Source: an uncultured Lachnospiraceae bacterium
GTDB lineage: Bacteria; Bacillota; Clostridia; Lachnospirales; Lachnospiraceae
Length of the DNA: 64,000 nucleotides
NCBI GenBank assembly: GCA_947652735.1
Contig: CANTEG010000006.1
Span: 93,904-157,903 of the forward strand
Reading direction: 5' to 3'
Shown: piece by piece, positions 1-64,000 of the stretch
How the letters are laid out: every line of letters starts with the position of its first letter
How positions within the stretch are numbered: the first letter of the stretch is position 1
Translations under genes and position numbers: made by a program
The notes under the pieces: model-generated
Databases searched by the model: none
Seen by the model: only the letters and a program-made list of their open reading frames with translations
What the model was told of the DNA's origin: nothing

Positions 1-109
1 AGATAATAAAGCGGCTGAAAAGGACAATGCTTAAGCTTGAGTAAACGTGCCATAGGCAAAATAAAGGCTTTTGGTGAGCAGGAAAAACATGAAAATAAAC
101 ATAAAAACG

Positions 110-162
110 CAGAACTGTCACATAAAAAAAGAGAGGTGACAGTTCTGTGTTTTTGTTTTGTT
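110..162 (+). terminator. Rho-independent terminator
   Basis: A perfect 12-bp inverted repeat (arms 110-121 and 136-147) is followed by a T-rich tract. It probably ends a gene that lies mostly left of the window. Short open frames that could be the 3' end of that gene stop at 34 or 44, too little to identify. Confidence 0.85.
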
Positions 163-225
163 CGTTCGAACTTGCACAAAAAGACCTGTAATGGGAAAAC
201 ACATGGTGTCAGCATACGACGTTGT

Positions 226-375
226 ATGACGGATATTAAAAAGCTGGCTTTCTATGGCTGTAAAAAGCTAAAGAGCATAACAATCAGTACAACAAAGCTT
301 ACGAAATCAAATGTGGGTTCAAACGCTTTCAAAGGAATAAATGCAAAATGCATCAAGCAGGGAAACTATTCTTGA
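226..375 (+). pseudogene. Remnant of a BspA-type leucine-rich-repeat surface protein
   Basis: About 50 codons read like the last repeat of a BspA-like (LRR_5) surface protein: an 'AFYGCKKLKSITI' repeat core followed by 'VGSNAFKGI' and then a stop. Such repeats normally come in long tandem arrays behind a signal peptide. Here a single copy is left between a terminator and the tRNA promoter, and the open frame upstream runs through the terminator stem, so it is not a normal gene. I read it as a decayed 3' fragment. Its stop codon lies within the tRNA promoter. Confidence 0.6.
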
Positions 376-400
376 CATGAGATTCTAAATGTGTTATATT
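372..400 (+). promoter_or_regulatory. Promoter of tRNA-Leu
   Basis: TTGACA at 372-377 and TATATT at 395-400 are separated by 17 bases, close to the sigma-A consensus. A start near 407 would be only a few bases before the mature tRNA at 412. Confidence 0.8.
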
Positions 401-411
401 TTCTCTTGCTT

Positions 412-495
412 GCCGGTGTGTCGGAATTGGCAGACGAGACAGACTCAAAATCTGTTATCCGCAAGGGTGTGTGGGTTCGAGTCCCACCACCGGCA
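412..495 (+). tRNA. tRNA-Leu (anticodon CAA)
   Basis: This is an 84-base class II tRNA. The 7-bp acceptor stem GCCGGTG/CACCGGC closes the molecule, with A495 as discriminator. The D-arm region carries GGAATTGGCAGAC, the anticodon loop CTCAAAA gives CAA (reads UUG), a long variable arm follows, and the T-arm contains GGTTCGAGTCC. The 3' CCA is not encoded and must be added by a nucleotidyltransferase. It is a single-gene unit with its own promoter upstream and a strong terminator downstream. Confidence 0.95.
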
Positions 496-511
496 TTCGT
501 TAATGGAAAAG

Positions 512-566
512 AATCCTTGGAAAGTATTGAATTTTACAATACTTTCCAAGGATTTTTATTTTTATG
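512..566 (+). terminator. Rho-independent terminator of tRNA-Leu
   Basis: Arms 512-528 and 538-554 form a 17-bp perfect stem with a 9-base loop, followed by a T-rich tract. It ends the tRNA transcript. Confidence 0.85.
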
Positions 567-750
567 GATATGAAAAAGCGGCAAATAAATAAACCAAAAA
601 AATTTGATATTACATTAGAGATGGTGTATGCTATGATTAGTATATAAACAAAATGCTACTTAGAAGAAAACCTTGTAAATCAAGGTATTTTTTAATTGAT
701 GGGAAATAGTTTGCTCATGGCTATTGTTTTTAGACAAAGGAGGATTCAAT

Positions 751-1074
751 ATGGTTGCATTTATAATATGGTGTTCCGCTGCGTGTATTTTTATCGCTTT
801 TGGAATTTACTGTCTTTTTGCGAAATCTGTTGTAGGCTTTTGGGCAAATACAGGTAATAAGCCGGAAGTATCGGACATTAAAAAATATAATAAGGCAATG
901 TGTATTTTGTGGTGTGTGTTCGGGCTTGTTATGATTGCACTTGGAGTGCCGCTTTTAGCAGGAGATAACTCACCATTTATTTTAATTACAATACTGGGAA
1001 CACCGATTGAAATTATTGTTACAATGGTTATTTATGTTACGGTGATTGAAAAGAAATACAGGAGCGGCAAGTAA
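751..1074 (+). CDS. Small membrane protein, function unknown
   Basis: A 107-residue protein. The start at 751 is chosen because AAAGGAGG lies 7 bases before it; an earlier in-frame ATG at 724 has no such site. Three hydrophobic segments are visible, near residues 3-25, 49-68 and 74-97, with a short polar loop between the first two and a basic tail (KKYRSGK). The layout resembles DUF3784-like small proteins of Clostridia, but I cannot assign it firmly. It stands alone between the tRNA unit and the kinase gene. A weak hairpin with a T tract at about 670-696 lies upstream. Confidence 0.6.
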   Translation: MVAFIIWCSAACIFIAFGIYCLFAKSVVGFWANTGNKPEVSDIKKYNKAMCILWCVFGLVMIALGVPLLAGDNSPFILITILGTPIEIIVTMVIYVTVIEKKYRSGK

Positions 1075-1232
1075 TGCCGAAAGATTGAATTTTACAGGTA
1101 AAGATGATAAAATGTACATAATTTTGTGATATGATATTTTATATCGTAATCGTTATCAGACTATGTAAATTTCAAATGATGTAACCGTAATGAGATATTA
1201 ACGAAGCATATGTAATTATGGAGAGTGAATAT

Positions 1233-4200
1233 ATGGATTATACAAATAATAAAACAAAAAGAATATATAAAGAATTATTGTTTGGTGGTCTTCTTTTAGT
1301 GGGAATGATTCTTATTTTCTTCAGATATGTGTACAAAAATGAACGAAGCGTGCTGGAACAGAATAAAAATTATGCGGCTGATTCTGCGGCACAGACAGCC
1401 GTCAGGATTAAAGAATCCTTTGACAATGCGACTTTACGCCTGAGAAACTATGCCTATATTATGAGTGTCAGTCCGGATACCCCGAATATAAGCAAGGATT
1501 TGCTCAAGGGGATGGAGGATAATGCAGTGTTTGATGCTATTCGGTATGTTGATAAGGATGGCATTAATCTATCTTCTGATGGTCAGACACATGACAGCTC
1601 ACATCGCGACTATTTTGCCAGTGCCATGAATGGTGAGGAGGGGTTGGATGTCATTTTTGATTCAAGCATCAATAATCAGACCATGATGACATTTTACGCT
1701 CCGTTAAGTCATGATGGTGAGATTTATGGTATGCTTCTGGGACTTTATTTTGCTGAGAATTATCTGAAAGACATGCTTACCACAACGTATTTTAACGAAA
1801 CCGCAGATGTATCTCTTTGTTTGTCAGACGGGACGGTGATTGCAAGTTCAGCCGGATATATATGTGAAGGTCATATTGTTGATTATTTGCTTGCGGACGG
1901 CGTTATTGATGCGGATACGGCAGATGGTGTACGTGCGGTCTTTGAAAAGGGCGGTGAGGGTGCATTTATCTGTGATTCAGAGAGCAAAACGGACAATATA
2001 TGTGTAATGTACATTCAAGATTATGATTTTGTCCTTGTGCAGACGTTTCCGAAAAGTGTGACACAGCAGATGATTAAGGATGAAACGGCAACAGGAATGG
2101 AACTTGAACTGATGTTAATCGGACTATTCATTGTGTATGTTATTCTTTTGGTTATACGTGCCACAAAGGAAAAGAAAGTGCTGGAAAAGAATAACCGTGA
2201 GATGGGATATGTAATTGGAGGTATCAATACACTGTTTTCCCGTTTTGTTATGATTGATACGGAGGAGGATACTTATCAGTATCTGCTGGGCGTAAAGCCG
2301 GAGGAGGACAGCATTGCTACCAGTGGAAAATATGATGATTTTGTAAGTTATCTGAGTTCTTCTGTTATAGAGGAAGATAAATGCAATGAGTTTACAGAGG
2401 CAATCAGCAGGGATGATATTGTTGAAGCATTAAAGGAGCAGAACGACCAGCGTTTTGAGTGTCATATGATGAGGAATGGTAAACCTGAATGGGAGCATAT
2501 AAATTTTGTATGTCTGGAAAGAACTGACGGAAAGGCAAGCAAAATATTATTCATCAGACAGAATATTACGGAAGTGAAAGAAAAAGAGCTCAGCATTCAA
2601 AGAGAAATGTCCTATGCTGCAAGAAAAGAGCGCCAGTACCAGATTGCACTGCTTTCCAGTGCGTTTTGTACATTTGAGTTTAATCTGACAAAGGATATGC
2701 TTGAGCATGATATTGTGTGCACGATAGATGGAAAAAACATATCTTTGCTTGACAAGGTCGGATTATGTGCACCTTGTAAAGCATCTGAGTTGTTTAAGCG
2801 ATGGAAAGCATTTATTTTGATGGAATCATTGGAGGAATATAGTTCTATAGTTAATATGGAATATCTGAATAACTGCTATGAACAGGGAAATGCAGAGGTT
2901 GTAGTTGACTATTGGGAAACTGGAATTACAGATGACGCCATATGCGTCCGACAGTCATTTGTTATGACAAGGGACAGTGATACAAATGACATCATGGTTA
3001 TGGTAATTTTAAAGGATATTACGTCACAGGTTCAAAAGCAGCGTGAGCAGACACAGGCACTTCAGGAAGCACTGATACAGGCACAGCATGCCAATCGTGC
3101 AAAAACTACGTTCCTTTCAAATATGTCACATGACATAAGGACACCGATGAATGCGATTATTGGCTTTACTACAATTGCAGTAAGCCATATTAATAATACG
3201 GAGCAGGTAAAAGAATGTCTGCAAAAGGTTCTTTCATCCAGTAATCATTTGCTCAGTCTGATTAATGATATTTTGGATATGAGCCGTATTGAGAGCGGTA
3301 AGGTGCAGATTAAGGAACAGGAATGTAATATTTCTGAGATGATGCACAATTTAGTTAATATAATCCAGCCTCAGGTTAAGGCTAAGCAGATGGAATTATT
3401 CATTGATACCTTTGAAGTCAGCAATGAAGATGTCATTGCTGATACACTTAAGTTAAATCAGATATTTATAAACCTTATGAGTAACGCAATTAAATATACT
3501 CCCGCAGGAGGAACCGTTACATTTAGGATTATCCAAAAAACAACCTATCGGCATGGCTACGGAGACTTTACTTTTATTATTAAGGATAACGGTATTGGTA
3601 TGTCCAAGGAATTTATAGAGCATATCTTCGATCCATTTTCGCGTGAGAGCACGGTTACAATGAGTGGTATACAGGGTACAGGACTTGGTATGGCGATTAC
3701 GAAAAACATTGTAGAGATGATGAATGGAAAAATCAGTGTGGAAAGTGAGGTCGGTAAAGGAAGTACATTTACTGTTGAACTGAGTCTGAAATTACAGGAT
3801 GTGGAGTCAAATGCAGCACAGATTAAGGAGCTGGAAGGGCTTCGGGCACTGGTTGTGGATGATGATTTAAACACATGTGACAGTGTAGATAAAATGCTGA
3901 AGCAGATTGGACTTCGCTCTGAGTGGACGGCCTCTGGGCGTGAGGCAATATACCGTGCAAAAATCGCCAGCGAGGAAGGGGATCCGTATGACACTTATAT
4001 TATTGACTGGCAGATGCCAGAGCTTAGTGGTATAGAAACATCAAGGAAAATTCGCCAGACCATTAAGAGTGATGTGCCGATTATCATTTTGACGGCATAT
4101 GATTGGACAGATATTGAGGAGGAGGCAAAAGAATCAGGTGTAACAGCTTTTTGTGCAAAGCCGCTCTTTATGTCGGATTTGAAGTCGGCACTTCTTTCAG

Positions 4201-4640
4201 CAAATAATCTGGTCAGCAAAACGGAGGAGTCAGACACACTGTGGACGCAGGTAGATTTCAGTGGAAAGAGAATTTTACTTGTAGAGGATATTGAATTAAA
4301 CCGGGAGATTGCGGAAGTGATATTGACGGAGGCAGGCTTTATGGTTGAGACAGCACCAGACGGAACAGACGCCGTAACAATGGTTGAAAATTCAGAGGAA
4401 AATTACTATGATGCAATCCTTATGGATGTCCAGATGCCTATTATGAATGGTTATGAGGCAACTAAGAGTATCCGTAATATGTCAAGGCAGGACGTTAAGA
4501 AAATGCCTATCATTGCTATGACAGCAAATGCAATGGATGAGGATAAGGAAATGGCTTTGAAAAGCGGTATGGATGCTCACCTTTCAAAACCACTTGATAT
4601 AAGTGCGTTTATAGCAACACTGCAAAAGTTTGTACGTTGA
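1233..4640 (+). CDS. Membrane-bound hybrid sensor histidine kinase, two receiver domains
   Basis: A protein of about 1135 residues. The start at 1233 is preferred over 1218 because GGAG (1220-1223) sits 9 bases before it. Order of parts: a membrane segment near residues 14-35, an extracellular region of about 250 residues of dCache type, a second membrane segment near 290-308, a PAS-like region, a HisKA box with H633 (SHDIRTPMN), a HATPase with the N box (NLMSNAIKYTP) and G boxes (DNGIGMS, GTGLGMAI), then two receiver domains with phospho-acceptors D925 (IIDWQMP) and D1065 (LMDVQMP). It should sense an external small ligand and relay phosphate His-Asp. No partner Hpt protein, output regulator or diguanylate cyclase adjoins it, so the output is unknown. 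Confidence 0.9.
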   Translation: MDYTNNKTKRIYKELLFGGLLLVGMILIFFRYVYKNERSVLEQNKNYAADSAAQTAVRIKESFDNATLRLRNYAYIMSVSPDTPNISKDLLKGMEDNAVFDAIRYVDKDGINLSSDGQTHDSSHRDYFASAMNGEEGLDVIFDSSINNQTMMTFYAPLSHDGEIYGMLLGLYFAENYLKDMLTTTYFNETADVSLCLSDGTVIASSAGYICEGHIVDYLLADGVIDADTADGVRAVFEKGGEGAFICDSESKTDNICVMYIQDYDFVLVQTFPKSVTQQMIKDETATGMELELMLIGLFIVYVILLVIRATKEKKVLEKNNREMGYVIGGINTLFSRFVMIDTEEDTYQYLLGVKPEEDSIATSGKYDDFVSYLSSSVIEEDKCNEFTEAISRDDIVEALKEQNDQRFECHMMRNGKPEWEHINFVCLERTDGKASKILFIRQNITEVKEKELSIQREMSYAARKERQYQIALLSSAFCTFEFNLTKDMLEHDIVCTIDGKNISLLDKVGLCAPCKASELFKRWKAFILMESLEEYSSIVNMEYLNNCYEQGNAEVVVDYWETGITDDAICVRQSFVMTRDSDTNDIMVMVILKDITSQVQKQREQTQALQEALIQAQHANRAKTTFLSNMSHDIRTPMNAIIGFTTIAVSHINNTEQVKECLQKVLSSSNHLLSLINDILDMSRIESGKVQIKEQECNISEMMHNLVNIIQPQVKAKQMELFIDTFEVSNEDVIADTLKLNQIFINLMSNAIKYTPAGGTVTFRIIQKTTYRHGYGDFTFIIKDNGIGMSKEFIEHIFDPFSRESTVTMSGIQGTGLGMAITKNIVEMMNGKISVESEVGKGSTFTVELSLKLQDVESNAAQIKELEGLRALVVDDDLNTCDSVDKMLKQIGLRSEWTASGREAIYRAKIASEEGDPYDTYIIDWQMPELSGIETSRKIRQTIKSDVPIIILTAYDWTDIEEEAKESGVTAFCAKPLFMSDLKSALLSANNLVSKTEESDTLWTQVDFSGKRILLVEDIELNREIAEVILTEAGFMVETAPDGTDAVTMVENSEENYYDAILMDVQMPIMNGYEATKSIRNMSRQDVKKMPIIAMTANAMDEDKEMALKSGMDAHLSKPLDISAFIATLQKFVR

Positions 4641-4667
4641 CGTGTTTTGTCAAGTAAACATACAAAA

Positions 4668-4718
4668 TCAAAGGCTTCCTGCACATAAGTGTATATATGG
4701 AAGCCTTTGATACTTTTA
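4668..4718 (+). terminator. Rho-independent terminator of the hybrid kinase gene
   Basis: A 12-bp perfect stem (4668-4679 with 4699-4710) is followed by TACTTTTAT. Confidence 0.8.
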
Positions 4719-4831
4719 TGGGCAGATGGTTATATTATGTAAACTTAAAATTTATATTGCATCGTTCTAAACAAATAATAAAAATCATAATATCATATTG
4801 AAAAAATGTATTTTTTAAGGATTTTTATTGT

Positions 4832-5863
4832 ATGAAAAAGTTTGGCATTGATGTTTCGGAGTTTCAGGGAACTGTGGATTGGAATAAGGTAAAGGCAGCC
4901 GGGGTAAAGTTTGCAATACTTAGATGTGGTTTTGGTGAAAATGTGGAATCCCAGGATGATAAACAATTTGCTGCAAATGCAGCAGCATGTGAGCGTGTTG
5001 GTATTCCGTACGGCGTATATTTATATTCTTATTCAACAGATGTGGGGCATGCCAAAAGCGAAGCGGATCATGTGAAACGTCTCGTTCAAGGAAAAAAGCT
5101 TACGTATCCCGTGTTTTATGACATGGAAGACAATGATACCTTAGGGAAATGCCCAGCATCCGTGATTGGTGATATTGCAGAGGCATTTTGCAATGAAATC
5201 ATAAAGGCAGGCTACAAGGTAGGCATATATGCTAATTTGTACTGGTTAAACAATAAGTTGACGGACGCTAGATTTGACCAGTGGGAGAAATGGGTGGCAC
5301 AGTATTATAAGGAATGTCAATACGAAAAGCCATATGTGGGATGGCAGTATTCTTCAACGGGAAGAGTTGACGGTGTTATTGGAAACTGTGACATGAATTT
5401 TTTCTATAAAGATTATACAAGCGGTGACGATAAACCGCCAAAGGATAAAACAGTAAATGAGCTTGCAGAGGAAGTAATTGCAGGAAAATGGGGCATAGAT
5501 AAGGAGAGAAAGGAACGACTGACTGCGGCAGGATACGATTACGATGCAGTGCAGGAAAGGGTAAACCAGCTTCTTTCCAAAAAGAAAACGATAGATGAGC
5601 TTGCAGAAGAAGTAATTGCAGGAAAATGGGGCATAGATAAGGAGAGAAAGGAACGACTGATTGCGGCAGGATACGATTACGATGCAGTGCAGGAAAGGGT
5701 AAACCAGCTTCTTTCCAAAAAGAAAACGATAGATGAGCTTGCAGAGGAAGTAATTGCAGGAAAATGGGGCATAGGCAGTGAGAGAAAGGAACGGCTGACT
5801 GCGGAAGGGTATGATTACGATGCAGTACAGACAAGAGTCAATGAGATTTTAAAGAACAGATGA
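4832..5863 (+). CDS. GH25 lysozyme (muramidase) with three Cpl-7-like wall-binding repeats
   Basis: A 343-residue protein that cleaves the MurNAc-GlcNAc bond of peptidoglycan. Residues 1-200 are a glycoside hydrolase family 25 domain: FGIDVSEFQG with D7, and the YDMED motif with catalytic D97 and E99. Residues 207-343 hold three 46-residue repeats of the CW_7 (Cpl-7) type, known from phage lysins as cell-wall binders. There is no signal peptide or membrane segment, so the protein must leave by a holin, lysis or a non-classical route. It looks like a stray phage endolysin, but no other phage gene is near. It lies downstream of the kinase terminator, with AAGGA upstream of the start. Confidence 0.9.
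   Translation: MKKFGIDVSEFQGTVDWNKVKAAGVKFAILRCGFGENVESQDDKQFAANAAACERVGIPYGVYLYSYSTDVGHAKSEADHVKRLVQGKKLTYPVFYDMEDNDTLGKCPASVIGDIAEAFCNEIIKAGYKVGIYANLYWLNNKLTDARFDQWEKWVAQYYKECQYEKPYVGWQYSSTGRVDGVIGNCDMNFFYKDYTSGDDKPPKDKTVNELAEEVIAGKWGIDKERKERLTAAGYDYDAVQERVNQLLSKKKTIDELAEEVIAGKWGIDKERKERLIAAGYDYDAVQERVNQLLSKKKTIDELAEEVIAGKWGIGSERKERLTAEGYDYDAVQTRVNEILKNR
5450..5860 (+). repeat. Three 138-bp tandem repeats inside the lysozyme gene
   Basis: Units begin at 5450, 5588 and 5726, each 138 bp (46 codons). Units 1 and 2 differ at only a few bases, and unit 3 has more changes. Such near-identity at DNA level points to recent duplication or gene conversion. Confidence 0.9.
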
Positions 5864-5888
5864 TTAGTGGTGCGAAGATGGATAAGTC

Positions 5889-5917
5889 TTGACTATGTAC
5901 GAAAAATATAATATATA
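5889..5917 (+). promoter_or_regulatory. Predicted promoter of the flippase gene
   Basis: TTGACT (5889-5894), a 17-base spacer and TATATA (5912-5917). The 5' leader to the start codon is about 120 bases and contains small inverted repeats around 5980-6020. Confidence 0.45.
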
Positions 5918-6040
5918 TAGATAAGCATACTTTGTACGTAATTTGGCAGGACTGCCTTACTGGATTTTGTCGACATGTGTCAGATATGTCGTCATTTAAG
6001 TCAGTACGACAGTCGTGCCGTGAAAGGTTAGGTATTAAAC

Positions 6041-7591
6041 GTGGACGAGGGTAGAGTTACAAATGCCACAAGAAACATATTTTTTGGAATGATACTGAAG
6101 GTTTATCAAATATTGTTGCCGTTTTTTATGAGAACGGCAATTATGTACTTTATGGGTATCAAGTATCTTGGTTTGAACGGACTTTTTTCATCTATTCTTC
6201 TTGTTCTAAATATGGCGGAGCTTGGAGTAGGGTCTGCAATGGTTTACAGTATGTACGAGCCGATTATCAGACAGGACAAGCAGGAAATATGTGCACTTCT
6301 TAAGCTTTACAGAAAGTATTACAGAATTATCGGTGGAATTATAGCTGTTGTCGGAACGATTGTACTTCCATTCGTTCCACATCTGATTGCAAAAAATGCA
6401 GTGGATGAGGTTCCGTCCGATGTAAATGTATATATTATTTATCTGCTTAATCTTGCCTGTACAGTAGTATCCTACTGGCTGTTTGCCTACAGGGGCAGTC
6501 TGCTCACGGCACACCAGAGGGATGATATTACAAGCAAGGTATCATTAATTACCAATACATTTCAATATGTGGGACAATTTCTTGTGGTTATTGTGTTCAA
6601 GAGCTACTATCTTTATCTGATTGTTTCATTTTTGACGCAGGTACTTACAAATATTGTGGTTGCATATTTTTCCATGAAAAAATATCCCGAGTATAAGCCT
6701 GAGGGTGAGCTGTCGCCTGATACTGTAAAAAGCATAAACCAGCGTATCAAGGATTTATTTACATCGAGATTAGGTATGGTTATGGTTATGTCAATGGATT
6801 CCATTGTCATATCTATTTTTATGGGTCTTACGCCGCTTGCAATCTACAACAATTATTATTATATCGTGAAATCGGTAATCACGCTGCTTCAGGTTATTTA
6901 TGTGTCCTGTACTGCGGGAATCGGAAACAGTATTATTCTTGAGTCTGAGGAAAAAAATTATAATGATATGAAAAAATTTACATTTATCGTGGCATGGCTT
7001 GTGGGCATATGCTGCTGTTGTCTGCTCTGCCTGCTTCATCCGTTTATGATTCTTTGGGCGGGAGGGGAAAATACGTTAGGAATTCTTATCGATATATGCT
7101 TTACCGTTTATTTCTTCGTTGACCAGATGAATCTTGTGCTTCACACATATAAGAATGCTGCGGGAATATGGCATGAGGACAGGTTCCGTCCACTTGCAAC
7201 ATCATTTACAAATCTTATATTAAATATTATCCTTGTTCAGTTCTTTGGAATTTACGGAGTCCTGATTGCCTCGGTTGTATCCGTGTCCTGTGTGGGTATG
7301 CCGTGGATACTTCATAATATTTTTAAGACCATGTTCAAGAGAAGCAAAAAAGAGTATGTTTTAAGATTATTCCTGTATGCATTTATTACAATTATTGCAT
7401 GTACCATATGCTATTTTGCATGCAGCTTTGTTACGGGAGCAGGAATAGGCACAATTGTAATCAGACTTTTAATATGTGCTGTTTTATCTAACATTATATT
7501 TTTACTCTTTTATTCAAGGCTTAAAGAGTTTGGTGAGGCAAAGGATATCGTCAATCGAATTGTGAACAGATTTGTAAAAAAATCCGCATAA
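6041..7591 (+). CDS. Polysaccharide/lipid-II-type flippase of the MOP superfamily
   Basis: A 516-residue membrane protein with about 12-14 hydrophobic segments, starting from GTG at 6041 with AAAGGTTAGG upstream. The N-terminus (ATRNIFFGMILKVYQILLPFFMRT, with an early FMGIKYLGLNGLFSSIL segment) is typical of Wzx-like polysaccharide biosynthesis exporters. These move undecaprenyl-linked sugar units across the cytoplasmic membrane. The usual partners (glycosyltransferases, polymerase) are not next to it; the following gene is a protease. It may serve a capsule or wall polymer made elsewhere. Substrate unknown. Confidence 0.8.
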   Translation: MDEGRVTNATRNIFFGMILKVYQILLPFFMRTAIMYFMGIKYLGLNGLFSSILLVLNMAELGVGSAMVYSMYEPIIRQDKQEICALLKLYRKYYRIIGGIIAVVGTIVLPFVPHLIAKNAVDEVPSDVNVYIIYLLNLACTVVSYWLFAYRGSLLTAHQRDDITSKVSLITNTFQYVGQFLVVIVFKSYYLYLIVSFLTQVLTNIVVAYFSMKKYPEYKPEGELSPDTVKSINQRIKDLFTSRLGMVMVMSMDSIVISIFMGLTPLAIYNNYYYIVKSVITLLQVIYVSCTAGIGNSIILESEEKNYNDMKKFTFIVAWLVGICCCCLLCLLHPFMILWAGGENTLGILIDICFTVYFFVDQMNLVLHTYKNAAGIWHEDRFRPLATSFTNLILNIILVQFFGIYGVLIASVVSVSCVGMPWILHNIFKTMFKRSKKEYVLRLFLYAFITIIACTICYFACSFVTGAGIGTIVIRLLICAVLSNIIFLLFYSRLKEFGEAKDIVNRIVNRFVKKSA

Positions 7592-7628
7592 ATATTATTT
7601 AGATTTTGTATTATAGTATAAATAATAT
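7592..7628. other. AT-only inverted repeat after the flippase gene
   Basis: Arms 7592-7601 and 7619-7628 form a 10-bp A/T-only stem, followed by GTTTT. It could be a weak terminator or simply AT-rich sequence. Confidence 0.25.
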
Positions 7629-7645
7629 GTTTTACGGGTGAATTT

Positions 7646-9295
7646 ATGGTTTATGATCCGGCGAAGCTGGGAACTGAGCTTAATTTATCGCTTGCCGTGC
7701 CACAGGAGGAAAGAAGAAATTCCATGGACTTGGACGTGGGGTACAACAGCTCTTTAGATGAATGGCAGCTTATTATAAGATATACGGGTAATTTGGAAGA
7801 AGTGAGTAAGTCTGTTGGTTTTGGATATACCATTCTGCAAAATAATTATGCGATTATTCGTATCAGAAGTGAAAATATAGAGGAGCTTACCCGCATTCCG
7901 TCCATTATTTTTATAGAAAAGCCGAAAAGCATTTACCTTGAGGTTACAACAGCAGAATCTATTTTAAAAAGAGACGGACTTTTGGGGCAGGGTGTCGTTG
8001 TGGCGGTTATTGATTCAGGCATTGATTACCAGTCAGGTGTATTTATAAATGCCGATGGAACAACCAAGCTGGCAGGAATCTGGGATCAGACATTGCCATA
8101 TAGTGAGGAAGCTTCTAATCCGTATGGTGTTGGAAGATTTTTTACAAGGGAAGAAATAAACAATGCATTAAAAACAGGAGAAATATTACCTACATACGAT
8201 TATTCGGGACATGGGACAGGTGTGGCAAGCATTATTGCAAGGGACGTTCCTGATGCTGGGATTCTTGCCATTAAATTGGATAACAGTAATGTGTCAGGAT
8301 ATCCGAATACAGTGTCCTTAATGCTTGCAATAGACTATGCCGTAAGCTTTTCCCAAAAATATGATTTGCCGATGGTTATTAATTTGAGCTTTGGAAATAA
8401 TTACGGTGATCATGGCTCAAATTCAATGATTGAAGAATATATAGACAGTGTTGCGGACTCTGCCAAAGTAAGTATTGTTACGGGTATGGGAAATGAGGGC
8501 AGAAGTGCCAGACATGCACAAATTATGCTTGGAAATACAGCGTGGCAGTATGTTGATTTTCAGGTGAATCCATACGAGATTGGGATAAATTTACAGATAT
8601 GGAGAGACTTTGTTGATGTGGTTGATATATTTCTCACCACACCGGGTGGAGTTGTGCTTGGTCCGTTTAATTCATACAATGAAGTTATGAGTTTCAATCT
8701 TTCTAGCATGGATATTAATGTTATAAACGGTTATCCCACACCTTACAATAAAAATCAGGAGACATATATATCAATTGCACCGAAACGGGATTATATAGAG
8801 CCGGGAATATGGACGGTTTCATTTAATCCGAAATCCATATTAAACGGCAGGGTTGATTTATGGCTTCCTGTTTCTGAGGGAACCTCATCAGATGTGAGAT
8901 TTATAACACCGTCAAGATATACGACAATGACCATACCTGCTTCCGCAAGAAGTGTAATCAGTGTGGGAGCCTACGATGAACGGCTTCTTGCATATGCACC
9001 GTTTTCAGGCAGGGGGTATTCTATTGACAATCAGGTGAAACCGGATCTTGCGGCACCGGGTGTAAATATACAGGTTGCAAGTCCGGGCGGAGGTTATGCT
9101 ACCGTGTCGGGAACATCCTTTGCTACACCATATGTGTCTGCAAGAGCTGCAAAGCTGATGGAGTGGGGAATCATCATGGGGAACGACCCGTTTATGTACG
9201 GAGAGAAGATTAAAGCAAATTTGATACGTGAAGCTGGTCCTTTACCGGGATATCAGTCATATCCGAATCCTGAAATAGGGTGGGGTGTTTTATAA
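7646..9295 (+). CDS. Subtilisin-like serine protease (S8), Csp-like
   Basis: A 549-residue protease of the S8 family. The catalytic triad is intact: D123 (VIDSGID), H189 (GHGTGVAS) and S491 (GTSFATPY). Residues 1-100 look like an inhibitor-type prodomain. About 300 residues between His and Ser include a beta-rich insert. No signal peptide is visible. This plan (no export signal, prodomain, jelly-roll-like insert) matches the Csp germination proteases of Clostridia, of which active CspB cleaves pro-SleC. No sleC or other spore gene is adjacent, so the germination role is inference. Some S8 relatives of this form occur outside spore formers. Start: ATG at 7646 with a modest GGGTG upstream. Confidence 0.8.
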   Translation: MVYDPAKLGTELNLSLAVPQEERRNSMDLDVGYNSSLDEWQLIIRYTGNLEEVSKSVGFGYTILQNNYAIIRIRSENIEELTRIPSIIFIEKPKSIYLEVTTAESILKRDGLLGQGVVVAVIDSGIDYQSGVFINADGTTKLAGIWDQTLPYSEEASNPYGVGRFFTREEINNALKTGEILPTYDYSGHGTGVASIIARDVPDAGILAIKLDNSNVSGYPNTVSLMLAIDYAVSFSQKYDLPMVINLSFGNNYGDHGSNSMIEEYIDSVADSAKVSIVTGMGNEGRSARHAQIMLGNTAWQYVDFQVNPYEIGINLQIWRDFVDVVDIFLTTPGGVVLGPFNSYNEVMSFNLSSMDINVINGYPTPYNKNQETYISIAPKRDYIEPGIWTVSFNPKSILNGRVDLWLPVSEGTSSDVRFITPSRYTTMTIPASARSVISVGAYDERLLAYAPFSGRGYSIDNQVKPDLAAPGVNIQVASPGGGYATVSGTSFATPYVSARAAKLMEWGIIMGNDPFMYGEKIKANLIREAGPLPGYQSYPNPEIGWGVL

Positions 9296-9309
9296 GGTAA
9301 TAAGGAGGC

Positions 9310-9352
9310 ACCTGGTGGTGCGAAGGTCATCAACCTTCGGTTGGTGACAGGT
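9310..9352 (+). promoter_or_regulatory. Structured leader before the HAD gene
   Basis: A hairpin at 9326-9348 has a 9-10 bp stem capped by a stable UUCG loop. Outer bases ACCTG (9310-9314) can pair with CAGGT (9348-9352). It lies directly upstream of the AGGAG ribosome site of the next gene, so it may separate expression of the protease and phosphatase genes. No known riboswitch pattern was recognised. Confidence 0.4.
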
Positions 9353-9362
9353 AGGAGATGCT

Positions 9363-10052
9363 ATGTTTAAGCTGGATAAAATAATAGGAGTTATATTTGA
9401 TTTTAACGGAACAATGCTTTTTGATGCAAAATACCACATTAAGGCATGGTCGCTTTATGTTGAGGAGATTACAGGAACATATCCTGATGAAAAAAGTCAG
9501 AGGGATTATATTATTAATAAATCTGCAAAGGATATTTTGGAGCATTTTCTCGGATATGAAATTTCAAAGGACACATTGGAGCAGTTGAGCGATGAAAAGG
9601 AACATATTTACAGAAAGCTCATTGCAAAGGATAAGCTTACGCTTGCTCCAGGGCTTGTTGAATTTCTTGACTATCTGGACAAGTATAACATTCCGAGAAC
9701 GATAGCAACAATGGCTAATTTGTCAAATGTGATGTACTACTTTGAAACTTTTGACCTGTACAGATGGTTTGACCCTGATAAAATCGTATACCATGACAAG
9801 CGGCTTAGGGATAAGCCATTTCCCGATTTATATCTTGTGGCGTGTAAAATGATTAACATTCCGCCAAAGTCCTGTATTATATTTGAAGATTCAGAAACGG
9901 GCATACTTGCCGCAATCAATGCAGGTGTGGAAAATATTGTTGCAATAACAGGAGACAATGACTGTAAGGGTCTGGATAACCTTAAGCAGATAAGGGCATG
10001 TATCAATGACTTTACCGAATTAAAAAAGGAACTTGAAATTAAAAATATGTAG
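9363..10052 (+). CDS. HAD-superfamily hydrolase (beta-phosphoglucomutase-like)
   Basis: A 229-residue HAD-type phosphatase or phosphomutase. Motif I is DFNGT (D13, N15), motif II the ATMAN region, and motif IV FEDSETG. The second motif-I acid, usually Asp, is Asn here; this N variant occurs in some HAD subgroups, so the protein need not be inactive. The cap inserted after motif I is helical (subclass I). AGGTAGGAG precedes the ATG. The gene is 19 bases upstream of the GTPase-nuclease fusion and is probably cotranscribed. Substrate unknown. Confidence 0.8.
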   Translation: MFKLDKIIGVIFDFNGTMLFDAKYHIKAWSLYVEEITGTYPDEKSQRDYIINKSAKDILEHFLGYEISKDTLEQLSDEKEHIYRKLIAKDKLTLAPGLVEFLDYLDKYNIPRTIATMANLSNVMYYFETFDLYRWFDPDKIVYHDKRLRDKPFPDLYLVACKMINIPPKSCIIFEDSETGILAAINAGVENIVAITGDNDCKGLDNLKQIRACINDFTELKKELEIKNM

Positions 10053-10071
10053 CTGCAAAAGGGAAATATGA

Positions 10072-12612
10072 ATGAAAAAAATATGTATAGGAATTTTGGC
10101 TCATGTTGATGCTGGAAAAACAACCCTGTCTGAGGCGATTCTCTACAGTGCAGGTGTTTTGAAAACATTTGGCAGAGTGGATAAAAGAAATACATTTTTA
10201 GATAACGAAGACATTGAGAGAAAAAGAGGGATAACCGTTTTCTCAAAACAGGCAAGGTTCACATATATGGATGTGGAATATGTTTTGCTGGATACACCGG
10301 GACATGTGGATTTTAGTGCAGAGATGGAGCGGACGCTTCAGGTCCTTGACTATGCAATTTTGGTTATAAGTGGGTCTGAGGGAATACAAAGTCACACAAG
10401 AACATTGTGGAAGCTTCTAAAGGCTTACAATATACCCATATTTATATATGTTAACAAAATGGACATGCCCGATGTGACAAAGGAACATGTCCTTGAAAAT
10501 ATAAAAGCATCCTTTGGCGATGAATGTATTGATTTTTCAAGTGGAGAATTTTCCACGGATGCTTATGAATGCATGGCAATGTCTGATGAACAGCTTCTTG
10601 AAAAATATTTAAACGGATATTCCGTATCAGATAAGGATATAAAGGCACTTATAAAGAATAGAAAAATTTTCCCCACATATTTTGGATCGGCACTTAAGCT
10701 TGTAAGTGTTGAGGAATTGCTTTTGGGTATCAGTAAATATTCGGAATTATCTCATTATGGAAGTGATTTTTCGGCAACCGTATTCAAGATATCAAGAGAT
10801 GAGAAAAACAACCGTCTGACCCATATGAAGATAACAGGCGGATGCTTAAATATACGTGATATCATAGGTGAAGATAAGGTATCCCAGATACGTCTTTATT
10901 CAGGAGAAAAATATGAGACGGTGACATGCGTTGATGCAGGAAATATATGCACTGTACTTGGATTAGAACATACGAAGGCAGGGGAACTGTTAGGTGATGA
11001 CAGTGGTACTTCAAGACTTCCGATTATAGAGCCTGTTCTTAAATATATCATGCTTGTCCCTGATGGAATTGATGCAGGAAAAATGTATCCTGATATCGTC
11101 CGTCTTGGAGAGGAAATTCCTGAACTTGACGTTTCATGGGATGAGAAAAATAAACAGATTATTGTAAAAATAATGGGGCTTGTCCAGCTTGAGATTATAA
11201 CTTCCCTTGTTGAAAAAAGATATGGCTTTTGTCCTGGCTTTGATATGGGGCAAATCGAGTACAAGGAGACAATAGCCGAAAAGGTAGTGGGGGTTGGACA
11301 TTTTGAACCGTTAAGGCATTATGCAGAGGTTCATGTTATGCTGGAACCGGGAGAGCAGGGGAGCGGTGTGTCGTTTGACGTAAGCTGTAGCACTGATGTT
11401 TTGTCCTCAAATTGGCAGAGACACATTATTTCCTGTCTGAGGAGAAAACTCCACAGGGGTGTACTGACAGGTTCACCACTCACGGATGTTAAAATAACCC
11501 TTATCAACGGAAAGGCTCACGATAAACATACGGTAGGAGGTGACTTCCGTCAGGCTGCATACAGAGCAGTGAGACAGGGATTAATGAAAACAAAGTCTGT
11601 ACTTTTGGAGCCGTATTACGATTTTGAACTGGTGCTTCCTGCCGATTTACTTGGGCGTGCAATGACGGATCTTGATATGCTCGGATGCTCAATGAAAGAC
11701 CCTGTCATAGATGGTGATACGGCATTGATTAAAGGAAGCGGACCAGTTGTTACACTCAGGGAATATCAGGAAAATATAAACGAATATACAAGAGGACTTG
11801 GAAGCATTTCCTGTTTGCCTGGTGGCTATTTTGAGTGTCATAATCAAAATGAAATAATAGATACATGTGGGTATGACCCTGAGGCCGATTTGCATAATCT
11901 GTCTTCCTCCGTTTTTTGTGCACACGGAGCAGGATTTATTGTGCCGTGGTATGAGGTAGAACAATATATGCATGTGTCTGATGATATTCCTGATTCTGAA
12001 ATAAAGGACTACAGTGATGTATATAAGAGCAGAAGTGAATTTGATTATTCCATAGGAACTGATGAAATTGACGAGATAATCAATAAAACGGCATATGCCA
12101 ACCAGAGTGTAAAAAGAAGTTACCAAAAGAAAAAGGTTCATGCACCTGAGTATAAAACCCATTTTGGCAAGCCGCTGCCAAAGCTCCCGAAGCTTCTTAT
12201 GGTGGATGGATACAATGTTATTTTTGCATGGGAGGATTTAAAGGAGCTGGCAGGTCTTAATATGGATTCGGCAAAGGACAAGCTTATTTCAGTATTGGCA
12301 AATTACAGGGGAATGACTGACTACAGTATAATTGTGGTATTTGATGGGTATAAATTAAAAAATAACCCCGGCTCCGAAAAAACAACAGATGAAATAACGG
12401 TTGTATATACAAAAGAGGGGGAAACGGCAGACCAATATATAGAAAAGTTTACTAATTCCAACCAAACGTGTTATAATATAACAGTTGTAAGCTCTGACGG
12501 ACTGATACAACAAATAACAAGAGGACAAAACTGTATGGTGTTATCCTCAAGAGAGCTTAAGAAGATTATCGATGATGAACAGAGTCGTCTTCGTGACCAG
12601 TATAATTTATAA
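10072..12612 (+). CDS. TetM/EF-G-like ribosomal GTPase fused to a Rae1/YacP-type NYN nuclease domain
   Basis: An 846-residue protein. Residues 1 to about 640 follow the plan of ribosomal protection proteins (TetM/TetO) and EF-G: P-loop AHVDAGKT (10-17), RGITV (52-56), DTPGHVD (74-80), NKMD (128-131), then domains II-V. Residues 708-846 form an NYN/PIN-like domain as in Rae1 (YacP), the B. subtilis endonuclease that cuts mRNA in the ribosomal A site; acidic residues D711, D758, D787 and D809 are candidates for metal binding. TetM alone is about 640 residues, so the nuclease is a true addition. A spacer of about 60 charged residues links the parts. A role in ribosome rescue or A-site mRNA cleavage is inference; drug resistance is not shown. 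Thioredoxin follows after 12 bases. Confidence 0.85.
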   Translation: MKKICIGILAHVDAGKTTLSEAILYSAGVLKTFGRVDKRNTFLDNEDIERKRGITVFSKQARFTYMDVEYVLLDTPGHVDFSAEMERTLQVLDYAILVISGSEGIQSHTRTLWKLLKAYNIPIFIYVNKMDMPDVTKEHVLENIKASFGDECIDFSSGEFSTDAYECMAMSDEQLLEKYLNGYSVSDKDIKALIKNRKIFPTYFGSALKLVSVEELLLGISKYSELSHYGSDFSATVFKISRDEKNNRLTHMKITGGCLNIRDIIGEDKVSQIRLYSGEKYETVTCVDAGNICTVLGLEHTKAGELLGDDSGTSRLPIIEPVLKYIMLVPDGIDAGKMYPDIVRLGEEIPELDVSWDEKNKQIIVKIMGLVQLEIITSLVEKRYGFCPGFDMGQIEYKETIAEKVVGVGHFEPLRHYAEVHVMLEPGEQGSGVSFDVSCSTDVLSSNWQRHIISCLRRKLHRGVLTGSPLTDVKITLINGKAHDKHTVGGDFRQAAYRAVRQGLMKTKSVLLEPYYDFELVLPADLLGRAMTDLDMLGCSMKDPVIDGDTALIKGSGPVVTLREYQENINEYTRGLGSISCLPGGYFECHNQNEIIDTCGYDPEADLHNLSSSVFCAHGAGFIVPWYEVEQYMHVSDDIPDSEIKDYSDVYKSRSEFDYSIGTDEIDEIINKTAYANQSVKRSYQKKKVHAPEYKTHFGKPLPKLPKLLMVDGYNVIFAWEDLKELAGLNMDSAKDKLISVLANYRGMTDYSIIVVFDGYKLKNNPGSEKTTDEITVVYTKEGETADQYIEKFTNSNQTCYNITVVSSDGLIQQITRGQNCMVLSSRELKKIIDDEQSRLRDQYNL

Positions 12613-12624
12613 AGGAGAAAAACA

Positions 12625-12927
12625 ATGACATATTTAAATGATGATAATTTTGAAGAAGAAGTGATAAAAAGTGATAAGCCGGTGCTTGTAGATTTTTATG
12701 CAGACTGGTGTGGACCATGTAAAATGATGGGACCCATTATTGAGCAGATTGCATCGGAAACAGACGATGTAAAGGTATGCAAATGTAACGTTGATAATGC
12801 ACAGGAGCTTGCAGTGACATATAATGTTATGTCCATACCGACACTTATTTTATTCAAGGACGGTGAAGTATCGAAACGTTCCGTGGGTGCAATTCCGAAA
12901 CAGTCTATTCTTGATATGATGCAGTAA
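12625..12927 (+). CDS. trxA: Thioredoxin
   Basis: A 100-residue cytoplasmic thiol-disulfide reductant with the classical WCGPC active site (C29, C32) and the cis-proline SIPT motif. AAAGGAG lies 7 bases before the ATG. It follows the fusion GTPase gene by 12 bases, so the two are probably on one transcript. No thioredoxin reductase is nearby. Confidence 0.95.
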   Translation: MTYLNDDNFEEEVIKSDKPVLVDFYADWCGPCKMMGPIIEQIASETDDVKVCKCNVDNAQELAVTYNVMSIPTLILFKDGEVSKRSVGAIPKQSILDMMQ

Positions 12928-12956
12928 TTAACAAAGGACTTAGTATTGGGAATGTG

Positions 12957-12979
12957 TCAAGTTTTCATAGAAAACTTGA
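12957..12979 (+). other. Intergenic hairpin after trxA
   Basis: A short perfect stem-loop (TCAAGTTTTC paired with AAAACTTGA) without a T tract. It may be an RNA 3'-end stabiliser or processing site. Confidence 0.35.
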
Positions 12980-13049
12980 TATGTGGCGTCAGCCCATTTG
13001 CCAAAGGAAAATAAGGAATGGATGATGTTTGGGTCAAAGGAGGAGTTAT

Positions 13050-13931
13050 ATGGATATACAGGGTTTTTTTGCCCGCTTGTTAAAATCACTTAAGAGAACA
13101 GGAAAAAAGATAAGAAGATTTTTTAAGAGATATACAAGGCTGCTTGTCAGGCACACAAAGGCCGGGGATTACAGTGTGCTTATTTATACAATTACAGTGC
13201 TTGTTGTTTTTGCGTTGATTATAGTCCTTCTTGTAAATATAATTAAGCCTGATAAAAAGGAAAAAAAGAAAGAGCCGGTGATAGCGACAAAGTCAGATGC
13301 AGTCACTGAGCTAAAGGATCCAAATACAGAGCTTCGTGCGGAGTGTCAGGCGATATATGATAAAAATAAGGAACTGCTTTTACTTGTGAATACAAAGACT
13401 GCAATTCCTGAAAATTATGAATTTGAGCAGCATACGTTAAATAGTGGAGCGATTATTGACGAGCGTGCTTATATTGATTTGTACAGAATGCTTAAGGCGT
13501 GCAATGATGCAGGATACCATTACAATATCATTTCTGCATACAGGGATCAGGAAACCCAGCAGGGAGTCATTGACAGAAATGTTCAGGAGCTTATGGACAA
13601 GGGCTTAAGTCAGGAAGAAGCATTTGAAAAGACAATGGAAACCGTGCAGGCAGTGGGACATAGTGAGCATGAGACTGGGCTTGCCCTTGATATAACAGAG
13701 GAAGGCATTTATAGTTTAACTGAGGATTTGGAGTCAAATAAAACTATAAAATGGTTTACTGATAACTGTACACAATATGGTTTCGTAGTTCGTTATCCTA
13801 AGGATAAGGCTGACATAACAGGGATAAGCTATGAGCCGTGGCATTTCAGATATGTAGGCGAGGAAGCTGCCCAATTTATGACTGAACATAATTTGACACT
13901 GGAGGAATTCCACAGCCTTTTAATTAATTGA
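13050..13931 (+). CDS. VanY-family D-alanyl-D-alanine carboxypeptidase (M15B)
   Basis: A 293-residue protein. The start at 13050 is chosen because AAAGGAGG is 6 bases upstream; a TTG at 13029 is an alternative. The N-terminal 40 residues are very basic, then one membrane segment (about 43-65) anchors the enzyme, and the catalytic domain lies outside. Zinc-site residues match M15B peptidases: S205-x-H207...D214 (SEHETGLALD) and the EPWHF motif with E262 and H265. It trims the terminal D-Ala from peptidoglycan stem peptides. No van resistance genes are near, so a housekeeping wall role is likely. Confidence 0.88.
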   Translation: MDIQGFFARLLKSLKRTGKKIRRFFKRYTRLLVRHTKAGDYSVLIYTITVLVVFALIIVLLVNIIKPDKKEKKKEPVIATKSDAVTELKDPNTELRAECQAIYDKNKELLLLVNTKTAIPENYEFEQHTLNSGAIIDERAYIDLYRMLKACNDAGYHYNIISAYRDQETQQGVIDRNVQELMDKGLSQEEAFEKTMETVQAVGHSEHETGLALDITEEGIYSLTEDLESNKTIKWFTDNCTQYGFVVRYPKDKADITGISYEPWHFRYVGEEAAQFMTEHNLTLEEFHSLLIN

Positions 13932-13960
13932 TATGAGTTCAAATTAACCGGGAGAGAGAT

Positions 13961-14947
13961 ATGAGTACAAGCAGTAGCAGAAGAAGAAGAAAGAGAATTA
14001 ACAGGCAGATACAGATTATTTGCAGATTATTATTTGTTATAATTTTAGTGCCGACTGTCATAATCAGTGCCCTGAATTTATTTTCAAAGAAAAATAAGTA
14101 TCGTGATACGGCGTTAAAGTATTATAACGAGGGAAACTACGAGGAAGCCATAACATATTTTGATAAATCACTGGATGCCAAACAATGGTTTTCCAAGAAG
14201 AAGGATGTGGATACGCTTCTGTATAAGGCAGATGCACACATACATTTGTCAGAGTATTACAAGGCATATGAGGCATACGACACAATACTTACAAAATATA
14301 AAAAGAGATATTATGATGAAGATAAGGTGAATGAGCGTAGTGTGATTGCCATAACCCTTGACAGTTATTCAAACGGAAATTATAAGGATGAGGCTTTGGT
14401 GTTTGCCAAGCTGGTGGACTATGGCTATGAAGAACTTAGTCTATATGCAGGACACTGTTATGAAATGCAGGGCGATTATGATAACATGGTGAAGTACTAT
14501 GACATTTACACAGGAAAATTTGGATTCAGCCAGAACCTTGCAAACCGATATGCACTATTGTATATGCAAAGGAAAGATTATAACAAGGCACTGTCATACA
14601 TAGAGTCGAATCTCGACAAGGATAGTGAAGACAAAAAAGATTTGCTTTATAATCAGATTTTGTGTTACATAGAGCTTAGCGAGTATGATAAAGCTTATAG
14701 TCTGGCGGAAAATTTTAAAAATCTGTACGGGGATGACAGCAGAAGTGAGGAAATTTATGAGTTCGTCTATACGAGAGTCAATCCGAATCCTTATGTTGTG
14801 CATGATATATATGATTTAAATGATTCTATCGAGGAACCGACAGACGTTTCGCCATCCGATGATGGAGAAATATATGATGCAGATTCACCAACGGATTCGA
14901 CAATTACAGATGATGATGTTATATATGATGCAGACGAAACAAACTGA
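13961..14947 (+). CDS. Membrane-anchored TPR protein
   Basis: A 328-residue protein with an Arg/Lys-rich start, one membrane segment (about 20-42) and several tetratricopeptide repeats (for example YYNEGNYEEAITYFDKSL and MQRKDYNKALSYIE), probably outside the cell. The C-terminal 50 residues are acidic and low in complexity. A TPR domain suggests a scaffold in wall or secretion work; the neighbour is a D,D-carboxypeptidase. GGGAGAG precedes the ATG. After the stop codon, the +1 frame continues with an acidic sequence of the same style, see the separate entry. Confidence 0.75.
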   Translation: MSTSSSRRRRKRINRQIQIICRLLFVIILVPTVIISALNLFSKKNKYRDTALKYYNEGNYEEAITYFDKSLDAKQWFSKKKDVDTLLYKADAHIHLSEYYKAYEAYDTILTKYKKRYYDEDKVNERSVIAITLDSYSNGNYKDEALVFAKLVDYGYEELSLYAGHCYEMQGDYDNMVKYYDIYTGKFGFSQNLANRYALLYMQRKDYNKALSYIESNLDKDSEDKKDLLYNQILCYIELSEYDKAYSLAENFKNLYGDDSRSEEIYEFVYTRVNPNPYVVHDIYDLNDSIEEPTDVSPSDDGEIYDADSPTDSTITDDDVIYDADETN

Positions 14948-15002
14948 TGATGTGCTGGTCAACTCGGATGAGGCAGAGCTTGCAAATAAGATGTTTAAAT
15001 AA
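14946..15002 (+). other. Possible out-of-frame C-terminal extension of the TPR gene
   Basis: If the frame is moved by +1 at the stop codon (AAC TGA T), 18 further codons (DDVLVNSDEAELANKMFK) follow before a TAA at 15000-15002. They fit the acidic tail before them. This may be a small indel, a sequencing error or, less likely, +1 frameshifting at TGA as in prfB. Confidence 0.35.
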
Positions 15003-15043
15003 TTAGTTACAATAATAATGTTATGTAAAGTAGATGGTGACAT

Positions 15044-16273
15044 ATGTATAATACAGACAAGGAAATTGAAAAGGTAATACTGATTGCCGTTGATTTGGAC
15101 AAGGGCGAGGATATAGATGCCAACTTAGACGAGCTGGAGGAGCTTGTAAAAACTGCGGGTGCTGTTGTCGCAGGAAGACTCATTCAAAAAAAGGAAGCCG
15201 TTGACAAAGCAACCTACATAGGTTCGGGAAAAACGGAAGAGCTTAAGGAGCTGGTTTCCGAGCTTGGTGCGTCAGGCATTGTTTCCGATGATGAGCTAAG
15301 TCCTATGCAAATGAAAAATCTGGAAGAAATTTTAGACACAAAAATAATGGACAGAACGATGATTATTCTTGATATATTTGCCAAGAGAGCTACGACCCGT
15401 GAAGGTATTATTCAGGTGGAGCTTGCACAGCTTAAGTATCGTTCCTCAAGGCTTATCGGTATGGGAAATGCACTTTCACGTCTTGGCGGCGGTATCGGAA
15501 CAAGGGGACCTGGAGAAAAAAAGCTTGAGATTGATAGAAGAATTATCCGTGACAGAATCGGGCAGCTTCAAAAGGAGCTTGAGGATGTCAAGCAGCACAG
15601 AGAGGTTATGAGAAAACAGCGCATGTCGGGCAATCTTCCAATTGTATCGATTGTAGGCTACACGAATGCTGGCAAATCTACACTCTTAAACAAGCTTACC
15701 CTTGCAGGTGTCCTCGAGGAGGATATGCTGTTTGCAACCCTTGACCCTACGTCAAGAGGCTATAAGCTTACAAATGGGCAGGAAATCATTATCACGGATA
15801 CAGTTGGATTTATTAAAAAGCTGCCTCATCATCTGATTAATGCGTTCCGTTCTACATTGGAGGAGGCAAAATATTCAGACATTATTTTGCATGTGGTTGA
15901 TATATCAAATCCGTGTGCAGATAATCACATTACTACGGTATATGAGACACTCAGCGGTCTTGGTGTTGAAAATAAGCCGGTTATTACGGCATTTAATAAA
16001 ATTGATAAGGTTGAAACAATTCCTGTGATAAAGGATTTCAAGGCAGATCATGTCGTATATATTGCTGCTAAACAACAGATTGGCTTTGAAGAACTGATTG
16101 ATGCCATAACGGACGAGGTAAATAAGAGCAGGAATTATATTGAAACACTTGTACCATATACCGAGGCGGGTATCATAAACAAAATCCGCAAAACGGGAAG
16201 CATACTTGAGGAAGATTACAGAGAGGATGGAATATATATTCGGGCATATGCAGACAAAAGCCTTGATATATAA
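15044..16273 (+). CDS. hflX: GTPase HflX
   Basis: A 409-residue ribosome-associated GTPase that splits stalled or hibernating 70S ribosomes. The N-terminal HflX domain includes the glycine-rich GGGIGTRGPGE loop (148-158). The G domain has GYTNAGKST (205-213), DTVGF and NKID. It heads a close-packed run: hflX, then the rRNA methyltransferase 8 bases later, then the SDR gene overlapping. With the ribosome-linked GTPase-nuclease fusion upstream, this part of the window is rich in translation functions. Confidence 0.95.
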   Translation: MYNTDKEIEKVILIAVDLDKGEDIDANLDELEELVKTAGAVVAGRLIQKKEAVDKATYIGSGKTEELKELVSELGASGIVSDDELSPMQMKNLEEILDTKIMDRTMIILDIFAKRATTREGIIQVELAQLKYRSSRLIGMGNALSRLGGGIGTRGPGEKKLEIDRRIIRDRIGQLQKELEDVKQHREVMRKQRMSGNLPIVSIVGYTNAGKSTLLNKLTLAGVLEEDMLFATLDPTSRGYKLTNGQEIIITDTVGFIKKLPHHLINAFRSTLEEAKYSDIILHVVDISNPCADNHITTVYETLSGLGVENKPVITAFNKIDKVETIPVIKDFKADHVVYIAAKQQIGFEELIDAITDEVNKSRNYIETLVPYTEAGIINKIRKTGSILEEDYREDGIYIRAYADKSLDI

Positions 16274-16281
16274 ATATATAC

Positions 16282-17649
16282 ATGGATTTACCGAAAAGCT
16301 ATGAGGAAAATATGAGAACGCTCCTGAAAGAGGAGTTTGACGAATATAAAAAATGTCTGGATGAACCAATGCATCACGGTATTCGGATTAACACGCTCAA
16401 AATATCAGTTGAGGATTTTATGAAATTAAGTCCGTTTCACTTAAAAAAGATTCCGTGGTGTGAAAACGGATTTTATTATGATGATAAGACGGACAAGCCA
16501 TCTAAGCATCCGTATTATTATGCAGGACTTTATTATATTCAGGAGCCGAGCGCAATGACTCCTGCTTCTGTTTTACCTGTAAGCAAAGGAGACAGGGTGC
16601 TTGATTTATGTGCGGCACCGGGAGGAAAGTCGACAGAGCTTGCTGCAAAGCTGGGCAGGACAGGTATACTTGTCTCAAATGATATCAGCGCATCAAGGGC
16701 AAAGGCACTTCTTAAAAATCTTGAAGTGTTCGGTGTTCCCAATTCACTGATTATCAGTGAGGCACCATACAAGCTGGCAGACAGGTTTCATGAATATTTT
16801 GACAAAATATTGATAGATGCGCCATGTTCCGGGGAAGGTATGTTCCGAAAGTCCCAGTCAATGATAACGGCTTGGGAAAACAATAAAAATCAGTTATTCG
16901 TTGATATACAAAGAGATATTTTAAAGTACATCGTTGACATGCTAAAGCCGGGGGGAAAAATCGTATATTCCACTTGTACATTTTCACCGCTTGAAAATGA
17001 ACAGTCAGTGGAATACATGCTTTCCCTTGACGCAAGGCTTAGCCTATGTGAATTTGAAAAATATGCATTGTTTGATGACGGGCATCCGGAGTGGTCGCTG
17101 TCAGGAAATGAGGAACTTAAAAAATGTGCAAGAATATGGCCTCACAAGGTAGACGGAGAGGGTCATTTCGTGTGCCTTGTAAAAAAGGACGGTATATGTG
17201 ACAACAGCGGGAACTTCGGAAACTACAGGATGAAAAAGGTTAAATTAAGTGTTGAAGCTTTAGAATTTTTGAAACGGTTGGGGAATAAATTTGATACTTC
17301 GAGAATAGAAATGTCAGATGATAAGCTTTATTACATTCCTGAGAGCTTTCCAGATGTCAAGGGAATGAGAATATTAAGGTGCGGGCTGTTCTTAGGAGAA
17401 AATAAGAAAAACAGGTTTGAGCCGAGCCAGTCCCTTGCCATGACGCTGACGAAGGATGATTTTGATAATGTGATAGACATAGCATGTGATGATATAAGGG
17501 TAATGAAATACCTTAAGGGTGAGACAATAGAAGCCACGGGAAAAGACGGATGGGCACTTGTTCTTGTTGACGGATATCCCTTGGGTTGGGGAAAGCTCAA
17601 TCAGGGTATACTGAAAAATAAATATTTACCAGGATGGAGGTTAATGTAA
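16282..17649 (+). CDS. RsmF-like 16S rRNA cytosine-C5 methyltransferase
   Basis: A 455-residue SAM-dependent methyltransferase of the NOL1/NOP2/Sun family. The SAM loop is DLCAAPGGKS (108-117). The two cysteines typical of m5C enzymes are present: C182 in DAPCSGEGM and C232 in STCTFSP; one attacks the base, the other helps release. The C-terminal 170 residues fit the RsmF/PUA-like RNA-binding extension. The target base cannot be fixed from sequence. No clear ribosome site lies before the ATG, 8 bases after hflX, so it may be translationally coupled. Confidence 0.88.
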   Translation: MDLPKSYEENMRTLLKEEFDEYKKCLDEPMHHGIRINTLKISVEDFMKLSPFHLKKIPWCENGFYYDDKTDKPSKHPYYYAGLYYIQEPSAMTPASVLPVSKGDRVLDLCAAPGGKSTELAAKLGRTGILVSNDISASRAKALLKNLEVFGVPNSLIISEAPYKLADRFHEYFDKILIDAPCSGEGMFRKSQSMITAWENNKNQLFVDIQRDILKYIVDMLKPGGKIVYSTCTFSPLENEQSVEYMLSLDARLSLCEFEKYALFDDGHPEWSLSGNEELKKCARIWPHKVDGEGHFVCLVKKDGICDNSGNFGNYRMKKVKLSVEALEFLKRLGNKFDTSRIEMSDDKLYYIPESFPDVKGMRILRCGLFLGENKKNRFEPSQSLAMTLTKDDFDNVIDIACDDIRVMKYLKGETIEATGKDGWALVLVDGYPLGWGKLNQGILKNKYLPGWRLM

Positions 17650-18407
17650 TGAATATAGCTGTTGTAACAGGGGCGTCTTCAGGACTTGGCAGGGAATTTG
17701 TAAAGCAGATTGCCGAAAAATATAAAACGATTGATGAAATATGGGTGCTGGCAAGAAGAACGGACAGACTTACCGCATTAAAGAACAATATAAAAAATGT
17801 TACCATACTGCCCATAACATGTGACGTGACGGATAAGGAGCAGCTTGGGGAATACAAGCAGCTTTTGGAGCAGAAAAAGCCGTCCATAAGAGTGCTTGTA
17901 AATGCCGCAGGCTATGGGATGATAGGACATTTTGAGGATATTAGTGAGAAAGACAACTGTGGCATGTGTGATGTTAATGTAACAGGACTTACGGAAATCA
18001 CACATATTTCTCTGCCATACATGAGTGAGGGCAGGTCAAATATTATAAATCTTGCGTCCTCGGCAGCGTTTGCACCACAGCCGTCCTTTGCGGTTTATGC
18101 TGCCACAAAAGCATATGTGAAAAGCTTTTCCACAGCACTTGGCAGGGAGCTTGCCTACAGGGGAATTTCCGTTACTGCTGTATGCCCGGGACCTGTTAAA
18201 ACAGAATTTTTTGAGATTGCGGAAAAATATACACAGACAAAGCTGTTTAAGAAACTGTTTAAGGCTGACCCGAAACGGGTGGTTGCCAAGGCATTACGGG
18301 ATGCTTACCATGACTCCCATTTTTCAGTATACGGTATCACGATGAAACTGTATATGGTTGCAGCAAAAGTATTTCCGTCCACATTTATTGTAAAATTTTT
18401 GTCCTGA
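17649..18407 (+). CDS. Short-chain dehydrogenase/reductase
   Basis: A 252-residue classical SDR. The NAD(P) loop is TGASSGLG (7-14), NAAG is at 85-88 and the catalytic YxxxK is Y150/K154. The residue pattern RR after the second strand (LARRTDR) suggests NADP preference. The ATG at 17649 overlaps the stop of the methyltransferase gene (TAATG), with GGAGG 8 bases upstream, so the two are coupled. The substrate is unknown; such proteins are often annotated as DltE-like oxidoreductases. Confidence 0.85.
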   Translation: MNIAVVTGASSGLGREFVKQIAEKYKTIDEIWVLARRTDRLTALKNNIKNVTILPITCDVTDKEQLGEYKQLLEQKKPSIRVLVNAAGYGMIGHFEDISEKDNCGMCDVNVTGLTEITHISLPYMSEGRSNIINLASSAAFAPQPSFAVYAATKAYVKSFSTALGRELAYRGISVTAVCPGPVKTEFFEIAEKYTQTKLFKKLFKADPKRVVAKALRDAYHDSHFSVYGITMKLYMVAAKVFPSTFIVKFLS

Positions 18408-18523
18408 CAGATTATGCAGGCACATTTATAAAATAAATTTTAGATGAAATTACGTTTTGTATAGGCATATTTTGAACGGAATTTGCGAAAGAATGGGAAG
18501 CTATTTAATGAAGTGGAGATTAT

Positions 18524-19099
18524 ATGAGTAAGATTAACAAAGGAGAATACGGTTATTTAAAGGCATACAGGCGAGGAAAGCTTGTGGGGTTTATCATATT
18601 TGTTGCAATGATTGAATTTATCGTTATCACAATGCTTCTGATGTTTGGTTCCACAGGCCGCGTGGGAATTGTGTTTGCAATTTTGCTTACGCTTCCTATG
18701 GCAAAGTTTTTTATTGCATTTATAACATGCGTGAAATTTAAACCGCTGGACGAGGAAAGCTACAAAAAAATATCGGAGGCTATCCATAATAAATACGGAT
18801 TTTTGATGTATGACCTTGTAATATCCCAGTATGAGGGTTTTAAATTTTATCAGGCTATGTGTGTAAAAAACGGTAAGGTATGTGCCCTTGTTTTGGATAA
18901 AAGCGTTCAGACAGAAAAAAAGGCATATGAGAAATGGATAAAAAGCTGTTTTAAGGACAGCAAATACCAGTATACGGTTTATATTTATGACAGCATTGAT
19001 GGGTATATAAAAAAGGCAAATTCCATCAGTGAGGCAAACGAAAACACAAGAACCATAGATAAGCATGTGGCACAAATGATTCAGGAAATGTGTGTGTAA
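18524..19099 (+). CDS. Conserved two-segment membrane protein, function unknown
   Basis: A 191-residue protein with two adjacent membrane helices (about 20-43 and 47-70) after a basic N-terminus, then a soluble domain of about 120 residues with no motif I recognise. GTGGAG lies upstream of the ATG. The 116-base gap before it shows nothing clear. It is followed after 9 bases by a pseudouridine synthase, so it may share the transcript. Confidence 0.6.
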   Translation: MSKINKGEYGYLKAYRRGKLVGFIIFVAMIEFIVITMLLMFGSTGRVGIVFAILLTLPMAKFFIAFITCVKFKPLDEESYKKISEAIHNKYGFLMYDLVISQYEGFKFYQAMCVKNGKVCALVLDKSVQTEKKAYEKWIKSCFKDSKYQYTVYIYDSIDGYIKKANSISEANENTRTIDKHVAQMIQEMCV

Positions 19100-19108
19100 G
19101 GATAGGAT

Positions 19109-20098
19109 ATGAGAGAGTTAAGGATAAACGATAAGGTTTGCGGTCAGCGGTTAAATAAATATCTGCTCAAATATCTTGACAGGGCAGGTTCCTCTTTTGT
19201 TTATAAAATGCTGAGGAAAAAAAATATAACCTTGAACGATAAAAAGGCAAAGGGCGATGAATTGCTTTCTTGTGGGGATGTCGTTAAGCTTTACCTTTCA
19301 GATGAAACCATAGAAAAATTTAAGTCATCAGGCTTAAAGGACACGGGGAACGCAAAAAAAAGCAGTTTTAACCTGACGGTGTTATATGAAGATGAGCATA
19401 TTATCGCAGTTCATAAGCCACAGGGAGTGTTATCCCAAAAGGCGAAGGATGATGATTACTCCATAAATGAAGCAATTGTTGATTATTGTATAAGCAGGAA
19501 TATCATTTCTGACGAGGATGTATTTAAGCCGTCAGTGTGTAACCGTTTGGACAGAAACACATCAGGGATTATACTTGCTGGAAAGTCACTGCATGGCAGT
19601 CAACTTTTGACATCAATGTTAAGAGAGCGGAAGCTGGATAAATATTATTATACCATTGTTGAGGGCTGCTTTGACAAAAGGTTCGAGGACAGTGCTTACA
19701 TAAGAAAAGACAGGGAATACAATAAATCGTATGTTATTCCTGCGGAAGAATTTAATAATGACAAGGCTTACAGCATGATAAAAACAAGTTTTACGCCGAT
19801 TTGTACAGGCAGGCGGTTTTCACTTATAAGGGTGAAGCTCATAACGGGGAAATCACATCAGATAAGGGCACATTTGGCATATCTTGGATATCCTGTTATA
19901 GGTGATTACAAATATGGTAGTGAGGAAATAAACAGGTATGTCAGGGATAATTTTAAACTGAAGCACCAGTTACTTCATGCAGGGCAGATATTTTTCCCGG
20001 ACGGATTGGAAATACGGGATATGCTGCCTGATATATTTAAGACCATATGTGAAAATGATATGTTAGAACCGTTAGGTGAAGAAATATACAACATTTGA
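19109..20098 (+). CDS. RluA-family pseudouridine synthase with S4 domain
   Basis: A 329-residue enzyme that converts uridine to pseudouridine in rRNA or tRNA. Residues 1-65 are an S4 RNA-binding domain, and the catalytic domain carries NRLDRNTSG with D148. The 3' end lies within the ribosome site region of recU. A second RluA-family gene lies at 47.2 kb; this one is the more divergent, RluC-like form. Target site unknown. Confidence 0.88.
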   Translation: MRELRINDKVCGQRLNKYLLKYLDRAGSSFVYKMLRKKNITLNDKKAKGDELLSCGDVVKLYLSDETIEKFKSSGLKDTGNAKKSSFNLTVLYEDEHIIAVHKPQGVLSQKAKDDDYSINEAIVDYCISRNIISDEDVFKPSVCNRLDRNTSGIILAGKSLHGSQLLTSMLRERKLDKYYYTIVEGCFDKRFEDSAYIRKDREYNKSYVIPAEEFNNDKAYSMIKTSFTPICTGRRFSLIRVKLITGKSHQIRAHLAYLGYPVIGDYKYGSEEINRYVRDNFKLKHQLLHAGQIFFPDGLEIRDMLPDIFKTICENDMLEPLGEEIYNI

Positions 20099-20108
20099 GG
20101 TGAAGCAA

Positions 20109-20639
20109 ATGGCGACATGGAATTCCAGAGGCTTGAGAGGTTCAACCCTTGAGGAACTGATCAATCACACAAACGAACTTTACAGGCAAAAGGGACTTGG
20201 GCTTGTCCAAAAAATTCCCACACCCATAACACCTGTTAAAATAGATAAGGAAAAAGGTAACATTTCACTGGCATATTTTGAAAAGGATTCTACGGTTGAC
20301 TATATAGGAACTGTACAGGGAATTCCCATATGCTTTGACGCAAAGGAATGTGCGGTGGATACCTTTAACATGAGAAACATACATGAGCATCAGATAGAGT
20401 TTATGCGGGACTTTGAGGCTCAAAAGGGAATTAGCTTTCTGATTATCATGTTTACGGCACGCAATGAATTTTATTACATGAGGTTTTCGGAGCTTTCAGC
20501 GTACATACAAAGAATGAATGAGGGACATCCGAAAAATTTTAAGTATAATGAGCTGGACAGGGAATACTTTATAAAGCAGGAGCAGGGTGCTCTTGTACAT
20601 TATTTAAAAGGGTTGCAAAAGGATTTAAGTGAGAGGTGA
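20109..20639 (+). CDS. recU: Holliday junction resolvase RecU
   Basis: A 176-residue nuclease that cuts four-way DNA junctions in Firmicutes in place of RuvC. The start at 20109 is chosen because GAGGTGA lies 6 bases before it and the product then begins MATWNSRG, as is usual; an upstream ATG at 20076 would overlap rluA. Active-site features are E in GSTLEELI and the D...D-AK set (STVDYIG, CFDAKEC). In many Firmicutes recU sits next to a PBP1 gene; here nadE follows after 4 bases. Confidence 0.93.
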   Translation: MATWNSRGLRGSTLEELINHTNELYRQKGLGLVQKIPTPITPVKIDKEKGNISLAYFEKDSTVDYIGTVQGIPICFDAKECAVDTFNMRNIHEHQIEFMRDFEAQKGISFLIIMFTARNEFYYMRFSELSAYIQRMNEGHPKNFKYNELDREYFIKQEQGALVHYLKGLQKDLSER

Positions 20640-20643
20640 AAAA

Positions 20644-22605
20644 ATGTTTGATTATTACAGGATTTGTACCGCAGTACCTGATGTAAGAGTTGCTGATGTT
20701 GATTATAACACAGAGCAAATTATTAATATACTGGAAAAGGCACATAGACAGAATGTAGATATCATTTGTTTTCCTGAGCTATGTGTAACAGGATACTCCT
20801 GTGGAGATTTATTTTTTCAGGACGTTCTTCTTAATTCATGTAAATCGGCAATCGGGCGGATTGTTAAGGCATCTGCTAATTTTAACATGATTATTGCAGT
20901 TGGGGCACCGTGCAAAATAGAAAATCAGTTGTTTAATGCCGCATACATTATATTTGACGGTATCATTCATGGTATCAACATTAAATCATTTATTCCAAAT
21001 TACAATGAATTTTATGAGAAGAGATGGTTTTCCTATGCCGCAGACCTTTCTGCCTCAGAGGTTTCATCGTTAGATGTGGCATGTGACTGCGAGGATTATA
21101 AAGTTCCTGTGGGAAATGACATCATATATAACTTTTGCGGAAGATTGACCTTAGGTGTGGAAATTTGTGAGGACATGTGGGCACCCGTATCACCATCCAC
21201 ATGGATGGCAGTGTCAGGTGCGGAGGTCATTTTAAACCTATCTGCAAGCAATGATACAATCGGTAAGCGCGAGTATAGAAGAAATATCGTAAAAAGCAAA
21301 TCAGTTGCTCTTATGTGTGAGTATATCTATACATCAGCAGGCGCAAGTGAATCGACGACAGATTTAATATTTTCGGGACATTCCATGATTGTGGAAAACG
21401 GTCGTGTCTTAATAGAAAATAAGAAGATTGCTGACAACAACTATTTGCTTGTGTCGGATATTGATCTTGGAAAAATCAGGGCGGACAGAATTAAGGGAAA
21501 GACCTACAAGGATTCCTACAGTGCTTACTGCAAAAATGTTTCCATACGTGAAATCTATGTAAAGGATGCTGTTCTTGGTTCTGACGGCTCTATATACAAT
21601 GTTCAAAAATATCCGTTTATACCTGCCAATGAAATGAAACGGCTTTCCAGGTGCAATGATATATTTAACATGCAGGTAGGCGGTCTTGCAAAGCGGCTTA
21701 GTGTTACGGACGGAAAAATGGTTGTAGGAGTTTCGGGCGGTATGGATTCCACCCTCACACTTCTTGTATGTGCAAAGACTTTGGAACGGCTTGGACTTCC
21801 AATGACGAACCTTGTTGGAATCACCATGCCTGCATTCGGCACCACAGACAGAACCTACAATAATTCCCTTAAGCTGATGAGCAGCCTCCAGATTGACACA
21901 AAAATAATTCCGATAGCAGAAGCGTGCTTAACACATTACAGGGATATTGGACATGACCCGAAAAATAAGGATATCACATTTGAAAATGTACAGGCACGTG
22001 AGAGAACACAGGTACTTATGGACTATGCCAATAAAATAGGAGCCATTGTTGTTGGAACGGGAGATTTAAGTGAGCTGGCACTTGGCTGGTGCACCTATAA
22101 TGCGGACCAGATGAGCATGTACGGTGTAAATGCAAGCATCCCGAAAACCCTTGTTAAATGGATGATTGACAGCGTTATCAAGCATAATTTATTTCCAAAC
22201 AGTACAGAGGTACTGATGGATATTATTGATACACCTATCAGCCCTGAGCTTTTGCCTCCTGATGAAAACGGTAACATAGCACAAAAAACAGAGGATTTTG
22301 TGGGACCATATGAACTTCATGATTTCTTTTTATATTATGTTGTCAGATATGGATTTTCACCAGACAAAATATATTATATGGCAAAAAAAGCGTTTAGGGG
22401 AATTTATACTGGTGATATCATTTTAAAATGGATGAATACATTTTATAAACGGTTTTTTACCCAGCAGTTTAAGCGAAGCTGCATGCCTGACGGAGTTAAG
22501 GTGGGAAGTGTATGTCTTTCTCCGAGAGGTGACTGGCGTATGCCGAGTGATGCATCACTTCACATGTGGCAGAAACAGATTGCTGAGCTTATTGCCAACC
22601 CTTAA
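20644..22605 (+). CDS. nadE: Glutamine-dependent NAD+ synthetase
   Basis: A 653-residue two-domain enzyme that makes NAD from deamido-NAD, ATP and glutamine. The N-terminal nitrilase-type glutaminase has the triad E45 (FPELC), K114 and C175 (EICED). The C-terminal synthetase has the ATP loop SGGMDS (364-369). The start at 20644 follows GAGAGGTG. The stop overlaps by 17 bases the stop region of a gene on the other strand. Confidence 0.95.
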   Translation: MFDYYRICTAVPDVRVADVDYNTEQIINILEKAHRQNVDIICFPELCVTGYSCGDLFFQDVLLNSCKSAIGRIVKASANFNMIIAVGAPCKIENQLFNAAYIIFDGIIHGINIKSFIPNYNEFYEKRWFSYAADLSASEVSSLDVACDCEDYKVPVGNDIIYNFCGRLTLGVEICEDMWAPVSPSTWMAVSGAEVILNLSASNDTIGKREYRRNIVKSKSVALMCEYIYTSAGASESTTDLIFSGHSMIVENGRVLIENKKIADNNYLLVSDIDLGKIRADRIKGKTYKDSYSAYCKNVSIREIYVKDAVLGSDGSIYNVQKYPFIPANEMKRLSRCNDIFNMQVGGLAKRLSVTDGKMVVGVSGGMDSTLTLLVCAKTLERLGLPMTNLVGITMPAFGTTDRTYNNSLKLMSSLQIDTKIIPIAEACLTHYRDIGHDPKNKDITFENVQARERTQVLMDYANKIGAIVVGTGDLSELALGWCTYNADQMSMYGVNASIPKTLVKWMIDSVIKHNLFPNSTEVLMDIIDTPISPELLPPDENGNIAQKTEDFVGPYELHDFFLYYVVRYGFSPDKIYYMAKKAFRGIYTGDIILKWMNTFYKRFFTQQFKRSCMPDGVKVGSVCLSPRGDWRMPSDASLHMWQKQIAELIANP

Positions 22606-23302
22606 TATTTCCGTTTAAAATGGCTGTAAATATTTTTTCTTTACAGCCGGGATTTTCAGCTTCCAGTGATTTGACGAGGTTTTTGGCATATTCCCTCTTA
22701 GTAAAGCCGTCAGCAGGGCACTTAGCTTTTACTATGGGAAGTTCCATCTGCCGTTCAAATGCTTTAATCTCGCCTTCATTGCAGAACATAAGTGGGCGTA
22801 TCAGTGTAAGTTTTGAACGGTCAAGGTAGGTGACAGGGGCAAATGTATGGATGCGTCCTTCATATATCAGTGACATCATAAAGGTTTCTATGATATCATC
22901 CTTGTGATGGGCATAGGCAAGCTTGTTGCATCCAAGCTTAACAATTCTGTCATTTAGGGCACCCTTTCTCATTTTTGCACACAAAGAGCAGGGGTTAGAC
23001 TCTTTTCTGGCATTAAATATTATCTCATAAATCTCTGTGTCCTCAACATGGTATTCTACGTTAAGGTGGTCACAGAGCTTTTTTATTTCTTCCGTTTCAA
23101 AGCCGGGAATTCCAAGGTTAATCGTTATGGCAACAATATCAAACTGCTTCGGGTAAAATCTTCTTAAATTTGCAAGGGCATACAAAAGAGTAAGACTGTC
23201 TTTTCCACCTGATATGCCAATTGCAATTTTGTCATTTTCCTCTATCATTCCGTATGTATCAATTGCCCGTCTTGTATAGCTTAAAAGCTTTTGAAGCTTC
23301 AT
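22589..23302 (-). CDS. TtcA-like ATP-dependent tRNA sulfurtransferase
   Basis: A 237-residue PP-loop enzyme: SGGKDSLTLL binds ATP, CSLCAKMRRG-like CSLCAKMRKG carries a CxxC pair, and a further Cys lies in KAKCPADG. This pattern fits TtcA, which makes 2-thiocytidine in tRNA using an Fe-S cluster. The start at 23302 is chosen because AAAGGAAG lies 7 bases before it; longer starts lack a site. It is the only minus-strand gene in the first 58 kb and overlaps nadE tail to tail by 17 bases. Confidence 0.82.
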   Translation of the reverse strand: MKLQKLLSYTRRAIDTYGMIEENDKIAIGISGGKDSLTLLYALANLRRFYPKQFDIVAITINLGIPGFETEEIKKLCDHLNVEYHVEDTEIYEIIFNARKESNPCSLCAKMRKGALNDRIVKLGCNKLAYAHHKDDIIETFMMSLIYEGRIHTFAPVTYLDRSKLTLIRPLMFCNEGEIKAFERQMELPIVKAKCPADGFTKREYAKNLVKSLEAENPGCKEKIFTAILNGNIKGWQ

Positions 23303-23461
23303 AATCATTCTTCCTTTCGCATCAAAATATAAGTGAAACTGCAAGTTATTCTAGCATAAATATATTTTTCACACAATGACCAAGTATTTTTATTTAAAAG
23401 GGACGTTTATGGGACAATTGATATGGTAAAACGATATATAGAGGCGGCAGGGTACAAAAAA

Positions 23462-23539
23462 CGAACATTTATTCGAAAAAAAGTATTGACATGCGAACAA
23501 ATGTACGGTATAGTAATAACAGGTTAAGAACACATGTTC
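23462..23539 (+). promoter_or_regulatory. SOS promoter with three LexA-box-like sites
   Basis: The core promoter is TTGACA (23486-23491), a 17-base spacer, then TATAGT (23509-23514). Three sites fit the Gram-positive LexA box CGAACN4GTTCG: CGAACATTTATTCG (23462-23475) upstream, CGAACAAATGTACG (23494-23507) filling the spacer, and GAACACATGTTC (23528-23539), a perfect palindrome just after the predicted start. Occupancy of the second or third site would block RNA polymerase directly. Confidence 0.8.
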
Positions 23540-23552
23540 AGGAGGTGATATT

Positions 23553-23885
23553 ATGAACTTACAAAAAACAGTCAATTTTATTCATAACAATTACAAGAAG
23601 CTTATTCTTTGCATAAGTATTTTACTTGTAGCCTCTATTATTATATTTGGCGCATCCGGTATGAACCGTGATGTGAGTGCAAACACGCACAACGAAAAGT
23701 ACTTCAAGTGCATATCCGTTGAGAGAGACGATACTTTATGGAGTATCGCAAAGGAGTACATGTCAGAGGAATATGACTCTGTGGAAGACTATATCGCAGA
23801 GGTCATGGAGATTAACGGATTAACAAGCGACACCCTCTACAATGGTGCATCTATCATAGTTCCTTATTATGGGGTACCAATGTAG
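23553..23885 (+). CDS. YneA-like SOS cell-division inhibitor (LysM protein)
   Basis: A 110-residue protein: short basic N-terminus, one membrane segment (about 17-37), then an extracellular LysM-type domain (YFKCISVERDDTLWSIAKEY... with INGL and ASIIVPY). B. subtilis YneA has this plan and blocks septation after DNA damage under LexA control. Here the promoter has three LexA-like boxes, which strongly supports the same role. In Bacillus yneA is next to lexA; no lexA lies in this window. AGGAGGTGA is 4 bases before the ATG. Sequence identity to YneA cannot be measured here. Confidence 0.8.
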   Translation: MNLQKTVNFIHNNYKKLILCISILLVASIIIFGASGMNRDVSANTHNEKYFKCISVERDDTLWSIAKEYMSEEYDSVEDYIAEVMEINGLTSDTLYNGASIIVPYYGVPM

Positions 23886-23912
23886 AGTTTACCATTTCAC
23901 ACCTTTTGCATT

Positions 23913-23950
23913 GAGGCTGCATCCAATTGGCAGCCTCTTTGTTTTTGTTA
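23913..23950 (+). terminator. Rho-independent terminator of the yneA-like gene
   Basis: The GAGGCTGC/GCAGCCTC stem (23913-23920 with 23930-23937) is followed by TTTGTTTTTGTT. Confidence 0.85.
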
Positions 23951-24038
23951 CATTTGCACTGTTGAAAAAATGAAATATCTGTCTTATAATTATTCAGTTG
24001 AACATCTTTAGGAATAATGAATGAGAGGATTATCATAT

Positions 24039-25490
24039 ATGGAAACAAATGGGACTCCGCTTATGGAGCCAGACAGACAATATTATTTTATGAATTTGTG
24101 CAAGGAACAGGTTATTGATATAAGAGCGGCGAAGGGACGTGAATTGACATACTGCGTAACGACCTTTGGATGTCAGATGAATGCCCATGATTCTGAAAAA
24201 TTAAAGGGGATTTTGGATGTTATCGGATTTTGCGAACAGGAGGATGAAACCGCAGACCTTGTTATATACAATACATGTACGGTAAGGGAAAATGCCAACC
24301 AAAAGCTTTATGGGCATTTGGGACATCTGAAAAATCTCAAGCAAAATAATCCTGATATGATTATTTGTCTGTGTGGTTGCATGATGCAGGAACCCCATGT
24401 GATAGAAACAATAAAGAAAAAGTACAGTTTTGTTGATATTATTTTTGGGACACATAACATATATAAGCTGGCAGAGCTGTTAAGCATGCATCTTAATACA
24501 AGAAATCAGGTGATTGAGGTACTGGAACAGGGAGAGCAGACAGTGGAGGCACTTCCGCAGAAAAGAAAGTACAGCTTTAAGTCAGGCGTCAATATTATGT
24601 TTGGCTGTAACAATTTCTGTACCTATTGTATCGTGCCTTACGTAAGGGGACGTGAGAAAAGCAGAAAGCCTGAGGAAATATTGGATGAAATTAAAAAGCT
24701 TACAGAATGCGGCGTAAAAGAAGTTATGCTTCTTGGTCAGAATGTAAATTCCTACGGAAAAATATTTGACTATACAGATGGCAAGATTGTCCAATTGTCT
24801 TGCGATGAACAAATTACATTTCCGAGGCTGTTAGAGATGGTGTGTCAGATTCCAAAGCTTGAGCGGATTCGGTTTATGACAAGTCACCCAAAGGATTTGT
24901 CAGATGAGCTGATAGCGGTTATGGCTTCCAATGACAAAATTTGCAATCATCTGCATCTGCCGATTCAGTCAGGCTCGTCAGCAATCTTAGATAAAATGAA
25001 CCGAAGATATACGAAAGAGCATTATTTGGCACTTGTAGATAAAATAAGAACCGCGATTCCTGATATATCACTGACAACGGATATTATGGTTGGGTTTCCG
25101 GGTGAGACTGAGGAAGATTTTCTGGAAACCCTTGATGTGGTAGAAAAGGTCAAATTTGACCAGGCATTTACCTTTATTTATTCCAAAAGGACAGGTACAC
25201 CTGCCGCGTCCATGGAAAATCAGATTTCAACAGATGTGGTAAAGGAGCGTTTTAACAGATTGCTTGAAAGGGTAAATACAATTTCAAACAATCAGGTAAA
25301 AAGATATGAGGGTACGTGCAGGGATGTTTTGGTTGAGGAGTTAAATAATCAGGACAGCAGTCTTGTAACGGGACGTACAGGCGAGAATATAACGGTTCAT
25401 TTTAAGGGAGACGAAACTCTTATCGGTCAGATTGTGAAGGTAAGGCTTGATGCGTGCAAGGGCTTTTATTTTATGGGAGAACAGGTATAA
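24039..25490 (+). CDS. miaB: tRNA-2-methylthio-N6-dimethylallyladenosine synthase
   Basis: A 483-residue radical-SAM enzyme that adds the methylthio group to i6A37 in tRNA. Three N-terminal cysteines (FGCQMNAHDSE, NTCTVREN, CGCMMQE) hold the auxiliary Fe-S cluster. CNNFCTYC is the radical-SAM CxxxCxxC, and a TRAM domain ends the protein. The ATG at 24039 follows GAGAGGA; 24021 is possible. It works on the product of MiaA, encoded at 30.1 kb in the same run with mutS and mutL between. Confidence 0.95.
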   Translation: METNGTPLMEPDRQYYFMNLCKEQVIDIRAAKGRELTYCVTTFGCQMNAHDSEKLKGILDVIGFCEQEDETADLVIYNTCTVRENANQKLYGHLGHLKNLKQNNPDMIICLCGCMMQEPHVIETIKKKYSFVDIIFGTHNIYKLAELLSMHLNTRNQVIEVLEQGEQTVEALPQKRKYSFKSGVNIMFGCNNFCTYCIVPYVRGREKSRKPEEILDEIKKLTECGVKEVMLLGQNVNSYGKIFDYTDGKIVQLSCDEQITFPRLLEMVCQIPKLERIRFMTSHPKDLSDELIAVMASNDKICNHLHLPIQSGSSAILDKMNRRYTKEHYLALVDKIRTAIPDISLTTDIMVGFPGETEEDFLETLDVVEKVKFDQAFTFIYSKRTGTPAASMENQISTDVVKERFNRLLERVNTISNNQVKRYEGTCRDVLVEELNNQDSSLVTGRTGENITVHFKGDETLIGQIVKVRLDACKGFYFMGEQV

Positions 25491-25523
25491 AATTCCTTAA
25501 AATACGAAAGGATGGGTGATGAT

Positions 25524-28166
25524 GTGGCGAAGCTTTCTCCTATGATGGAGCAATATTTGGCAACAAAGGAGCAATATAAGGATTGTCTTTTATTTTATAG
25601 AGTCGGTGATTTTTATGAAATGTTTTTTGATGATGCACTGCTTGCATCAAAGGAGCTGGAAATCACTTTAACAGGAAAAGAGTGCGGCATGGAGGAACGG
25701 GCACCTATGTGTGGTGTACCATATCATGCTGCTGATACATATATTAACCGGCTTGTGGAAAAGGGCTACAGGGTTGCCATAGGTGAACAGGTTGAGGACC
25801 CGCGTCTTGCAAAGGGGCTGGTAAAGCGTGAGGTAATAAAAATAGTAACTCCGGGAACAAACATGTCAACGGAGCTTCTTGACGAGGGCAAAAATAATTA
25901 TATTATGTGTATATCCTGCATGAAAGACAGATACGGTATTGCCGTGACGGATTTATCCACAGGTATTTTTAAAACATGTGAGGTTAAGTCAGAAGAAAAG
26001 GTGATAGATGAGCTGAATAAATATCAGCCGTCAGAGCTTATATGCAGGGAGGATTTTGATTTCTCGTCAAATAATTTAAGCTTTATCACTGATAAACTTT
26101 CCATTACGAAATCTGTTGTTGACGGCTATTATTTTGATTTGGATAATACGGAACGATTGTTAAAAAATCATTTTAAGGTAAACAGCCTTCAGGGACTGGG
26201 GCTCTCGGAGTTTCCTGTAATGGTTTCCGCATCAGGTGCGTTGCTTCAATATTTGTATGATACACAAATGAACAGCTTAAATCATATAAACAGTATCAAC
26301 ATTTACTCTGTAGATTCCTTTATGGTTATTGATGCATCTACAAGAAGAAATCTTGAGCTTACTGAAACCATTCGGGACAAGCAGAAAAAAGGTTCCCTGC
26401 TATGGGTGCTTGATAAGACAAGAACTGCTATGGGTGCAAGGCTTTTGCGTGAGTATGTGGAACAGCCCCTTATGGAGCGGGAAGCGATAGAGGACAGGCT
26501 TACATCTATTGAAAATTTGAACACCGCAATGATAACAAGGGAGGAACTTCGGGAATACTTAAATTCCATTTATGATTTGGAGAGACTGCTTGCAAGAATA
26601 ACACTAAAGACGGCAAACCCACGTGATTTGCTTTCTTTCAAAAATTCTATAAGGTATCTTCCAGATATTAAAAATTTACTAAAGGAGCTTGATGCTCCGC
26701 GATTTAAAATGATATATGAGGAGTTAGATACCCTTGATGATTTATATGTACTTATTGATGCGGCAATAGAGGAGGAGCCACCCATTGCAATTAAGGAGGG
26801 CGGAATTTTTAAGCCGGGATATGACAGTCAGATTGATAAGCTTAAGGATGCAAAAACAAATTGTAAGAGCTGGCTTGCTGAACTTGAGGAAAAAGAACGA
26901 CAAAAAACGGGAATTAAAAATCTTCGTATTAAATACAACAAGATATTTGGGTATTATTTTGAGGTTACAAATTCTTTTAAGGAACAGGTTCCGGATTATT
27001 TTATCAGAAAGCAGACACTTGCAAATGCGGAACGGTATACAACCAATGAACTAAATGATTTGTCAAATACAATCCTCGGAGCTGAGGATAAGCTTTACGG
27101 ACTTGAGTACGAACAATATATAATTCTTAGGGACAGGCTTGGAGAATCAGTGAAGCGGATTAAAAATACGGCACATCATATTGCGGAGCTTGATGCTTTG
27201 GCATCACTTTCACATGTTGCAGTGAAAAACCATTATATTAAACCTGAGATTAATACAAATGGTGTAATAGATATTAAAAACGGCAGGCACCCTGTGGTGG
27301 AAAAGGTGATAGGAGACGGTAACTTTGTCGATAACGATACATTTCTTGATAATTCCATGAGCCGCATATCCATTATCACAGGACCTAATATGGCAGGAAA
27401 GTCTACATATATGCGTCAGACAGCACTTATTGTACTTATGGCACAGATTGGCTCATTTGTTCCGGCAGGCTATGCCAATATTGGACTTTGTGACAGGATA
27501 TTTACAAGGGTAGGGGCATCGGATGATTTGGCATCGGGACAGTCAACCTTTATGATTGAAATGAACGAGGTTGCCAATATCCTTAGAAATGCAACAAAAG
27601 ACAGTTTAATTATACTTGATGAAATCGGACGTGGAACGTCTACCTTTGACGGACTCAGCATTGCGTGGGCTGTCGTGGAGTATATTGCCGATAAGGATAT
27701 TTTAGGTGCAAAAACACTGTTTGCAACACATTATCATGAGCTTACAGAGCTTGAGGGCAAGCTGTCATCGGTGAACAACTATTGTATCGCCGTAAAGGAA
27801 GATGGAGAGTCAATCGTTTTCTTACGGAAAATTATTAAAGGCGGAGCTGACAGAAGCTACGGCATTCAGGTCGCAAGACTTGCAGGCGTTCCTGAGCAGG
27901 TGCTTGTCCGTGCAAGAGAAATCTGTGACCAGCTCATTGATTCTGACTTGGCTCTTAAGGCAAAAGAAATAGACACAAAGACAATAAATAAGGATGATAA
28001 CAGTGACAAGAAAAACAGAGATGCCTCCTATGAGCAAATGTCGCTTTTCTCGTCGCCTGTTGAAATGACGGTTGCAAATGAGCTGAAAAACCTTGATTTG
28101 GATAATATGACACCTATGAAGGCGATGCTTTATCTTCAGGAGCTAAAGGAAAGATTGAGAGGATAG
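25524..28166 (+). CDS. mutS: DNA mismatch repair ATPase MutS
   Basis: An 880-residue mismatch-recognition protein. The GTG at 25524 gives the usual MAKLSPMMEQY start, with AAAGGATGGG upstream; an ATG at 25512 is too close to that site. The N-terminal mismatch-binding GDFYEMFFDDA motif (Phe-x-Glu) is intact. The ATPase has Walker A GPNMAGKST (620-628) and the DEIGRGTSTFDG segment. It is 7 bases upstream of mutL. Confidence 0.96.
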   Translation: MAKLSPMMEQYLATKEQYKDCLLFYRVGDFYEMFFDDALLASKELEITLTGKECGMEERAPMCGVPYHAADTYINRLVEKGYRVAIGEQVEDPRLAKGLVKREVIKIVTPGTNMSTELLDEGKNNYIMCISCMKDRYGIAVTDLSTGIFKTCEVKSEEKVIDELNKYQPSELICREDFDFSSNNLSFITDKLSITKSVVDGYYFDLDNTERLLKNHFKVNSLQGLGLSEFPVMVSASGALLQYLYDTQMNSLNHINSINIYSVDSFMVIDASTRRNLELTETIRDKQKKGSLLWVLDKTRTAMGARLLREYVEQPLMEREAIEDRLTSIENLNTAMITREELREYLNSIYDLERLLARITLKTANPRDLLSFKNSIRYLPDIKNLLKELDAPRFKMIYEELDTLDDLYVLIDAAIEEEPPIAIKEGGIFKPGYDSQIDKLKDAKTNCKSWLAELEEKERQKTGIKNLRIKYNKIFGYYFEVTNSFKEQVPDYFIRKQTLANAERYTTNELNDLSNTILGAEDKLYGLEYEQYIILRDRLGESVKRIKNTAHHIAELDALASLSHVAVKNHYIKPEINTNGVIDIKNGRHPVVEKVIGDGNFVDNDTFLDNSMSRISIITGPNMAGKSTYMRQTALIVLMAQIGSFVPAGYANIGLCDRIFTRVGASDDLASGQSTFMIEMNEVANILRNATKDSLIILDEIGRGTSTFDGLSIAWAVVEYIADKDILGAKTLFATHYHELTELEGKLSSVNNYCIAVKEDGESIVFLRKIIKGGADRSYGIQVARLAGVPEQVLVRAREICDQLIDSDLALKAKEIDTKTINKDDNSDKKNRDASYEQMSLFSSPVEMTVANELKNLDLDNMTPMKAMLYLQELKERLRG

Positions 28167-28173
28167 GTCTTAT

Positions 28174-30066
28174 ATGATTAAATTGCTTGACCAGACAACG
28201 ATAGATAAGATAGCTGCGGGGGAGGTTATTGAACGTCCGTCATCAGTTGTCAAGGAGCTTTTGGAAAACTCTATAGATGCGGGTGCTTCTGCCATAACGG
28301 TTGAGATAAAGGAGGGCGGACTTTCCTTTATCAGAGTGACGGATAATGGCTGCGGAATACCGAAGGAGCAGGTTAAAACCGCATATTTGCGCCATGCTAC
28401 AAGTAAAATCGAGACGGTAGATGACTTATCTTATATTACATCCTTAGGTTTTCGGGGAGAGGCACTTTCCACAATTGCTGCCGTGTCACAGTGTGAGATG
28501 GTAACAAAAACGGCAGGCTCTATAACAGGTGTAAAATACGTTATAAACGGAGGCGTTGAGGAGGACCTTAAGGAGATTGGTGTTCCTGAGGGGACAACAA
28601 TAGTTGTAAGAAACCTGTTTTACAATACTCCAGCAAGAAAAAAATTCTTAAAGTCATCCATGACTGAAGCTTCCTATATCGCTGATTTGGTTCTACGGAT
28701 TGCACTGTCACATCCTGACATTGCTCTGAAGCTCATTGTGAATGGTCAGTCCAAGATAAGCAGCTCAGGAAACGGAGATTTAAAAAATACGATTTATGAG
28801 CTGTTCGGAAGGGATATCACATCCAATATTATGGAGGTAAGCTACGAGGATAGCGAAATCAAAATCGGTGGGTACATTGGAAAGCCTTTTATCGCAAGGG
28901 GAAACAGAGGGCTGGAAACCTATTTTATCAACCGCAGATTTATCAGGAGCAACGTGGTAAACAGGGCAATTGAGGAGGGTTACAAAACATTTGTCATGCA
29001 GCATAAATTCCCGTTTACCGTGCTTTATATTGATTTGCCAACAGATAAATGTGATATCAATGTGCATCCGACCAAGATGGAATTCAAATATGATAATGAA
29101 AAGCAGTTGTTTGAGACCATAACCCATACAATCAGGGATGCCTTAAATGGAAAGGAAATTATTCCGAAAGAAGTATCTTACGAAAAAGCAGCGGAGCCTG
29201 TGGCAAAAAAACAAAAACCTGCGGAGCCGTATGAAGTCAACAGGCGGGAAAATCATACTCCTAAGCCGGACATAAGAGCAGGAAAATACAGTCCGACATA
29301 TAAGATACTGGAATCTTTAAAGAAAAACGGAGAAAATCTTAAGCCAAGTGAAGAAACAAAAACGGAGATACCAAATTATGCTGAGCAGATTGAAAACTCG
29401 GTGATGCGGGATAAGGGTGTGCAGTATACTACATCAGCCAACAGGCAGACAAGTATGTTTGATGATGATTTTCTTACACAAAAAGCAAGGGCAAAGCACA
29501 GGATTATCGGACAAGTATTTGGTACATACTGGCTGATGGAATATGAAAACAATCTTTATATCATGGACCAGCATGCAGCCCATGAAAAGGTCAAATATGA
29601 GGAACTCATGAGTACCCTTAAGGGACGTGAAGTTTTATCACAGCAGCTTATGCCGCCTATGGTGATTACGGTTACATATGCAGAACGGCAGGCAATCCTT
29701 GACCATTACGACATGTTTATGAAAATAGGCTACGATATTGTGGAATTTGGCGGAAATGAGTTTAAAATCAATGCAGTACCGTCAAATATTTACGGAATAC
29801 ACGGAAGACAGATGTTTATGGAATTTGTCGGTTCACTGATTAATAATTCAGGATATGTAACAGATGATGTTTTTATCAAAAAGCTTTCAACAATGGCATG
29901 TAAGGCAGCAATCAAGGGTAACACGCAAATCAGCCTGCCTGAAGCAAATGCCCTGATTGAAAAGCTGCTTAGCTTAGAGAATCCTTATACATGTCCCCAC
30001 GGAAGACCGACTATTATATCCATAAGTGAACAGGAGCTTGAAAAAAAATTTAAAAGGATTGTATAA
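28174..30066 (+). CDS. mutL: DNA mismatch repair protein MutL (endonuclease type)
   Basis: A 630-residue protein with a GHKL ATPase domain (ENSIDAGA, DNGCGIP, LGFRGEAL) at the N-terminus and a C-terminal dimer domain. The C-domain carries the DQHAAHE...E metal motif (D465 to E476) plus ACKAAIKG and CPHGRP, so this is the nicking type of MutL found in bacteria without MutH. A variable linker of about 120 residues separates the domains. Confidence 0.96.
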   Translation: MIKLLDQTTIDKIAAGEVIERPSSVVKELLENSIDAGASAITVEIKEGGLSFIRVTDNGCGIPKEQVKTAYLRHATSKIETVDDLSYITSLGFRGEALSTIAAVSQCEMVTKTAGSITGVKYVINGGVEEDLKEIGVPEGTTIVVRNLFYNTPARKKFLKSSMTEASYIADLVLRIALSHPDIALKLIVNGQSKISSSGNGDLKNTIYELFGRDITSNIMEVSYEDSEIKIGGYIGKPFIARGNRGLETYFINRRFIRSNVVNRAIEEGYKTFVMQHKFPFTVLYIDLPTDKCDINVHPTKMEFKYDNEKQLFETITHTIRDALNGKEIIPKEVSYEKAAEPVAKKQKPAEPYEVNRRENHTPKPDIRAGKYSPTYKILESLKKNGENLKPSEETKTEIPNYAEQIENSVMRDKGVQYTTSANRQTSMFDDDFLTQKARAKHRIIGQVFGTYWLMEYENNLYIMDQHAAHEKVKYEELMSTLKGREVLSQQLMPPMVITVTYAERQAILDHYDMFMKIGYDIVEFGGNEFKINAVPSNIYGIHGRQMFMEFVGSLINNSGYVTDDVFIKKLSTMACKAAIKGNTQISLPEANALIEKLLSLENPYTCPHGRPTIISISEQELEKKFKRIV

Positions 30067-30074
30067 ATTTAAAA

Positions 30075-30098
30075 TCATGTTCCATTAATTGGACATGA
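30075..30098. other. Inverted repeat between mutL and miaA
   Basis: A TCATGTTCCA/TGGACATGA stem with one bulged base, followed by an A-run rather than T-run on the plus strand. It is unlikely to be a plus-strand terminator. Confidence 0.25.
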
Positions 30099-30136
30099 AA
30101 AAAACACATTTTAGATTTATATTATAGAGGATATTT

Positions 30137-31090
30137 ATGGATATTATGAAAAAGCCGCTTGTGATTATAACAGGACCTACGGCAGTTGGTAAAACAGAGC
30201 TTTCGATAGAGCTTGCAAAAAAAATAAACGGTGAGATTATATCGGCAGATTCCGTTCAGGTATATCGGCAGATGAATATTGGCTCAGCTAAGATAACCAC
30301 GGAGGAAATGCAGGGGATACCACATCATCTGATTGATATATTAGAGCCTGATGAAGCATTTAATATTGCCTTGTTTAAAGAGCTTTGCTGTAATGCCATA
30401 AAGGATATATATGGCAGGGGAAAAATCCCGGTAATTGTCGGTGGAACAGGATTTTATATACAATCGGTTGTATATGATGTTGCTTTTGAGGATACAGCCG
30501 TAGATGATATAAGGAAAAAATATGAGTTTCTACATAAGGAACATGGTTCTCTTTATATACATAATCTTCTAAAAAATGTTGACCCAAAATCTGCAGACAG
30601 TATACATCCCAACAATTATAAAAGGGTAATACGTGCACTGGAATACTATGAGCAGACAGGAGAAAAAATATCCGGGCACAATGAATCACAAAGGCAAAAC
30701 GACTCTCCATACAATTTCGGATATTTTGTTCTTAACTGTGACAGGCAGCTTTTGTATGACAGGATAAACAAAAGAGTTGATTTGATGCTGGAAACAGGGC
30801 TTGTGGACGAGCTTATATTTTTGAAGGAAAAATATAAGGTAAACAGGCAGATGGTTTCTATGCAGGCGTTAGGTTACAAAGAAATACTTGATTATTTGGA
30901 CGGACAAATTAGCCTTGATGAGGCGGTATATCTTATCAAGCGGGACACAAGACATTTTGCCAAAAGACAGCTTACGTGGTTCCGCCGTGAACGGGAAGTT
31001 ATATGGGTGGATAAGGATGCCCTTTCGGGTATTGACAATCAGCTCAATTTTATTATGGATAAATTATCAGAAAAAAACATTATTGAATGA
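30137..31090 (+). CDS. miaA: tRNA dimethylallyltransferase
   Basis: A 317-residue enzyme that adds the isopentenyl group to A37 of tRNAs reading U-starting codons. It has the P-loop GPTAVGKTE, the SADSVQVYRQM substrate motif, and VGGTGFYI. The ATG at 30137 follows GAGG; an in-frame ATG 9 bases later is possible. It supplies the substrate for MiaB. Confidence 0.95.
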   Translation: MDIMKKPLVIITGPTAVGKTELSIELAKKINGEIISADSVQVYRQMNIGSAKITTEEMQGIPHHLIDILEPDEAFNIALFKELCCNAIKDIYGRGKIPVIVGGTGFYIQSVVYDVAFEDTAVDDIRKKYEFLHKEHGSLYIHNLLKNVDPKSADSIHPNNYKRVIRALEYYEQTGEKISGHNESQRQNDSPYNFGYFVLNCDRQLLYDRINKRVDLMLETGLVDELIFLKEKYKVNRQMVSMQALGYKEILDYLDGQISLDEAVYLIKRDTRHFAKRQLTWFRREREVIWVDKDALSGIDNQLNFIMDKLSEKNIIE

Positions 31091-31102
31091 CAGGAGGCAA
31101 CA

Positions 31103-32392
31103 ATGTCACAGGATTTAATTAGGAAGTATTATATAGATAATGGAATCAATGAAAAGGTTTATGATTTTTGTAATCAGATTGAAGAAAGCTTAAAGGACAG
31201 ATTTGACCGTATAGATAAAATGGCAGAGCTGAATCAGATTAAGGTAATAAAAGCAATGCAGGGTGCAAAACTGGCCGAACAACATCTTTACGGTACAACA
31301 GGGTATGGATATAACGACAGCGGCAGAGAAGCTGTTGAGGAAATATATGCAAAGGTTTTTAAGACGGAAGACGCTCTTGTGAGACAACAGATTACATGTG
31401 GTACACATGCCCTTTCCATTGCACTTTCAGGGAATTTGCGTCCGGGAGATGAAATTCTTTCACCTGTGGGACGGGTATATGATACTTTGGAGGGTGTTAT
31501 CGGTATAAGGGAGAGCAAAGGCTCGCTTGCGGAGTATGGAATTACATTCAATAAAGTAGATTTACTGCCAAACGGTGATTTTGATTATGAAGGAATTAAA
31601 AATGCCATCAATGAGCGGACAAGACTCATAGAAATACAGCGTTCCAAGGGCTATGAGACAAGACCTACCCTTTCGGTTGAACAAATTGGTGAACTTATTT
31701 CCTTTATAAAGGGAATTAAACCTGATGTTATATGTATGGTTGACAACTGCTACGGTGAATTTGTTGAGGCGATTGAGCCGTCGGAGGTGGGAGCAGATAT
31801 GGTTATAGGTTCCCTCATAAAAAATCCGGGCGGCGGTCTTGCACCGATAGGCGGATATATTTGTGGCACGAAAGAATGTGTGGAGAATTGTGCTTACAGG
31901 CTGACAACGCCGGGACTTGGCAAGGAGGTTGGTGCCTCCCTTGGTGTGACGCGAAATATTGCACAGGGACTTTTTCTTGCACCTGCGGTTACTGCCGCGT
32001 CCTTAAAAGGAGCAATATTTGCTTCAAATATATATGAGAAACTGGGCTTTAAGACCATTCCTGACAGCAGGCAGGAACGATATGATATTATACAGGCGGT
32101 TGAATTTGGAAAGCCTGAGCTTGTCTGTGCCTTTTGTGAGGGAATACAGGCAGCCGCACCTGTTGACAGCTTTGTTACTCCGATACCTTGGGATATGCCG
32201 GGATATGACAGTCAGGTTATTATGGCGGCTGGTGCGTTTGTCTCAGGTGCCTCAATAGAGCTTAGTGCAGATGCTCCGATGAAAGAGCCTTATGCCGTGT
32301 ATTTTCAGGGAGGACTTACATATCCCCATGCAAAATTCGGTATTATGATGTCGCTGCAAAAAATTGTAGAAAAAGGACTTATTGTATGGTAG
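31103..32392 (+). CDS. YnbB-like PLP-dependent lyase (aluminium resistance/methionine gamma-lyase fold)
   Basis: A 429-residue PLP enzyme of the family once named aluminium resistance protein (Met_gamma_lyase fold). Typical features are the GTTGYGYNDSGR motif, TCGTHALS and the likely PLP lysine in GSLIKNPGGGLAP. In B. subtilis ynbB lies near miaA and an hflX-like gene, matching this context. Its true substrate is not known. AGGAGG precedes the ATG. Confidence 0.85.
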   Translation: MSQDLIRKYYIDNGINEKVYDFCNQIEESLKDRFDRIDKMAELNQIKVIKAMQGAKLAEQHLYGTTGYGYNDSGREAVEEIYAKVFKTEDALVRQQITCGTHALSIALSGNLRPGDEILSPVGRVYDTLEGVIGIRESKGSLAEYGITFNKVDLLPNGDFDYEGIKNAINERTRLIEIQRSKGYETRPTLSVEQIGELISFIKGIKPDVICMVDNCYGEFVEAIEPSEVGADMVIGSLIKNPGGGLAPIGGYICGTKECVENCAYRLTTPGLGKEVGASLGVTRNIAQGLFLAPAVTAASLKGAIFASNIYEKLGFKTIPDSRQERYDIIQAVEFGKPELVCAFCEGIQAAAPVDSFVTPIPWDMPGYDSQVIMAAGAFVSGASIELSADAPMKEPYAVYFQGGLTYPHAKFGIMMSLQKIVEKGLIVW

Positions 32393-32423
32393 ACTAGACA
32401 AAGAATTTATTTGGAGGTAGCAT

Positions 32424-32684
32424 ATGGCTGGAGCTGTAAACAAAAGTAAATGGGCTTTTTTACTGATATTACTTAGTGGAATTGTGCTTGGTGGTTTTAT
32501 CGGATATTTGTGTCGTGGAATAAGCTGGCTTAGCTGGCTTAATTTTGGTCAGACATTTGGGCTTTCATCGCCTATCGTACTTGACCTTGGGATACTTGTC
32601 CTTACATTCGGACTTACAATAACAATCAATATAGCAAGTATTATCGGCATAATTATTGGTATAATTATATATAAGGTTCTGTAA
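32424..32684 (+). CDS. DUF4321 small membrane protein
   Basis: An 86-residue protein with two hydrophobic segments (about 9-29 and 52-84). The layout and the N-terminal GIVLGGFIGYL pattern fit DUF4321 of Clostridia, often found next to radC or the mre genes. Function unknown. TTGGAGGTAG precedes the ATG. Confidence 0.75.
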   Translation: MAGAVNKSKWAFLLILLSGIVLGGFIGYLCRGISWLSWLNFGQTFGLSSPIVLDLGILVLTFGLTITINIASIIGIIIGIIIYKVL

Positions 32685-32721
32685 ATGATTTCCTTGCACC
32701 CCGGAGAGGTGAAAGGAATTT

Positions 32722-33414
32722 ATGAATAATTTAATAAAAGATATTGCTTGCTGTGAACGGCCATATGAAAAGGCAGTTTTATATGGTATCGAATCACTCA
32801 GTGATGCGGAGCTTGTTGCTGTTATATTGAGAAATGGTACGCGTGATACAAGCTCTGTCGATTTGGCCAACCGGATACTAAATGCCCATTTTTACCATAA
32901 GGGGCTGAATGGGCTGAATTTTTTACGCAGGAAGGAGCTTACGTCCATTAAGGGTGTGGGTGATATAAAGGCAACGCAGCTTTTAGCCGTTGCCGAGCTT
33001 GCCAAAAGAATGAACACGGGCAGGTTAAGAGAGGATGTTACATTTTCAAGTCCGAAATCTATTGCCGGATATTTTATGGAAAAATGTAAATATGCAACAA
33101 AGGAACAAACGTATCTTATGCTTTTTTCCACTGCACATATGTTAATTAAGGAACTTCTTATGTCAGAGGGGACAGTAAATTATGCAATAATTTCTCCGCG
33201 TGAGATATATATAGAAGCACTAAAATATGAAGCTGTATTTATGATACTTGTACACAATCATCCTTCGGGAATACCGGAGCCAAGTGATGCGGACATTGAA
33301 GCTACAAGAAGAATATGCGAGGCAGGAATGCTCGTTGGCATACATTTGTCAGATCATATTATAGTGGGAAACAACTGCTACGTCAGTATGCTTGAGAGAG
33401 GAATATTAAAATGA
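32722..33414 (+). CDS. radC: RadC-family JAB-domain protein
   Basis: A 230-residue protein with a helix-hairpin-helix part (LTSIKGVGDIKA) and a JAB/MPN domain whose JAMM-type motif is HNHPSGIPEPSDAD. The name comes from a mis-mapped E. coli mutant; the biochemical role is unclear. The stop overlaps mreC by 4 bases (ATGA), so the two are coupled. Confidence 0.9.
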   Translation: MNNLIKDIACCERPYEKAVLYGIESLSDAELVAVILRNGTRDTSSVDLANRILNAHFYHKGLNGLNFLRRKELTSIKGVGDIKATQLLAVAELAKRMNTGRLREDVTFSSPKSIAGYFMEKCKYATKEQTYLMLFSTAHMLIKELLMSEGTVNYAIISPREIYIEALKYEAVFMILVHNHPSGIPEPSDADIEATRRICEAGMLVGIHLSDHIIVGNNCYVSMLERGILK

Positions 33415-34259
33415 GATTCGACTCAAAAAGAGATATAAGCCCTAAGTATCTGCTTTTGGTACTTACAATCATATGTGTTGTTTTGCTTGTTATGTCATAT
33501 TTTGCAAGCGACAGCATTCTCATAATAAAAAAATATACAAACAAGTTTATCGTGCCGATTCAAGACAGTATTAATTCTATCGGTCTCTGGACAGATGATA
33601 AGCTGGAAAATTTACAGGAAATAGAAAAACTTACCGAGGAAAATGAGGCATTAAAGAGAGAACTTGAGGAGGCAAAAAGTACAATAACCACATATCAGGG
33701 GAAGCTGGATGAGCTTACAACCTTAAGATTGTTATATTCTCTTGATGAAAATTATCCTGAGTTTCACAAGACGGTTGCCCATGTATTTGCAAAAGATTCA
33801 ACGTCGTGGTTTTCAACCTTTTACATTGATAAGGGAACAAAGGATGGACTTTTTACAGGTGCCAATGTTATGGCGGGAGACGGTCTATGCGGTATTATAA
33901 TTGAATGCCAGGATGAATATGCAAAGGTAAGGGCAGTCATAGACGACAGTTCGAAAATCAGTGCAAAGATAATGCCGTCAAATGCACTTTGCTCCGTTGA
34001 GGGAAGCCTAAGCCAATATCAAAACGGTTACCTTGTGGCAACAGATATTGATAAGGACGCGGCTGTTTCTGTGGGAGACAAGGTGGTGACATCCCATATA
34101 TCAGAGCGTTATCATCAGGGGCTTACTGTAGGTTATGTGGCGGAGATTGCACTTGACTCAAACAACCTGACCATGACTGCATACATTACACCGACTGTGG
34201 ATTTTTCCAATATTGATGCAGTTTTAATTATCACAGATACGAAGAAAACAATAAATTAG
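33411..34259 (+). CDS. mreC: Rod-shape protein MreC
   Basis: A 282-residue protein: membrane segment about 17-36, coiled coil about 68-105 (EEIEKLTEENEALKRELEEA style), then a beta-rich extracellular domain. MreC links the cytoskeleton to the PBP2-RodA wall synthase. It directly follows radC, where mreB usually stands in Firmicutes; mreB is absent here. Confidence 0.93.
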   Translation: MRFDSKRDISPKYLLLVLTIICVVLLVMSYFASDSILIIKKYTNKFIVPIQDSINSIGLWTDDKLENLQEIEKLTEENEALKRELEEAKSTITTYQGKLDELTTLRLLYSLDENYPEFHKTVAHVFAKDSTSWFSTFYIDKGTKDGLFTGANVMAGDGLCGIIIECQDEYAKVRAVIDDSSKISAKIMPSNALCSVEGSLSQYQNGYLVATDIDKDAAVSVGDKVVTSHISERYHQGLTVGYVAEIALDSNNLTMTAYITPTVDFSNIDAVLIITDTKKTIN

Positions 34260-34270
34260 CAGAGGTAAAC

Positions 34271-34771
34271 ATGATACGTGCTATTTCGTTAACAATATTA
34301 ATAGTAATAAATTTTGTTCTTCAGTCAACGATTTTTGGTTTCCACAATCTTGGAAGTATAACACCCAATTTGTTGCTGATACTTACAATGTCATTTGGTC
34401 TTATGAGAGGACGTAAGGAGGGGATGCTGATAGGATTTTTCAGTGGTCTGCTGGTGGACAGTTTCTTTACCCCTGTACTTGGACCGTATATGTTTTTGTA
34501 TATGATAATCGGCTATGTAAACGGATTTTTCCACAAAAATTACATGGTTGAAGATGTATTACTGCCTCTGATTGTTATTATAATTGACGACTTTTTCTTT
34601 AATACGGTTGTATATCTGGTTTCTTTTTTACTAAAGAACCGACTTGAATTTGGAGTTTTTTTTACGAGGGTAATATTGCCCGAAATGCTTTGTACGGCAC
34701 TTCTCACTATTATTGTGTATAAAATATATGTGTTTATAAATAAAAGGTTAAAACGAAAAGAAGAGAGCTAA
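34271..34771 (+). CDS. mreD: Rod-shape protein MreD
   Basis: A 166-residue membrane protein with about five or six segments and the typical NLLLILTMSFGLMRGRKEG loop. It acts with MreC in the elongasome. It lies 11 bases after mreC and 5 bases before the PBP2 gene. Confidence 0.92.
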   Translation: MIRAISLTILIVINFVLQSTIFGFHNLGSITPNLLLILTMSFGLMRGRKEGMLIGFFSGLLVDSFFTPVLGPYMFLYMIIGYVNGFFHKNYMVEDVLLPLIVIIIDDFFFNTVVYLVSFLLKNRLEFGVFFTRVILPEMLCTALLTIIVYKIYVFINKRLKRKEES

Positions 34772-34776
34772 TTGAA

Positions 34777-37614
34777 ATGTCAATACTGCGTGAAATATTT
34801 ATATCAATAAAAGAAATCATACTTGACTTTGTAAAGCACAGATTATTTCCTGTAACCGTGCTTGTTATTGTTATGTTTTTTATCCTTGTAAGGAGACTTT
34901 TTGCACTTCAGATAGTCGAGGGGCAGGAGCATATGGAAAACTTCATATACAAGACAGAAAAAACACTGACAATAGAATCGGTACGTGGAAATATCTTTGA
35001 CAGAAACGGTAAGCTGCTTGCATACAATGAGCTGTCTTATTCTGTTGTATACAGTAACAACAACAACGTGGAGACAAAGGCAAAGGAGCTTGGAATATCT
35101 GAGGCAGAGCTTAGAAACCAGATTGTACACAGGACAATACAGATACTGGAATCAAATAATGATCGTCTGTTTGTTGATTTTCCGATACAGCTTACGACAT
35201 CAGGCAGCTATGAATTTACAATTTATGAAACCCAGCTTGAAAACTTTAAGAAGGATGTGTATGGGGCAAATTCCTTTGACAGCCTGACTGATGAGCATAA
35301 AAATGCCACGGCAGAAGAAATTGTGGAATATCTTTGTACAAAAAGGTTTGAGATATCTGACAAATATTCTAAGGAAGAACAGCTTAAAATTTTAGCCTGC
35401 CGCTATAAGCTTTGGCAGAACCGTTTCCAGCAGTATATGCCTGTCACCATAGCGTATGATATCAGTGAAGCAAGCAACGCGGCAATTACTGAGTACTGTG
35501 ACGAGCTTCTCGGTATGGAGGTTGCAGTAAAGTCATTACGGCGTTACAACGATGCAAAATATTTTGCCCATATTATAGGCTATATCGGAGCAATATCTGA
35601 TACGGAGCTTTCTGATTACAACTCAAAATATACGGGGACAAGCAGATATACTGCAGAGGATATCGTTGGAAAAACGGGAATAGAACAGTATTGTCAGGAA
35701 TACTTAAGAGGTACAAGAGGATATGAGACAATGTATGTTGATAACCTTGGAAAGGTTATTGAAAATGTTAAAACCGTTCCTGCCTCAGCAGGAAATGACG
35801 TATACCTTACCATAGATGCAGATTTGGAAAAATATTGTTATGACACGTTGGAGAAAGAAATAGCATCCATAATACTTTCAAACCTGACCCCAGAGCTTTA
35901 TGTGACCCCGACAGAAAACTCGCAGATATCCATATCAGAGGTATATTTCGGGTTATTTAATAACCATTATATTGTTATGGATAAAATGCAAAGAGCAGAT
36001 GCATCTGATGTTGAAAAAAGCGTATATTATGCATTTACGACGAAAAAGGATACGATAATAAGTCGAATTGATGCAATATTGACTACGGAATTTACACCGC
36101 TTCATTCTTTAGATACAAGCTATCAGGATTATATGGAGTATATATGTGAAATGTTAAGTGCCAACGGCGTTATGAAATCCTCTATAATTGACCGTAACAG
36201 CACGGAATTTAAAGCATATGTAAACAACCAGACATCTCTTGCGGAATTCTTGCAGTATCTGATTAGTGTTGAGGCAATCGATATTGAATTGCTTGAGGTG
36301 GAGAGTGATTATTATGACTCTGACGAGGTATATTCGATTTTATGTGAGTATATTGTAAAATGTCTGAGAGAGGACACAGAATTCGACAACGAAATAATCA
36401 AAGGTATGATACAATCAGCAGAAATATCAGGTGCAACGGTAATAGACCTGCTGTATGATCAGGGGATTTTGGACAAGAATAACGATAAGGAATATGCAGA
36501 ATATAAAGGCGGAGCGTATGGTCCTTATGAGTTTTTCATAAAGAAGCTTCAAAATCTTGATATTACGCCTGCCATGCTTGCACTTTCGCCATGCTCGGGT
36601 GCAGTAGTAGTAACGGATGTAAATACCGGAGATGTACTGGCAATGGTAAGTTATCCAAGCTATGATAACAACTATCTTACCAATGAAATTAATGCCGAGT
36701 ATTATAATAAGCTGTTGAAGGATGAAACAAGACCTATGTATAACAGGGCAACACAGCAAAGAACTGCGCCTGGTTCTACATTTAAGGTTCTGTCTTCGGT
36801 TGCAGGTTTATCAGAGGGCGTAATAGATACATCAACAAGCTTTCTCTGCTATGATGTGTTTGACAAGATTGACCCGTCGCCTAAATGCTGGTACAACTAT
36901 GGACACGGATATTTAAGTGTTGAGGGTGCGATTGCCGCATCATGTAATATGTTTTTTTACAATGTGGGATATAACCTTGCCCTCAATGAAAAAAATCAGT
37001 ATGTAGACTCTTATGGATTGGAACGATTGGCAAAGTATACGAAAAAGTTTGGACTTTCCGAGGTTTCCGGCGTTGAGATTCCTGAGATAGAGCCGGTTGT
37101 GTCAAATAATGACTCTGTCCGTAGCGCAATTGGACAAGGTAGAAATTCCTATGCTCCGATTCAGCTTGCAAAATATATAACTGCGGTGGCAAACAGCGGA
37201 ACCTGCTATAATCTTACACTGATTGACAAGGTTACTGACTATGAGGGAAACATTGTAATGGAAAAGGAGCCTGAAGTATATGACACAATAGATTTAAGCG
37301 AATATAACTGGAATACAATTCACTCGGGCATGAGGCAGGTTGTTACATCCTATGGTGATATTGTAAAAAGGCTTGATGTTGCGGTAGCAGGAAAAACAGG
37401 AACTGCACAGGAGAGCGAAGTTGGAAGAAACCATGCACTTTTTGTGTCGTATGCACCATATGATAACCCAGAGGTTGCCATAACCTGTGTTATTCAAAAT
37501 GGTTTTTATTCCGGTAACGCAAGAGAGGTTGCCGGCTTTATATATGCATATCTGTATGACCCTGAAAAGCTTGTCAATGCTCATATGAGCGGAGACAATG
37601 TAGGTGGAGATTAA
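34777..37614 (+). CDS. Penicillin-binding protein 2 (class B transpeptidase) with a large insertion
   Basis: A 945-residue class B PBP that cross-links peptidoglycan during elongation with RodA. It has one membrane segment (about 22-44) and a pedestal domain. The transpeptidase motifs are intact: S667-x-x-K670 (GSTFK), S722-C-N724 and K873-T-G875 (KTGTAQ). About 245 residues (360-605) are inserted between the linker (LTIDADLEKY) and the start of the transpeptidase fold (SGAVVVTDVNTGD); they are acidic and of unknown role. Typical PBP2 is 600-700 residues. The mreCD and rodA context supports an MrdA/PbpA assignment. Confidence 0.9.
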   Translation: MSILREIFISIKEIILDFVKHRLFPVTVLVIVMFFILVRRLFALQIVEGQEHMENFIYKTEKTLTIESVRGNIFDRNGKLLAYNELSYSVVYSNNNNVETKAKELGISEAELRNQIVHRTIQILESNNDRLFVDFPIQLTTSGSYEFTIYETQLENFKKDVYGANSFDSLTDEHKNATAEEIVEYLCTKRFEISDKYSKEEQLKILACRYKLWQNRFQQYMPVTIAYDISEASNAAITEYCDELLGMEVAVKSLRRYNDAKYFAHIIGYIGAISDTELSDYNSKYTGTSRYTAEDIVGKTGIEQYCQEYLRGTRGYETMYVDNLGKVIENVKTVPASAGNDVYLTIDADLEKYCYDTLEKEIASIILSNLTPELYVTPTENSQISISEVYFGLFNNHYIVMDKMQRADASDVEKSVYYAFTTKKDTIISRIDAILTTEFTPLHSLDTSYQDYMEYICEMLSANGVMKSSIIDRNSTEFKAYVNNQTSLAEFLQYLISVEAIDIELLEVESDYYDSDEVYSILCEYIVKCLREDTEFDNEIIKGMIQSAEISGATVIDLLYDQGILDKNNDKEYAEYKGGAYGPYEFFIKKLQNLDITPAMLALSPCSGAVVVTDVNTGDVLAMVSYPSYDNNYLTNEINAEYYNKLLKDETRPMYNRATQQRTAPGSTFKVLSSVAGLSEGVIDTSTSFLCYDVFDKIDPSPKCWYNYGHGYLSVEGAIAASCNMFFYNVGYNLALNEKNQYVDSYGLERLAKYTKKFGLSEVSGVEIPEIEPVVSNNDSVRSAIGQGRNSYAPIQLAKYITAVANSGTCYNLTLIDKVTDYEGNIVMEKEPEVYDTIDLSEYNWNTIHSGMRQVVTSYGDIVKRLDVAVAGKTGTAQESEVGRNHALFVSYAPYDNPEVAITCVIQNGFYSGNAREVAGFIYAYLYDPEKLVNAHMSGDNVGGD

Positions 37615-37641
37615 TCAAAATCATATTGAGGTGATAAGTAT

Positions 37642-38151
37642 TTGAACAATTGTCCCGTTATTGTCAAGGGTAATAACGTGGGAATTAGAATTATTATGGA
37701 TGAAACAGCGTCAATGGAGCTTATTAAGGATGAGCTTTTAAAACGCTTTGGCACAAAAAAACAATACTGTGAAAATAATAATCCGATTCAAGTTACCTTT
37801 GAAGGAAAAATGCTTACCAAGGAGGACAAGGAAGAAATTATTTTTCTTTTACAAAATACAGGGCTAAATATTCAATCTAAAAAGGAAATAGAAGAAATAG
37901 AAGATACCCACGATGAAGAAGACACTGTACCAAATGATAAGGATGGACTGTTTTATATTGGTAATATAAAAAACGGTCAGTCTCTCGAAGCAAAGGAGAG
38001 TATTGTTATTATTGGCGATATCGAGTATGGAGGCTTGGTAACATCAGAAGGAAACGTTGTAGTCATAGGACATATAAACGGCGAGGTTCTTTCAGGATGT
38101 GGAGGAAGGGAAAATACTTTTGTTTATGGCTTATATCAGGAGGGGTATTAA
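37642..38151 (+). CDS. minC: Septum-site determining protein MinC (short form)
   Basis: A 169-residue inhibitor of FtsZ assembly, started by TTG with GAGGTGATAA upstream. An N-terminal domain of about 80 residues is followed by the beta-helix MinC_C domain (GNIKNGQSLEAKESIVIIGD...GNVVVIGHINGEV). It ends about 30-50 residues earlier than usual MinC, soon after GCGGRENTFVYGL, so the last strands and the tail are missing. Its stop overlaps the minD start (TAATG). Either a natural short form or a C-terminal truncation. Confidence 0.85.
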   Translation: MNNCPVIVKGNNVGIRIIMDETASMELIKDELLKRFGTKKQYCENNNPIQVTFEGKMLTKEDKEEIIFLLQNTGLNIQSKKEIEEIEDTHDEEDTVPNDKDGLFYIGNIKNGQSLEAKESIVIIGDIEYGGLVTSEGNVVVIGHINGEVLSGCGGRENTFVYGLYQEGY

Positions 38152-38960
38152 TGAGTGAAGTTATTGTTGTTACATCTGGAAAAGGCGGTGTAGGGAAGAC
38201 GACTACAACCGCAAATGTTGGTTACAGTCTGGCAAAGCTTGGATTTCGGACTTTGCTTATCGATACTGATATCGGGTTGAGAAACCTTGATGTGGTAATG
38301 GGACTGGAAAACAGAATTGTATACAATCTTGTTGATGTTATTGAAAGCAATTGCAGGGTAAGTCAGGCAATCATAAAGGACAAGCAGTGTCCGGGATTAT
38401 TTTTGCTTCCTGCTGCACAAACAAGGGATAAAACTGCCGTATCACCGGAACAGATGAGAAAGCTGATTGAGCAGATAAAACCTGAATATGATTACATATT
38501 GGTTGACTGTCCGGCAGGAATTGAGCACGGCTTTAAAAATGCCATTGCAGCGGCACAGAGGGCAATCGTAGTTACAACCCCTGAGGTGTCAGCCATAAGG
38601 GATGCTGACAGAATAATTGGCATACTGGATGCAAATGAGCTGCCAAGAATTGATTTAGTTATAAATAAGATTCGTCAGGATATGGTAAGACGCGGTGATA
38701 TGATGTCAGTTGATGACGTTGTGGACATACTTTCCATTAATCTCATCGGTACTATTATGGATGACGAAAATATAGTGATTTCATCAAACAGGGGAGAGCC
38801 TGTTGCGGGGACAAAATGCAAATCTGGAACCGCGTATGACAACATTGCAAGAAAAATTTCAGGAATGCTTATAGATAAAGACAGGGAAGGCTCAGGTCTT
38901 TTCAAGTTATTTAAGAAGAAGGATAAAAATGTTCACAAAGTTCAATCGCAAGGATTATAA
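38151..38960 (+). CDS. minD: Septum-site ATPase MinD
   Basis: A 269-residue deviant Walker ATPase: SGKGGVGKTT (9-18) and the switch DTDIGLRNLD. The C-terminal FKLFKKKD stretch fits the amphipathic membrane-targeting helix. AGGAGGGG lies 6 bases before the ATG. It places MinC at the membrane. No minE is seen; in Firmicutes DivIVA (44.3 kb) takes over topological control. Confidence 0.95.
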   Translation: MSEVIVVTSGKGGVGKTTTTANVGYSLAKLGFRTLLIDTDIGLRNLDVVMGLENRIVYNLVDVIESNCRVSQAIIKDKQCPGLFLLPAAQTRDKTAVSPEQMRKLIEQIKPEYDYILVDCPAGIEHGFKNAIAAAQRAIVVTTPEVSAIRDADRIIGILDANELPRIDLVINKIRQDMVRRGDMMSVDDVVDILSINLIGTIMDDENIVISSNRGEPVAGTKCKSGTAYDNIARKISGMLIDKDREGSGLFKLFKKKDKNVHKVQSQGL

Positions 38961-40032
38961 TTTTAAACTGTTTTTTTCGGTTATGCTTATCATAGCAATA
39001 GGAACTATTGTTATTAATAGTGCAAACAGTGACTATTTAAGCAGACAGATTTTTGGTGTAGTACTCGGCTTTATCGTAATGATATTTGTCTCTTTGATTG
39101 ACTACGAATTTATATGTAAATTTTATAAGGTAATATTTGTAATTAATGCAGTATTGCTTATTATGGTACTTTTATTTGGTACAACCGTAAATAATGCAAG
39201 AAGATGGATAGTTATTGCAGGAGTCCAGTTCCAGCCATCAGAATTAACTAAAATATTTATGATAATATTTAGTGCAGCTTTTCTTGACAAATATAAGGAT
39301 GAGATAAATACGTTCAAATGTCTGGCACAGTATGCGTTATATTGCGCCATAACATTATTTTTGGTCATTGCCGAACCGGATCTTTCAACAACAATCTGCC
39401 TTGCAATGATACTTGTTACAATTTTATATATATCAGGCATAAGCTATAAAGTTATCGGGCTTGCCATTCTAATACTTGTACCTATTGCAGGAAGTTTTCT
39501 TTGGTATATACAAAGACCTGACCAGAAGCTTCTTAAGGAATACCAGGTAGGAAGAATATTGCAGTTTATTTATCCTGACCAGTACGGTGATGATTTCTCA
39601 CAGCAAAATAACTCTGTAATGGCAATCGGTTCAGGGCAGCTTTCAGGAAAAGGGTTAAATACATCCACTATGGCAACCGTAAAGGATGCCAACTTTATTT
39701 CGGAGCAGCAGACAGACTTTATTTTCTCTGTTGTCGGAGAAGAATTAGGCTTTATCGGAAGTGTAATTATTATTGCAATTATACTGTTAATAGTGTTACA
39801 ATGTATAAGTATAGGCAGAAAGGCAAAGGACACAAAGGGAATGCTTATTGCATCCGGAGTGGGAATGCTTATTGCGTATCAGTCTTTTATAAATATTGGG
39901 GTGGCAACCGGAATTCTTCCAAACACCGGAATACCATTACCTTTTATCAGCTACGGACTTAGTTCCCTGCTCAGTATATCTTTTGGTATAGGTATGGTAT
40001 TAAATGTCAGTATACAAAAACTAAAATACTAG
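38929..40032 (+). CDS. rodA: Peptidoglycan glycosyltransferase RodA (SEDS family)
   Basis: A 367-residue membrane protein with about ten segments. SEDS motifs include RRWIVIAGVQFQPSE, the acidic loop, and NTGIPLPFISYG. It polymerises lipid II and pairs with the PBP2 encoded just upstream. Its ATG lies inside minD (32-base overlap), showing tight coupling. Confidence 0.93.
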   Translation: MFTKFNRKDYNFKLFFSVMLIIAIGTIVINSANSDYLSRQIFGVVLGFIVMIFVSLIDYEFICKFYKVIFVINAVLLIMVLLFGTTVNNARRWIVIAGVQFQPSELTKIFMIIFSAAFLDKYKDEINTFKCLAQYALYCAITLFLVIAEPDLSTTICLAMILVTILYISGISYKVIGLAILILVPIAGSFLWYIQRPDQKLLKEYQVGRILQFIYPDQYGDDFSQQNNSVMAIGSGQLSGKGLNTSTMATVKDANFISEQQTDFIFSVVGEELGFIGSVIIIAIILLIVLQCISIGRKAKDTKGMLIASGVGMLIAYQSFINIGVATGILPNTGIPLPFISYGLSSLLSISFGIGMVLNVSIQKLKY

Positions 40033-40046
40033 AGGAGAACTATTAA

Positions 40047-40445
40047 ATGAATATTGGTTTAATTGCCCATGATTCAAAGAAAAAGTTAATGCAGAATTTT
40101 TGTATAGCCTACAGAGATATCATGTCTCGTCATGAGCTTTATGCCACCGGTACTACAGGCAGGATGATTGAGGAGGTTACAAATTTAAACGTCCATAAAT
40201 TTTTGGCAGGACATACGGGAGGGGAGCAGCAACTAGGCTCCATGATTGAAAGTAATGTATTGGATATGATGATTTTCCTCAGGGATCCACAGACAAAGAA
40301 ATCCCATGAGGTAGATATAAATAATATTTTTTCCCTGTGTGATATACACAACATACCGCTTGCAACAAATCTTGCAACGGCTGAGCTTATGATTAAGGCA
40401 CTTGAACGGGGTGACTTAGATTGGAGGGAGCTTTTTAAGCATTAG
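40047..40445 (+). CDS. mgsA: Methylglyoxal synthase (GGE variant)
   Basis: A 132-residue enzyme that converts dihydroxyacetone phosphate to methylglyoxal. The IAHDSKK start (H8, D9), TGTTG (34-38) and FLRDP with D80 match the family. The usual GGDQQ motif, whose Asp is the catalytic base in E. coli (Asp71), is GGEQQ here (E60). The enzyme may be slower or tuned differently. AGAGGAG precedes the ATG; the gene lies 14 bases after rodA. Confidence 0.9.
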   Translation: MNIGLIAHDSKKKLMQNFCIAYRDIMSRHELYATGTTGRMIEEVTNLNVHKFLAGHTGGEQQLGSMIESNVLDMMIFLRDPQTKKSHEVDINNIFSLCDIHNIPLATNLATAELMIKALERGDLDWRELFKH

Positions 40446-40451
40446 GATAAT

Positions 40452-41432
40452 ATGAATCGAGAGATAAAAAAGCTTATTGCAGCAGTAGCATTGTTAGCTG
40501 CTGCAATATTTGTAATTGGGTTTTTTAACAGCAGAATATCAGATAAATATGATGATGACAGCAATGTATACATAAACACGGATTTAGTGGAACATGCAGG
40601 TATTTCATATTCGGATGTCGATACCGTTGTATACAGGTCAGCGGATATAAATTCAGAGGGATATAATGAACTGTATTACAGTCTTCTTATTGATGATACG
40701 GAAAAATCCGTACTGGCGGCAAAAAATCCTCATCAGAGAATGTATCCAGCGAGTATGACAAAGCTTATGACAGCAATTGTCGTGTGTGAAAAAATTGAGG
40801 ACGGAACAATCAGTACAGACGATGTGGTAAAGCTAAGCCATAACTACAATATTACCACTCCGGGCGTAGGTCCCTGTGAGCTTACGGCGGGATGTGAGAT
40901 AACTATCGACAATTTGATGCACGGCCTTTTGATTGAGTCCAATAATTATTATGGACTTATTCTTGCAGATTATATTGCAGGAGATGTGGAAAGCTTTTGT
41001 TCCCTTATGAATGAAAAGGCATATTCCATCGGTGCAACTAATACCCACTATATGAATCCACATGGACTTGATGATCCACAGCATTACTCCACGGCGTATG
41101 ATTTATATCTTATTACAAAAGAGGCTAATACACATGCGTACATACAGGAGATATGCCAGTTGGCATCGTTTTCCTATGTTTATAAGGATGCTTACGGCAA
41201 TACGGTAGAGACGGAAACAAGAACAACAAATATGTTTGTGAGCGGAAAAGCTTCTTTACCGTCAGGCTTTAAAATAAGTGCCTGTAAAACAGGAACGACA
41301 ACGGGAGCAGGCAACTGCCTGTCGTTATGGCTTAACAAGGATGGCAAGGATTACTTCCTTGTTGCTTCAAATGCAGATTCAAGAAATCAGTTATATACGG
41401 ACATTGCAAAGATTATGTGTTACATACAATAG
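40452..41432 (+). CDS. D-alanyl-D-alanine carboxypeptidase (S11, PBP5-type)
   Basis: A 326-residue penicillin-binding enzyme. The N-terminal membrane anchor is about residues 6-25. Active-site motifs are S101-x-x-K104 (ASMTK), S163-N-N165 and K278-T-G280. It removes the fifth D-Ala from stem peptides and so limits cross-linking. The C-terminal domain of PBP5 appears to be absent. It is 6 bases after mgsA, at the end of the rod-shape run. Confidence 0.92.
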   Translation: MNREIKKLIAAVALLAAAIFVIGFFNSRISDKYDDDSNVYINTDLVEHAGISYSDVDTVVYRSADINSEGYNELYYSLLIDDTEKSVLAAKNPHQRMYPASMTKLMTAIVVCEKIEDGTISTDDVVKLSHNYNITTPGVGPCELTAGCEITIDNLMHGLLIESNNYYGLILADYIAGDVESFCSLMNEKAYSIGATNTHYMNPHGLDDPQHYSTAYDLYLITKEANTHAYIQEICQLASFSYVYKDAYGNTVETETRTTNMFVSGKASLPSGFKISACKTGTTTGAGNCLSLWLNKDGKDYFLVASNADSRNQLYTDIAKIMCYIQ

Positions 41433-41482
41433 TCATGCTTGGTAATGGGCTGATGTTCATATAATAAAAGGATACATGCAAT

Positions 41483-42868
41483 ATGGATAAAAAAGATAAT
41501 AAAATTGTAGTTTTTAACAGGGATATCAAAATAAACGTGGCAACGGTCTTAATTTTTGCCATACTTATTTATGTACTTATTTCTGTGTTTATTGCATCCA
41601 GAAAAGATCCAATAACGACATATAAGGTTAACAAGAGCAGCGTTAACAATAATATACAGCTTGAGGGTCTTGCAATCAGGGATGAGCAGATTATTACATC
41701 TGACAAGACTGGCTACATATGCTACTATATCCGTGATGGTGAAAAGGTAAAAAACAATTCAACAGTTTGCACCATTGACGAGACGGGGCAGGTGTATGAT
41801 ACAATAAGTGATGCGGAAAATATGGAAAATATCCTAAAAACAGAGGATTATCAAGATATCCGTTCCCTTATATCACTATATAAGGTTGGATACAAAGATG
41901 TGAATTTTTACGCTGCATATAATTTTCAAGTTGACGTAAATAATAAGGTTCTTGAATTGTCAAATGAAGTACTTATGCAGAAAATAAAAGACGGAGATAA
42001 TAAAAGGGCGGTGCTTTCAGCAGTTTCAGCGCCAAACAGCGGACTTGTTACATATTATACGGATGGTTTTGAGAACTTTGACATCAACAGTGTTTCGGCA
42101 AAGGATTTTGACAAATCTGAATATAATAAGCAGACGCTTAAGACGGGGGACATTGTTTCGGCAAACAATCCCATCGTTAAAATTATTCCAAGTGAGGAAT
42201 GGAATATCATAGCACCAATCACTTCGGAACAGATTAGTAAGCTTAGTGAGAAAACACAGGTGCGTTTCAGTATTAACAATTCAAGCTATAAGGTTATCAT
42301 GCCATTTGAGATTTTTACAGGCTCAGATGGCAGCTATATCAATATTAAAATAGACAAGTACCTGTCCAATTTTATCAGCGAACGGTATTTGTCAATTGAG
42401 ATTTTCATGGAGGAGGAGTCAGGACTTAAGGTTCCGCTTTCTTCCATTGTCGAAAAAGAGGTTTATAAGGTGCCTGTTAGCTTTTTCTCAGGCGGAGGAA
42501 ACCAAAGTAGTACTAACAGACTGAATTTACAGACAAAGAGTGAAGACGGAGAGCTTACATTAAAGCAAATTGCTCCTACGATATATGAGACGGATGAGGA
42601 GTATTGTCTAATTGACCCTTCCTCACTTGAGTCCTCAGATGTGTTATACAATATTGAAACAAATGAAACATTGGCTGTTTCTGTTTTGGAGACGACAAAG
42701 CTTGAAGGCGTTTATTCAGCAAACAGGGGAACCGCCGAATTTAAGGTTGTCACTATTATCAAGTCGATTGACGAATTTGCACTGATTGAAAGTGACGGTA
42801 CTCTTAAAATATATGATAACATTATACTTGATTCTTCAAGTGTAAAGGAAAATCAAATCATTTACTAG
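41483..42868 (+). CDS. HlyD-like membrane-anchored protein upstream of yggS-sepF
   Basis: A 461-residue protein with a basic start, a membrane segment (about 16-38) and a beta-rich extracellular part including a lipoyl-like hairpin (GYICYYIRDGEKVKNNSTVC). This fits HlyD-type adaptor proteins, though no transporter or outer membrane partner is present. In many Clostridia such a gene stands before yggS and sepF, where Bacillus has ylmD. A role near the division site is inference. Confidence 0.7.
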   Translation: MDKKDNKIVVFNRDIKINVATVLIFAILIYVLISVFIASRKDPITTYKVNKSSVNNNIQLEGLAIRDEQIITSDKTGYICYYIRDGEKVKNNSTVCTIDETGQVYDTISDAENMENILKTEDYQDIRSLISLYKVGYKDVNFYAAYNFQVDVNNKVLELSNEVLMQKIKDGDNKRAVLSAVSAPNSGLVTYYTDGFENFDINSVSAKDFDKSEYNKQTLKTGDIVSANNPIVKIIPSEEWNIIAPITSEQISKLSEKTQVRFSINNSSYKVIMPFEIFTGSDGSYINIKIDKYLSNFISERYLSIEIFMEEESGLKVPLSSIVEKEVYKVPVSFFSGGGNQSSTNRLNLQTKSEDGELTLKQIAPTIYETDEEYCLIDPSSLESSDVLYNIETNETLAVSVLETTKLEGVYSANRGTAEFKVVTIIKSIDEFALIESDGTLKIYDNIILDSSSVKENQIIY

Positions 42869-42883
42869 AAGGGAGTTTTTGCG

Positions 42884-43579
42884 GTGCTTAAAGAAAATTT
42901 AGAACAGGTTCAAAACAACATAAAAGCAGCCTGTGAGACTGCCGGACGTCCGATTGAAGACGTAACGCTTATTGCAGTAAGCAAAACAAAGCCCTTATCG
43001 GATATTGAGGAGCTTATGACATATGGTATTGAGTGTTATGGGGAAAACAAGGTACAGGAGCTTGTAGATAAATACGAAACTATTTCCAGACCGGTAAAGT
43101 GGCATCTTATCGGACATCTCCAGACGAACAAGGTAAAGTATATCGTGGACAAGGTATGTCTGATACATTCCGTTGATTCTGTCCATCTTGCGAAAGAAAT
43201 AAATAAGGAAGCTGGAAAAAAGGGTGTTGTGTGCAGTATTTTAATTCAGGTTAACATTGCAAACGAGGAGACAAAATTTGGTTTGGATGTATCTGAAATT
43301 GATGATTTTATAGACCAAGTTAAGGATTTTAAGAACATAAAGGTGGAAGGCTTGATGACAATCGCTCCTTTTGTAGAAAATCCTGAAGAAAACCGCGTCC
43401 ATTTTAGAAAAATGTACCAATTATTACTTGACATAAAATCCAAAAACATTGATAATATTGGTATGAATGTACTTTCAATGGGAATGACGAATGATTATAT
43501 GGTTGCAATTGAAGAGGGTGCTACCATGGTTCGTGTCGGAACAGGTATTTTTGGAGAGCGAGATTATAGTATACATTAA
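42884..43579 (+). CDS. yggS: YggS-family PLP homeostasis protein
   Basis: A 231-residue PLP-binding single-domain protein with a TIM barrel. The PLP lysine is K34 (AVSKTKP), and HLIGHLQTNK and SMGMTNDY are typical. It balances free PLP and amino acid pools and is called YlmE when next to sepF. The start is GTG at 42884 with AGAAGGGAG upstream. Confidence 0.93.
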   Translation: MLKENLEQVQNNIKAACETAGRPIEDVTLIAVSKTKPLSDIEELMTYGIECYGENKVQELVDKYETISRPVKWHLIGHLQTNKVKYIVDKVCLIHSVDSVHLAKEINKEAGKKGVVCSILIQVNIANEETKFGLDVSEIDDFIDQVKDFKNIKVEGLMTIAPFVENPEENRVHFRKMYQLLLDIKSKNIDNIGMNVLSMGMTNDYMVAIEEGATMVRVGTGIFGERDYSIH

Positions 43580-43597
43580 TAAATAAGGAGATTGTTT

Positions 43598-44260
43598 ATG
43601 GCTAAGGAAGCAGGTAAAAAAAGTTTTTTGGACTTTTTTAAAATGAAAGATTTAGACGACGATGAGTTTGATGATGACTTGTTTGATGACGATGACGACG
43701 ATGATGATGACGATTATTATTCATCAAAATCAGCAAAGAAAGGATCTTCGTTTAGCGGTAAGACTTCATCTTCAGACAAGACAACTTCAAGCCAGCCAAA
43801 GCAGACAAGCTATTCAGGTAGTCAGTCAAATGCGTTATATAAGGCTCAGCAGTCAACATCCGCCTACGCTGCCGCCAGACAGGCCCAGTCTGCCAGACCG
43901 GCAAGCAGCAACAATAAATTAGTTGAATTTAACAGTAACAGCAGACAGCGTTCAGAAAGTTATAGGGGTAGAAGTGAAGTGTATGTAATTAAGCCGCAGG
44001 AAATCAATGAAGCACAGACTGTAACGGATTTTCTTAGAAATGGAAAGACAATTGTTATTAACATGGAAGGAGTAGAACTTGCTCCTGCACAGCGGATTAT
44101 CGATTTTATAGGTGGTGCATGTTATGCCTTAAATGGTACACTACAGGCAATTTCTGCCAATATATTTATTGCTGCACCGGACAATATCGAGGTAACCGGT
44201 GATTTACGTGAGGAAATATTGAATGAATCAACAGTATCTCCTCAATTGGGAAGATATTAA
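43598..44260 (+). CDS. sepF: Cell division protein SepF
   Basis: A 220-residue FtsZ-associated protein that tethers and aligns the Z-ring at the membrane. The amphipathic N-terminus (KKSFLDFFKMK) is followed by an Asp-rich run, a Ser/Gln/Ala-rich linker and the C-terminal SepF fold (YVIKPQEINEAQTVTDFL...GVELAPAQRIIDFIGGACYAL). AAGGAG is 7 bases before the ATG at 43598. The poly-Asp tract is longer than in Bacillus SepF. Confidence 0.94.
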   Translation: MAKEAGKKSFLDFFKMKDLDDDEFDDDLFDDDDDDDDDDYYSSKSAKKGSSFSGKTSSSDKTTSSQPKQTSYSGSQSNALYKAQQSTSAYAAARQAQSARPASSNNKLVEFNSNSRQRSESYRGRSEVYVIKPQEINEAQTVTDFLRNGKTIVINMEGVELAPAQRIIDFIGGACYALNGTLQAISANIFIAAPDNIEVTGDLREEILNESTVSPQLGRY

Positions 44261-44293
44261 CAGATATCATTATATTTACGAGGGGGTTATGGG

Positions 44294-45442
44294 ATGTTAA
44301 CACCGGTTGATATTCAGCAGAAAAAGTTTCATATGGGAATCGGTTACGACAAGAAGGACGTAAACGAATTTTTTAAGGAGGTTGCAGACAGCTACGAGAA
44401 GCTTTACCGCTCAAACGCAGAGCTTAAGGAAAGCGTAAACACTCTTACTGATGGCCTCCAAAACTATAAATCCAAAGAGGCAGCACTGCAAAAATCTCTT
44501 ATGCTTGCTGAAAAAGACTCTGAGGATACAAAGTCCCGTGCAACAAAGGAAGCTAAAAATATTGAGTTGGATGCAAAAAATAAAGCCAAAAATATTTTAA
44601 ATGATGCAGAAAAAAGACTTGCGAAAATCACGAAAGAAATCCAAGTTCTTGAGACGCAGTATGCTGCGTACAAATCTAATTTGTGTTCCCTTATGAAAAT
44701 GCAGTTTGAGTTTCTTCAGGAAAATGATTTTGATGTGGATGCTTACATAGATGAAAAGGCTCTCTGCTTACTGCCGGGGGGCGGTGGTGCAGCGAACCCT
44801 TCTGGTGGTGGTTCATTTGGTTCATTTTCAGGTGACCCTCAGATGAGAGACGAGTCAACATTAGGTGGAGCTTCCAGTGGTGGTGGTTTTGGTGACGGCG
44901 GATATGGTGATGACAGCAAAACAAGTACAAGTGCCGTGTATACCGCAGGTCTTGGTGCAAACGAAAACTTTGTCGATCCATTTAATCCTGATAAGGGGAA
45001 CAGTGAAGGACGATATAATCCATATGACGGAAGAACCGTTACAGAAAAAAATAAGAGTGGAACCACATTTAAGGTTAATACAGGAAAGTCAGGTTCAAGA
45101 AGAACATCATCTTCACAAGCGTCAGGTAAGACAGGCAGTTCCTCACAGGGTGTAAAGAAGGAAACTGCGGCTGAAAAAGACAGTAAGCCTGGACCTGAAC
45201 AAAAAAAGCCGACTGAAAAAGAACAGGTAAAGCCTGCTCCTCAGGAAGAAAAAAAGGTTGAGCCAGTGCCGAAGAAGGAGGAGCCTGTAAAGGAAAGTGG
45301 ACCGAAACAGGCGGAAAAGGAAATTCCAACCATTGAGACAATCATTGATGATGTTGAGGTTGATATCAATGAAACTGTTTTGATTGGTGACGGAATGGAA
45401 CCAAATGAAAATGAAGACGAGGACGGTTTTGAGTTTGTCTGA
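44294..45442 (+). CDS. divIVA: DivIVA-domain protein
   Basis: A 382-residue protein. The first 60 residues are a DivIVA membrane-curvature domain (LTPVDIQQKKFHMGIGYDKKDVNEFF), followed by a coiled coil to about 130. From about 155 on it is a low-complexity Gly/Ser region and then a Lys/Glu/Pro-rich acidic tail. Bacillus DivIVA is about 160 residues, so the tail is a long extension. With SepF and MinCD it should act at division sites and poles. Confidence 0.9.
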   Translation: MLTPVDIQQKKFHMGIGYDKKDVNEFFKEVADSYEKLYRSNAELKESVNTLTDGLQNYKSKEAALQKSLMLAEKDSEDTKSRATKEAKNIELDAKNKAKNILNDAEKRLAKITKEIQVLETQYAAYKSNLCSLMKMQFEFLQENDFDVDAYIDEKALCLLPGGGGAANPSGGGSFGSFSGDPQMRDESTLGGASSGGGFGDGGYGDDSKTSTSAVYTAGLGANENFVDPFNPDKGNSEGRYNPYDGRTVTEKNKSGTTFKVNTGKSGSRRTSSSQASGKTGSSSQGVKKETAAEKDSKPGPEQKKPTEKEQVKPAPQEEKKVEPVPKKEEPVKESGPKQAEKEIPTIETIIDDVEVDINETVLIGDGMEPNENEDEDGFEFV

Positions 45443-45463
45443 TAGGAAAAAGAAGTTTCCTAT
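45442..45463. repeat. Intergenic palindrome, copy 1
   Basis: ATAGGAAA (45442-45449) pairs with TTTCCTAT (45456-45463). A near-identical palindrome is at 50804-50824. It begins at the divIVA stop codon and lacks a proper T tract. Confidence 0.5.
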
Positions 45464-45497
45464 TAAATAAAATATGTTTATAGGAGCGTAATGTATC

Positions 45498-46616
45498 ATG
45501 CATGATTTGACAGTGCATAAAGACGGCAAGCCTATATACGACATTGTATACACTGACAGCTTTGATTTACTCCCAGCCAAGCTTTCGGAGCTTGGATTAA
45601 ACGGAAAAAAAATCTGTGTAGTATCAGAGACTAATGTAGCATCCTTATATATGGATGCTATATTGGTTTCTATAGAAAAATGTTGTTTACGGGCAGTCAG
45701 CTTTGTATTTCCTGAAGGAGAGCAAAGCAAAAATCTTAATGTAGTACGGAATTTATATGAAAAACTTATTTTAGAACATTTTGACAGAGGCGACCTTTTA
45801 ATTGCACTTGGCGGCGGTGTGGTTGGCGATTTAACAGGCTTTGCCGCAGCAACATATCTTCGTGGAATTGATTTTATTCAAATTCCAACAAGTCTTTTGT
45901 CACAGGTAGATTCAAGTATTGGCGGCAAGACAGGTGTTGATTTTGATTCATACAAAAATATGGTGGGAGCATTTCACATGCCAAGACTTGTGTATATGAA
46001 TTTGTCTGTACTTAACACGCTTGATATAAAGCAGTATCATGCAGGTATGGGTGAAATCATAAAGCATGGTCTTATTAAAAATGCCGCATATTTTGAATGG
46101 CTGAAGGAAAATGAAAAACTGATTGACAGCCGTGATATGGATGCTGTTGCGAAAATGATACGGGAAAGTAATGTTGTAAAAAAGGATGTTGTTGAAAAGG
46201 ACCCGACGGAACAGGGGGAGCGGGCACTGCTTAATTTTGGTCATACCCTTGGTCATGCAATTGAAAAATACATGAACTTTCAATTTTTACATGGTGAATG
46301 TGTTTTTATCGGAACGATTTTGGCATGTCAGATATCATATGACAGGGGCAATATAACGAAAGAAACTTTGGACGACATTATTGATACTATTTTAAAGTAT
46401 GATATCCCTAAGCTTCCTGGGGATTTTGATATCGAAAAGGTGATTGCATTTACAAAGAATGATAAAAAGGTATCTGGAAATAAGATTAAATTCATACTTA
46501 TAAAGGAAATTGGTAATGCTTATATAGATATGAATGTTACAGAGGATGATATGAGAAAAGCAATGACAAACTACATTGCATCCGTAAATGCAAAATTGGG
46601 ACAGACTGATGTTTAA
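45498..46616 (+). CDS. aroB: 3-dehydroquinate synthase
   Basis: A 372-residue NAD-dependent enzyme for the second step of the shikimate pathway. Motifs: FPEGEQSKN, GGGVVGDLTGF, PTSLLSQVDSSIGGK and NFGHTLGHAIE, the last two holding substrate and zinc ligands. AGGAG lies upstream. Other shikimate genes are not in the window. Confidence 0.96.
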   Translation: MHDLTVHKDGKPIYDIVYTDSFDLLPAKLSELGLNGKKICVVSETNVASLYMDAILVSIEKCCLRAVSFVFPEGEQSKNLNVVRNLYEKLILEHFDRGDLLIALGGGVVGDLTGFAAATYLRGIDFIQIPTSLLSQVDSSIGGKTGVDFDSYKNMVGAFHMPRLVYMNLSVLNTLDIKQYHAGMGEIIKHGLIKNAAYFEWLKENEKLIDSRDMDAVAKMIRESNVVKKDVVEKDPTEQGERALLNFGHTLGHAIEKYMNFQFLHGECVFIGTILACQISYDRGNITKETLDDIIDTILKYDIPKLPGDFDIEKVIAFTKNDKKVSGNKIKFILIKEIGNAYIDMNVTEDDMRKAMTNYIASVNAKLGQTDV

Positions 46617-46636
46617 AAAGATAGGATATTGACTGC

Positions 46637-47203
46637 ATGAAAAATAGAACAACAATTAAAATATTTATTTTACCAATTATTATGATTGGTCTGTTAACTG
46701 CTTTCGACCAGCTTACAAAATTTATGATTACAAGCAGCTTTGAATTATATGAGTCACATCCGCTTATTAACGGTGTATTTTCGCTGACCTATATCAGAAA
46801 TGCAGGTGTAGCCTGGGGAATGTTTCAGGGAAAGAGATTCCTGTTTATAATTCTGACGGCTGTTGCGTTATTGTTTGCATTTAAAATATATTACAATGTT
46901 TCAGAGGACAGAAAATATATACCTGTGCGTATCTGCCTTGTTTTACTTATAGCGGGTGCCCTTGGAAATATGATTGACAGAATACGGTTTGGCTATGTGG
47001 TGGATTTTCTTGACTTTGAACTTATAAATTTTCCCGTATTTAATGTTGCAGATATGATGGTTGTTGTTGGGATGATTTTGCTTTTTATCCTTATCATATT
47101 CAAATATGAAGATGAGGAATTCAACGAAATACTGCGCATGAAGAAAAAAGCTGAAACAGCAATTGATAAAGAAGATTTTAAAGAAGACGAAGAAAAACTA
47201 TAA
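46637..47203 (+). CDS. lspA: Lipoprotein signal peptidase II
   Basis: A 188-residue membrane aspartic protease that removes the signal peptide of prolipoproteins. The catalytic pair is D114 (GNMIDR) and D139 (FNVADM); FDQLTK and RNAGVAWG are also typical. Four membrane segments are seen. A charged C-terminal tail of about 30 residues is longer than usual. It is followed after 18 bases by an RluD-type gene, a common arrangement. Confidence 0.95.
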   Translation: MKNRTTIKIFILPIIMIGLLTAFDQLTKFMITSSFELYESHPLINGVFSLTYIRNAGVAWGMFQGKRFLFIILTAVALLFAFKIYYNVSEDRKYIPVRICLVLLIAGALGNMIDRIRFGYVVDFLDFELINFPVFNVADMMVVVGMILLFILIIFKYEDEEFNEILRMKKKAETAIDKEDFKEDEEKL

Positions 47204-47221
47204 AAAAGCAGGTTTATAAAT

Positions 47222-48142
47222 ATGGAAGAGTATTTCATTGAAATTGAGGATACAGACGAAAATATAGGCAACAGAATTGATAAATATCTCTCTGTTGCTT
47301 TAAATTCGTGTTCAAGGTCATATATACAGAAGCTTTTGGACAGCAAAAGCATAACTGTAAACACAGCTTCCATAAAGTCAAATTATAAGCTTCATGCAGG
47401 TGACAGTATACACATATGTATTCCTGAGCCTGAGGCACTTGAAATAAAGGCAATGGATATTCCCCTTGATATCGTTTATGAGGACAATGATATCATTGTG
47501 GTAAATAAGCCGAAGGGAATGGTTGTCCATCCTGCACCAGGTCATTTTGACGATACCCTGGTAAATGCACTGATGTACCATTGCAGAGATTCATTATCGC
47601 AGATAAACGGTGTCATGCGTCCTGGGATTGTACATAGAATAGACATGGACACAACAGGACTTATCGTTGCATGTAAAAATGATACCACGCACCATGTAAT
47701 GGCTGAGAAGTTTAAGGTACACGATATAACAAGAGTGTATACAGCTATTGTATATAACCATTTTAGCGAACTGTGCGGTACCATTGACAAGCCGATTGCA
47801 CGTCACAAAACAGACAGGAAAAAGATGGCAATCGATACGGTGAAGGGCAGAAATGCAGTTACACATTACACGGTTGTAAATCAACTTAAAAATAACTTTT
47901 CCCTGATTGAATGTCGGCTTGAAACAGGGAGAACCCATCAGATCAGGGTTCATATGGCAAGTATCAATCATCCTTTGCTTGGTGATTGTTTATATGGACC
48001 AAAATCCAAGCCGTTTAAAACTGAGGGGCAGGTGCTTCATGCAGGTGTTCTTGGATTTTGCCACCCGATAAGCGGGGAGTACATGGAGTTTAAGGCTGCT
48101 TTGCCTGAACAGTTCCAAAAAATTCTCAATCAGCTTTTGTAA
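47222..48142 (+). CDS. RluD-type pseudouridine synthase
   Basis: A 306-residue enzyme with an S4 domain at the start and catalytic D141 in HRIDMDTTG. It modifies rRNA uridines; RluD of E. coli acts at 23S positions 1911/1915/1917. The lspA-rluD pairing supports this assignment. Confidence 0.92.
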   Translation: MEEYFIEIEDTDENIGNRIDKYLSVALNSCSRSYIQKLLDSKSITVNTASIKSNYKLHAGDSIHICIPEPEALEIKAMDIPLDIVYEDNDIIVVNKPKGMVVHPAPGHFDDTLVNALMYHCRDSLSQINGVMRPGIVHRIDMDTTGLIVACKNDTTHHVMAEKFKVHDITRVYTAIVYNHFSELCGTIDKPIARHKTDRKKMAIDTVKGRNAVTHYTVVNQLKNNFSLIECRLETGRTHQIRVHMASINHPLLGDCLYGPKSKPFKTEGQVLHAGVLGFCHPISGEYMEFKAALPEQFQKILNQLL

Positions 48143-48282
48143 GCCAAAAGATTAAAAGATTAAGGATTGTTTAAGATTTCAATGTTCATATTGTATTGTA
48201 AAGTGTTATGGTGTAAAATGTATGCGGTTTATAGCATCATCTTATAATACGAAAGAAAGGGCTAACATAGCGTTGCTTGTGT

Positions 48283-49617
48283 ATGGATATGAAAAAGATT
48301 AATTTAAATTCTGATAAAGTATTTTATTTGGCGATTATTTCCATATGTTTTTTATTGTTTTTTTCATGGTCAATCATTATTCCGTATAACCATGCCCCGG
48401 ACGAGCATATGAGATATGCAATTCCTGATTTTATATACCAATACGGCAAACTGCCCGTCGGCGATGATGCACGGATACGGAATGAAATCTGGGGTATTTC
48501 TTATGGCTTTACGCCCATTTTTTCCTATATTATCAGTGCCTTATTTATGAAAATAGTGAGTATTTTTTCCACAAGTGCAGGTGCATTACTTATCGCTGCA
48601 CGTTTTACAAGTGTTTGCTTTTCTATAGGAACGGTTATTTTTTGTATTAAAATTGGAAAATTGCTTTTTGATAAGGTATATGCCAGACTGTTTGTCTGCT
48701 CCATCGTTTTCCTGCCGCAATTTGTTTTTATTTCATCCTATGTAAATAATGATGCATTTGGCATATTTACGGTGAGCTGGATTATTTATGCAATGCTAAA
48801 GGCAAAGGCAAACAAATGGAGGCTTTGGGATTGTATATTTCTTGGAATAGGAATCGGTCTTTGCCTTATATCCTATTACAATTGCTACGGCATCATTATC
48901 GTGGCTCTGATTTACTCAGTTAAATCGGTCATTGACGATAAACAGATTGAATGTAAATTACAGTTTATTTTAATGCGGGTTTTGTGGGTAGGCATTGCCG
49001 CATTTCTTGTTGCAGGTTGGTGGTTTATCCGTAACTTCATTTTGTATGATGGTGATTTTCTTGGTATGCGTGCAAGCAGTGAGTGCGGGGAATTATATGC
49101 ACAGGATGAATTTAAGCCATCCAACAGAAGCACCCCGCAGAGAATGGGCATAACCCTGCCGCAAATGCTTGTCGGTATGCGCTGGCTTTACCTTTCCTTA
49201 AAAAGCTTTGTAGGGCAGTTTGATTACTTGAGTCTTTCTTTAAACAAATCGAGCTATTATATTATATGGACGTTATTTGCACTTGGATTTTTGGGATACT
49301 TTATTGATATTCATAAATGGCGTAAGGATAAGGAAAAGTACAATAACGCTTTGCTTCGAGTCATGATGATTTTAATGTGTGCCATAACTATGTCGCTCAG
49401 CATTTATTATTCCTATGTCAATGATTTTCAGGCTCAGGGCAGGTATCTTTTGCCGATGTTGATTTCCTTAAGTGTACTGTTTGTGCATAGCTGGTACAAG
49501 CTGGCAGACAAGCTGTTCCATGAAAAACGAAATTATGTGGCGGTATGTTTTATTTGTATTTATTTTATGACAATTATCAGTGCTACCGTGGATGTCATTA
49601 TACCTGCGTATCTTTAA
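48283..49617 (+). CDS. DUF2142-type membrane protein, likely GT-C glycosyltransferase
   Basis: About 445 residues with some eleven membrane segments. Near the N-terminus an extracellular loop has HAPDEHMRY, like the acidic PDE-H motif of DUF2142 and other GT-C enzymes that use polyprenyl-phosphate sugars. The start is uncertain (48283 or 48289). A TATAAT at 48243-48248 may be its -10 box. It opens the cluster that includes aminotransferase, acetyltransferase, GT2 and EmrE-like flippases, so it may be the final transferase on the outer face. Confidence 0.7.
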   Translation: MDMKKINLNSDKVFYLAIISICFLLFFSWSIIIPYNHAPDEHMRYAIPDFIYQYGKLPVGDDARIRNEIWGISYGFTPIFSYIISALFMKIVSIFSTSAGALLIAARFTSVCFSIGTVIFCIKIGKLLFDKVYARLFVCSIVFLPQFVFISSYVNNDAFGIFTVSWIIYAMLKAKANKWRLWDCIFLGIGIGLCLISYYNCYGIIIVALIYSVKSVIDDKQIECKLQFILMRVLWVGIAAFLVAGWWFIRNFILYDGDFLGMRASSECGELYAQDEFKPSNRSTPQRMGITLPQMLVGMRWLYLSLKSFVGQFDYLSLSLNKSSYYIIWTLFALGFLGYFIDIHKWRKDKEKYNNALLRVMMILMCAITMSLSIYYSYVNDFQAQGRYLLPMLISLSVLFVHSWYKLADKLFHEKRNYVAVCFICIYFMTIISATVDVIIPAYL

Positions 49618-49648
49618 TATATAAATAAATTACGGGAGATGAATATAA

Positions 49649-50779
49649 TTGATTAATTTTAATGTGCCACCTTATACGGGTAAGGAAATTGATTACATCA
49701 AACAGGCAGTTTCAAATAATAAAATATGCGGAGACGGTGAATTCACCAAAAAATGTAACGCATGGCTTGAGGAAAAAACCCAGACAAAAAAGGCATTACT
49801 TACCACATCATGCACCCATGCAACAGAGATGGCTGCATTACTCCTTGACATAAAACAGGGAGATGAGGTTATTATGCCGTCCTATACATTTGTATCAACG
49901 GCAGATGCATTTGTTTTACGTGGTGCTAAGGTGGTGTTTGTTGATATCAGACCTGACACCATGAATATTGATGAAACGCTTATTGAACATGCAATTACAG
50001 ACAAGACAAAGGCGATTGTTCCTGTTCATTATGCAGGCGTCTCATGTGAGATGGATACAATTATGGATATTGCCAAACGGTATCAGCTTGCGGTTGTGGA
50101 GGATGCGGCTCAGGGAGTGATGAGTACATACAAGGGACGTGCGTTGGGAACCATTGGTGACTACGGATGCTATAGCTTCCACGAGACAAAGAATTACAGT
50201 ATGGGAGAGGGCGGTGCCCTGCTTATCAAGAATGCTGAATATGTAGAAAAAGCTGAGATTATACGTGAGAAAGGAACAAACAGAAGTAAATTTTTCAGAG
50301 GACAAATAGATAAATATACATGGATGGATGCAGGCTCATCTTATTTGCCAAGTGACATGAATGCTGCATACTTATGGGCACAGCTTGAAATAGCCGACCA
50401 AATTAATGAAAACCGTCTTGCTTCATGGAAGCATTATTACAATGGGCTATTGACACTTGCAGACAATGGATTCATTGAGCTTCCCTTTGTACCATCAGAA
50501 TGCGTCCATAATGCACATATGTTTTACATTAAGGTAAAGGATGTGGAGGAGAGAACCCGCCTGATTACATATTTAAAGGAACATGAAATTTTAACGGTAT
50601 TTCATTATATTCCTTTACATATTGCACCTGCTGGGAAAAAATACGGAAGATTTTCAGGTGAGGATAAATACACAACAAGAGAGAGCGAGAGGTTGGTAAG
50701 ACTTCCTATGTATTATGGTTTAACCGAGAGTGAGATTGATTACATAATTGAGAAAATCAATTGTTTTTATAAAGGTTGA
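49649..50779 (+). CDS. Sugar nucleotide aminotransferase (RffA/WecE-like, DegT family)
   Basis: A 376-residue PLP enzyme that aminates a keto-sugar nucleotide. The PLP lysine is K181 (HETKNYSMGEGG), and TTSCTHATEMAALLL, EDAAQ and the GDGEFTKKC start resemble dTDP-4-amino-4,6-dideoxygalactose transaminase. The exact sugar is not fixed. The start is TTG at 49649 behind GGGAGATG. The acetyltransferase gene 106 bases on would act on its product. Confidence 0.87.
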   Translation: MINFNVPPYTGKEIDYIKQAVSNNKICGDGEFTKKCNAWLEEKTQTKKALLTTSCTHATEMAALLLDIKQGDEVIMPSYTFVSTADAFVLRGAKVVFVDIRPDTMNIDETLIEHAITDKTKAIVPVHYAGVSCEMDTIMDIAKRYQLAVVEDAAQGVMSTYKGRALGTIGDYGCYSFHETKNYSMGEGGALLIKNAEYVEKAEIIREKGTNRSKFFRGQIDKYTWMDAGSSYLPSDMNAAYLWAQLEIADQINENRLASWKHYYNGLLTLADNGFIELPFVPSECVHNAHMFYIKVKDVEERTRLITYLKEHEILTVFHYIPLHIAPAGKKYGRFSGEDKYTTRESERLVRLPMYYGLTESEIDYIIEKINCFYKG

Positions 50780-50802
50780 TTGACTGATAGCAAATCTGGT
50801 TT

Positions 50803-50844
50803 TATAGGAAACAAAGTTTCCTATAGGCACGTTCCTAAAGGAAC
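50803..50844 (+). repeat. Intergenic palindrome copy 2 plus second hairpin
   Basis: TATAGGAAA/TTTCCTATA (50803-50811, 50817-50825) is followed by GTTCCT-AA-AGGAAC (50831-50844). The first resembles the palindrome at 45442. They may be RNA processing or stability elements inside the operon. Confidence 0.5.
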
Positions 50845-50885
50845 TTGCGAAGTAATGGACTGGTGTTCAAATTAAGGAGACGCAA

Positions 50886-51407
50886 ATGGAAATAAACGGT
50901 GAACATATATGTTTAACTTCAATCTGTGAGGATGACACAAAAGACATTGTGAAATGGCGGAACAGCGTGCGTGATAATTTTATTGACAGGAATTTATTTA
51001 CGGAGGAAAGCCATACAAAATGGCTGAATAATGTTGTCAGGGCAGGAAAGGCAGTGCAGTTTGTCATAAAGGTGAAACAGGACAATAAAAAAATTGGTTC
51101 CGTCTTCCTGAAAGATATTGACGAAAAACATAAAAAAGCGGAATACGGCATATTTATCGGAGACTCTGACAGTCAGGGGAGAGGATACGGAACGGAAGCT
51201 GCGCGGTTGATTACGGACTATGGTTTTTCCGTTCTTGGTCTCCACAAGATTATGCTCCGTGTGTTTGCCTTTAATTTGGGTGCAGTAAAAAGCTATGAAA
51301 AAGCAGGTTTTTGGCAGGAAGGTTATTTAAAGGACGAGGTTTGTATCGATGGTAAATTTTATGATATGATACTGATGGGGATGATAAAGGAGGCGCACAA
51401 TGGATAA
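50886..51407 (+). CDS. GNAT N-acetyltransferase
   Basis: A 173-residue RimJ/L-type GNAT protein with the acetyl-CoA loop QGRGYGTEA and the NLGAVKSYEKAGF C-terminal motif. Next to a sugar aminotransferase it most likely acetylates the new amino group, as WecD or PseH do. A ribosomal protein or other target is not excluded. AAGGAG precedes the ATG; it overlaps the next gene by 8 bases. Confidence 0.82.
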   Translation: MEINGEHICLTSICEDDTKDIVKWRNSVRDNFIDRNLFTEESHTKWLNNVVRAGKAVQFVIKVKQDNKKIGSVFLKDIDEKHKKAEYGIFIGDSDSQGRGYGTEAARLITDYGFSVLGLHKIMLRVFAFNLGAVKSYEKAGFWQEGYLKDEVCIDGKFYDMILMGMIKEAHNG

Positions 51408-52353
51408 GATTTCATTTGTGATACCGTGCTATGCTTCAGAGCATACTCTTAGCCTGGTGGTAGAAGAAGTAAATACCGCTATGCAGCAGCAAAATAAATA
51501 TAGCTGGGAATTTGTCCTTGTCAATGACTGTTCTCCTGATAACACATTTCAGATTATTAGGGAGCTGTGTAACAAATATCCCAACATTTATGGCATTAAT
51601 CTGGCACGTAATTTCGGACAGCATGCAGCGTTAATGGCAGGTTTTAACAATGTTACAGGTGACATTATTGTTTGTCTTGATGATGACGGACAAACGCCTG
51701 GAGACGAAGTCGGAAAGCTTATCCAAAAGATAGAAGACGGCTATGATGTTGTATACGCAAAATACAATCATAAAAAGCATTCAGTTTTCAGAAATATTGG
51801 TAGCAGGATAAACAGTAAAATGGCTGAGTATTTGCTGGATAAGCCGCATAATCTGTTTATATCCAGCTATTTTGCCGTTAAGCGCTTTATCGTTGATGAA
51901 ATGATACGATACGAAAATTCTTATCCCTATGTGATAGGGCTTGTTCTTCGTTCCACAAAGAATATTGCAAATGTTGATGTGACCCACAGGGAACGGTTAG
52001 ACGGAACGTCAGGCTACTCATTTAAAAAGTTAATATCATTATGGTCAAACGGATTTACTGCATTTTCCGTGAAACCTCTTAGAATTGCAACATGCGTAGG
52101 TTTTCTTGTAGCTATAGCAGGATTTATCTTTATGATTGCCTTGATTATAAGAAAGGTGCTGCATCCTCGGGCTATTTTAATTGGATGGAGCTCTACAATG
52201 TCTGTTTTACTTATGCTTGGCGGAATTATTTTAATTGTGCTTGGCATTATAGGAGAATATATCGGCAGAATTTATATTTGTTTAAACAAGGCACCTCAAT
52301 ATATTATCAGGGAAAAGGTAAGCTCAAATGGAACAACAGAAAAATCAAATTAA
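51400..52353 (+). CDS. Polyprenyl-phosphate glycosyltransferase (GT2, ArnC/GtrB-like)
   Basis: A 317-residue GT2 enzyme. The catalytic part has NDCSPDNT, the DDD motif (CLDDDGQTP) and RNFGQHAA; two membrane segments at the end (about 228-250 and 263-288) fit the ArnC/GtrB group. It moves a sugar from a nucleotide to undecaprenyl phosphate inside the cell. The next two genes code for the matching flippase halves. Confidence 0.88.
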   Translation: MDKISFVIPCYASEHTLSLVVEEVNTAMQQQNKYSWEFVLVNDCSPDNTFQIIRELCNKYPNIYGINLARNFGQHAALMAGFNNVTGDIIVCLDDDGQTPGDEVGKLIQKIEDGYDVVYAKYNHKKHSVFRNIGSRINSKMAEYLLDKPHNLFISSYFAVKRFIVDEMIRYENSYPYVIGLVLRSTKNIANVDVTHRERLDGTSGYSFKKLISLWSNGFTAFSVKPLRIATCVGFLVAIAGFIFMIALIIRKVLHPRAILIGWSSTMSVLLMLGGIILIVLGIIGEYIGRIYICLNKAPQYIIREKVSSNGTTEKSN

Positions 52354-52684
52354 AAATTACGTTTTGTTATATTCCATATTGTTCATATATTCCTTAGGAT
52401 CAGTATTTTCCAAAATTGCCGCACAGCAGGAGCTGCTTTCCCTGAAATTTCTTTTATCATATGGAATGGTATTAGTTATCATGTTCGTCTATGCAATTTT
52501 CTGGCAGCAAATATTGAAGAAATTTGATTTGACCATTGCATATGCCAACAAGGCAGCCGTAATTGTATTTGGCATTGTTTGGGGGGCAGTGATTTTCAAG
52601 GAAAAAATATCATGGAATATGATAGTAGGCTCTGTTATTATAATAATTGGAATATGGATGGTTGCAAAGGATAATGAAAGTTAG
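52328..52684 (+). CDS. EmrE-like flippase subunit 1 (ArnE/ArnF-like)
   Basis: A 118-residue protein with four membrane segments of the DMT/EamA half type. Its pairing with a second half gene after an ArnC-like gene matches ArnE-ArnF, which turn undecaprenyl-phosphate-sugar to the outer face. It overlaps the GT2 gene by 26 bases and its partner by 11. Confidence 0.78.
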   Translation: MEQQKNQIKNYVLLYSILFIYSLGSVFSKIAAQQELLSLKFLLSYGMVLVIMFVYAIFWQQILKKFDLTIAYANKAAVIVFGIVWGAVIFKEKISWNMIVGSVIIIIGIWMVAKDNES

Positions 52685-53018
52685 TTTTATTTATGTGATT
52701 ATTTTTCTGGTATCTGTGCTTGTTTCTTCCATTTCACAGATTATGTTAAAATTATCTTCACGAAAAAAGTACGAACATAAAATCAAAGAATATTTAAATC
52801 CAATGGTTATTATTGCATATGGTATGTTTTTTATGTCTACACTGATGACAACTTTGGCATACAAAGGCGTCCCTTTGTCGTTTGGGCCCATACTGGAAGC
52901 AACCGGTTATATTTATGTTGCAATACTTGGTGCGACCATTTTAAAAGAAAAAATGACAAAGAACAAAATCATAGGAAACCTCCTAATTATCGTTGGCATT
53001 ATTGTATTTTCACTGTAA
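52674..53018 (+). CDS. EmrE-like flippase subunit 2 (ArnE/ArnF-like)
   Basis: A 114-residue protein with four membrane segments and the ILKEKMTKNKIIGNLLIIVGI end typical of DMT transporters. The start at 52674 follows AAAGGATA; a longer frame from 52647 would overlap more. It should dimerise with the preceding subunit. Last gene of the cluster. Confidence 0.78.
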   Translation: MKVSFIYVIIFLVSVLVSSISQIMLKLSSRKKYEHKIKEYLNPMVIIAYGMFFMSTLMTTLAYKGVPLSFGPILEATGYIYVAILGATILKEKMTKNKIIGNLLIIVGIIVFSL

Positions 53019-53110
53019 ATTGGCAAGCGTATTAAAAGAACGTTTCGTAAAAAACAGGCATATTCAAGCCAATTTAATACAGTCCAGACAGTTGTGACAA
53101 AAAATCATGT

Positions 53111-53175
53111 GGTACTATGAGCATTTTAATATAGTACTTATAGTACCTTTTTGTAGCGCTATAAGTACTTTTTGT
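53111..53175 (+). terminator. Terminator with a possible alternative hairpin
   Basis: Stem 53133-53143 with 53159-53169 (11 bp, AGTACTTATAG) is followed by a T run. GGTACTAT (53111-53118) can also pair with ATAGTACC (53140-53147), which overlaps the first arm, so two structures exclude each other. The rest of the 293-base gap 53019-53311 is AT-rich, with a TTGACA at 53225-53230 lacking a good -10, and GAGGAGG before the next gene. Confidence 0.55.
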
Positions 53176-53311
53176 GTTTATTTTTGGCAACAAATATAAT
53201 ATAATAAAGCTTAATTATATTATTTTGACAGTATGACAAACATGAATAAATCGCCACTGTCTATGGGGCAGAAATTGGCGAGATAACGAAAGAAAAAGAG
53301 GAGGTATAACA

Positions 53312-56300
53312 ATGAGAAGAAAACTGAAAAAACTTGGCTGTGCAATACTGTGTATATGTCTGCTGATAATGAATACACCAAGCCCTATGTCTTATGCAGG
53401 AAACACGGAACAATATGCCACAGATTCGGATGCAACCTATATGGATGCAACTTATACGGATGCCGAAAATACAGATGTTACAGAGACCGTCAGTATGGCA
53501 ACAGATACAAATGTGAAAGATATTTATACTGCAACTGCCACGGCAATCGATGCGTTGCTATATGCAGCGGCTCCGGATATTCCAGAGGGTGGGTATAGCA
53601 TTGAGATTAATTCCCAAAACGATTGGAACAATCTGTTTACCCATACAGCAGGTGATGGCAGTGGGTGGACCAGTTCAGGAACGTCAACAGCAATATACAT
53701 CGAAAATACAAATCCGGTAGCCATTATTTTAAACGCTGATATTACTTTATCTTCCAACACTACCTTAGTTTGTCAGCAGGTTGATGGTGTTCAAAAGGAT
53801 TTTCTACTTTATGGTAACGGACACAGTATAGATACAGATGGACATATATTATCCCTTGTGGCAAATACCATTGCAATAGAGAATACACATATCAAAAACG
53901 GAAAGCTGTATGTGCAAGGGCATATCAGATTTCGCTGTACAGACAGTCAGTTTTCCGCTGCGGCAGTTGAATTATATACAAACGCTGTAACAGAAAGAAC
54001 GTATATTACAGGATGTGAATTTACTGATTGTCCGGAACCGTGCATTTGGTCAAAGGGTGCACCATGCCCTGTCAGTATCTCTGATTGCAATATGGATAAC
54101 TGCGGACTTTTATTCAAAGCTACAAACGACCCATGCAGGGTAAGCTTTTCTGGCATTAAAGCAAAAAACTGTACGGGAACCGTTCTTGGACAGACGACAG
54201 CAGATTCCACAGCTACCCCTTATATTATTGAATCAATATCCAATTGTGAGCTAAGCACCTCACAGTCAGGAAAAATTGCGATTGATCATACCGCTAGTGC
54301 GGTAGGAGAAATTACAGGCTGTACGATTACAGGCTTTGATACGGGAATCAAGCTATATGGATGTAATGTTACTTCTGTATCTGATATTGATACACTCACA
54401 ATCAGCGATACAACAATTACGGATTGTATTACTGGACTTCACACTTGGTATTTGTCAGCGTATGAAAATGCAATTATTTCAAACCTTACTATGGAGGCAC
54501 GGGAGGGTGTTTCTGACACAGTCGGATATAAGGGTGATGGAAGTTTGACGTTGAAAACCTTTCTATCAGTTGATTATGACTTTAGTCAGATGCCTCAGAT
54601 AAAGAACTGCCATATTACAGGCTTTGATACGGGTATCAACTTAAATTTATGCAGAGCTGTAGTATCGGATTGTGAGATATCAGATTGTGCGTCAGGAATT
54701 AATATAACAAGCGATGCAGTTGCCATCGTAGACACACTATTGACAGCAAGGGCTTCAGTATATTCAGTTGGTGTTACAACAAATGCTGTATGTTATCTGA
54801 TAGATTGTGACATCAATGATTTTAACGTTGGAAGTGATTTACATGCCTCAAGTGATACGACAGTTATTAGCTGTAGGTACCAAAACAAGGACACAAATCT
54901 CATAGGTGCTTATCAAACATCCGTCTATGATACAAGCTTTATCGGCAGCGAAAAATCTGTACTTATGAGAGGTGGTACATCATATTTGTACGACTGTGTT
55001 GTAGAGGGTGATCCTGATACAACAAAGTTTGGGGTTTCCATGGAATCAAGTGCAAATACGCTACATATGTACAGCATGGATCGCCCTTATTATTCTCCTC
55101 ATAACGGAGTTTATGATAATCTGAAGCAATATACTGACAGGAACGTGAATGATGGAAAATCTGAAGTTTTTAATTGTGAGACAGGAATTGACTCTACAAG
55201 AGTCGTGGATATTGCGGATACACATGTACATGATTGTGGAACCGGTATGAAATTATTGGGCAGTACTTACTCTTACGGCAATAACCTGGTCGAAGACTGT
55301 ACTAACGGAATGGAAGTTCAGAGCTTGTTTAAAAATATGGGTAATACAAGTACACCTAGCTTTACGGATATATGCGCGGATACAATCCGTAACTGTTCCA
55401 ATGATGGTCTGAACGGCTATTATATTACAGCAGATCCAGTGGAATGGAAGAATCGGCTGGAAATATATAATTGCGGCAATTATGGTATAAAAAACACTGG
55501 AAACTTAACGAGTGCAACCGTTGATATACATGACTGTAAAACGGGTATTTACATGACAGAGACTGCGAGTAATACAATTCTAGGTCCTGAATCTAAGGTT
55601 TATGATAACCTGGAATGGAATGTATATAATGATTCTACGAGTACTTATTCACAATTTATCATTCAAGGTTTAGAAGGAACGCTTACCAGAGGGGCAATTG
55701 GCAACGTATATACTAAAAACAATGCTGTCATTGGTGTCAAAGATTTATATAGTGATGACAGTGTGTATTATTTAGGGGCAGACAGCGGAATGTATATATT
55801 CAGCGTGGATAATTTATACGACACAGTAGTTTTTGACACAATCGATTCAGGATATACAATTGGCAGAAGGGTCGCGGTGTTGTCCACTGATATTACCTCG
55901 CAAATGTTTGCAAAAAAAGAAGGTTTTGTAATATCAACTGAGGTGGATGGCAGCACTACCTATGCAGTTTTTGCAGCAGGCTGTAACGTAACCTACGATG
56001 TGACGACAAACGGAGGTGATACCTTTAGCGGTGGAGATTTGACACAATTTAGCTATTTAAGCGGAGATGATGTCGATTTAACCTATACCGCTTCTAAGAC
56101 GGGATATGAGTTTGTGGGCTGGAATACAGACCAAAACGCAACAGTAGGACTTACTACACTTACAGCGGAGACAGAAGATATTACCTTATATGCCATATAC
56201 AAAAAGACGACTTATATCAACTATCATACATATGATACCGCATCGGATTACAGAACTACCGTTGACTTTTACAACAATCAGGATGAGATAGAGTGTGGGC

Positions 56301-57076
56301 TGGCTGTATATAATGCAGGCGGAAATAATACCTTTGCCGGATATGTCCTCGATGAGGATGCAACTGTTTCTTCTGCTGATGATTTGATGCAGGCAGGAGA
56401 TAGTGCAACAGTTTCTCCTGACGGCTTAGATGTTTACTGTGTGTATGCAAAACAAGGACGGTTGGATTATCTGAAAAAGGACGGTACAATTCTGAGTACG
56501 GAAAGAATAACCGTTTATCAGGTAAGCTCGGATAATAAGAATTTTGTGTATACCATAAAAGCAGGGGAGTCGATAGAAGGCTTTATCTTTACAGGATGGA
56601 AGGATAAAGACGACAACAGCTTTGTTGCAGGTAATACCCTCAGTACGGAGGATGACTTTATTGTTTTGACACCTGTTTACGAGGAGGATGAAGAGCCAAG
56701 CACAGAAGATACAACTACGGAAGATACGACCACAGAAGATACAACTACAGAAGATACGACCACGGAGGAGCCTACCACTGAAACACCGACTACAGAGGCA
56801 GTGACCACTGAAGCACCAACTACAGGAGCGTCGACTACAGAGACACCTACCACTGAAGCGTCAACTGCAGAAACACCGACTACAGAGACTTCAATCACAG
56901 AGACACCTACTACGGAGGAAACTACCAAAGCACCGACCACAGAAACAACAACCACGGAAACACCAGATAGTCCTAAAACAGGAGATAGTACAAATCCAAT
57001 CGGTGTTATTGGACTTGGAATTTTGTCTCTCTTAGGCATATTTGGATTGTCCTTGAAAAACAAAAGGAACAATTGA
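53312..57076 (+). CDS. Cell-wall-anchored beta-helix surface protein with Thr-rich stalk
   Basis: A 1254-residue secreted protein. A signal peptide (basic RRKLKK, hydrophobic stretch, PMSYAG) ends near residue 30. About 170-780 are many short repeats of beta-helix type (repeated 'ITGCTITGFDTGI' and 'DCxxGI' patterns). About 890-950 and nearby are InlB/Listeria-Bacteroides repeats (YEFVGWNTD, FIFTGWKDKD). From about 1130 a Thr/Glu/Pro stalk (TTEDTTTED, TTETPTTE) leads to a sorting signal SPKTGDS, a membrane segment and KNKRNN. Sortase should link it to the wall. The ligand, perhaps a glycan or host surface, is unknown. No sortase gene is in the window. Confidence 0.88.
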   Translation: MRRKLKKLGCAILCICLLIMNTPSPMSYAGNTEQYATDSDATYMDATYTDAENTDVTETVSMATDTNVKDIYTATATAIDALLYAAAPDIPEGGYSIEINSQNDWNNLFTHTAGDGSGWTSSGTSTAIYIENTNPVAIILNADITLSSNTTLVCQQVDGVQKDFLLYGNGHSIDTDGHILSLVANTIAIENTHIKNGKLYVQGHIRFRCTDSQFSAAAVELYTNAVTERTYITGCEFTDCPEPCIWSKGAPCPVSISDCNMDNCGLLFKATNDPCRVSFSGIKAKNCTGTVLGQTTADSTATPYIIESISNCELSTSQSGKIAIDHTASAVGEITGCTITGFDTGIKLYGCNVTSVSDIDTLTISDTTITDCITGLHTWYLSAYENAIISNLTMEAREGVSDTVGYKGDGSLTLKTFLSVDYDFSQMPQIKNCHITGFDTGINLNLCRAVVSDCEISDCASGINITSDAVAIVDTLLTARASVYSVGVTTNAVCYLIDCDINDFNVGSDLHASSDTTVISCRYQNKDTNLIGAYQTSVYDTSFIGSEKSVLMRGGTSYLYDCVVEGDPDTTKFGVSMESSANTLHMYSMDRPYYSPHNGVYDNLKQYTDRNVNDGKSEVFNCETGIDSTRVVDIADTHVHDCGTGMKLLGSTYSYGNNLVEDCTNGMEVQSLFKNMGNTSTPSFTDICADTIRNCSNDGLNGYYITADPVEWKNRLEIYNCGNYGIKNTGNLTSATVDIHDCKTGIYMTETASNTILGPESKVYDNLEWNVYNDSTSTYSQFIIQGLEGTLTRGAIGNVYTKNNAVIGVKDLYSDDSVYYLGADSGMYIFSVDNLYDTVVFDTIDSGYTIGRRVAVLSTDITSQMFAKKEGFVISTEVDGSTTYAVFAAGCNVTYDVTTNGGDTFSGGDLTQFSYLSGDDVDLTYTASKTGYEFVGWNTDQNATVGLTTLTAETEDITLYAIYKKTTYINYHTYDTASDYRTTVDFYNNQDEIECGLAVYNAGGNNTFAGYVLDEDATVSSADDLMQAGDSATVSPDGLDVYCVYAKQGRLDYLKKDGTILSTERITVYQVSSDNKNFVYTIKAGESIEGFIFTGWKDKDDNSFVAGNTLSTEDDFIVLTPVYEEDEEPSTEDTTTEDTTTEDTTTEDTTTEEPTTETPTTEAVTTEAPTTGASTTETPTTEASTAETPTTETSITETPTTEETTKAPTTETTTTETPDSPKTGDSTNPIGVIGLGILSLLGIFGLSLKNKRNN
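56698..56960 (+). repeat. Low-complexity Thr/Glu/Pro stalk repeats
   Basis: Fifteen-base units coding for EDTTT run in tandem at 56707-56766, then degenerate T-E-x-P-T units. Such tracts vary in length by slippage between strains. Confidence 0.85.
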
Positions 57077-57133
57077 TATACAAATTATCGTATGGATGTT
57101 GTAACCATATTTATGGTTGTATACGATTTATTT

Positions 57134-57190
57134 AGCTTGCCTGCCAATATGCATTGAAATAAAGTCAATGTGTCAGCAGACAAGCTTTAT
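57134..57190 (+). terminator. Terminator of the surface protein gene
   Basis: AGCTTG-c-CTG (57134-57143) pairs with CAG-a-CAAGCT (57177-57186), with an inner CATTGA/TCAATG stem, then TTATTATTAT. An additional weaker inverted repeat spans 57088-57126. The rest of the 447-base gap to the recombinase (57077-57523) is AT-rich with no gene seen. Confidence 0.55.
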
Positions 57191-57523
57191 TATTATAATT
57201 TGGATACATATACATGAAATTGGTATTCCCAGACACGTACTTGCCCATTAATTTTGTTTTATCTTATAAAGGTAACGATTTATATTTCTGACAGCGTATA
57301 TTTTTACCCACACAACATATATGCTGACTTTGCTTGATTATCTTGTTATTGTAATAATAATGTAATGCAGCAGGAAAATAAAAATATATTTAACAACAAA
57401 TGGTGTAGTAGCATTGACAACATAGATTTATTCGCAAAACCCAGGTTTTACGAAAATAATACTTTATTTTTTATGACAGAAGTGCTATAATTACCATAAT
57501 ATAGCTTTACGGAGGTTTTTATA

Positions 57524-58573
57524 ATGGCTGACTATACTTATCATGAACAAAATGAAATGCAAAATCTTGATTATATCAGAGGTATTTGTGACGAACTCCC
57601 CATTTATGTAAAACGGTTTGTACGTGGTATTCAACAGTCGAAAGCTTCACGTACACAGCTTGGCTATGTCCGGGATTTAAAAACATTTTTTGAATACATA
57701 TATGAGTCTTATGACAAACAATCGTTTGACAGCTTAAAGGACATATCTCTTGATGTTTTAAATGACATTGATTCTATGTTTATTGAGGATTACCTTGACT
57801 ATTTGCAAAAATATTCTAAAAACGGCCGTATTTACACAAACGGCAAGGCTGCAATAAAGCGTAAATTAACAAGTTTAAGAATTTTTTACGCATATTTGTA
57901 CAAGAATGACCTTGTAAGCCAAAATCCACTTGTTAAGGTTGAAATGCCCAAGATACGCGAAAAACAGATTGTCCGTATGGAACCAAATGAGGTTGCTGAA
58001 TTCCTTGATACAGTTGAATTTGGCAATCATTTAACCGATAAGCAATTACAGTTTCATTCCAAATCAAAAAACCGTGATTTAGCCCTTTTAACGCTTATGT
58101 TAAGCACAGGTATCCGTATATCGGAATGTGTCGGTTTAGATATTAAAGATGTAGATTATGATAAAATGTCAATTAAGGTTACAAGAAAAGGCGGCAAGGA
58201 AGCCATTGTATATTTTAGCGATGAGGCGGCTGAGCCTTTAGCTGTTTATATGGAGGAACGCAAGAAAATAACGCCTGAAAAAGGTCATGAAAATGCCCTG
58301 TTTTTGTCTTCCCAACGCAAACGAATAGGTGTTCGTACAGTTGAAAACATGGTTAAAAAATATTCTGCCTGTTCTGTGCCGTTAAAGCATATTACACCGC
58401 ATAAGCTCCGTAGTACCTACGGTACGTCACTTTATCAGGAAACTGGTGATATTTATCTTGTTGCTGATGTTTTGGGACATACAGATGTAAACACAACCAG
58501 GCGTCATTATGCCGATATTGACGAAAATAGGCGGAGAACTGCTAGAAATAAGGTACAACTTCGGGAAAAGTAA
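57524..58573 (+). CDS. Tyrosine recombinase (XerC/D-like)
   Basis: A 349-residue site-specific recombinase. The N-terminal SAM-like core-binding domain spans about 30-130, and the catalytic set is complete: R198 (TGIRISE), K222 (TRKGG), H293-x-x-R296 (HKLR), H319 (LGHT) and nucleophile Y329 (RRHY). TACGGAGG precedes the ATG. It could be the chromosomal Xer enzyme or the integrase of a small element; no excisionase, phage gene or flanking att repeat is seen. It lies between a surface protein gene and an ABC exporter, in the accessory part of the window. Confidence 0.88.
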   Translation: MADYTYHEQNEMQNLDYIRGICDELPIYVKRFVRGIQQSKASRTQLGYVRDLKTFFEYIYESYDKQSFDSLKDISLDVLNDIDSMFIEDYLDYLQKYSKNGRIYTNGKAAIKRKLTSLRIFYAYLYKNDLVSQNPLVKVEMPKIREKQIVRMEPNEVAEFLDTVEFGNHLTDKQLQFHSKSKNRDLALLTLMLSTGIRISECVGLDIKDVDYDKMSIKVTRKGGKEAIVYFSDEAAEPLAVYMEERKKITPEKGHENALFLSSQRKRIGVRTVENMVKKYSACSVPLKHITPHKLRSTYGTSLYQETGDIYLVADVLGHTDVNTTRRHYADIDENRRRTARNKVQLREK

Positions 58574-58596
58574 GTCAAATTGTATTTCTGGCACAT

Positions 58597-59385
58597 TTAG
58601 GCTGATATGTCCTTATTTATATATTGCATATATGCAGTAATCACACCTGAAATTGCAAATAATATACCAATCATAATCAGCTTCATGTCAATTTCAGATG
58701 TTGAAATCACAGTACTTGCATCAGCATAGGCATAAGGGGTAATGTATTTGAGAAATTTTGCCTGTGCACTTATATTACATATAAGGTTCATAAAATATAA
58801 TCCAAGTGCAAGCCCCAAACCAATGCCGATGCTTCCGTGCTTTATAAATGCTGAAATTCCAAAGCATATACATGCAATTTCAAGCTGCAAAATTAAATAA
58901 GCAATATGTAAAAGAATAAATCCCTTTATCTGAAAGCTTTCCCCAATGATTTTTGCGGAAATCAAACTTGTAAGAACAACAAAGTAATTCATAATAATGA
59001 TTTGTGTTATCACCGATAAAAGTTTTTGGGTAACGACAGATGCTCTGCTTATCGGATGTGTCAGGAGAAATTCCGCAGTACGCTCTCTCTCCTCTTTCGC
59101 CAAGGCAGATACTCCGATTAGCGCTGCAAAAAAGCCGCCGCCAATTGCAAGTATGTTTCCGCTTTCTATTCCATAAAAACCCATCAATTCTCCGAATTTC
59201 AGCTTATCCATTCCAAATGCAGCAGTAAAACCACCCATATTTGAAAAAAGATTGCTCATACTGTCCATTTCACTTTTCATTTCAGGAAATATAAGAATAC
59301 AAATTAACATCATAACCGAGATGGAACATGTCCAAATTAAAAATGATTTCGTTGACTGTCGAAGCTCTTTTATATAAATCGTCAT
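58597..59385 (-). CDS. ABC-2-type exporter permease
   Basis: A 262-residue membrane protein with six segments and the usual ABC-2 order (cytoplasmic start, large early loop, then 'LTHPISRASVV' motif between segments 2 and 3). It is coded directly after the ATPase (stop and start share one base) and works with it. It ends 24 bases from the convergent recombinase gene. Confidence 0.85.
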   Translation of the reverse strand: MTIYIKELRQSTKSFLIWTCSISVMMLICILIFPEMKSEMDSMSNLFSNMGGFTAAFGMDKLKFGELMGFYGIESGNILAIGGGFFAALIGVSALAKEERERTAEFLLTHPISRASVVTQKLLSVITQIIIMNYFVVLTSLISAKIIGESFQIKGFILLHIAYLILQLEIACICFGISAFIKHGSIGIGLGLALGLYFMNLICNISAQAKFLKYITPYAYADASTVISTSEIDMKLIMIGILFAISGVITAYMQYINKDISA

Positions 59386-60263
59386 TAGATTGTACCGTCC
59401 TTTTCATAATAATCCATAAATATTTCGTCCAAATCAGGGTCAATAATTGTGATATCATCAATCGGCATATTTGCAGCTATTGCTAGTAATTTGCGTATAT
59501 CATCAGAATAAAGAAATGTCACATAGTCTTCTCCTGTTTCCACTGACCTTATTAAAAGTTCATCAGGCACATGGTTTACCCCATGAATTGTGATACGTTT
59601 TGCACCTGTTTTAGACAGCTTTTCTACTTTATCACAGGCAACAACCTTACCATTTTTAATAATTGCCGCATTTATGCAATTTTTTTGTATTTCAGATAAA
59701 ACGTGGGACGAAAGGAAAATGGTTGCACCATCCTTATGCCGTTCCTTTAATATTTCAAAGAACTCCTTTTGAATTAATGGATCAAGACCACTTGTAGGCT
59801 CATCAAGAATATAAAGTATTGGCTTATGCTGCATTGCACATACAATTGATACTTTTTTTCTGTTGCCAAGGGAAAGCTCATCAACCTTTTTTTCAGTGTC
59901 AAGTCCAAGTCTTTCACAAAGAATTTTTGCTTCCTGATGACAATCCAATTTTCGCATGTTGGCAGAAAGGGCAATAATGTCTTTCACTTTCATTCCGTTA
60001 TAAAAATTTGCCTCAGAGGGCATGTATCCGATATTGGAAAGAATTTCCTTTTTGTACAGTTTAATGTTTTTTCCAAAGATTTTTACCTCGCCTGAGGTTT
60101 GATTAATTAAACCTAGTAAGGTTCGTATTGTAGTTGATTTTCCTGCACCGTTCGGACCGATAACGCCAAAGAAATCCCCCTCGGCAACCTCCAAGTTAAG
60201 GTTTTCTATCCCCATGCTTTTTCCATAGTATTTTGTCAGGTTGACAGCTTTAATTACATTCAT
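59385..60263 (-). CDS. ABC transporter ATP-binding protein
   Basis: A 292-residue ATPase: Walker A GPNGAGKST, signature LSLGNRKK, Walker B ILYILDEPTSG and switch His (SSHVLSE). The C-terminal extension is typical of drug or antimicrobial-peptide exporters. The start at 60263 is chosen from AAGAGGG upstream. It overlaps the tetR gene by 14 bases. Confidence 0.88.
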   Translation of the reverse strand: MNVIKAVNLTKYYGKSMGIENLNLEVAEGDFFGVIGPNGAGKSTTIRTLLGLINQTSGEVKIFGKNIKLYKKEILSNIGYMPSEANFYNGMKVKDIIALSANMRKLDCHQEAKILCERLGLDTEKKVDELSLGNRKKVSIVCAMQHKPILYILDEPTSGLDPLIQKEFFEILKERHKDGATIFLSSHVLSEIQKNCINAAIIKNGKVVACDKVEKLSKTGAKRITIHGVNHVPDELLIRSVETGEDYVTFLYSDDIRKLLAIAANMPIDDITIIDPDLDEIFMDYYEKDGTI

Positions 60264-60879
60264 TACTACCCTCTTTTCTAAGATAAATACTCTTCCAAAA
60301 TTCAATCATTTTCATAAAATCCTGCTCTGCTTCGTCCACATTTATATCGCCCTGTTGCAGTTTTTCCCATATATATCCTGCGGATGCATAATATATATCA
60401 TAATACATCATTTTAATATCCAAGTTCTCTATAAATTGGGATGCATCAATATGATACGATAAAGGATTATTTTTAAATGATGCGTATTTCTGTATGAGAT
60501 CCTGCACATCCTGGCAAACCTCAGCATCCTTTTCATAATAGCATTTTAAAGCAAAGGAAGCCAAACTTGGATATTGCTTCATCATATGAATCTTTGCCTT
60601 TATGCCGTAAGCCATTATTTCAAAAAAATCTGTCTGTTCATAACACTTACTTTCACTTAGATATTGTTCTGTTGCTTCCATTGCTTTTTTTGCAAGAAAC
60701 ATATACAATTCCCTTTTGTTGCGAAAATAATAAAACAACAGAGATTTGCTTATTCCTGCTTCAGCCGCAATATTGCTCATGGGACTTTTTTTGTACGAAT
60801 TTTGTGAAAATACTTTATATCCTGCATTAATTATGGCTAATTGCTTTTCCTGTGACAATAAAAAGAATTTATCATTCAA
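60250..60879 (-). CDS. TetR-family transcriptional regulator
   Basis: A 209-residue regulator with the N-terminal helix-turn-helix (SPMSNIAAEAGISKSLLFYYFRNK) and a ligand domain of the DUF-type C-terminus found in Firmicute TetR proteins. It is the first gene of the three-gene exporter operon and probably represses it. A 13-bp inverted repeat just upstream (60904-60933) is the likely operator. Confidence 0.88.
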   Translation of the reverse strand: MNDKFFLLSQEKQLAIINAGYKVFSQNSYKKSPMSNIAAEAGISKSLLFYYFRNKRELYMFLAKKAMEATEQYLSESKCYEQTDFFEIMAYGIKAKIHMMKQYPSLASFALKCYYEKDAEVCQDVQDLIQKYASFKNNPLSYHIDASQFIENLDIKMMYYDIYYASAGYIWEKLQQGDINVDEAEQDFMKMIEFWKSIYLRKEGSNECN

Positions 60880-60903
60880 AATAATAACCTCCGCTGACCA
60901 TTT

Positions 60904-60933
60904 CGGTCAACTATAGGTTACTATAATTGACCG
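60904..60933 (-). promoter_or_regulatory. Likely TetR operator
   Basis: CGGTCAACTATAG (60904-60916) and CTATAATTGACCG (60921-60933) form a 13-bp inverted repeat with one mismatch and a 4-base spacer. It lies 25 bases upstream of the tetR start, overlapping the probable minus-strand promoter. Confidence 0.75.
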
Positions 60934-61059
60934 ATTTTGAGAAGAGGAAATTTATTGTTAGATGTATAAAAATGTTATAATTCAAAACTCTTAGTTGCTA
61001 CGACCTTTTTAGTTTTATGTTAATCATCTAGCATGGATTGCATATAATAAGATAATGGT

Positions 61060-61080
61060 CTTTAATTCCACTATTAATAC
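61060..61080 (-). repeat. Degenerate CRISPR repeat remnant
   Basis: CTTTAATTCCACTATTAATAC matches the first part and the end of the array repeat with a central deletion. It stands one spacer length (34 bases) before the first full repeat, so it may be an eroded leader-distal unit. The region 60934-61059 otherwise shows only AT-rich sequence. Confidence 0.45.
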
Positions 61081-61114
61081 ACAAGCACGGCATATGGTAA
61101 TCTAAATGAAAGTG

Positions 61115-63952
61115 CTTTATATTCCACTTTGGTTATACATTAATAAAATCGTTATTATTGGGAAAGTTCAAATATTGTCTCTTTACATTCCACTTTGGTT
61201 ATACATTAATTAAAGTGAGTTTGCCCGTAAGGGCGGCCAGAATTAACTTTACATTCCACTTTGGTTATACATTAATCTTTTAAATTTCCGTATGCCGTGC
61301 TTGTGTAACTCTTTACATTCCACTTTGGTTATACATTAATGAGAACGGCAGTATGCTCACGTTCAACGAGTTACCTTTACATTCTACTTTGGTTATACAT
61401 TAATTTAAACTGTATCCAGCTTTACAAACTTTCGGAAAAATCTTTACATTCCACTTTGGTTATACATTAATCGATATCACAACCGTTGACACCATTCCAT
61501 TTTCAGCTTTACATTCCACTTTGGTTATACATTAATAAAATGATAAGCAAAAGTTTGCGTACATTTATAAACTTTACATTCCACTTTGGTTATACATTAA
61601 TTCTGCATTTGTCATAATCAAAACGGTCATCCTCAACTTTACATTCCACTTTGGTTATACATTAATAATTCGCAATTTTCCAACATTAAGTGGGATAATA
61701 GCTTTACATTCCACTTTGGTTATACATTAATACGTGCAAACTCTTATGAGCAGTTTAAACAGTTGACTTTACATTCCACTTTGGTTATACATTAATAACA
61801 GGAGTTACAAGACTATGACCTATCTGTTGATACTTTACATTCCACTTTGGTTATACATTAATCTTCCAGAGTATTTGCACCGACAATTTCTAAGTCTACT
61901 TTACATTCCACTTTGGTTATACATTAATTATTTCTTATCAGCCTTGCGAAAGTGTGATATCCAACTTTACATTCCACTTTGGTTATACATTAATGGAGCA
62001 GACCGCCAAAGTTAAAAATGGAAGAATTTGCTTTACATTCCACTTTGGTTATACATTAATCTGTAATATTTTGCATCTGTCAAATTGCTAAAAATCTTTA
62101 CATTCCACTTTGGTTATACATTAATCACCTCACATATTAGATTTTCTGTCCATTCCTCAACTTTACATTCCACTTTGGTTATACATTAATAAGCTTTCCC
62201 AAAGCTTCCACGCATGTTCCGATACTTTACATTCCACTTTGGTTATACATTAATGGAATTAAGCTGTAACAACACTGGTTCGGTCATTCTTTACATTCCA
62301 CTTTGGTTATACATTAATGCTTGCTTGTCTGCTTGAGCCTTGTAACAATACCAAGCTTTACATTCCACTTTGGTTATACATTAATCCTATCGAGCGTTCA
62401 AGTGTTGTTTTGCTAAAAAACTTTACATTCCACTTTGGTTATACATTAATGAGTAAGTGGCGGTACCGTCCAATACGTGAACTGCTTTACATTCCACTTT
62501 GGTTATACATTAATCATTAAATCCGTAGGGTTTGACCAGTCATAATCAGACTTTACATTCCACTTTGGTTATACATTAATTGATTACACAGAAACACAAA
62601 GCTATTCTGCTGACAACTTTACATTCCACTTTGGTTATACATTAATGATGATATGTTGCCAACTACGGTGCTATTATCTTTAACTTTACATTCCACTTTG
62701 GTTATACATTAATTTAATATACCTGATTTACCTTCCATATCTCTCGCCTTTACATTCCACTTTGGTTATACATTAATGCAAATTAACTTATCATACATTA
62801 TTAATTTTGCAACCTTTACATTCCACTTTGGTTATACATTAATCAATTTTTAACGAAAGACTGAATAAAATTTTTAACTTTACATTCCACTTTGGTTATA
62901 CATTAATGTTTACAGTTTCCGAACGTAACGCGTATAATCTATGCTTTACATTCCACTTTGGTTATACATTAATAAAAACATCAACGTTAAAAGAGCAAAA
63001 TGATATACTTTACATTCCACTTTGGTTATACATTAATTTTTTTAACAAAATCGCATTAGGTAAACGCACTGCTTTACATTCCACTTTGGTTATACATTAA
63101 TCATATTCAACACTTTTCATGTACTCGACAGGTGTTCTTTACATTCCACTTTGGTTATACATTAATCTAGTAAGACTATGAAAAACGGGATACACGATTT
63201 TACTTTACATTCCACTTTGGTTATACATTAATTAGGCGACACGGTGGTAATATGACCTCCCAGGACCTTTACATTCCACTTTGGTTATACATTAATTGTC
63301 TTTAGAGACAGACAAGGTCAAGTATTTCTGGTCTTTACATTCCACTTTGGTTATACATTAATGTGTATGGGTAACTGCTTATGCTCGAAAAGCTCTTCTT
63401 TACATTCCACTTTGGTTATACATTAATTACATTCCTTTTTCTAAATGCGAAATATGTGATACCTTTACATTCCACTTTGGTTATACATTAATGAATTATC
63501 TGAAACTTAACATGGTCGGTGTTGAAACTTTACATTCCACTTTGGTTATACATTAATGCTGACCTTTGCGATAACAATTGTGATGATTGTGAGCTTTACA
63601 TTCCACTTTGGTTATACATTAATGGAAAAATTTTAGGCTATGTAGCTGCTCTTTCAGAAACTTTACATTCCACTTTGGTTATACATTAATACAGAAAATG
63701 ACTTGACCGATAAGGATCTTAAAAACTTTACATTCCACTTTGGTTATACATTAATTAATGACGCATAAACAAAATAATGAGTATATCACCCTTTACATTC
63801 CACTTTGGTTATACATTAATTCTCATCGCCTTTATCTGTATTTTTCATTAAGTGTACTTTACATTCCACTTTGGTTATACATTAATTAACCCTACCCACG
63901 CGGTATATGCACAGCCGAAACTCTTTACATTCCATTTTGGTTATACATTAAT
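61115..63952 (-). CRISPR. CRISPR array: 44 repeats of 30 bp, 43 spacers of 34-37 bp
   Basis: The plus-strand repeat is CTTTACATTCC-ACTTTGG-TTATACATTAAT in three parts; most copies are identical. Variants: first repeat (C to T at 61120), fifth (C to T at 61385) and last (C to T at 63935). The reverse complement, ending GTGGAATGTAAAG, is close to the C. difficile type I-B repeat, which ends GTGGTATGTAAAT. I therefore place transcription on the minus strand, with an ATGTAAAG 5' handle on crRNAs. The eroded units at the left then mark the old end and the leader would lie right of the window. Spacers are all distinct within the array as read. No cas gene is present in the window. Confidence 0.95.
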
Positions 63953-64000
63953 TAATGTATAACCAAAGTGGAATGTAAAGTTTTTAAGATCCTTATCGGT
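63923..64000. repeat. Fold-back: inverted copy of a repeat-spacer unit at the array end
   Basis: Bases 63951-64000 are the exact reverse complement of 63706-63755 (20 bases of spacer 40 plus repeat 41). With repeat 44 they form a palindrome over 63923-63980 with one mismatch (T63935 opposite G63968), centred on CATTAATTAATG. The sequence thus turns back on itself. It may be a chimeric read or assembly join, or a true inversion. Confidence 0.9.

Follow-up and report, generated by a model that had tools for sequence, protein, structure and literature searches.

Domain architecture of the fusion gene

The window analysed here is a stretch of 64,000 nucleotides from an uncultured Lachnospiraceae bacterium, in which one forward-strand frame joins a translational GTPase of the EF-G/TetM type to a nuclease domain of the Rae1/YacP type. 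The features of this gene, together with its neighbour HflX, are the following.

10072..12612, + strand: whole fusion gene, 846 aa plus stop, ATG start
10072..11847, + strand: EF-G/TetM-type domains I-V (residues 1-592)
10099..10125, + strand: P-loop AHVDAGKTT (residues 10-18)
11518..11550, + strand: domain IV loop III (residues 483-493), HDKHTVGGDFR; TetM/TetO counterpart YSPVSTPADFR
11848..11979, + strand: subfamily-specific C-terminal extension (residues 593-636), SVFCAHGAGFxV.W....MH, with CHN immediately N-terminal
11980..12189, + strand: linker (residues 637-706)
12190..12609, + strand: NYN_YacP (Rae1) nuclease domain (residues 707-846)
12205..12207, + strand: active-site Asp 712 (= Rae1 D7), by alignment
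12343..12345, + strand: active-site Asp 758 (= Rae1 D53), by alignment
12430..12432, + strand: active-site Asp 787 (= Rae1 D81), by alignment
12496..12498, + strand: active-site Asp 809 (= Rae1 D104), by alignment
15044..16273, + strand: HflX, a genus-level neighbour downstream of the fusion

The first-pass annotation of this DNA had read the N-terminal part as a TetM/EF-G plan with intact G motifs, and this is borne out by Pfam, by structure matches and by the motif alignment. GTP_EFTU is found at residues 4-222 (166 bits), followed by EF-G_D2 (233-307), EFG_IV (393-507) and EFG_C (510-592); the closest solved structures to the whole protein are TetO (4v6v, E 7e-74) and TetM (3j9y, 1.5e-72); and the motifs AHVDAGKTT, RGIT, DTPGH, NKMD and GSAL are all intact. 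Both the G motifs and the domain plan that mark the EF-G/TetM superfamily are thus present, EFG_III (321-385; 22.2 bits, cut-off 27) being the one domain to fall under its cut-off. After domain V the GTPase subfamily carries an extension marked by CHN and SVFC.HGAGF.V.W....MH, of which the part at residues 593-636 is found in none of the 8 outgroup rows (EF-G and protection-type). Residues C589, H590, C616 and H634 (span 589-634, about 11836-11973) are strongly conserved in the subfamily, and possibly form a metal site.

The Rae1/YacP likeness of the C-terminal domain, likewise proposed at first pass, holds as well: NYN_YacP (PF05991) matches residues 709-844 with 143 bits against a cut-off of 24.6 (E 1.1e-41), and in the last 196 residues a Rae1 fold is recognised through 5mq8 and 5mq9 at E 7e-21, or 1.9e-40 with a 14-sequence profile, the sole other structure match being unrelated (E 0.014). 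As to the acidic residues named in that annotation, 758, 787 and 809 stand, whereas 711 does not, the first aspartate being D712. Between the two halves, pLDDT is below 50 across residues 640-702, a 63-residue disordered linker, and the placement of the GTPase half relative to the nuclease half is undefined in the model (pTM 0.60).

Atkinson 2015 is older than the Rae1 paper (Leroy 2017). As an architecture the fusion has been known since 2015, when Tet proteins of ten Clostridiales species were described as having acquired a YacP-like NYN RNase domain, with RNase activity and antibiotic resistance proposed for the product (Atkinson 2015, PMC4342817). In the available part of that paper the architecture and the bacterial group are identical to those of the present fusion, and the same part holds no analysis of its origin, of Rae1 replacement, of loop III or of the tail. 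An earlier linking to Rae1 may exist, for example in Condon 2018; a literature search not extending to Leroy 2017 or Condon 2018 (Rae1 distribution) found no other paper on the fusion, nor experiments on a fused protein.

Distribution of the fusion

In its own genome (2.77 Mb, rated 100% complete), the single PF05991 match is the fusion itself. The wider family was sampled with 140 genomes from 139 genera, each at least 95% complete, and 130 of them have PF05991. The domain lies in a single frame of at least 846 aa in 118, and six further fusions are cut off at a contig end or have a frame that is shifted or shortened (G448, G476, G512, G316, G254, G497), bringing the total to 124/140; it is free-standing in six (G310, G238, G303, G453, G435, G462). 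The expectation raised at first pass that genomes with the fusion would lack a separate yacP is thus confirmed, in the own genome as in the family sample. PF05991 is missing from the remaining 10, and in these the GTPase is missing too at E 1e-60 among the matches listed, so the fusion is dispensable.

A GTPase orthologue was counted in 128 of the 140 family genomes, 124 fused and four split, and all 128 also have the NYN domain, which in 124 of them is the fusion itself. Among the less regular cases, the GTPase copy of G303 is a shortened frame, the fusion of G256 is diverged (32% over residues 1-263), G435 has the nuclease without the GTPase, and G462 has only a distant GTPase match (32%).

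The class sample of 146 genomes holds 55 fusions by count, of which 50 occupy a single long frame and 5 are split into pieces or have a broken frame, a free-standing NYN_YacP in 44 genomes and an unfused GTPase orthologue in 8. In the phylum sample a fusion frame appears in 17 of 249 genomes, 11 of the 17 being labelled as outside the class, with the NYN part seen for two (G061 and G519). Names met in the genome scan include Lachnospiraceae, Pseudobutyrivibrio, Merdimonas, Lawsonibacter and Oscillospiraceae. One genome, G611, carries two unfused GTPase paralogues (L184, L185) together with a free-standing yacP.

Origin of the fusion and fate of free-standing yacP

A tree of the GTPase part was built from 71 selected sequences (42 fused, 21 unfused, 8 outgroup) by a quick search with SH-aLRT as the only support measure. 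All 42 fused sequences fall into one clade (SH-aLRT 100) together with four unfused ones nested within it, from L. salivarius, two Bifidobacterium and Collinsella (L162, L093, L096, L097). Sixteen other unfused sequences form a neighbouring group (support 88), L077 branches outside both, and the protection-type outgroup falls outside the subfamily groups. The simplest reading of this topology is one fusion event, after which the four nested GTPases lost the nuclease. Multiple fusion events were considered and rejected: the GTPase tree needs 2 changes (one fused clade, one nested unfused group) and the NYN tree 3, of which only 1 is forced by starred branches. The NYN tree, also a quick search with SH-aLRT only on selected rows, does not contradict a single fusion.

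In B. subtilis, rae1/yacP is co-transcribed with yacO/rlmB, according to the available text of PMC6613710. Free-standing yacP varies in its surroundings: in G549 and G611 it lies directly between rlmB and a sigma-factor gene, in G238 it follows rlmB and is separated by 1.7 kb from the sigma factor, and in G046 its neighbour is the sigma factor; for G310, neither of these neighbours was found within the 11 kb taken. The own genome has instead cysS, a Mini-III-like gene, rlmB, 44 bp and the sigma-factor gene, with no yacP between; the Mini-III-like and sigma-factor genes we take by position to be mrnC and sigH. The empty interval, set against the rlmB-yacP-sigma factor order elsewhere, argues that the fusion replaced free-standing Rae1. 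Gene order and trees support, at the level of sequence comparison, a history in which an ancestor of these Clostridia would have had rae1/yacP joined to the 3' end of the GTPase gene and the free-standing yacP lost from its original operon behind rlmB, and the fusion is real, conserved and apparently of single origin. Downstream of the sigma-factor gene of the own genome (L207, 7960-10023) lies a frame of 687 aa that carries dockerin and cadherin-like domains.

Active site and tail of the nuclease domain

D712, D758, D787 and D809 are aspartate in 66/66 distinct fused domains of the alignment and in 18/18 distinct free-standing ones, B. subtilis Rae1 included, so that a loss of the acidic residues in most homologues, which would have spoken against a nuclease, is not what is seen. 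The C-terminal tail, taken here as typical of YacP/Rae1 and not as defining, behaves differently. The fusion at 10072..12612 has 37 residues after the last aspartate, against about 65 in a typical PF05991 domain, and its nuclease domain is some 28 C-terminal residues shorter than its free-standing relatives; these have 65-67 residues there in 16 of 17 cases and 142 in the remaining one, and most of their tails end in an LEKxR-like motif. Tails shorter than 60 residues occur in 25 of 66 fused domains and in 0 of 17 free-standing ones, and 20 of the 66 are below 50, part of the 66 being best-scoring PF05991 loci and therefore biased toward long domains. The class sample was drawn without regard to score; there, a stop-free PF05991 match extending at least to position 159 was counted in 44/44 free-standing domains and in 21/55 fused ones. 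Plotted on a tree with 42 fused sequences (25 short, 17 long), tail length needs only three changes, related genomes not being independent.

A tail change of B. subtilis Rae1, R166P, is among suppressors interpreted as loss of function in the part of PMC6613710 available. That so many fusions have lost the tail hints that part of the ribosome docking may have passed to the GTPase. Within the genus, the GTPase, the extension, the linker and the NYN part are all under purifying selection (dN/dS 0 to 0.26, seven pairs, dS exceeding 1 in some, which makes those values unsure). In G462, a genome without the GTPase orthologue, the free-standing NYN_YacP (L071) has a long, repetitive Lys/Ser-rich C-terminal tail.

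The GTPase half compared with tetracycline protection proteins

Tetracycline ribosomal protection proteins carry SPVSTP in loop III, which in TetM and TetO reads YYSPVSTPADFR. The fusion has HDKHTVGGDFR in its place and so lacks the SPVSTP that marks tetracycline ribosomal protection. Its pattern, HxKHTxGGDFR, recurs in 40/42 fused and 19/21 unfused members of the subfamily, and SPVSTP is found in loop III of 0/63 sequences, the four exceptions to the pattern (L099, L164, L077, L162) included. It is with the tip loops of domain IV that Tet proteins are described as dislodging the drug (PMC4342817, in part).

The NCBIfam model tet_protect scores 420.9 bits on the fusion against a cut-off of 775, the other listed Tet models are also below theirs, and the identity of TetB(P) to the subfamily is only 34%. 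By such sequence features the GTPase half is a separate, non-Tet subfamily of EF-G/TetM-type translational GTPases, although the names it bears in public records vary between 'translation factor GTPase family protein' and 'TetM/TetW/TetO/TetS family tetracycline resistance'. The role on drug-bound ribosomes that the first-pass annotation had envisaged loses weight, since the TetM loop III is absent and the fusion is near-universal in the family.

Gene neighbourhood

The gene upstream ends 19 bp before the fusion gene, and the thioredoxin gene begins 12 bp after it. Genes for tet(M) have a leader upstream, for which there would be no room in the 19 bp. The genes 3' of the fusion (12625-17649) are of thioredoxin, VanY-type carboxypeptidase, TPR, HflX and RsmF type, HflX with three genes between it and the fusion. 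The order fusion, VanY, TPR, HflX, RsmF is kept in 8/8 other genus genomes with long flanks, and thioredoxin follows the fusion in 4 of these 8. Outside the genus, HflX and thioredoxin were found at 0/34 fused loci, whose sequence downstream of the GTPase part extends to at least 5.6 kb in 12 and to 2.5 to 4 kb in the others, with a maximum of 7 kb. HflX had been put forward at first pass as a neighbour that also acts on stalled ribosomes; as a neighbour it stands within the genus and fails as a general one, and a link confined to the genus lends mild support only.

Matches to thioredoxin, VanY, TPR and HAD around related loci come from the own genus only. Elsewhere CspB lies near the fusion at L082, RsmF adjoins the gene in L090, and weak SDR matches occur in L084 and L184; when the flanking frames of 41 loci were clustered, only a few families recurred (FHA-type, kinase-type and others), each at 4 to 6 loci and in differing positions. 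Upstream of the HAD gene of the window lies a homologue of Csp-type germination proteases (7646-9295), made up of a CspB prodomain and a subtilase; one of this type also occurs close to the fusion in some members of the genus and in L082. The window further holds a 1254-aa frame (53312-57076) and a 446-aa frame (48277-49617), both without a Pfam match at E 1e-10, and a recombinase of the phage integrase family (57524-58573).

Unfused orthologues of the GTPase

Both Bifidobacterium genomes (L093, L096), whose GTPase comes from inside the fused clade, have no NYN_YacP match genome-wide, and PF05991 is absent in 4 of the 8 class-sample genomes with an unfused GTPase. That orthologues occur in genomes without PF05991 indicates an independent role for the GTPase, and the fusion might be a loose one. 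In B. subtilis, to our knowledge, free Rae1 is active with no GTPase of this kind. The GTP-driven delivery of a nuclease proposed at first pass has accordingly lost ground, and is at most inferred: the linker is disordered and the GTPase has orthologues where NYN_YacP is missing.

A partnership in trans between unfused GTPase and free Rae1 was tried as a candidate and rejected, PF05991 occurring in 4/8 genomes with an unfused GTPase (38-45% identity) and in 37/80 without a GTPase match at E 1e-80; G526, G608 and G631, with weak GTPase matches (34-35%) and all with PF05991, were left out of both counts.

On the L. salivarius megaplasmid pMP118 (L162, 3529-5920) the unfused orthologue adjoins rpsN (S14), which lies on the opposite strand. 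In the available parts of papers on this species, one strain is reported without resistance genes and another with intermediate tetracycline sensitivity, tet(M) and tet(L) being called by a tool; the role of the GTPase subfamily is settled by neither.

Discussion

Taken as a whole, the fusion is probably a housekeeping, ribosome-targeted mRNA endonuclease, in which Rae1 has been joined to a non-Tet GTPase. Rae1 is a ribosomal A-site endoribonuclease (PMC6613710, in part) and depends on translation (PMC10100781, in part); how so small a nuclease reaches the A site of selected ribosomes is the question that surrounds it, and the fusion ties it to a factor whose relatives enter the A site. By homology to EF-G and TetM, the GTPase half would bind the factor site, with the HxKHTxGGDFR tip of domain IV facing the decoding centre, while the NYN half, on its flexible linker, would cut mRNA in or beside the A site of paused ribosomes, as its Rae1 homology and its kept active site lead us to infer. 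Rae1 and domain IV would be rivals for the A site, which is why the two halves are expected to alternate. In one order, GTP hydrolysis and the retreat of domain IV would let the nuclease enter; in the other, the nuclease would cut first and the GTPase would then clear or split the ribosome.

The former order, carried to its end, would make of the fusion a no-go decay system in one protein, in which the GTPase probes the A site, GTP hydrolysis swaps domain IV for the nuclease, and the Rae1 tail has become superfluous in many lineages because the GTPase does the docking; it is offered here tentatively, as a proposal that may well be wrong.

Less likely still is that the halves are independent, with a GTPase that works as an EF-G-like factor and a NYN domain that is an ordinary Rae1, simply carried along, for instance for shared expression. 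The 63-residue disordered linker would suit such an arrangement, as would the four nested unfused GTPases without NYN and the two Bifidobacterium genomes without PF05991; against it, the fusion has persisted from one origin in 124/140 family genomes, all 128 family genomes with the GTPase have the NYN domain (though in 124 this is the fusion itself), and a tail of at least 60 residues, kept in 17/17 free-standing domains, is missing in 25/66 fused ones, which hints at functional dependence. It is rather improbable that the order is reversed, with the nuclease acting first and the GTPase then recycling or splitting the ribosome on the cut mRNA, even if the EF-G-like plan and the conserved histidine H483 at the tip in loop III fit it, and even if EF-G recycles together with RRF (PMC4342817, in part). 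That the protein is a chromosomal tetracycline-resistance ribosomal protection protein, to which the RNase adds a resistance mechanism as Atkinson 2015 suggested (PMC4342817, in part), is very improbable: TetO and TetM are its nearest solved structures and NCBI gives some subfamily members the TetM/TetW/TetO/TetS resistance name, but tet_protect is far below its cut-off, SPVSTP is missing in 63/63 subfamily sequences, the fusion is near-universal in the family, the 19 bp gap is too short for a tet(M)-like leader, and at least 13 genomes have, beside the fusion, a protein of 643-644 aa (31-32% identity), the single one whose loop was read (L080) having YYSPVSTPADFR. A 644-aa frame is also present in G462, which has no fusion.

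To sum up, the sequence evidence makes ribosome quality control a more likely explanation of the fusion than drug resistance. In a large bacterial family Rae1 usually takes this fused form, and the fusion is a core gene there; members of this conserved subfamily sometimes carry tetracycline-resistance labels in public records, which calls for caution. It offers a testable model of GTP-controlled mRNA cleavage and, if the tentative one-protein scheme is true, a no-go-decay machine would be the standard form of Rae1 across a large part of Clostridia.

Among known systems, TetM and TetO (3j9y, 4v6v) share with the fusion the EF-G-like five-domain plan and the G motifs at about 27-32% identity, whereas the fusion is without their SPVSTP loop III, their C-terminal extension differs, and they have no nuclease. 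The unfused orthologues of L. salivarius pMP118, Bifidobacterium, Neobacillus and Intestinibacter belong to the GTPase subfamily of the fusion (41-49% identity) and mostly have its HxKHTxGGDFR loop, yet carry no NYN domain. Conversely, Rae1/YacP of B. subtilis (5mq8, 5mq9) has the NYN fold and the four aspartates in common with the fusion but is free-standing, with no GTPase attached. The logic of a GTP-controlled cleavage of mRNA, as modelled here, resembles that of eukaryotic no-go decay.
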